From: a virus
Length of the DNA stretch: 21,231 nt
Strand: one strand, 5' to 3'
IMG/VR virus record: IMGVR_UViG_3300047481_001725
Location: 1-21,231 of that record
The notes under the pieces were generated by a model, which worked only from the letters and a program-made list of their open reading frames with translations, ran no database searches and had not been told where the DNA came from. Positions 1 through 21,231 of this stretch are shown piece after piece. Position 1 is the stretch's first letter; every line of letters begins with the position of its first letter. Made by a program: the position numbers and the translations under genes.

Positions 1-1
1 G

Positions 2-49
2 CAAATCCAGCCTGTATTGATTCAACGAAGAAGTAAGAGTACAGCTTAG
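2..49 (+). CDS. C-terminal end of an upstream gene (partial)
   Basis: An open frame enters from the left edge and ends with TAG at 47-49, giving a last segment QIQPVLIQRRSKSTA. The basic, Ser/Thr-rich end is plausible for a phage structural protein. Another frame stops at 36 (ending STKK), so the choice of frame is uncertain. A terminator-like hairpin follows 17 bases later, which fits the end of a transcription unit. The function cannot be told from 15 residues. Confidence 0.3.
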   Translation, partial: QIQPVLIQRRSKSTA

Positions 50-65
50 GACCGCTGTAGTTAAG

Positions 66-109
66 AAATCCGGACGAAGTGTCGCTACCTAGTCCGGATT
101 TTCCTTTTC
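66..109 (+). terminator. Terminator-like hairpin before the first small-gene operon
   Basis: A perfect 10-bp stem (AAATCCGGAC at 66-75 with GTCCGGATTT at 92-101) encloses a 16-base loop and runs into a pyrimidine tract (TTTTCCTTTTCTT). Stem and U-rich tail fit an intrinsic terminator. The loop is longer than usual, so it could also be an RNA-processing or stabilising hairpin at a 3' end. Confidence 0.6.
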
Positions 110-113
110 TTAC

Positions 114-130
114 CATATTTATTAGTATAT
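114..130 (+). promoter_or_regulatory. ATTTATTAG-motif leader element (candidate late promoter)
   Basis: CATATTTATTAGTATAT lies directly after the terminator-like hairpin and 8 bases before the start codon at 138. The same core recurs at 5244, 10549 and 12388, and in variant form at 749, 1441 and 14830, always close upstream of a gene start. A gp55-like late sigma factor is encoded at 13856, so a phage-specific late promoter is the natural reading, but no transcription start is known. Confidence 0.45.
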
Positions 131-137
131 CTTAATT

Positions 138-479
138 ATGCAAAATATAGTACACAAACAGCTGATGGAAGCGCTTGTAACACTCAAGCCTTTGACCGTT
201 ATGAAAATGCAAGAATTAGCGGGTGTTTCGCCGATTGGTGAGGCTGAACCAGTGGATGCTGAGCAGCCAGAGCCTGAGCCGGAACCAGAGCCTCAAGGTA
301 TTGATCCTATTGAAGGAACTGAGCCTCTAAACGATCTTGTAGAGAGGTATAGTTTTGCGGAAATTCTCGATAAAATTGCTGAATTATACGTAAAAATGGA
401 TGAGTTGAGTGCGGCTAGATTAGCTAAGAAATACGCGGCAAATTTCCGTAAATATCTCGGTCCTGACGACGAGAAATAA
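138..479 (+). CDS. Small acidic protein with Pro-Glu linker, unknown function
   Basis: This 113-aa protein is not recognised. It has an N-terminal helix-like part (residues 1-30), a low-complexity acidic linker of alternating Pro and Glu at about 42-53, and a C-terminal helical part (about 63-106) rich in Leu, Lys and Ala that could form a short coiled coil. No signal peptide or membrane segment is seen. It is the first gene after a terminator-like hairpin and a recurrent leader motif, and the next gene begins 2 bases after its stop, so the two are probably co-transcribed. The architecture (two folded ends joined by a charged flexible linker) would suit a head scaffold or assembly adaptor, but this is inference only. 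Confidence 0.75.
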   Translation: MQNIVHKQLMEALVTLKPLTVMKMQELAGVSPIGEAEPVDAEQPEPEPEPEPQGIDPIEGTEPLNDLVERYSFAEILDKIAELYVKMDELSAARLAKKYAANFRKYLGPDDEK

Positions 480-481
480 GC

Positions 482-748
482 ATGATAAAGCTGCTAGATT
501 TACTAAAAGAAATCGAATATCCACAAGATCCTAACCGGACTCTTTATAAGATTTATTACGTGGATGGCACGCATAGTTACGTTATGATGACACCCGAAGA
601 ATACGCAAAACAACCACTAACGAAAGTGGCTAGACGTGATGATTTAACCGGATTTCCCTTCCCTGAATTAGAAGCTTTAGACACAATAAACACCGTGTAT
701 CAGAAGTCAAGAACGCTTAGTCTTGATATTGATTATAGAAAACCTTAG
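482..748 (+). CDS. Small protein sharing a domain with the 762 gene, unknown function
   Basis: An 88-aa soluble protein of unknown function. After a leucine-rich start (MIKLLDLLKEIE), residues about 21-45 read LYKIYYVDGTHSYVMMTPEE, followed by Tyr-Ala. The product of the gene at 762 has a closely similar stretch (LYRIRFNDNEHEFVELTKEE, then Tyr-Ala), so the two share a small domain, probably by duplication. It sits 2 bases after the preceding stop and ends just before a TATTTATAAGCATG element that leads into the next gene. No catalytic motif is visible. Confidence 0.75.
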   Translation: MIKLLDLLKEIEYPQDPNRTLYKIYYVDGTHSYVMMTPEEYAKQPLTKVARRDDLTGFPFPELEALDTINTVYQKSRTLSLDIDYRKP

Positions 749-764
749 CATATTTATAAGCATG
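749..764 (+). promoter_or_regulatory. TATTTATAAGCATG leader element overlapping a start codon
   Basis: CATATTTATAAGC runs straight into the ATG at 762. The 14-mer TATTTATAAGCATG (751-764) recurs exactly at 14833-14846, again with its ATG as a start codon. The motif is 1 base from the ATG, so a promoter with a -10 here would start transcription inside the gene. A translation-initiation role or an unusual promoter geometry is therefore possible. Confidence 0.4.
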
Positions 765-1202
765 AAAAATGACGATCTTAAAAAAATTGTAAGAGATGTT
801 TTATCCGAAGCTTTAGAGGCAAACAAGCTTACTCCTGCTCCGGATCCCAAACACAAAATTAAAGAGAAACCATACGATCATTATAAGGTTTCAACCGACG
901 AAAATAAGGCTGAAAAGAAGCTTTATCGCATCCGTTTTAACGACAATGAACATGAGTTTGTTGAGCTTACAAAAGAGGAGTATGCAGAGCTAGAAAGAAT
1001 TGCTCCGGCCGGGTTTATGAAGGGGTTAGTTGTGGCTGATGAGAAGCCTCAAGGTGCCAAATCAACCACTATGGCTAAGCTAAAAAAGAAAGCTGAGGAG
1101 ATGGAATCCGGTCCAACTGTACCACGTAGAACTCCCCAGGAAATGAAGCTTAAAGAAGCTATCAAAAAGTATGTAAGAAGAGTTTTAAATGAAGTAAAAT
1201 AA
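762..1202 (+). CDS. Basic helical protein with paired 'VLxE' ends, unknown function
   Basis: A 146-aa protein of unknown function. I start it at ATG 762 (MKNDDLKKIV). The longer frame from 723 would overlap the previous gene by 26 bases, would read through the leader motif at 749-764 and would add an unlikely hydrophobic extension. The N-terminus (LKKIVRDVLSEAL, residues 5-17) and the C-terminus (LKEAIKKYVRRVLNEVK) look like versions of the same amphipathic helix. Between them, at about 48-75, lies the LYRIRFNDNEHEF domain shared with the gene at 482. The middle is Lys/Glu-rich and probably flexible. It could be a scaffold or assembly factor, but this is not established. Confidence 0.75.
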   Translation: MKNDDLKKIVRDVLSEALEANKLTPAPDPKHKIKEKPYDHYKVSTDENKAEKKLYRIRFNDNEHEFVELTKEEYAELERIAPAGFMKGLVVADEKPQGAKSTTMAKLKKKAEEMESGPTVPRRTPQEMKLKEAIKKYVRRVLNEVK

Positions 1203-1203
1203 T

Positions 1204-1365
1204 ATGGCAAAGAAAGACATAATTGTAGAAGAAACGGTGGGGGAGGAAGTAACTCCAACGGTTGAAAACGACCTCAATCCACCTATTGAAGACCTACCAA
1301 ATCCAGCTGTTTTACCAGCTACTGAAGAGGTTATTAACATTCCTTATAGAAGAGGAAAAACCTAA
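1204..1365 (+). CDS. Very small acidic protein, unknown function
   Basis: A 53-aa open frame starts at ATG 1204, one base after the previous stop, and ends with TAA at 1363-1365. It reads MAKKDIIVEETVGEEVTP at the start and INIPYRRGKT at the end, with an acidic, Pro-rich middle. The tight spacing and the position just before a terminator support it as the last gene of the 138-1365 unit. No fold or function is recognisable. It is probably disordered. Confidence 0.55.
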   Translation: MAKKDIIVEETVGEEVTPTVENDLNPPIEDLPNPAVLPATEEVINIPYRRGKT

Positions 1366-1390
1366 AAGATTGTTTTAATTCTGATCGAAA

Positions 1391-1425
1391 GCAGCTGTTT
1401 TATAACTGTTGCCTTTTTTTATTTT
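1391..1425 (+). terminator. Intrinsic terminator after the small-gene operon
   Basis: GCAGCTG (1391-1397) can pair with CTGTTGC (1406-1412), with one G-U pair and one T-T mismatch, around an AT loop. It is followed by CC-less T-rich sequence with seven consecutive T (1414-1420) and then ATTTTT. The position between the small-gene operon and the exported-protein cluster suits transcription termination. Confidence 0.6.
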
Positions 1426-1440
1426 TATTGGTATAGTAGT

Positions 1441-1455
1441 ATATATTTATATAAA
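1441..1455 (+). promoter_or_regulatory. Weaker ATTTAT leader element
   Basis: ATATATTTATATAAA lies 14 bases before the start codon at 1470 and just after the terminator at 1391-1425. It matches the ATTTATWA part of the recurrent leader motif but not the final G. It is the only promoter-like element in front of the exported-protein cluster. Confidence 0.3.
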
Positions 1456-1469
1456 ATCAGTTATGTAGT

Positions 1470-2840
1470 ATGAAAATAATATTATTAAAAGCTCTACTAC
1501 TGTGGAGTTTTTTTTGTTTTGGGCAGCTTGAGTCTAATAACTGGTATTTCGGCTCAAATGCAGGTGTAACCTTTAGTAGTGGAGCTCCGGTTGCACTTAC
1601 GGACGGTGCATTAACTACAATCGAAGGAGTAGCTACAATATCTAACGGTAGCGGTAATTTATTATTCTACACCAATGGAGTAACAGTGTGGAATAGAAAC
1701 CATCTGACTATGACCAATGGTACTGGATTATTTGGTGATGGATCATCAACTCAATCTGCTATCATTGTAAAACAACCTGGCAATACCAATATATACTACA
1801 TATTCACATCAGATAATGATGCTGGACCAAATGGTATATGTTATTCTATTGTAGATATGAACCTAAGCTTTGGTCTTGGAGCTGTAACTACAAAAAATAT
1901 ATCTTTGTATGCGCCATCTTGCGAGAAATTATGTGCTGTTAGACACTGTAATAATGTTGATATTTGGGTTGTTTCACATGATTGGAATACCAATACATTT
2001 AGGACTTGGAGTGTAAATAATGTTGGAGTTGGAACTATTCAAGCGTGGTCTCTAGCAGGCATAGTTCCAAGCGGCATAACCCAATCATCTTATGGCCAAC
2101 TTAAAGCAAGTTCTGATGGTAAAAAACTTGCTGCTTGCTATTACGGATCTCCTGCAGGAGGTGCAAATATACTTCAAATATACGACTTTAATGCTACAAC
2201 CGGCTTTGTGAGTAATGCACAAACTATAGCAACAGATCAAGGATTATATGGTGTTGAATTCTCGCCAAATAATAGAGTTTTGTATGCTGGAACTAACGGT
2301 GGATTACTTCTTCAATTCAATCTATGTGCACCTAACATACAAGCAAGTAGGTACATTGTTTCTAATGCAGGACCGTTTATTGGGTGTCTGCAGATAGGAT
2401 CAGATAATAAGATCTACGTAGCGAGAAATAATACTAGTTTATCAGTAATTAACAATCCTAATATACTTGGTGTAGGTTGTGGTTATTCCGACCTATCTGT
2501 GTCTTTAGCTGGAAGGAATTCACGGATAGGTCTTCCGAATTTTGCATCGTATTATAATGTACAGACTGCAACAATTAATACAAATCAACTTAATTGTAAC
2601 ACATTTCAATTCAATACAATAAGTCCGGTTCAACCGTGTAATCCTATAAATTATACCTATTTATGGAACTTTGGAGATGGTAATCAATCCAATCTTCAAA
2701 ATCCACAACACACATACAATTCTACTGGGAATTACATCGTAACCTTAATGATTGATACTGGCTGCATTCCTGTTGTTGGTACTACAAATATTAGCACTTC
2801 TAGTGGTTATATATTTAGTGTATCCATAAACTTACAATAA
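1470..2840 (+). CDS. Exported propeller-like / PKD-domain protein resembling Bacteroidota surface proteins
   Basis: A 456-aa protein with a Sec signal peptide (hydrophobic residues 3-17; likely cleavage FCFG|QLES, so Gln at +1). The mature N-terminus (NNWYFGSNAGVTFSSGAP, then a TIEGVATISNGSGNLLFYT run) is the signature opening of Bacteroidota cell-surface proteins that have a seven-bladed-type propeller followed by PKD domains. Propeller-like features include the KASSDGKKLA, GVEFSPNNRVLYAG and IGSDNKIYVA segments. A PKD domain lies at about 378-430 (YLWNFGDGNQ, then HTYNSTGNYIVTL). In bacteria such proteins usually continue into a T9SS sorting domain. Here the frame ends just after the PKD, and a sorting-like domain is encoded separately at 3427. 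Two genes follow at 19- and 24-base spacing, forming an exported set. Role in the phage unknown. Confidence 0.85.
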   Translation: MKIILLKALLLWSFFCFGQLESNNWYFGSNAGVTFSSGAPVALTDGALTTIEGVATISNGSGNLLFYTNGVTVWNRNHLTMTNGTGLFGDGSSTQSAIIVKQPGNTNIYYIFTSDNDAGPNGICYSIVDMNLSFGLGAVTTKNISLYAPSCEKLCAVRHCNNVDIWVVSHDWNTNTFRTWSVNNVGVGTIQAWSLAGIVPSGITQSSYGQLKASSDGKKLAACYYGSPAGGANILQIYDFNATTGFVSNAQTIATDQGLYGVEFSPNNRVLYAGTNGGLLLQFNLCAPNIQASRYIVSNAGPFIGCLQIGSDNKIYVARNNTSLSVINNPNILGVGCGYSDLSVSLAGRNSRIGLPNFASYYNVQTATINTNQLNCNTFQFNTISPVQPCNPINYTYLWNFGDGNQSNLQNPQHTYNSTGNYIVTLMIDTGCIPVVGTTNISTSSGYIFSVSINLQ

Positions 2841-2859
2841 TTATAAGAAAAGACTTACT

Positions 2860-3402
2860 ATGAAAAACTACATCCTCTCACTATTGCTATTGCTTGTATC
2901 TTCCTTTGGATACAGTCAAGCTTGTTCCGTAAATAAATGTATCGATCAACCGGCAATTGCACAGATTGTTACACCACAACCAGGCTACACATATAACTGG
3001 TCTATTGTACCTGCGTTAGGGTTTGTTGGGCAGGGTACTCCAGTAATTAACATTGCTTCTGTGGGTAGTGTGTTGCAATCCTACGTTGTTACTTGTGTGG
3101 TTGCAACAGCTTTCGGATGTGATACTCTTGTTAACTGTACAATCAATGTAATTAACGCAACAGCGCAATTAAACTTACCATCCGTGTGTAGAGATAATGG
3201 GTTAGTTGATCTTACTCAGTATGCAAATCCAGCTGGTGGTACATTCTCTGGAAATGGTGTAGTTGGTACAACTTTTAACCCAGCTGCTGGTACTACAAAT
3301 ATAACCTACACTGTAACTGGTGGAAATGGATGTAGTGCAACTACTAACGGTGTCATAACTGTTGAGCCATCACCACAACCAGGCAACATTCAAATTGACT
3401 AA
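2860..3402 (+). CDS. Exported PKD/Ig-like protein
   Basis: A 180-aa protein with a clear signal peptide (MKNYILSLLLLLVSSFGYS|QACS, again Gln at +1). The mature part looks like two beta-sandwich units. The first (about 22-97) has the PKD-like pattern YTYNWSIVP and paired cysteines. The second (about 98-170) reads LPSVCRDNGLVDLTQYANPA, then GGTFSGNGVVGTTFNPAAGT, the Ig/PKD-like repeat common in Bacteroidota adhesins and gliding-associated proteins. No sorting domain is present at the end (PSPQPGNIQID). Together with its neighbours at 1470 and 3427 it looks like one host surface protein divided into separately secreted parts. The function could be surface binding, but this is inference. Confidence 0.82.
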   Translation: MKNYILSLLLLLVSSFGYSQACSVNKCIDQPAIAQIVTPQPGYTYNWSIVPALGFVGQGTPVINIASVGSVLQSYVVTCVVATAFGCDTLVNCTINVINATAQLNLPSVCRDNGLVDLTQYANPAGGTFSGNGVVGTTFNPAAGTTNITYTVTGGNGCSATTNGVITVEPSPQPGNIQID

Positions 3403-3426
3403 CTTTGATAGGTTCTGCACTATTAT

Positions 3427-3978
3427 GTGAAGCTAATAAACCTCTTACTTATCTTTCTACTATCAAGTCGATTAGTAGGTCAAAGTATTCCGGAAATTGA
3501 ATTGTGTGATGAACCGGAAAAAGTCACATTAAGTATAACAAACTACAATCCTGAGTATGAGTATCTTTGGACTTCTAGCCAAGGACTATTTCAACCATCC
3601 TATGGACAAAGTATAAGCTTTGAAGTCTTCCAGCCTAATACATACACTGTTGTCTTAATCACAGCTAAGCCAAACCTACTGTGCAATACCAAGTCTACAT
3701 TTACATTCAAAGTAACTTCCTGTAAAGGTTGGGCTTACTATGCTCCTAATGCAGTGCATCCTTATGGAACATTTAACAATACGTGGTTTCCTAAGACTTG
3801 GAATGTCATAATAGAAGAGCTAACTATTTGGAATCGTTGGGGTGAGTTGATTCACGATAAGGTTGAACCATGGGATCCAGGTAATACTCAGATAGATGTA
3901 TATACAGCTAGGGTAGTGTACCTTAGACCCCCTGGTATTCGCGAAATAGTTTTTTATAGGGTAACTGTTGTAAATTAG
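3427..3978 (+). CDS. Exported protein with CHU_C-like (T9SS gliding-associated) C-terminal domain
   Basis: A 183-aa protein that starts with GTG at 3427 (an ATG at 3425 is out of frame and stops at once). The signal peptide is MKLINLLLIFLLSSRLVG|QSIP, with Gln at +1. Residues 30-97 form a PKD/Ig-like unit (YEYLWTSSQG). Residues 105-182 resemble the gliding-motility-associated C-terminal domain (CHU_C, TIGR04131 type): YAPNAVHPYGTFNNTW stands where the family has the F-x-PNGDGxNDxW signature, and LTIWNRWGELIHDKVEPWD matches the conserved NRWGE-WD segment. In Bacteroidota this domain is a type-B signal for the type IX secretion system. The Asp-rich part of the signature is degenerate here. The gene closes the exported cluster and a terminator-like hairpin follows. 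Confidence 0.8.
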   Translation: MKLINLLLIFLLSSRLVGQSIPEIELCDEPEKVTLSITNYNPEYEYLWTSSQGLFQPSYGQSISFEVFQPNTYTVVLITAKPNLLCNTKSTFTFKVTSCKGWAYYAPNAVHPYGTFNNTWFPKTWNVIIEELTIWNRWGELIHDKVEPWDPGNTQIDVYTARVVYLRPPGIREIVFYRVTVVN

Positions 3979-3991
3979 AAAAATTTTTATT

Positions 3992-4012
3992 ACCTTTATA
4001 CTAAAGGTTTTT
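3992..4012 (+). terminator. Terminator-like hairpin after the exported cluster
   Basis: ACCTTTA (3992-3998) pairs perfectly with TAAAGGT (4002-4008) around a 3-base loop and is followed by TTTTAA. The stem is AT-rich, so termination may be partial. It lies between the stop at 3978 and the ATG at 4017. Confidence 0.45.
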
Positions 4013-4016
4013 AATC

Positions 4017-4328
4017 ATGGCTCGAACTATCAAACTCCGTTACGAATTCAACACAGCTGCTGAGCTGGAAGTTGAATACAAACCCGACAATTGGGCTCGG
4101 GTAACCCCTAATCACTTCAGATCTTATTTAGGTCCACGTAGAATCAACTCTAATCCTTATGAAGGTACTGTGTATTATGAGGGTACAAACTTTCCATATA
4201 CACCAAAAACCAATGAAACTAATCGGATTATTAAAGTTGATGAGCTAAATGACTTGTCTCTTATCAATAAATACAAGATTCGTACATTAGACACAGAGCC
4301 TTATGTCATTAAAGCAAATCGTTACTAA
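4017..4328 (+). CDS. Small soluble protein, unknown function
   Basis: A 103-aa protein without a signal peptide or membrane segment. It begins MARTIKLRYEFNTAAELEVE and looks beta-rich, with a conserved-looking middle (NHFRSYLGPRRINSNPYEGT) and a YYEGTNFPYTPK stretch. AAAGG about 8 bases before the ATG could act as a Shine-Dalgarno sequence, which is rare in this window. I do not recognise the family. The membrane-protein gene starts inside its last codons (26-base overlap), which suggests translational coupling. Confidence 0.75.
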   Translation: MARTIKLRYEFNTAAELEVEYKPDNWARVTPNHFRSYLGPRRINSNPYEGTVYYEGTNFPYTPKTNETNRIIKVDELNDLSLINKYKIRTLDTEPYVIKANRY

Positions 4329-4671
4329 ACACCCTAAAATGCTGTTATTTGGTGCAATAATGCTGTATTTCATAGCCCAAGGTCTAGCCTGGTTTCAGAT
4401 AAATGGTCAGTTTGTAAGCCCGTGGTGTAAGGAGCATCCATTCTTACTTTCACTAATTGGAATACCAATCAGCTACTTATTTATTGTTGCAACCGATTGG
4501 ACTTTTCAAGCCTTGACAGGTTCAGTTTGGCCTGGTAGATTACTTACATTTGCATGTGGAATTATTGTCTTTACTTTTTTAACTTACTGGTTGATGGGTG
4601 AGGGATTAACATTAAAAACAATTATTAGTCTCATATTAACTTTTATTATTATTGCGCTTCAAGTTTTTTAA
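4303..4671 (+). CDS. Four-helix small membrane protein of unknown function
   Basis: A 122-aa integral membrane protein with four predicted spans at about 14-31, 47-67, 78-99 and 103-122. The pattern Q-G-L-A-W-F-Q-x-N-x-Q-F near residue 26, a conserved-looking VWPGRLLTFACGIIVFTFLTYW, and an ending LKTIISLILTFIIIALQVF resemble a small membrane protein I have seen as hypothetical in many aquatic viruses. That recollection is not verified. The start at 4303 overlaps the upstream gene by 26 bases; ATG 4339 is a shorter alternative that would keep all four spans. No signal peptide cleavage site is apparent. Its job is unknown; transport or membrane remodelling during infection are possibilities. 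Confidence 0.75.
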   Translation: MSLKQIVTKHPKMLLFGAIMLYFIAQGLAWFQINGQFVSPWCKEHPFLLSLIGIPISYLFIVATDWTFQALTGSVWPGRLLTFACGIIVFTFLTYWLMGEGLTLKTIISLILTFIIIALQVF

Positions 4672-4678
4672 AAAACTG

Positions 4679-4707
4679 TTGCAAATTATTAGCTTTTTAA
4701 CTATATT
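4679..4707 (+). promoter_or_regulatory. ssrA: Possible sigma70-like promoter for the tmRNA
   Basis: TTGCAA (4679-4684) and TATATT (4702-4707) are separated by 17 bases and lie about 72 bases before the tmRNA 5' end. The elements match 4 of 6 and 5 of 6 consensus positions. Bacteroidota primary sigma factors prefer a different -7 element (TAnnTTTG), which this does not match well, so the call is tentative. No recurrent ATTTATWAG motif is seen before the tmRNA. Confidence 0.35.
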
Positions 4708-4726
4708 AAACATAGTTACAATTATG

Positions 4727-4770
4727 AGGGAGTGGATCTTTTTATTAGAGAGAGTTTTGGTCCACTCCCT
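4727..4770 (+). other. Strong hairpin in the tmRNA leader
   Basis: A perfect 10-bp stem (AGGGAGTGGA at 4727-4736 with TCCACTCCCT at 4761-4770) encloses a 24-base T/A-rich loop. It ends 8 bases before the mature tmRNA 5' end. No T-tract follows, so it is not a good terminator. It could guide processing of the tmRNA precursor (an RNase III-type site) or shield its 5' end. Confidence 0.55.
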
Positions 4771-4778
4771 TACTTACT

Positions 4779-5177
4779 GGGGCTGTCAAGGTATCGATTG
4801 GCAGGTGTGTTCTTTGAGATGATGCAGGCAGAGTTAGATGGAAACTCTTAAATTACCTATCACGCTATAAACGGCAAAACTATCAACTCTGAGGATATGA
4901 TGAGTATCCCAACTTCAATCACTTCACGTGTATTTGAAGCAGAAACTGAGCTTGCTTTAGCAGCATAGTTTCTAGAGGCCGGTGCACATACGCCTAGCAA
5001 CAGAAGTGCTTTGAACTGTTTTTGTAATTTGTACTTTAACAAATAGCCTACAATTTGATTGTTTAAGTAGCCTTATAAACACTCTAGTTTTGTTTCTTTT
5101 TACAAAAGGAACTAAGCCTGTGAATGAGTCCTTGGATTTGTCTGAGCAAGACGCGGGTTCGAGTCCCGCCAGCTCCA
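4779..5177 (+). ncRNA. ssrA: Transfer-messenger RNA (tmRNA)
   Basis: A complete tmRNA of about 399 nt. The acceptor stem pairs GGGGCTG (4779-4785) with CAGCTCC (5170-5176), including the G-U wobble at the third pair (4781 with 5174) that is the alanine identity element. The T-arm is canonical: GCGGG (5153-5157), TTCGAGT loop, CCCGC (5165-5169). The tRNA-like 5' part reads on through TCAAGGTATCGATTGGCAGG. A 6-bp hairpin (4830-4835 with 4843-4848) lies where pseudoknot 1 is expected. The coding part ends with GAG CTT GCT TTA GCA GCA TAG (ELALAA, stop), the classic tag end. CCA is not encoded (discriminator A5177 is followed by CGG). It would release stalled ribosomes and tag their products, using host SmpB and AlaRS. 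It is flanked by a leader hairpin and a terminator. Confidence 0.95.
4873..4968 (+). other. ssrA: tmRNA tag reading frame, apparently 31 codons
   Basis: The tag ends AETELALAA at the TAG of 4966-4968. In bacterial tmRNAs the resume codon lies about 90-96 nt from the 5' end. Here that position is occupied by GGC at 4873 (nt 95), in the same frame as the stop, and Gly (GGC/GGA) is the usual first tag residue in Bacteroidota. Reading from there gives GKTINSED at the start, a middle MMSIPTSITSRVF, and AETELALAA at the end: 31 residues. A normal-length 9-residue tag would have to resume at GCA 4939 (nt 161), far outside the usual position. Confidence 0.7.
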
Positions 5178-5193
5178 CGGAGCCAATGATGGG

Positions 5194-5231
5194 AGAGGTT
5201 GCAACTTTAATTAGTTGTGACCTTTTCTTAT
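5194..5231 (+). terminator. Intrinsic terminator of the tmRNA
   Basis: AGGTTGCAACT (5196-5206) pairs with AGTTGTGACCT (5213-5223) over 11 bp with two G-U pairs and a 6-base loop, followed by TTTTCTTATTT. The stem can extend by two weaker pairs. It begins about 17 bases after the tmRNA 3' end and separates it from the fibre genes. Confidence 0.8.
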
Positions 5232-5243
5232 TTGGATATGCTG

Positions 5244-5261
5244 CATATTTATTAGTAAGAT
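5244..5261 (+). promoter_or_regulatory. ATTTATTAG-motif leader element before the fibre island
   Basis: CATATTTATTAGTAAGAT lies right after the tmRNA terminator and 11 bases before the ATG at 5273. The first 14 bases are identical to those of the element at 114, the best pair of matches in the window. Its place between a terminator and a large late operon is strong context for a promoter. Confidence 0.5.
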
Positions 5262-5272
5262 AAACACGCAAC

Positions 5273-8119
5273 ATGGCATTAGTTAATTCCGGGTCAACCA
5301 ATCCGATTGTAACGGATCAAATAGTACAAGCTACACACGTTAAAAACCTACTAGATGCCTTAAATGGATCTGGCCAGTCTGACGTTATTATAACCGGCAG
5401 TTTAAACGGTACACCAGGTACCGCATCCTTTGTTGGTACAGCTTCTTGGGCGCTTAATGCAATACAAGCTACATCAGCATCTGTAGCTAATACAGCGTCG
5501 TATGTAACAAGTTCAAATGTATTTGGTCCTAATGGATCTAATTCAATATTATCAGCATCTTATGCGTTATCATCAAGTTATGCACTGAGCTCATCTTTTG
5601 CACAAACAGCTAGTTTTGTTATTAGTGCATCCTATGCACAAACAGCTAGCTTTGTTATATCCTCAAGCTACTCCCTAAGCTCATCTTTTGCTCAAACAGC
5701 TTCCTTTGTAGTATCAGCAAGCTTTGCAACTAGTGCATCAAGAGCACAAACAGCAAGTTTAGCGCTAACTGCATCGTTTGTAACAGCTTCTAATGTATTT
5801 GGTCCGCTTGGTGCAAGTTCAGTCAATAATGCACTTACTGCATCCTATGTTGATATAACATCATCACAAGCTCACGTAACTATATCCTACGCAGGATCAC
5901 AAATCACAGTGAGTGTTGATACCGGATCAGCTGGAACTGGTGCTGTTACATTAAGTGGTAATAATAATGAGTTTACATACATATCAAGTGCTACAACGAT
6001 CCAAGGAACTCCAAGTATGAGTTTCTCAGCAGGTACTGGTATAATTGCAACCGGATCTTTTAGAGGCAATCTAGCTGGTACAGCAAGTTGGGCTTCTAGT
6101 GCATCACAAGCGATTACTGCATCATACGTTAAGCAGGCCGAAACCGCGTCATATGTTCCAATAGTTGGACAAAATATAACTGTCAACTACACACCCACAG
6201 CCATTCAACTAACTGCATCGTTAGGCAATAGTAGCGGTGCAACAAATATACAACTAACTGGAAGTGATAATAATCAGATAGGCTTACTTTCTGGTAGTAC
6301 TCCGATAGGTACTGGATTGACAGTAAAATTTGCAACTTCATCATCAATAGCTGTTTCTGCTAGTTATGCTTTATCGAGTTCGTATGCAGTAAGTAGTTCT
6401 GTTGCAATATCAAGTTCATTTGCAACATCTGCTTCTTATGCCTTATCAGCAAGTTATGCACTGAGTTCATCCTTTGCACTTAAAGCAATTTCTGCTTCTT
6501 ATGCGGAAACTAGTTCACTATCAAATAGAGCATTAAGAGCTGATGACGCTGATCAGATAAAAATTAATGCTGCACCAGTTGTTGGTGGTGATAAATTTTT
6601 ATATTATGGTGATAATGCTACCGGCGATACAGATCTTTTTAGTGATAATGATTTAAGATATAATCCCGTTTTAAACACACTAACAGCACCCACTTTCAGT
6701 GGCACACTCACTGGTACTGCATCATACGCTATTAATGGAGGTGTAACTCAAATTATAGCAGGCACCAATGTTACAATATCCCCAGTTAATGGATTGGGTG
6801 CTGTGACAATAAATGCTACGGGTGGTCCTGGTGGTGGTGGTGGAGCAGATGATTTATCCGTTGTAGGTACAACAATACGATTAACCTCTGCAAGCAATCC
6901 AATAGGTAGTGCAATTACAGTACCATTTGCAACATCAGCTTCACACGCGGATACAGCTCTTTTAACAGCTTCTGTAAGTTCTAATACTATTACATTTACA
7001 AAAGGTAATAGTAATCAGTTTAGTTTAACAGTTGATACTGGATCTGGTGGTGGACCACCAACTACACCAGGTGGCGCCAACAAAACTATACAATTTAACG
7101 ATTCTACTACATTTAGCGGATCTAATAATTTTACATTCGATAAATCTACAAATCACGTAATTATAACTGGGTCGCTAATATCCTCAGGCAGTGTTAAATT
7201 CCCAGCACTTACAAACGTATCACAAGTAAATGCAGTTGTAATAGACACAGCAAGCGGTCAACTTTATTACTTACCAACTAGCTCCATCGGAGGAGGTGGT
7301 GGAGGTGGTGGAGATATCACTGGTGTAACTGCAGGTAATGGTATGTCTGGTGGAGGGGCTTCGGGAGATGTAACGCTTACGCTAGATACTGGTTCAACTC
7401 ACTTTACAACTGGTGTAGGTAAATTAGCTGGTGGATCTGATACTGAGATTCAGTTTAATAGTGGTTCAGTTGCTTTTAGTGGTTCAAGTAATTTTACTTT
7501 TGATTATATAAATAATAGAGCTAGATTAACTGGTTCATTGCTTGTTACAGGATCAACTACGTTGAGTGGTTCGTTTAATGTACACACTAATCAAAACAGC
7601 GATCAATCAATAAGTATAAGCAATATCAATAATGGATCTTCAGCATATACGATACTCACCATTAATGCAGGTAATGGTATCACAGGCTCTACGGCTGCAA
7701 TAGTGCCTTTACCTAAGGGTAGTACGGTTAATAACTACTTTGCCGGTGGCGTAAATTTTGCGGCATATCCAGGCGCGGTAGGTGATTCTGCTAGATCCAT
7801 AAAGCATATTAGTTCAATATTAAATACTGTTGGTCCAAGTAATTTTGAGTGGCATTATGCTACCACTTCCGTTCTTGGTGCATCAACTAAAAAGATGACC
7901 TTAGATGTACCATCAGGTGTATTATCTAACTCCGGAAGCATTGTAACATCAGGAAGCTTGACAATAGCAAGTGGATCAGCCAATACAGCAAACGACACTT
8001 CATTCTACTTTGGAAACAGTGGATCGAACGGAAGTTGGAGATTTAATCTTACAAACGGAACAATGTCTTTACAAGCGCATAATGGTTCTAGCTATATAAC
8101 TAAACAAGAATGGTCGTAA
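5273..8119 (+). CDS. Large repeat-rich tail fibre protein
   Basis: A 948-aa tail fibre or fibre-like structural protein. After a short N-terminal region (MALVNSGSTNPIVTDQIVQA), which likely docks to the tail, come two blocks of short degenerate repeats of the ASYALSSSFAQTASF type at about 48-175 and 355-415. Between and after them are beta-rich segments, including two copies of an IQFN...FSGSxNFTFD unit (about 605-635 and 725-752). Two Gly-rich hinges lie near residues 515-523 and 674-690, the latter followed by DITGVTAGNGMSGGG. The C-terminus (GSWRFNLTNGTMSLQAHNGS, then YITKQEWS) resembles phage fibre ends. Such Ala/Ser/Thr repeats are typical of trimeric phage fibres. It heads the fibre island and is followed 3 bases later by the next fibre gene. 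Confidence 0.85.
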   Translation: MALVNSGSTNPIVTDQIVQATHVKNLLDALNGSGQSDVIITGSLNGTPGTASFVGTASWALNAIQATSASVANTASYVTSSNVFGPNGSNSILSASYALSSSYALSSSFAQTASFVISASYAQTASFVISSSYSLSSSFAQTASFVVSASFATSASRAQTASLALTASFVTASNVFGPLGASSVNNALTASYVDITSSQAHVTISYAGSQITVSVDTGSAGTGAVTLSGNNNEFTYISSATTIQGTPSMSFSAGTGIIATGSFRGNLAGTASWASSASQAITASYVKQAETASYVPIVGQNITVNYTPTAIQLTASLGNSSGATNIQLTGSDNNQIGLLSGSTPIGTGLTVKFATSSSIAVSASYALSSSYAVSSSVAISSSFATSASYALSASYALSSSFALKAISASYAETSSLSNRALRADDADQIKINAAPVVGGDKFLYYGDNATGDTDLFSDNDLRYNPVLNTLTAPTFSGTLTGTASYAINGGVTQIIAGTNVTISPVNGLGAVTINATGGPGGGGGADDLSVVGTTIRLTSASNPIGSAITVPFATSASHADTALLTASVSSNTITFTKGNSNQFSLTVDTGSGGGPPTTPGGANKTIQFNDSTTFSGSNNFTFDKSTNHVIITGSLISSGSVKFPALTNVSQVNAVVIDTASGQLYYLPTSSIGGGGGGGGDITGVTAGNGMSGGGASGDVTLTLDTGSTHFTTGVGKLAGGSDTEIQFNSGSVAFSGSSNFTFDYINNRARLTGSLLVTGSTTLSGSFNVHTNQNSDQSISISNINNGSSAYTILTINAGNGITGSTAAIVPLPKGSTVNNYFAGGVNFAAYPGAVGDSARSIKHISSILNTVGPSNFEWHYATTSVLGASTKKMTLDVPSGVLSNSGSIVTSGSLTIASGSANTANDTSFYFGNSGSNGSWRFNLTNGTMSLQAHNGSSYITKQEWS
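5414..5790 (+). repeat. Tandem degenerate repeats, fibre block 1
   Basis: Near-repeated DNA units encode ASYALSSSFAQTASFVIS-type peptides. For example, CTCATCTTTTGCACAAACAG near 5590 recurs near 5682 with one change. The units are imperfect and vary in length, so this is a protein-coding repeat tract, not a satellite. Such tracts can change length by slippage or recombination. Confidence 0.7.
6331..6517 (+). repeat. Tandem degenerate repeats, fibre block 2
   Basis: A second tract inside the same gene encodes the same SASYALSSSYA-type units. It is separated from block 1 by about 540 bases of non-repetitive beta-rich coding sequence. Similarity to block 1 at DNA level offers a substrate for internal recombination. 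Confidence 0.65.
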
Positions 8120-8164
8120 TATATGGCAACTAAAATAGTCGGAAATTTAATATTATCACAATCT
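8117..8164 (+). repeat. 48-bp direct repeat, copy 1 (start of YadA-like fibre gene)
   Basis: A 48-base stretch covering the stop of the upstream gene, the 3-base gap and the first 14 codons of the next gene. It matches 9287-9334 with only two substitutions (at 8149 and 8159). The repeat encodes MATKIVGNLILS. Confidence 0.9.
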
Positions 8165-9289
8165 AGCGAAGAAACTTCACTATCTAATGTATTAACATAT
8201 AATAGTGAAACGGGTCTTGTAGCATATACCGCATCGTCAGTTTTTGGAGGTAGTGCAGCTGCAGTTGGTAGTCAATATGAAATACAGTATAATAGTGATG
8301 GGGCTGGGGCATTTGGTGCTGACGTTGGGTTAACTTACAATCCTACGGATGTATCTTTAATAGTTGGAAGTAGAGGTAATATTGTAGCCGGTGGAGAGAC
8401 AGTGTTTCTTGTTGGTGAAAATCTAACTAATAGAGGTGAAAGTTCTATACTCGCTGGTAATAATAGTATTACCGAACCAGACGCCATATACAGTATAGCT
8501 GTAGGTGATACAGTGACCGCTGGTGGATATGCAACCATTGCTACTGGTGTTAATACAACTGTATATGGATCTGGATCTGCTGCATTTGGAATCTCCAATG
8601 TTATAAATGGAAGTGCATCACTATCCACAGGCGAAAGCAATCAAGTGAATGGAAATGGATCAATTGTTGTAGGTAGTTCAAATGTAGTAGATGCATCTAA
8701 TTCGGCTGTATTTGGTTTTAATAATACGGCTGTTGACGGTTTTTCAAATTTAATTATTGGATCTGGCAGCACAACTACAGCAGCTTCGGCCTATTCGCTT
8801 GTTGTAGGTATTAATAATGGCATTACAAACTTTTCATCACTAACTGTTGGTCAAAATAATCAAAATTCTGGATCTAGTACTTTAGTTGTTGGTAATAATA
8901 ATAGAATGACAAATGCTACAGCAGTTGCAATAGGCAGTAACCACTTTTCAACACAAGCTAATAGCTATTTAATAGGTTTTTATTTAAGTGCATCATCACA
9001 GTTTCAAACATTTGTCGGCAAATACAATCTCGCCACAAATACTCCAGATGGAGCTCCACAAGGTTTATTATTTGGAGTGGGTGGTGGTGTCGATGTGTCT
9101 GGCAGAAAGACAGTATTTGCAATTACTGTGGATAATAACCAATCTGGTAGTATGCGCATACCACACAATCCAAGCGATCCAAATGGTGCTAATAATACAC
9201 TTACGACTGGATCTATGTATTATGATACTACTAATAATAGAATTAGAATATGGAATGGTACCGCTTGGAGAACCGTTACAACAACTTAA
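8123..9289 (+). CDS. Tail fibre with YadA-head-like beta-roll
   Basis: A 388-aa fibre. Residues 1-45 (MATKIVGNLILS to about YTASSVFGG) are a module shared with the next gene. Residues 52-75 carry an IQYN...FGADVGLTYNP unit related to those in the 948-aa fibre. Residues about 78-300 form some 14 repeats of about 14 residues with the pattern S-x-A/V-V-G-x-x-N (for example SIAVGDTVTAGG, GSAAFGISNVING, SAVFGFNNTAVDG, STLVVGNNNRMTN). This is the hallmark of the left-handed beta-roll head of trimeric YadA-like adhesins. The C-terminus (MYYDTTNNRIRIWNGTAW) is typical of phage receptor-binding fibres. It likely trimerises and contacts the host surface. It starts 3 bases after the previous stop. Confidence 0.85.
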   Translation: MATKIVGNLILSQSSEETSLSNVLTYNSETGLVAYTASSVFGGSAAAVGSQYEIQYNSDGAGAFGADVGLTYNPTDVSLIVGSRGNIVAGGETVFLVGENLTNRGESSILAGNNSITEPDAIYSIAVGDTVTAGGYATIATGVNTTVYGSGSAAFGISNVINGSASLSTGESNQVNGNGSIVVGSSNVVDASNSAVFGFNNTAVDGFSNLIIGSGSTTTAASAYSLVVGINNGITNFSSLTVGQNNQNSGSSTLVVGNNNRMTNATAVAIGSNHFSTQANSYLIGFYLSASSQFQTFVGKYNLATNTPDGAPQGLLFGVGGGVDVSGRKTVFAITVDNNQSGSMRIPHNPSDPNGANNTLTTGSMYYDTTNNRIRIWNGTAWRTVTTT

Positions 9290-9334
9290 TATATGGCAAC
9301 TAAAATAGTCGGAAATTTGATATTATCAGAATCT
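9287..9334 (+). repeat. 48-bp direct repeat, copy 2 (start of small fibre gene)
   Basis: Second copy of the repeat at 8117-8164, two substitutions. It spans the stop of the YadA-like fibre gene and the first codons of the following fibre gene, so recombination between copies would precisely remove or swap one fibre gene. Confidence 0.9.
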
Positions 9335-9781
9335 TTATCCGCAAGTGCCGGATCTGGACATACACTAACATATAATACAGGATCTGGTCAGGTATTTTAT
9401 ACTTCGTCAGCACAGTTTGATAGTGGAATTTATACACCAACTCCAACCAATGTTACAAATTCAGGGAATGTGAGTGCGCTATCTTCATTTTATTCAAGAG
9501 TAAATGATGTTGTTACGATGCTAATAACTCTACAAATAAGTTTAGCAGCTGGACAAACTCAAACTGATTTTAATTTAGATTTACCGATTCCATCTAATTT
9601 TGCAAGTGGGTTTAACGCAAGATGCGCAGGCATATATACTGGTTTATCAAGTGGTGTTTTAGCTAAAGTGGATGGTAATTCGGTCGCAGCTACAGATAAT
9701 TTATCTATTAATGCTGTAGCTTCGACTACGGGGGCTAGCTTGGGTACCGTATATCTATATGTTCAATATCAGATACTTTAG
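9293..9781 (+). CDS. Small tail fibre / fibre tip protein, chimeric
   Basis: A 162-aa protein whose N-terminus (MATKIVGNLILSES, then LTYNTGSGQVFYTSS) is the same module as the YadA-like fibre upstream. Its C-terminal about 115 residues (IYTPTPTNVTNSGNVSALSS; TQTDFNLDLPIPSNF; ending VYLYVQYQIL) are a compact beta-rich domain that is also found, diverged, at the end of the next gene. It is therefore a two-module fibre built from parts shared with its two neighbours. The likely role is a receptor-binding tip or an alternative fibre, inferred from context and composition. Confidence 0.8.
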   Translation: MATKIVGNLILSESLSASAGSGHTLTYNTGSGQVFYTSSAQFDSGIYTPTPTNVTNSGNVSALSSFYSRVNDVVTMLITLQISLAAGQTQTDFNLDLPIPSNFASGFNARCAGIYTGLSSGVLAKVDGNSVAATDNLSINAVASTTGASLGTVYLYVQYQIL

Positions 9782-9794
9782 TGAGGGTAGTTAG

Positions 9795-10508
9795 ATGGCA
9801 ATAAGCTACAAAGGACAAAATGTTGAATCAGCTGGTCAAAGTTATGACACTCTATACCAGACAGCATCACTTATTAGTAGTAGCTTAATTTTTACAACAC
9901 TAGGTGGAGCTACATCTAGTATAAATTTATCATCTCTTAGTGGATCTTTTACTGGTTCTATAGTAGGCACATCTTCCTACGCACTCACTTCTTCACATTC
10001 AACTACACTCGGTGCTTCGCTTGCAAATAATGGTAGTGGCCAACTAACCCTTCAAAATAGCAATAGCTCTACTATTAGTACCATTTCCAAACTGACAGCT
10101 AGCTTAGCATTAACAGCTTCCTATTTGACTAATAATGGCTATGGTGGTGCAACGATGCTTAGTGCATCTAACGTAACGGATGATGCTACGGTAGTAATTA
10201 GTCTGGATTGTATTTATAGCAGATCTGGCGATACTGTTGTTGTTACACAGCCTTTGGAGATCTCAATGGCTCCCGACTCTAGTAGCACAACCTTTAATTT
10301 AAGCTTACCAATACCTACAACATTCAGTAATACAAGACAGGCTTATGCTGTGTGTAATTCTAGCAATGAGGCTGAGCTTAGTACTTTTACTGCAACAAGC
10401 GATACAGTTACTAATAATATTGCAGTTAGCATTACCAGTGTTAATAATGGCGCTAGTTTCACATACTTTGTGATAATGGCACATTACCAAGTACTAACAG
10501 CATCATAA
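9795..10508 (+). CDS. Tail fibre protein with tip domain shared with the 9293 gene
   Basis: A 237-aa fibre. The start (MAISYKGQNVESAGQSYDTL) is unlike the two preceding genes. Residues about 58-115 contain two short stretches of the SSYALTSSHSTT / LTASLALTASY repeats that fill the 948-aa fibre. The C-terminal half (DATVVISLDCIYSRSGDTVV; STTFNLSLPIPTTF; ending YFVIMAHYQVLTAS) aligns by eye with the tip domain of the 9293 product. A good Shine-Dalgarno-like GAGGG sits about 8 bases before the ATG, unusual for this window. It is the last gene of the fibre island. An AT palindrome (ATAAAATATTTTAT, 10521-10534) follows. Confidence 0.8.
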   Translation: MAISYKGQNVESAGQSYDTLYQTASLISSSLIFTTLGGATSSINLSSLSGSFTGSIVGTSSYALTSSHSTTLGASLANNGSGQLTLQNSNSSTISTISKLTASLALTASYLTNNGYGGATMLSASNVTDDATVVISLDCIYSRSGDTVVVTQPLEISMAPDSSSTTFNLSLPIPTTFSNTRQAYAVCNSSNEAELSTFTATSDTVTNNIAVSITSVNNGASFTYFVIMAHYQVLTAS

Positions 10509-10548
10509 AATTAGTTTTAGATAAAATATTTTATTTGTAAGAGTCCCC

Positions 10549-10562
10549 ATATTTATAAGAAA
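10549..10562 (+). promoter_or_regulatory. ATTTATAAG-motif leader element
   Basis: CATATTTATAAGAA lies in the 62-base gap between the fibre island and the exported gene at 10571, ending 8 bases before its ATG. It shares CATATTTATAAG with the element at 749. It probably starts a new transcription unit that includes the holin-like gene. Confidence 0.45.
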
Positions 10563-10570
10563 ATCATACC

Positions 10571-11350
10571 ATGAAACCACTTAATGCCTTAAAAAGGTTG
10601 TTTGTGGTTTTGCTTTTCTTACAGGCTTCACTAGGTTTTGCACAAACAGCCTGCGATCCAAATTCTCAAAGTTTAGAGCACTTCCAAAACACCGTACCAC
10701 AATTTATCCAATTGTATTTAGGTGGCTACTGCATTTCTGATTCTATATCAGATACAACAATTTATATGCGTTTTTACCCTCAAGGTAGAAATGGCGTTAT
10801 CTATTGGGGATATTCCTCACCATTAGGATATCCACTAACTGTGACAAATTTGTCAATCTACAACTCTGATTGTATTATGATTTCACAAGGACAAGCAGTT
10901 TCTGGATTGGATAGTTCGTTATATTACGTTAGATTTGATATAAGAACTGTATATGTAGATAACTTCTGTCCTTACTTTTTATCATCAACTGCACTTGCTG
11001 TCGATTTTGGCTTAGTTAGAGCGGAACCTTTAAATGATGTTATTCAAGTTAGTTGGGTAACTTTATCTGAAGAAAATAGTCATTACTTCACTGTGGAATA
11101 CAGCTATGATTTACAGTACTGGAGACAAGCAGCAAGTGTTGATGCATCAGGAAACAGCTCTACCGATAAATTTTATTACACTCAGATAAAACCACCTTAT
11201 AGTGGTATTGTTTATATTAGAGTTGTAGAATATGATTATAACGGCAATACAACTATCAGCAGTACGATATACACTAATTACAACACACAAGCTATTTATA
11301 ATAAAGCTATGTATGATCTAGCTGGTAGATTAATTAGAATAGGTAACTAA
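10571..11350 (+). CDS. Exported protein with FnIII-like domain and short T9SS type-A-like tail
   Basis: A 259-aa protein with a signal peptide (hydrophobic residues 9-22, likely cleavage SLGFA|QTAC, Gln at +1). Residues about 26-145 are a Cys-containing domain I do not recognise. Residues about 155-235 (IQVSWVTLSEENSHYFTVEY; then YDLQYWRQAASVDASGNSST; VYIRVVEYDYNG) match the fibronectin-like segment that precedes type-A sorting domains in Bacteroidota secreted proteins. The end, AMYDLAGRLIRIGN (246-259), resembles the central YDLxGRxV motif of the Por-secretion (T9SS type A) C-terminal domain but stops there, without the usual final strands. The next gene begins 1 base after the stop and is holin-like. 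Role unknown; surface display or secretion from the infected host is the inference. Confidence 0.8.
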   Translation: MKPLNALKRLFVVLLFLQASLGFAQTACDPNSQSLEHFQNTVPQFIQLYLGGYCISDSISDTTIYMRFYPQGRNGVIYWGYSSPLGYPLTVTNLSIYNSDCIMISQGQAVSGLDSSLYYVRFDIRTVYVDNFCPYFLSSTALAVDFGLVRAEPLNDVIQVSWVTLSEENSHYFTVEYSYDLQYWRQAASVDASGNSSTDKFYYTQIKPPYSGIVYIRVVEYDYNGNTTISSTIYTNYNTQAIYNKAMYDLAGRLIRIGN

Positions 11351-11351
11351 T

Positions 11352-11642
11352 ATGAAGATCTGGAATATAGTCAAGCGAATTTTTTTGTATATTTTCGGAG
11401 CATTAGATACAAAGCCTGATAGTGCAAGCTTGCGTAAGGTTAGTGCTGTTTGGACGATGATATTAGTTACGATAGCCCATTATAAGTTTGCGAATACAAC
11501 AAATATAGATTCGATTATAGCAATCGACTATATATTTATTAGCGTTTTGTTAGGACTAGTTACAGCTGAAAATTTACTTTTCTTCTTTGGCGGAAAAAAT
11601 AAAGTAGAAAAATTAGAAAAAACTACAGAAATAGACGTTTAG
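11352..11642 (+). CDS. Putative holin-like membrane protein
   Basis: A 96-aa protein with two predicted membrane spans (about 31-48 and 56-80), a basic amphipathic N-terminus (MKIWNIVKRIFLYIFG) and a charged C-terminal tail (GGKNKVEKLEKTTE). Size, topology and the Ser-Leu-Arg-Lys stretch before the first span fit small holins or holin-like proteins of Bacteroidota phages. Holins are too diverse to assign from sequence alone. Its neighbour at 11691 is a membrane-anchored coiled-coil protein of the spanin type, which supports a lysis role, but no free endolysin gene lies next to them. An unrelated small membrane protein remains possible. Confidence 0.5.
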   Translation: MKIWNIVKRIFLYIFGALDTKPDSASLRKVSAVWTMILVTIAHYKFANTTNIDSIIAIDYIFISVLLGLVTAENLLFFFGGKNKVEKLEKTTEIDV

Positions 11643-11690
11643 CTGTTGACTTTCTGGTAAAAATTTTAGAAATTAAAAATAAAAACAATT

Positions 11691-11951
11691 ATGGTTTTAT
11701 TATTATCAATTGGAACAATTGCGCTCGCAGGAGCGGTAGTCTACTTGCTACTAGAAAGAAGTACACTGAAAGAGGATTTAGAATCCCAAAAACTGAAGTC
11801 TAAGGCTGCTATTGATTATGCGGAGTATTTAGCGAGAACTAACGAAGCATTAAAGCTTGAATTGGCTGAGAAGACTGCTGAGTTATTGCGACGTTGTGAA
11901 ATTGAAGCGGTTAAGCAAGTTACTAAACCCGGCCGTCCACGTAAAAAATAA
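11691..11951 (+). CDS. Membrane-anchored coiled-coil protein, spanin-like
   Basis: An 86-aa protein with one N-terminal membrane span (about 2-20), then a continuous charged helix (about 22-75, LLERSTLKEDLESQKLKS onwards) likely to form a coiled coil, and a basic tail TKPGRPRKK. This is the layout of inner-membrane spanin (Rz-like) proteins, which link the two membranes at lysis. The holin-like gene directly upstream supports this. No outer-membrane lipoprotein partner is seen nested in or after it. The basic GRPRKK tail is odd for a periplasmic end and resembles an AT-hook core, so a cytoplasmic DNA- or RNA-binding orientation cannot be excluded. Confidence 0.5.
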   Translation: MVLLLSIGTIALAGAVVYLLLERSTLKEDLESQKLKSKAAIDYAEYLARTNEALKLELAEKTAELLRRCEIEAVKQVTKPGRPRKK

Positions 11952-12373
11952 TGGTTATGTCAAACTACTCAAAACTAGTTGAGTCTAGATTTTTCGGTAA
12001 TATTAAAGCTGAATTTAAGATGGCTCAAACGGTTATGAATTTAGATATGCCATTTGATATTGATAGTGTTGGTTTAAGATTTGATCCGGAATACAATAAG
12101 TCGTTGTATGAGTTCTATTTGTATGATATGAATTGTGTTCAAGACTTAAAGCTGGCTTTAGATGACCCTAACATTGTTAACTATATACAATCAGATCATA
12201 TTGTGTTGTTGTACTCCAAGAAAAAGAAGTTAGTCGACGAATCGCTACTATACACACATTATATAAACGGCGATATACCCTTTTATAGGGCTAAGCATAG
12301 AATTGACGGTCAGTATGTACATACAGCTATAATCGATACAAGATTTATTATTCCTCCTTGCACTACAAATTAA
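11951..12373 (+). CDS. Protein of unknown function
   Basis: A 140-aa soluble protein that starts within the stop of the previous gene (TAATG overlap). A second in-frame ATG two codons on is an alternative start. The sequence has mixed alpha/beta character (FDIDSVGLRFDPEYNKSLYE; IVNYIQSDHIVLLYSKKKK; a C-terminal VHTAIIDTRFIIPPCTTN). No motif, signal or membrane segment is recognised. The overlap suggests translational coupling to the spanin-like gene, but this does not reveal the function. Confidence 0.75.
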   Translation: MVMSNYSKLVESRFFGNIKAEFKMAQTVMNLDMPFDIDSVGLRFDPEYNKSLYEFYLYDMNCVQDLKLALDDPNIVNYIQSDHIVLLYSKKKKLVDESLLYTHYINGDIPFYRAKHRIDGQYVHTAIIDTRFIIPPCTTN

Positions 12374-12387
12374 TGTTGTCTCGTGTT

Positions 12388-12402
12388 AAATTTATTAGTA
12401 TG
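12388..12402 (+). promoter_or_regulatory. ATTTATTAG-motif leader element
   Basis: AAATTTATTAGTATG shares ATTTATTAGTA with the elements at 114 and 5244. It lies in the only gap (12374-12431) between the unknown gene and the zinc-ribbon gene, 29 bases before the ATG at 12432. TTAGTA can pair with TACTAA at 12409-12414, giving a small hairpin. Confidence 0.4.
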
Positions 12403-12431
12403 TTTACCTACTAATTTATAATAACTCTCTT

Positions 12432-12836
12432 ATGGCTACATTAGATTGCCACTTATGTGGATCTCCGGTAAAAGTTGACCCACGCGCTGCACAAGTAACT
12501 TGTCATATGTGCGTGATTGAAACAATGTGGGGCGCTGCTCCTAAATCAGAAAAGAAACGAATTGGCTATCCAAAAGGATGGCGGTTTATGAAGGAATTTG
12601 TACATGCTGACGGTACTGTATATCAGAAAGGTATAGAACAGCCTGGACTTAAAGGATCTCTGGAACCAACTCAGATTATCGTAAAACCAAAGAAGACCGC
12701 TAAGCAGAAGGCAGAAGAAAAAGCCGAAGTAGCTGCAAAGATTGGTAAGTTGAAGAAGCAGTTAAAGGCTGAATCTCGCAAGACTCAACAAAAGAAAATA
12801 GAAACTCAAATCAAAAAACTACAAGTTAAGTTATGA
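12432..12836 (+). CDS. Zinc-ribbon protein with basic coiled-coil tail
   Basis: A 134-aa protein. The N-terminus has two CxxC knuckles (C6/C9 and C24/C27), a zinc ribbon. Next is a conserved-looking segment (YPKGWRFMKEFVHADGTVYQ, then KGIEQPGLKGSLEPT), and then a strongly basic Lys/Glu/Gln helix (about 86-134) likely to be a coiled coil. Such zinc-ribbon proteins in phages commonly bind nucleic acid or the transcription machinery; the gp55-like sigma gene is in the same operon. Its stop overlaps the next start by ATGA, so translation is coupled to the HD hydrolase. Exact role unknown. Confidence 0.8.
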   Translation: MATLDCHLCGSPVKVDPRAAQVTCHMCVIETMWGAAPKSEKKRIGYPKGWRFMKEFVHADGTVYQKGIEQPGLKGSLEPTQIIVKPKKTAKQKAEEKAEVAAKIGKLKKQLKAESRKTQQKKIETQIKKLQVKL

Positions 12837-13585
12837 ATTTTACTGCAGAACAGTTACAAGAAAACTTTGATCGCCTCATAGCAATCATCGATGAACACAT
12901 AGCAAGTCCCCGTAAAGAAAAGCTTATAGAATTCTATCAGAATCACGCTGAAAGAATTATGCTAATGCCGGCATCAAGTACAGATCATCACCACAATGCA
13001 TTTCCTGGCGGATATGTTGATCACGTTATTCGGGTTGTTAATTGCGCCTTATCGATTAAATTTTTATGGGCACAGTCGGGTGCGTATATCAACTACACAG
13101 ATGAAGAATTAGTATTTGCTGCATTGAACCATGACTTAGGTAAGATTGGAACTCAAGAAGCTGAACAATACCTACCTAATGATTCTGAGTGGCATAGAAA
13201 GAATTTAGGAAAGCTATACAAGTATAATCCAGCAAATCCATTCCTACCGGTACCTGAAAGAAGCTTATTCTTATTACAAGAAGCAGGTATACAAGTTAGC
13301 TTAAATGAATACTTAGGCATTCGTTTGCATGATGGATTGTATGATGATGCCAATAAACCCTTTTATATATCCCACAGCAGAGAATCGAAGCTGAGATCTA
13401 ATCTACCTATAATCCTACATCATGCAGATCACATGGCAGCCAGGATTGAATTTGAGATGTGGGATAGAAATATAGGATCACAGCAAAAAGTACCCCCAGC
13501 CAAATCAAGAGCAACTATACCAGCCGACATCTCACCGTCACAAAAAGAGGATTTACAACAACTATTTAATAAGTTATTCGAATGA
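12833..13585 (+). CDS. HD-domain metal-dependent phosphohydrolase
   Basis: A 250-aa HD-superfamily hydrolase. Metal-binding residues can be placed: H64 (in GGYVDHVIRVV, following the DHHHNAFPGG segment), the H100-D101 doublet (ALNHDLGKIG), H166 (IRLHDGLY), and H197/D199 (LHHADHMAAR). The H-HD-H-H-D pattern together with GGYxxH resembles the YhaM/KH-HDIG-type exonuclease and nucleotidase branches. Substrate (dNTPs, cyclic or oligonucleotides, RNA 3' ends) cannot be told. In phages such enzymes often act on nucleotide pools or signalling nucleotides. The gene overlaps both neighbours by four bases (ATGA), within a tightly coupled operon. Confidence 0.85.
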   Translation: MNFTAEQLQENFDRLIAIIDEHIASPRKEKLIEFYQNHAERIMLMPASSTDHHHNAFPGGYVDHVIRVVNCALSIKFLWAQSGAYINYTDEELVFAALNHDLGKIGTQEAEQYLPNDSEWHRKNLGKLYKYNPANPFLPVPERSLFLLQEAGIQVSLNEYLGIRLHDGLYDDANKPFYISHSRESKLRSNLPIILHHADHMAARIEFEMWDRNIGSQQKVPPAKSRATIPADISPSQKEDLQQLFNKLFE

Positions 13586-13893
13586 TAGCAGCAACTATAA
13601 TCACATTACTTGTAATAATCCTTGGAATTACCGGGTATCTTGCGTATATTAATTATAATAAGTATAATCAGGCAGTTAAGTATGCAGAAGCGTATGTGCA
13701 GTTTATATCAGCAGTTTATATGAAGATTTTGGAAGTAAATTACAAAATGAAAGAAATTGATCAAAGAGGATCTTTTCAAGCTGATGATGAAGTTGGGTAT
13801 ACGTTCGAAGCATTAAAAGAATGTACTGAGGATATACGTAATTTTATGTCAAGATATGTCAATACCGAAGAAAAGGAAGCCAAGAACAGCTAA
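13582..13893 (+). CDS. Single-span membrane protein with helical cytoplasmic domain
   Basis: A 103-aa protein with one N-terminal hydrophobic span (about 3-25), then a helical, Lys/Tyr/Glu-rich part (about 30-95). There is no cleavage site after the span, so it is probably an anchor. It starts inside the stop of the HD gene (ATGA) and its last 38 bases overlap the start of the sigma gene. Function unknown. Confidence 0.75.
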   Translation: MIAATIITLLVIILGITGYLAYINYNKYNQAVKYAEAYVQFISAVYMKILEVNYKMKEIDQRGSFQADDEVGYTFEALKECTEDIRNFMSRYVNTEEKEAKNS

Positions 13894-14572
13894 AAAGAAA
13901 ATGTACTTTGGTCCCGAAGTGGATGAAAGTATAATCAAGTATAATCAGTGTGAGGATCCGATGGAGCGTAGTAGAATCTACGAGAAAGAAATCAAATATG
14001 CTTTAGATAAATTAGTTGAAAATACAATCCACACATATAAGTTTTATTATACCGATAATCAAGAGTTATCGACAATTCAACACGAAGCTGTAACTTTCTT
14101 GATCGAGAAGCTACCCAACTTTACAAAGGATAAAGGTAAGGCTTTTAGCTATTATTCTATTGTTGCAAAAAACTATTTTATACTTCAAAACGAAAAGAAT
14201 TTTAAAAAGCTTACTCAACACGATAAGATAGACAACTATGCAGATTCATCAAGAATGTCAATAGCACAATCAGATGATATAAATATGATTTCATTTATTA
14301 GTGAATTTGTAGATTACTGGGATAGTAATTTGGATTATTGTTACGAAAAAAGAGTCGATAAATCAATAGCAGCTGCAGTAGTTGAGTTGTTTAGGCGTCG
14401 AGAAACTTTAGAGATCTTTAATAAGAAAGCTTTGTATATATACATTAGAGAGATGACAGATGCTTCGACACAACAAATAACAAGAGTTGTAAAATCTCTA
14501 AAGGAAAAGTATAGAAGAATGTATGAGGACTACGATAGATTAGGCTTTATACCTAAGCAAATAATATATTAA
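13856..14572 (+). CDS. gp55-like RNA polymerase sigma factor for late transcription
   Basis: A 238-aa protein resembling the divergent T4 gp55-type sigma factors. After a basic N-terminus (MSIPKKRKPRTAKKK), residues 17-60 (YFGPEVDESIIKYNQCEDPM; RIYEKEIKYALDKLVENTIH) form the helical core. KAFSYYSIVAKNYFI (95-109), preceded by NFTKDKGK, is the region-2-like signature seen in phage late sigma factors, the part that binds core RNA polymerase and the -10 DNA. Residues about 195-225 (IREMTDASTQQITRVVKSLK) look like a helix-turn-helix. The start at 13856 overlaps the upstream gene by 38 bases; ATG 13901 (MYFGPEV) is an alternative. It would direct host RNA polymerase to phage late promoters, probably with a sliding clamp as in T4. 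Confidence 0.75.
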   Translation: MSIPKKRKPRTAKKKMYFGPEVDESIIKYNQCEDPMERSRIYEKEIKYALDKLVENTIHTYKFYYTDNQELSTIQHEAVTFLIEKLPNFTKDKGKAFSYYSIVAKNYFILQNEKNFKKLTQHDKIDNYADSSRMSIAQSDDINMISFISEFVDYWDSNLDYCYEKRVDKSIAAAVVELFRRRETLEIFNKKALYIYIREMTDASTQQITRVVKSLKEKYRRMYEDYDRLGFIPKQIIY

Positions 14573-14823
14573 TGATTATACAGTATAGTAAGGAAAGGCT
14601 TTTAAAGTTTCTAGAATGGGAAATTAAAGCTTGGGAAAATATTGGAGGCGGACCTAACATGGCTGCTTACCATTTTGATGTAGCTACAGCAAATCACGAA
14701 CAACTTGAAAAGGATGGCTACTATGATAATATAGATGCTTGGATTGCTGGAGTTAGGATACAGGCATTATATGAGTTAATTGAGGATATTCAAAAAGCGC
14801 CGGAGCCAATATCTAAATTCTAG
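14572..14823 (+). CDS. Small protein of unknown function
   Basis: An 83-aa soluble helical protein whose ATG overlaps the sigma gene stop (TAATG). It contains a Trp-rich start (LLKFLEWEIKAWENIGGGPN) and an acidic middle (LEKDGYYDNIDAWIAGVRIQ). No motif is recognised. As the last gene before a leader motif it probably ends the 12432-14823 unit. Confidence 0.7.
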   Translation: MIIQYSKERLLKFLEWEIKAWENIGGGPNMAAYHFDVATANHEQLEKDGYYDNIDAWIAGVRIQALYELIEDIQKAPEPISKF

Positions 14824-14829
14824 AATGCC

Positions 14830-14846
14830 CATTATTTATAAGCATG
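14830..14846 (+). promoter_or_regulatory. TATTTATAAGCATG leader element overlapping a start codon
   Basis: CATTATTTATAAGC leads directly into the ATG at 14844. The final 14 bases are identical to 751-764. It stands 6 bases after the previous stop and heads the baseplate-hub operon. Confidence 0.4.
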
Positions 14847-15188
14847 GATAAAGACGCTGTTATTTTTGGAGGCAAATCATTTTCTGACTTAATGCAGGAT
14901 ATCTACAATAATAGTAGAAAGAAGGATGAGCAAATTAAAGGACTTATTGATCAGTTAAAACCACTTATTAAAAGTGTAAATGACGCAGCTGCAATGGTTC
15001 CTTTAATTAAGGAATATCTGGAAGTTTCTGTGAAAAATGATGAGCATCTAGTGCGATTAGCAGCAATTGTCCAGCGATTATTAGTTGCTTCCGGAAAAGA
15101 AGATGAAAGTGTAGGAGGCTTATCAGAAGCTGAACGCAATCAACTAATGCAAGAAGCACAGGATTTATTAGATAAGCAAGCCGTATGA
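14844..15188 (+). CDS. Helical protein at head of baseplate-hub operon, unknown function
   Basis: A 114-aa, almost fully helical protein (MDKDAVIFGGKSFSDLMQDI; DEQIKGLIDQLKPLIKSVND; HLVRLAAIVQRLLVASGK). It could form a coiled coil or bundle. Its stop overlaps the start of the gp5-like hub gene (ATGA), and conserved pairing with the hub gene would make it a baseplate component or hub-assembly chaperone. This is an inference from position. No signal peptide or membrane span is present. Confidence 0.75.
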   Translation: MDKDAVIFGGKSFSDLMQDIYNNSRKKDEQIKGLIDQLKPLIKSVNDAAAMVPLIKEYLEVSVKNDEHLVRLAAIVQRLLVASGKEDESVGGLSEAERNQLMQEAQDLLDKQAV

Positions 15189-16444
15189 GTTTATTTAAAG
15201 GACTAGGTGAGATATATGCAAAACCTGCATATGCACCCATAACTCCCCCAGCACAATCAGTTGTTGGACCGTGTATGGTTCTAGATATAATGCTTAAAGA
15301 ATCAGATGCAATCGACGGCGTTTTTCCCTACAAAGGACCACAAGATATTGGTAAGATTCGAATTAAACCAGTACTACAATCTAATAGGATTGAGGATGAG
15401 GACGTGCAAGATTGCGCATGGCCAGCCGATCGTAAAATGTTGGCATATCCATTGCCTGGTGAGATTGTGTTTGTCTTTTTATCAAACTCGGAGGAAGTAA
15501 ACGAAGATGGAGAACCTCAGAAGAAACTCTTCTATCAAATAAACTCAACTCAAAATGGTAGTATTACATACAACTCATTGCCGAATGTAACAGATAAGAG
15601 GACTTCGTCAAAAGCACAACCAACTAACAATTTTACACCATTTGGTCTTAATATTGATGTTAATACATCTCGTGGATTAATAAATAGCGCAACAACCGGA
15701 GCTCCACTACCATCAAGCTTGGCTGGTCTTAGTACATTACCACCTACCGTCGCGACAGCGCCAGTAACAGAATTTCTAGATAATTTATTACAGAAATACA
15801 ATAGTAAATTAAAAAATAGAGACTCATATATACAAGCGACTGTTGATAATAATAATGTTGTAGCACCAACCGTAAAAGAAAGACCAATTATACAGCCTTA
15901 TGAGGGGGATGTGATTCACCAAGGAAGATATGGTCAATCTATAAGATTTGGAAGTACTACAAAAAAAGGTGATAATGCATGGTCTAACGATGGTCTATCT
16001 GGTGCGCCAATAGTGATACACCGCGTACACGATAACATAGACCCACAAAATAAGATTACATACACTACCGAAAACATAAACGAAGATAATTCTTCAATAT
16101 ATTTGTGTAGTACTCAAAAAGTTGAAATGAGGCTTAGCTGCAGTACTAATATGTATTCTTGGCGTACAATATATAGAATTGAAGATAAAAGTACTGATCC
16201 AAATATTCGAAATACAATATCAAATAATGAGGATGGAACTTTAATATACCAAAAGGTAGTTGATATGGGCCAATCAGTAGACTCACAACTAACATCAGCA
16301 GCAACAGGATCCGCAGCTTCCGGATCTGCAGTATCGCAATCGGTAGCTACTCCAAATGGATCAACTCCGGTAGGCGATGATCTACCAGAAGGTGCAGGTA
16401 GTTTAAATCCACGTGCAGGTGGTATAGAGCCAACCGGCCCATAA
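15185..16444 (+). CDS. gp5-like baseplate hub protein with OB-fold region
   Basis: A 419-aa protein. Residues about 28-135 look like the OB-fold of contractile-tail hub/spike proteins (T4 gp5 N-terminal type): GPCMVLDIMLKESDAIDG, IGKIRIKPVLQSN, and MLAYPLPGEIVFVFLSNSEE. A second conserved block lies at about 237-282 (YEGDVIHQGRYGQSIRFGST, then GAPIVIHRV), again beta-rich. Residues about 370-419 are a Ser/Ala/Gly/Pro tail, probably disordered. No lysozyme domain is embedded, unlike T4 gp5. The hydrolases are on the next three genes. It likely forms the trimeric hub at the end of the tail tube that carries the spike. Confidence 0.75.
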   Translation: MSLFKGLGEIYAKPAYAPITPPAQSVVGPCMVLDIMLKESDAIDGVFPYKGPQDIGKIRIKPVLQSNRIEDEDVQDCAWPADRKMLAYPLPGEIVFVFLSNSEEVNEDGEPQKKLFYQINSTQNGSITYNSLPNVTDKRTSSKAQPTNNFTPFGLNIDVNTSRGLINSATTGAPLPSSLAGLSTLPPTVATAPVTEFLDNLLQKYNSKLKNRDSYIQATVDNNNVVAPTVKERPIIQPYEGDVIHQGRYGQSIRFGSTTKKGDNAWSNDGLSGAPIVIHRVHDNIDPQNKITYTTENINEDNSSIYLCSTQKVEMRLSCSTNMYSWRTIYRIEDKSTDPNIRNTISNNEDGTLIYQKVVDMGQSVDSQLTSAATGSAASGSAVSQSVATPNGSTPVGDDLPEGAGSLNPRAGGIEPTGP

Positions 16445-16471
16445 ATTATAATTAAATACAATAAATGTTTT

Positions 16472-17464
16472 ATGTCATACGAAACACCGCCTACAGTATC
16501 TCCCGATGTAACAACTGCAGTCAATGCACTCATTACGGCAATTGGTACAAACTATACAACGCTTACAGATAAATTACTAACCGGTTGTTATACTACTAGT
16601 GGATTAAATGCTGCTAGCAGCGTAATACAAGGTGCACAACAAAATAGCAGCACACTCAGTTTAGCCGGCAATGCACAACAAGCACTTGCCGATACTGCAG
16701 TAGTACCACAAACAATTATGGCCAGCTTCATTGAAAATCAAATAGTACCAATGACACAAAGGCATGATAGTGGTTGGGTTAATCATCCTAAAGATCCTCG
16801 AGGTGCTATGATGAAGGGTGTTACATTAAAACTATTTAGAGATCAATTCGATGCTATATTAGTAGCTACAAATATCCCAGAGATAAAAACTGCAGTTACA
16901 AATGTAGATAAAGTATTACCTAAATGGAAATCTGATGATACACAAGGCCAGCAATACTTATATCAATTACTAACAGATCAAAAAGCAATGGCTTTATGGA
17001 TATGGTTTGTTTTATCTGGAAATGTAAGTAGATACTCTGCAGCAGTGGCAGCAATAGATCCTTATTTAGGTTATCTGTTATTTGAATTTTCATGGACAAG
17101 CGGTCCTATAATATATGAAACTGCAGGCATCAACAGCCTAGCTAAAACATATGGATGGAATGGAAATGACTCAACCTGGATTTCATTTATGGTAGGTTTA
17201 AAAGATAAAAGTCCACAATTTACAATGGATCTCTTAGCTAAGAGAGCTGCATTTATTAATACGTTAATAAAAAATTTCCCGGAATTTCAGGAAGGTTGGA
17301 TGGGTAGATTCATCAATAATCCAGGATCAAATTTAGATTATGTTGTAGTGGTTAATGAAAATTTTAACTACAATAAGAAGAGCTTGTACACATTTCCAGA
17401 TAACCTCAAAGCCTATCTAGAGAAAAAAGGAAAGATTTATGAAACATTAAAGATAACAGTCTAA
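16472..17464 (+). CDS. GH108-like baseplate muramidase with E-to-D change at the catalytic motif
   Basis: A 330-aa protein. Residues 1-90 are a helical N-terminal region. From residue 93 the sequence follows the GH108 N-acetylmuramidase pattern: RHDSGWVNHPKDPRGAMMKG at 97-116 stands for the family HEGGYVNxPxDxGGxTxxGIT. The family catalytic Glu corresponds to D99 here. The C-terminal part (SWTSGPIIYETAGINSLAK at 207-225; IKNFPEFQEGWMGRF at 266-280) matches the second GH108/PG-binding region, including P-x-F-x-x-GW-x-R. It may cut or only bind peptidoglycan during penetration. It lies between the hub and the two spike genes, with 1 base to the next ATG, so it is probably part of the virion. 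Confidence 0.75.
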   Translation: MSYETPPTVSPDVTTAVNALITAIGTNYTTLTDKLLTGCYTTSGLNAASSVIQGAQQNSSTLSLAGNAQQALADTAVVPQTIMASFIENQIVPMTQRHDSGWVNHPKDPRGAMMKGVTLKLFRDQFDAILVATNIPEIKTAVTNVDKVLPKWKSDDTQGQQYLYQLLTDQKAMALWIWFVLSGNVSRYSAAVAAIDPYLGYLLFEFSWTSGPIIYETAGINSLAKTYGWNGNDSTWISFMVGLKDKSPQFTMDLLAKRAAFINTLIKNFPEFQEGWMGRFINNPGSNLDYVVVVNENFNYNKKSLYTFPDNLKAYLEKKGKIYETLKITV

Positions 17465-17465
17465 A

Positions 17466-18908
17466 ATGGCAACAACTTATACCTACCAAACTATATACGA
17501 GCGAGTTCAAGCTAATGGAGCGTTGAATCCAATGAATTCATCGGCTGGAGGTGTAGACGGTGGTAGCATGCAGTTTCAAATACAGCAGCTACAACCAATT
17601 GACTTTCCAATGAAAGATCTTGACTATGAGTCAACGTTTGTATCTACTCAACAAGATATAACCAAAGTACTATCAATCACTCAAGATTCTGTAGGATTCA
17701 CAAATACGTATGTTAATTCACCACAAATATTAATAAACTCCGATAGAGTAATTATTAATACTAAAAAAGACTATTTGATGTTATTTGGTGGAGCGGGTGT
17801 AGCAATATCATCTCAAAATCCAGTGAATATTGATTCTGATTCAAGTGCAACAATAGCAGCTACCGAAGGAATATATTTAGGAGTACCAAATAAAGGAGTT
17901 GAAGCATGGCCAAAAATTCAAAAACCTAAAACAAAAGGTGATCCAACACCAGATCAAGCTTACGAACCATTAACACTTGGCATAAAATTAGCAAACTTAT
18001 TAGAGGATCTGCTAGTAATACTTAAAAATGCAAGAATTGCAACACCAGCAGGGCTAGCTTATTTCAGAGAAGACGCACAATACGATTTAGCAAATATACA
18101 AGCTAGAATTCCAGAAATGCTAAGTACGGCTGTGTTTATTGATGGGGTAAGTCACGAGTCAACAGATCCAGCACCTAGTCCACCAACAACAATTACAAAT
18201 CCTACGGGGATAATCATAGGCTCTGGAGGATCCTTTGGTGGTGGTGGAGGAGGATTTGGTGGTGGAGCATTACCAAAACAAGCAATAACAGCAGCCGATA
18301 AGGATTATAGTACCGTAGTTGCAACAGTAATTGATAAATTAGAAGGAGGCTATTGGAGTGATGCATGGTTCAGTAATCCAACGTTGGCTAAAGCAGCTGG
18401 TTGGCCATACGATCGTAGATATGGAAGTAGTGGAGAAACGATGTTTGGTATCGATAGAAAAGCTGGCGGATCAATCAATACAACAACCGCAGGTAAGCAG
18501 TTTTGGGCATTAATTGATGGAGCAAATGCATCAACTACGTGGAAGTGGGGATATCGCGGTGGTCCATTAGAAGCGCAGCTACGAGAATTAGCCGGCCAGA
18601 TAATATATCCAACTTATGATCGTAACGCAAAAAATTACCTATCAGCACAATCCAGACAGATAGTAGAGAGTGATGGTCGACTTTATTTTAATTTCGTATA
18701 TGCTTGTTGGAATGGACCTGGTTGGTTTCAAAGATTTGCACAAACATTTAATCAAGCAGTTGCAAGAGGTGTAACTGATCCAAATCAATTAGCCAAAGTT
18801 GTTATAGATCGCAGAATGAATGTTGGATACAATCCTGGATCAGCACCAAACTCTTTAGTAAGACAAGGAGCATTCAAAATCGCAGCATTAATAGGAGTAC
18901 CAGTCTAA
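17466..18908 (+). CDS. Baseplate spike protein fused to an EGGY-type peptidoglycan hydrolase
   Basis: A 480-aa two-part protein. Residues 1-245 (MATTYTYQTIYERVQANGAL; QLQPIDFPMKDLDYESTF; INTKKDYLMLFGGAGVAISS; ATEGIYLGVPN) are a gp5-like spike/beta-helix region: the short strands with repeated I/V-N-S/D steps at about 75-140 suit a trimeric needle. A Gly-rich hinge follows (253-267). Residues 275-480 form a hydrolase-like domain with KLEGGYWSD (E293 in the EGGY position used as catalytic Glu by related muramidases) and SGETMFGIDRKAGG (322-335). FNFVYACWNGPGWFQRF fits a lysozyme-like helical core. It probably degrades the cell wall as the tail contracts. The N-terminal half is duplicated in the next gene. 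Confidence 0.78.
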   Translation: MATTYTYQTIYERVQANGALNPMNSSAGGVDGGSMQFQIQQLQPIDFPMKDLDYESTFVSTQQDITKVLSITQDSVGFTNTYVNSPQILINSDRVIINTKKDYLMLFGGAGVAISSQNPVNIDSDSSATIAATEGIYLGVPNKGVEAWPKIQKPKTKGDPTPDQAYEPLTLGIKLANLLEDLLVILKNARIATPAGLAYFREDAQYDLANIQARIPEMLSTAVFIDGVSHESTDPAPSPPTTITNPTGIIIGSGGSFGGGGGGFGGGALPKQAITAADKDYSTVVATVIDKLEGGYWSDAWFSNPTLAKAAGWPYDRRYGSSGETMFGIDRKAGGSINTTTAGKQFWALIDGANASTTWKWGYRGGPLEAQLRELAGQIIYPTYDRNAKNYLSAQSRQIVESDGRLYFNFVYACWNGPGWFQRFAQTFNQAVARGVTDPNQLAKVVIDRRMNVGYNPGSAPNSLVRQGAFKIAALIGVPV

Positions 18909-18920
18909 CAGGTTTAATTA

Positions 18921-20411
18921 ATGGCTACAACCTACACATATCAAGACATACTTAAAAGAGTTGAATCTAATGGTGCTTTAAATCCAATGTCAAGCGCAGG
19001 AGAACAAGGCACAGCTCAATTCCAAATCCCACAACTACAGCCGATTGATTTCCCAATGAAGGATCTTGACTATGAGTCAACTTTCAAAATAACGGAACAG
19101 GATATAACTAAGGTTTTAGCAATAACGAAGGATAGTGTAGGTTTTACAAATATTGTCAAAACTATTCCACAAATTTTATTAAACTCCAATAGAATTACTA
19201 TAAATTCAAAGAGGGATTATTTAATGTTGTTTGGTAAAGCTGGTGTATCAATATCATCTGGCAATGCTGTAAACTTAGACTCTGACTCAAGTACAACACT
19301 GGCAGCAAAGGATGGTGTTTATTTAGGAGTACCTAATAATGGCCAACCAATTGCAAAGGAAACAAAAAAACCTAAAACAAAAGGAGATCCAACTCCGGAT
19401 CAACCATACGAACCACTCGTATTAGGAATAAAAGCAGCGAATATAATAGAAGATTTATTAGTAGTAATAAAGAATGCTCGAATAGTAACTCCAGTTGGAT
19501 TAGGTTATTTTAGAGAAGACGCACAATATGACCTAGCTAATTTACAAGCTAGATTACCTGAAATACTGAGTACATCTACATTTATCGATGGAGTAAGTCA
19601 CGAATCAACTGATAAACCACCTGATCCACCAGCAACAATCACAAATACAACTGGCACATTTACTGGCATACTATCTGGAGGATCCTTTGGTGGCGGTGGT
19701 GGCTTTACTGGTGGAGGTGGAAATGATGCGGCAATACCACCTATGTCAAATCAAGACATAACACCTATGCGGAAAGCTATTATAGATGTAGCATATAGCT
19801 TTTACGCAAATCCAGATAGATTATCAGAAAATCCAGCAGATAACTTAGGATGGGCAAACCCTACATTCCAAAATAACATGAGTGTCGTTGGATGGCGGCA
19901 AGGATCTGCATGGTGTAATTTCTTCACAAACTTGGTCTGGAAACAAGCATATGATAAAGTATCTGCTACCGATCAAGAAATAGCAAAATTATATAAGCAG
20001 TATCTAAAAAGTTCGGTATATGGTGTTTTAAGCGGTAATGTGTTTGCAACACTAACTAACGCGATAAAAGGTGGGTTTGGAAAGAGATTAAACGGTATAT
20101 CGTATAAGGATCCGGTATTTTATGATTATGTAAGACCTGGTGATATGATTGTATATACTAAAGGCCACATAAACATAGCGTACTCTGTTGATTATACTAA
20201 TTATAAAATTAATACAATTGGAGGAAATGAGGGAAACCAGGTAAAATATTATACACCATTTAACTGGGGAGGCTATACAGTTGATGGGATTGTAAGAGTT
20301 GTAGAACCACTATTATTTAGTTCACCACAAGTTACACCAACAAACAGAGCTGCTAGTCCTAGAGCGAACACAAATGAAAAAGATGCAGGAAAACCACCGA
20401 CAGTACGATAA
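18921..20411 (+). CDS. Baseplate spike protein fused to a CHAP/NlpC-like peptidase-amidase
   Basis: A 496-aa paralogue of the previous gene over residues 1-265 (MATTYTYQDILKRVESNGAL; QLQPIDFPMKDLDYESTF; INSKRDYLMLFGKAGVSISS; DGVYLGVPN), with the same Gly-rich hinge (253-267). The C-terminal domain is different: GSAWCNFFTNLVWKQAY gives a candidate nucleophile C332, PGDMIVYTKGHINIAYSVD gives H416, and TIGGNEGNQV gives a third polar position (N436/E437). This C...H...N order matches CHAP/NlpC-P60-type cysteine hydrolases that cut peptide or amide bonds in peptidoglycan. A Pro/Ala/Lys-rich tail ends the protein. It is likely a second spike component that attacks the stem peptide while its paralogue attacks the glycan. 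Confidence 0.78.
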   Translation: MATTYTYQDILKRVESNGALNPMSSAGEQGTAQFQIPQLQPIDFPMKDLDYESTFKITEQDITKVLAITKDSVGFTNIVKTIPQILLNSNRITINSKRDYLMLFGKAGVSISSGNAVNLDSDSSTTLAAKDGVYLGVPNNGQPIAKETKKPKTKGDPTPDQPYEPLVLGIKAANIIEDLLVVIKNARIVTPVGLGYFREDAQYDLANLQARLPEILSTSTFIDGVSHESTDKPPDPPATITNTTGTFTGILSGGSFGGGGGFTGGGGNDAAIPPMSNQDITPMRKAIIDVAYSFYANPDRLSENPADNLGWANPTFQNNMSVVGWRQGSAWCNFFTNLVWKQAYDKVSATDQEIAKLYKQYLKSSVYGVLSGNVFATLTNAIKGGFGKRLNGISYKDPVFYDYVRPGDMIVYTKGHINIAYSVDYTNYKINTIGGNEGNQVKYYTPFNWGGYTVDGIVRVVEPLLFSSPQVTPTNRAASPRANTNEKDAGKPPTVR

Positions 20412-20417
20412 ATTATT

Positions 20418-21231
20418 ATGCCTATAAATTTTGAAACATCATTCATACAACCAGTACTAGCAGAATTAGATGCAGGAAAGGTAAGAAATGCAACAGATTG
20501 GGCTAGATTAATCACTAGATATTATGTAGCTACAATAAAAACTGGAGCTCCGCAAGGTATACCGTTTACTCTACCGGCTCCTGCATTATTAGGAGCAGCT
20601 TACCCTATTGGAAATACTTTCTATAATACCATAGATGCTAAAAGTAGATTTATGGAAAATATAATCAAAGCCTATTTTCTAACAGAGGAATTGAAAGTGC
20701 AAAAGGGTGGCATTAAGGGATTAATACAGACAGGCAAACAACTAGCGTTAAGAGCTCGAGAACTAAAAACACAAATAAAAAGCATATCCGATCAGATAAA
20801 AGAAGCAACTAGAGAAATAAAAGAACTTCCAGAAACATTAACTGAATTGTATGAAATAGTAAGAGAGGATATTTCACAAAAAATTAAAGAAGTACAACAG
20901 TTAGGTGAGGCGTTGGATAAATTTATATTAGAATCAAATAATCCATCATATGAAGATTTATTTAGAAATGAAATAAATCTAATTAATACTATTAAAAATT
21001 TTAATTATGGATTTGATTTACAAACGTTGCAGCAATTAACAACTATAACATCACTAACAGATACAACCACTGCACAAATTAGTACTAGATTAACAGATGC
21101 AAGTGCATTTAAAGCGTATATAACACAAACATTAACCGGAGTTACAAAACAGTTATTTGAATTAGTAAATACAGCAGTATCACCGGTACAATATCTAACA
21201 ACGTATCAACAACTAGCTCAAGCAAATTCCC
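20418..21231 (+). CDS. Baseplate-associated coiled-coil protein (partial, runs off window)
   Basis: An open frame starts at ATG 20418, 6 bases after the spike gene stop, and continues without a stop to the window end (271 codons). It begins MPINFETSFIQPVLAELDAG. Residues about 80-170 are a long charged helix (RARELKTQIKSISDQIKEAT; LPETLTELYEIVREDISQ) predicted to be a coiled coil, followed by a Thr/Gln-rich helical part (TLQQLTTITSLTDTTTAQIS). Position right after the spike genes suggests a baseplate or tail structural protein. No enzyme motif is visible. The C-terminus is missing, so the family cannot be assigned. Confidence 0.75.
   Translation, partial: MPINFETSFIQPVLAELDAGKVRNATDWARLITRYYVATIKTGAPQGIPFTLPAPALLGAAYPIGNTFYNTIDAKSRFMENIIKAYFLTEELKVQKGGIKGLIQTGKQLALRARELKTQIKSISDQIKEATREIKELPETLTELYEIVREDISQKIKEVQQLGEALDKFILESNNPSYEDLFRNEINLINTIKNFNYGFDLQTLQQLTTITSLTDTTTAQISTRLTDASAFKAYITQTLTGVTKQLFELVNTAVSPVQYLTTYQQLAQANS

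Follow-up and report, generated by a model that had tools for sequence, protein, structure and literature searches.

In trans-translation, an alanine-charged tmRNA enters the ribosome in an SmpB-dependent manner and adds a peptide tag, the hydrophobic end of which is recognized by ClpXP. Signals beyond the last residues have a precedent in the binding of SspB to Escherichia coli tags (PMC8138137), and the 27-residue ssrA tag of Mesoplasma florum (AANKNEENTNEVPTFMLNAGQANYAFA), which that species' Lon reads (PMC9097571), makes clear that long tags can address a protease other than ClpXP. Phage-borne tmRNAs are known from mycobacteriophages and Bacillus phage G (PMC4131195) and have been reported in huge phages (PMC7162821), sometimes with an SmpB gene besides the tmRNA (PMC4131195, PMC7162821); in mycobacteriophage Wildcat, the tmRNA ranks among the lytic genes with the highest expression (PMC7474061). 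The passages on phage tmRNAs in PMC4131195 and PMC7162821 describe no long conserved tags or tag families, nor did searches of the open literature yield a published description of such tags. Tags annotated in named phages are short (ANSKFAFALAA in Streptomyces, AADVAADYAAVGA in Mycobacterium). Mycobacteriophage Bxz1 reportedly may have a tag of ∼25 residues. Why phages carry a tmRNA at all is not settled.

Here we analyze a tmRNA gene in a 21,231-nt stretch of viral DNA (IMG/VR record IMGVR_UViG_3300047481_001725; hereafter, the window), the parts of which are listed in Table 1. ARAGORN makes a single tmRNA call at 4779 to 5178 (+), with the tag-coding part at nt 95 to 190 (31 codons), and the RNA matches the Rfam family of bacterial ssrA tmRNA, RF00023, over its full length of 1 to 374 (76.3 bits against a cut-off of 47; E = 2.4e-28). 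This continuous match on one strand rules out a two-piece (permuted) tmRNA. With bacterial ssrA tmRNA the window shares the one-piece architecture, the G3-U acceptor pair, the T arm, the resume position, and the hydrophobic tag end; membership in RF00023 is indicated by a score above the curated cut-off, a tRNA-like acceptor with G3-U70 and T arm, and a resume codon around nt 90 to 100 followed by an open frame to a hydrophobic end and a stop. The 3′ CCA is not encoded, ACGG directly following the acceptor strand. Posterior probability is low in the middle of the alignment; the model itself encodes no pseudoknots, and minimum free energy folding cannot show any. The GGC at nt 95, put forward as resume codon in the preliminary description of this DNA, is also the one ARAGORN selects and lies inside the bacterial control range (nt 91 to 102); from there to the ALAA and its TAG at 4966 to 4968, the frame is open for 31 codons, just as described. 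Separately, in a crAss-like phage (Bohxovirus, PV686213), Rfam matches a permuted (two-piece) tmRNA (L004:2975-3164; 70.6 bits) for which the record bears no annotation.

Table 1. Features of the tmRNA gene in the window and tags of the six long-tag families
Feature	Position	Strand	Basis
One-piece tmRNA gene	4779..5180	+	ARAGORN, Rfam RF00023, sequence
Acceptor stem, 5′ strand GGGGCUG	4779..4785	+	Sequence, Rfam alignment
G3 opposite U in acceptor stem, alanine identity pair (G3-U70)	4781, 5174	+	Sequence, Rfam alignment
Resume codon GGC (Gly), RNA nt 95	4873..4875	+	ARAGORN; control tmRNA positions 91-102
Tag reading frame GKTINSEDMMSIPTSITSRVFEAETELALAA, 31 codons	4873..4965	+	ARAGORN, translation; frame kept in relatives
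Conserved core module NSEDMMSIPTSIT, tag family F	4885..4923	+	Pattern scans, alignment; pN/pS 0.20 for EDMMSIPTSIT
Possible small hairpin GGATA-TGATGAG-TATCC within tag frame	4893..4909	+	Not supported as a conserved element
Hydrophobic tag end ALAA (ClpXP type)	4954..4965	+	Sequence; established ssrA-tag knowledge
Tag stop codon TAG	4966..4968	+	Sequence
T arm GCGGG-TTCGAGT-CCCGC	5153..5169	+	Sequence, Rfam alignment
Acceptor stem, 3′ strand CAGCUCC, and discriminator A	5170..5177	+	Sequence
Family A tag, xELSTMTFEDAMAFVGADYAVAA			
Family B tag, ANDNVDMAPSLAEADEILAKFGW...			
Family C tag, GNTNFWSLVNAGVSTPVTEELLAA			
Family D tag, ...RVAEGEAILASIFGEVAIAA			
Family E tag, ...VELSEYTIDSLLAELSGAELELA			
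Family F tag, that of the window, with core NSEDMMSIPTSIT			

The tag of 31 residues with a central conserved module sets the window apart from bacterial ssrA tmRNA: in a chromosomal control analyzed with the same program (Planctomycetota, standing in for Bacteroidota), tags had 8 to 13 residues (median 9) and no such module, with the resume codon at nt 91 to 102 in 28 of 29 tmRNAs and one outlier at 150. As a tag-blind viral sample, we used a generic tmRNA 3′ motif outside the tag, found at at least 120 loci in viral contigs; among the matches listed, 103 tags were resolved, 65 by ARAGORN and 38 by re-reading the frame. Of the 82 distinct tags among these listed matches, 64 had 21 to 35 residues, 18 had 8 to 14, and none had 15 to 20; with ARAGORN calls only, again among the matches listed, 44 of 65 tags fell between 21 and 35. 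The length that was at first considered unusual is therefore so with respect to bacteria, whereas it is the usual one among the viral tmRNAs sampled. Among the matches listed, most tags sampled retain a hydrophobic signal of the LAA/VAA type at their end. The M. florum tag is of similar length, but it is chromosomal and ends in YAFA, whereas the viral tags fall into several modular families and mostly end in LAA. A mollicute-type, Lon-directed tag was rejected for the window, since its tag ends in ALAA and shows no evident similarity to that of M. florum by eye beyond a Pro-Thr. On the technical side, ARAGORN trimmed long tags to 7 to 22 residues at ten viral loci, placing the resume codon at nt 130 to 165 (L008, L013, L023, L055, L097, L120, L122, L134, L135, and L149). 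Phage tag annotation is thus probably often wrong, the standard gene finder frequently shortening the tag.

A sensitive search of named phages returned a 35-nt match inside the tag, located in the 735-kb phage LR756501, which has its own tmRNA at the matching site with the tag GDYKMNAEDMMSIPTSLTGKVATESFVEDLVLA. A degenerate E-D-M-M-S-I-P-T pattern matched 15 times in 2.9 million viral contigs, every time in a tmRNA tag frame, and three looser scans of viral contigs added L023 (SILTS), L036, L038, L040, and L042 (SLPTS), and L122 (EDIMSIPTS). Together, the viral contigs and named phages scanned thereby yielded 22 more tmRNAs carrying the core (Y)N-S-E-D-M-M-S-[I/L]-P-T-S, referred to here as family F. 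By comparison, 84,980 bacterial and archaeal species held three matches to the core pattern, none of them in a tmRNA. Searching the named phages in protein mode with four tag families brought up no more than LR756501 and its twin LR756503, both through the window's own tag alone. The RF00023 cut-off was passed by 17 of 18 family F members scanned, the exception (L011) being truncated. Tag lengths in the family range from 28 to 33 residues and always differ by whole codons, the tag of L011 having 28 residues; TAAAC or TAAAT before the resume codon (GGC 4873 in the window) is a context common to the members. The LALAA end, described as conserved, is kept in the window but altered or lost in five core-bearing relatives (L014, ...MELV; L003, ...LVLA; L011, ...EEVA; L012, ...LEVA; L036, ...LELA).

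Several other scan matches were discarded: an exact 17-mer in coding DNA (L002), matches in bacterial or archaeal metagenome-assembled genomes outside any tmRNA (L020-L022), and others put down to chance (L024-L030, L031-L035, L037, L039, and L041), as probably was an EDMMSLPTS within a long protein frame of another viral contig (L043, reverse strand, ∼8908-8930). Two family F tmRNAs are interrupted, apparently in the T loop, by a group I intron (L003:3250-3481 and L005:7609-7837, minus strand), and ARAGORN misses both.

On its own, an open frame of 31 codons is not significant, having a chance of ∼0.2 at equal base use by simple arithmetic; it gains significance from the 22 other tmRNAs with the core in the same frame, the whole-codon length differences, and an excess of synonymous changes. 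A comparison of tag frames among relatives, proposed at the outset as a check, bore out the long frame, with zero frameshifting differences upstream and with synonymous changes across those codons (GAG/GAA, GAT/GAC, and AGT/TCT/AGC/TCC). Divergent members spell the same peptide with other codons, among them serine codons changed at two bases (AGT to TCT or TCC), and the core is recoded synonymously in L019 (GAAGACATGATGTCT) and L040 (GAGGACATGATGTCCTTA). With a pN/pS of 0.20 for the 11-codon core (EDMMSIPTSIT) versus 0.66 for the last nine codons, the core appears more constrained than the degradation end, a core value that is biased downwards because members were found and grouped partly by peptide motif, so that part of the conservation at motif positions follows from how members were chosen. 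Less affected by this bias is the comparison of frames within families: pN/pS was 0.34 to 0.58 in frame for six tag families and 0.8 to 1.7 in shifted frames for the five with enough same-length sequences. Given a frame that remains open despite differing tag lengths, the excess of synonymous changes, and the absence of the core from the bacterial tmRNAs scanned, translation most likely covers the whole tag, from GGC 4873 to the TAG.

The same data bear on two other ways of reading the frame. Were the true tag short, translation would resume near the alternative codon GCA at 4939 to give AETELALAA, and the upstream stretch would be structural RNA, open by accident. ARAGORN does pick short tags for the relatives L008, L013, and L023 (EEAELLLAA), yet resumption at 4939 means nt 161, outside the 91 to 102 seen in all but one control tmRNA; moreover, the TAAAC/TAAAT context precedes GGC 4873, and nowhere in the gene is peptide-level selection stronger than in the codons upstream of 4939. 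We consider a short tag very improbable. Still harder to credit is that the RNA also encodes a free peptide, MSIPTSIT...ALAA. This would start at an in-frame ATG (4900) that lies five bases behind a Shine-Dalgarno-like GAGG (GAGGATATGATG), but the element is weaker in L019 (GAAG), the second-last core Met codon is the sole ATG remaining in L122, and families B to E do not have the GAGG-N5-ATG arrangement. In addition, Bacteroidota, the likely hosts, make little use of Shine-Dalgarno sequences.

A different question is what the core is kept for. The long tag might be translated while the core is retained for an RNA reason (hairpin, antisense or protein-binding site, or homing-endonuclease site), with the extra residues merely lengthening the tag. 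Consistent with this, GAGGATATGATGAGTATCC is near-invariant, a single loop change aside, in 13 of 16 distinct 33-nt cores, and a local hairpin is predicted in the members folded; the near identity of core nucleotides in most members suggests either an added RNA-level constraint or recent spread. However, the small hairpin noted earlier, while present in the letters (GGATA at 4893-4897, TATCC at 4905-4909), does not seem to be a conserved RNA element: its energy is weak (z = −1.1), 15 distinct cores showed no covariation, and divergent members break its pairs in register with no compensating change while preserving the peptide by different codons. The hairpin is thus not supported as the cause of core conservation, and with other families showing the same in-frame selection on different sequences, an RNA reason of any kind seems quite unlikely. 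Unlikely, too, is that the module protects or redirects rather than signals degradation, such that tagged proteins are sequestered or a host protease is kept occupied, as counter-defense or takeover. The altered ends of L003, L014, L011, and L012 and the weaker constraint on the last nine codons would fit this idea; against it, most tags keep a hydrophobic LAA/VAA-type end.

At least six families of long tags can be told apart by their different conserved cores (Table 1). A scan with the family A core found at least 120 loci, of which the 118 readable as far as a stop all end 16 to 18 codons on, none inside a longer protein; among the matches listed, at least 99 of these loci have the tmRNA 3′ motif. 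In the 636-kb phage LR756504, the tmRNA (L049:1501-1857, minus strand) has a tag of a different kind, of 24 residues, DNVNSFEQSILNELFAPVEMAVAA, as read from the alignment. In the tmRNAs of L013 (family F) and L135 (family A), the 98 nt ahead of the tag share 90% identity and the final 118 nt share 81%, whereas the tag frames are unrelated and alignment is poor across the pseudoknot region that separates tag and 3′ domain. The two phages are related, with flanking genes mostly 69 to 78% identical, and neighboring genes are shared across families A, C, and F. Judging from these sequences, tag modules are swapped between related phages on one tmRNA scaffold, since unrelated tags sit on nearly the same scaffold in related phages. 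We found no amphipathic helix shared across families, the hydrophobic moment against shuffles not being significant for 15 of the 16 tags tested; AlphaFold2 predicts the window's tag, at low confidence (pLDDT 66), with an extended core and residues 16 to 30 helical.

The best explanation, to which we assign a probability of about 0.62, is a phage tmRNA with a bipartite 31-residue tag, belonging to one of at least six modular, exchanged long-tag families. Charged with alanine, this RNA would enter stalled ribosomes in the infected cell, where translation would resume at GGC 4873, add the 31-residue tag, and be released at TAG 4966. A partner, be it a protease, an adaptor, or a phage protein, would recognize the phage-specific central module NSEDMMSIPTSIT in its peptide form, and the hydrophobic ALAA belongs to the type that ClpXP reads. 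That the extra residues provide a new fate or adaptor site, as the preliminary description proposed, is plausible and in keeping with peptide-level selection. SmpB may come from the host or, in LR756501, from the phage itself: that genome encodes one, and none was found in 20 fragmentary relatives, for which supply by the host is expected. The host of the window's phage is probably a member of the Bacteroidota, given that PMC7162821 assigns huge phages of >634 kb to Bacteroidetes.

A partner gene was not found in these records, most of which are fragments, with SmpB confined to LR756501 and ClpP-like genes to G005 and G011. Conserved neighbors were dismissed as partners, given that the structural, replication, and HD-domain genes around the tmRNA follow phage lineages and none is tag-specific. 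The ClpP-like proteases (L045 and L046, in the long phage records G011 and G005) occur in two phages with a family F tag and could be capsid proteases or tag partners.

Whether the idea extends further we regard as an even bet, namely, that in many uncultivated phages modular extended tags dock stalled, truncated proteins on a specific phage or host adaptor or protease, the virus thereby reprogramming trans-translation, with modules being swapped as hosts and partners change. Should most tmRNAs of phages append long tags that are family-specific and conserved as peptides, the viral copy would be no spare of the host gene but would alter the fate of stalled proteins. The modules, placed on reporters, would then offer an experimental handle and possibly a source of orthogonal degradation tags, and tags shortened by the standard gene finder stand as a warning for annotation.

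Two further observations concern other genes of the window. Directly downstream of the tmRNA, positions 5273 to 8119 encode a 948-residue protein with many SASYALSSS/TASFV-type repeats and no Pfam or PHROG match. Farther along, two adjacent proteins (17466-18908 and 18921-20411) are nearly the same in their N-terminal halves but differ in their C-terminal domains; TIGR02594 weakly matches the second, and the pair likely represents tail or lysis proteins that arose by duplication and domain replacement.
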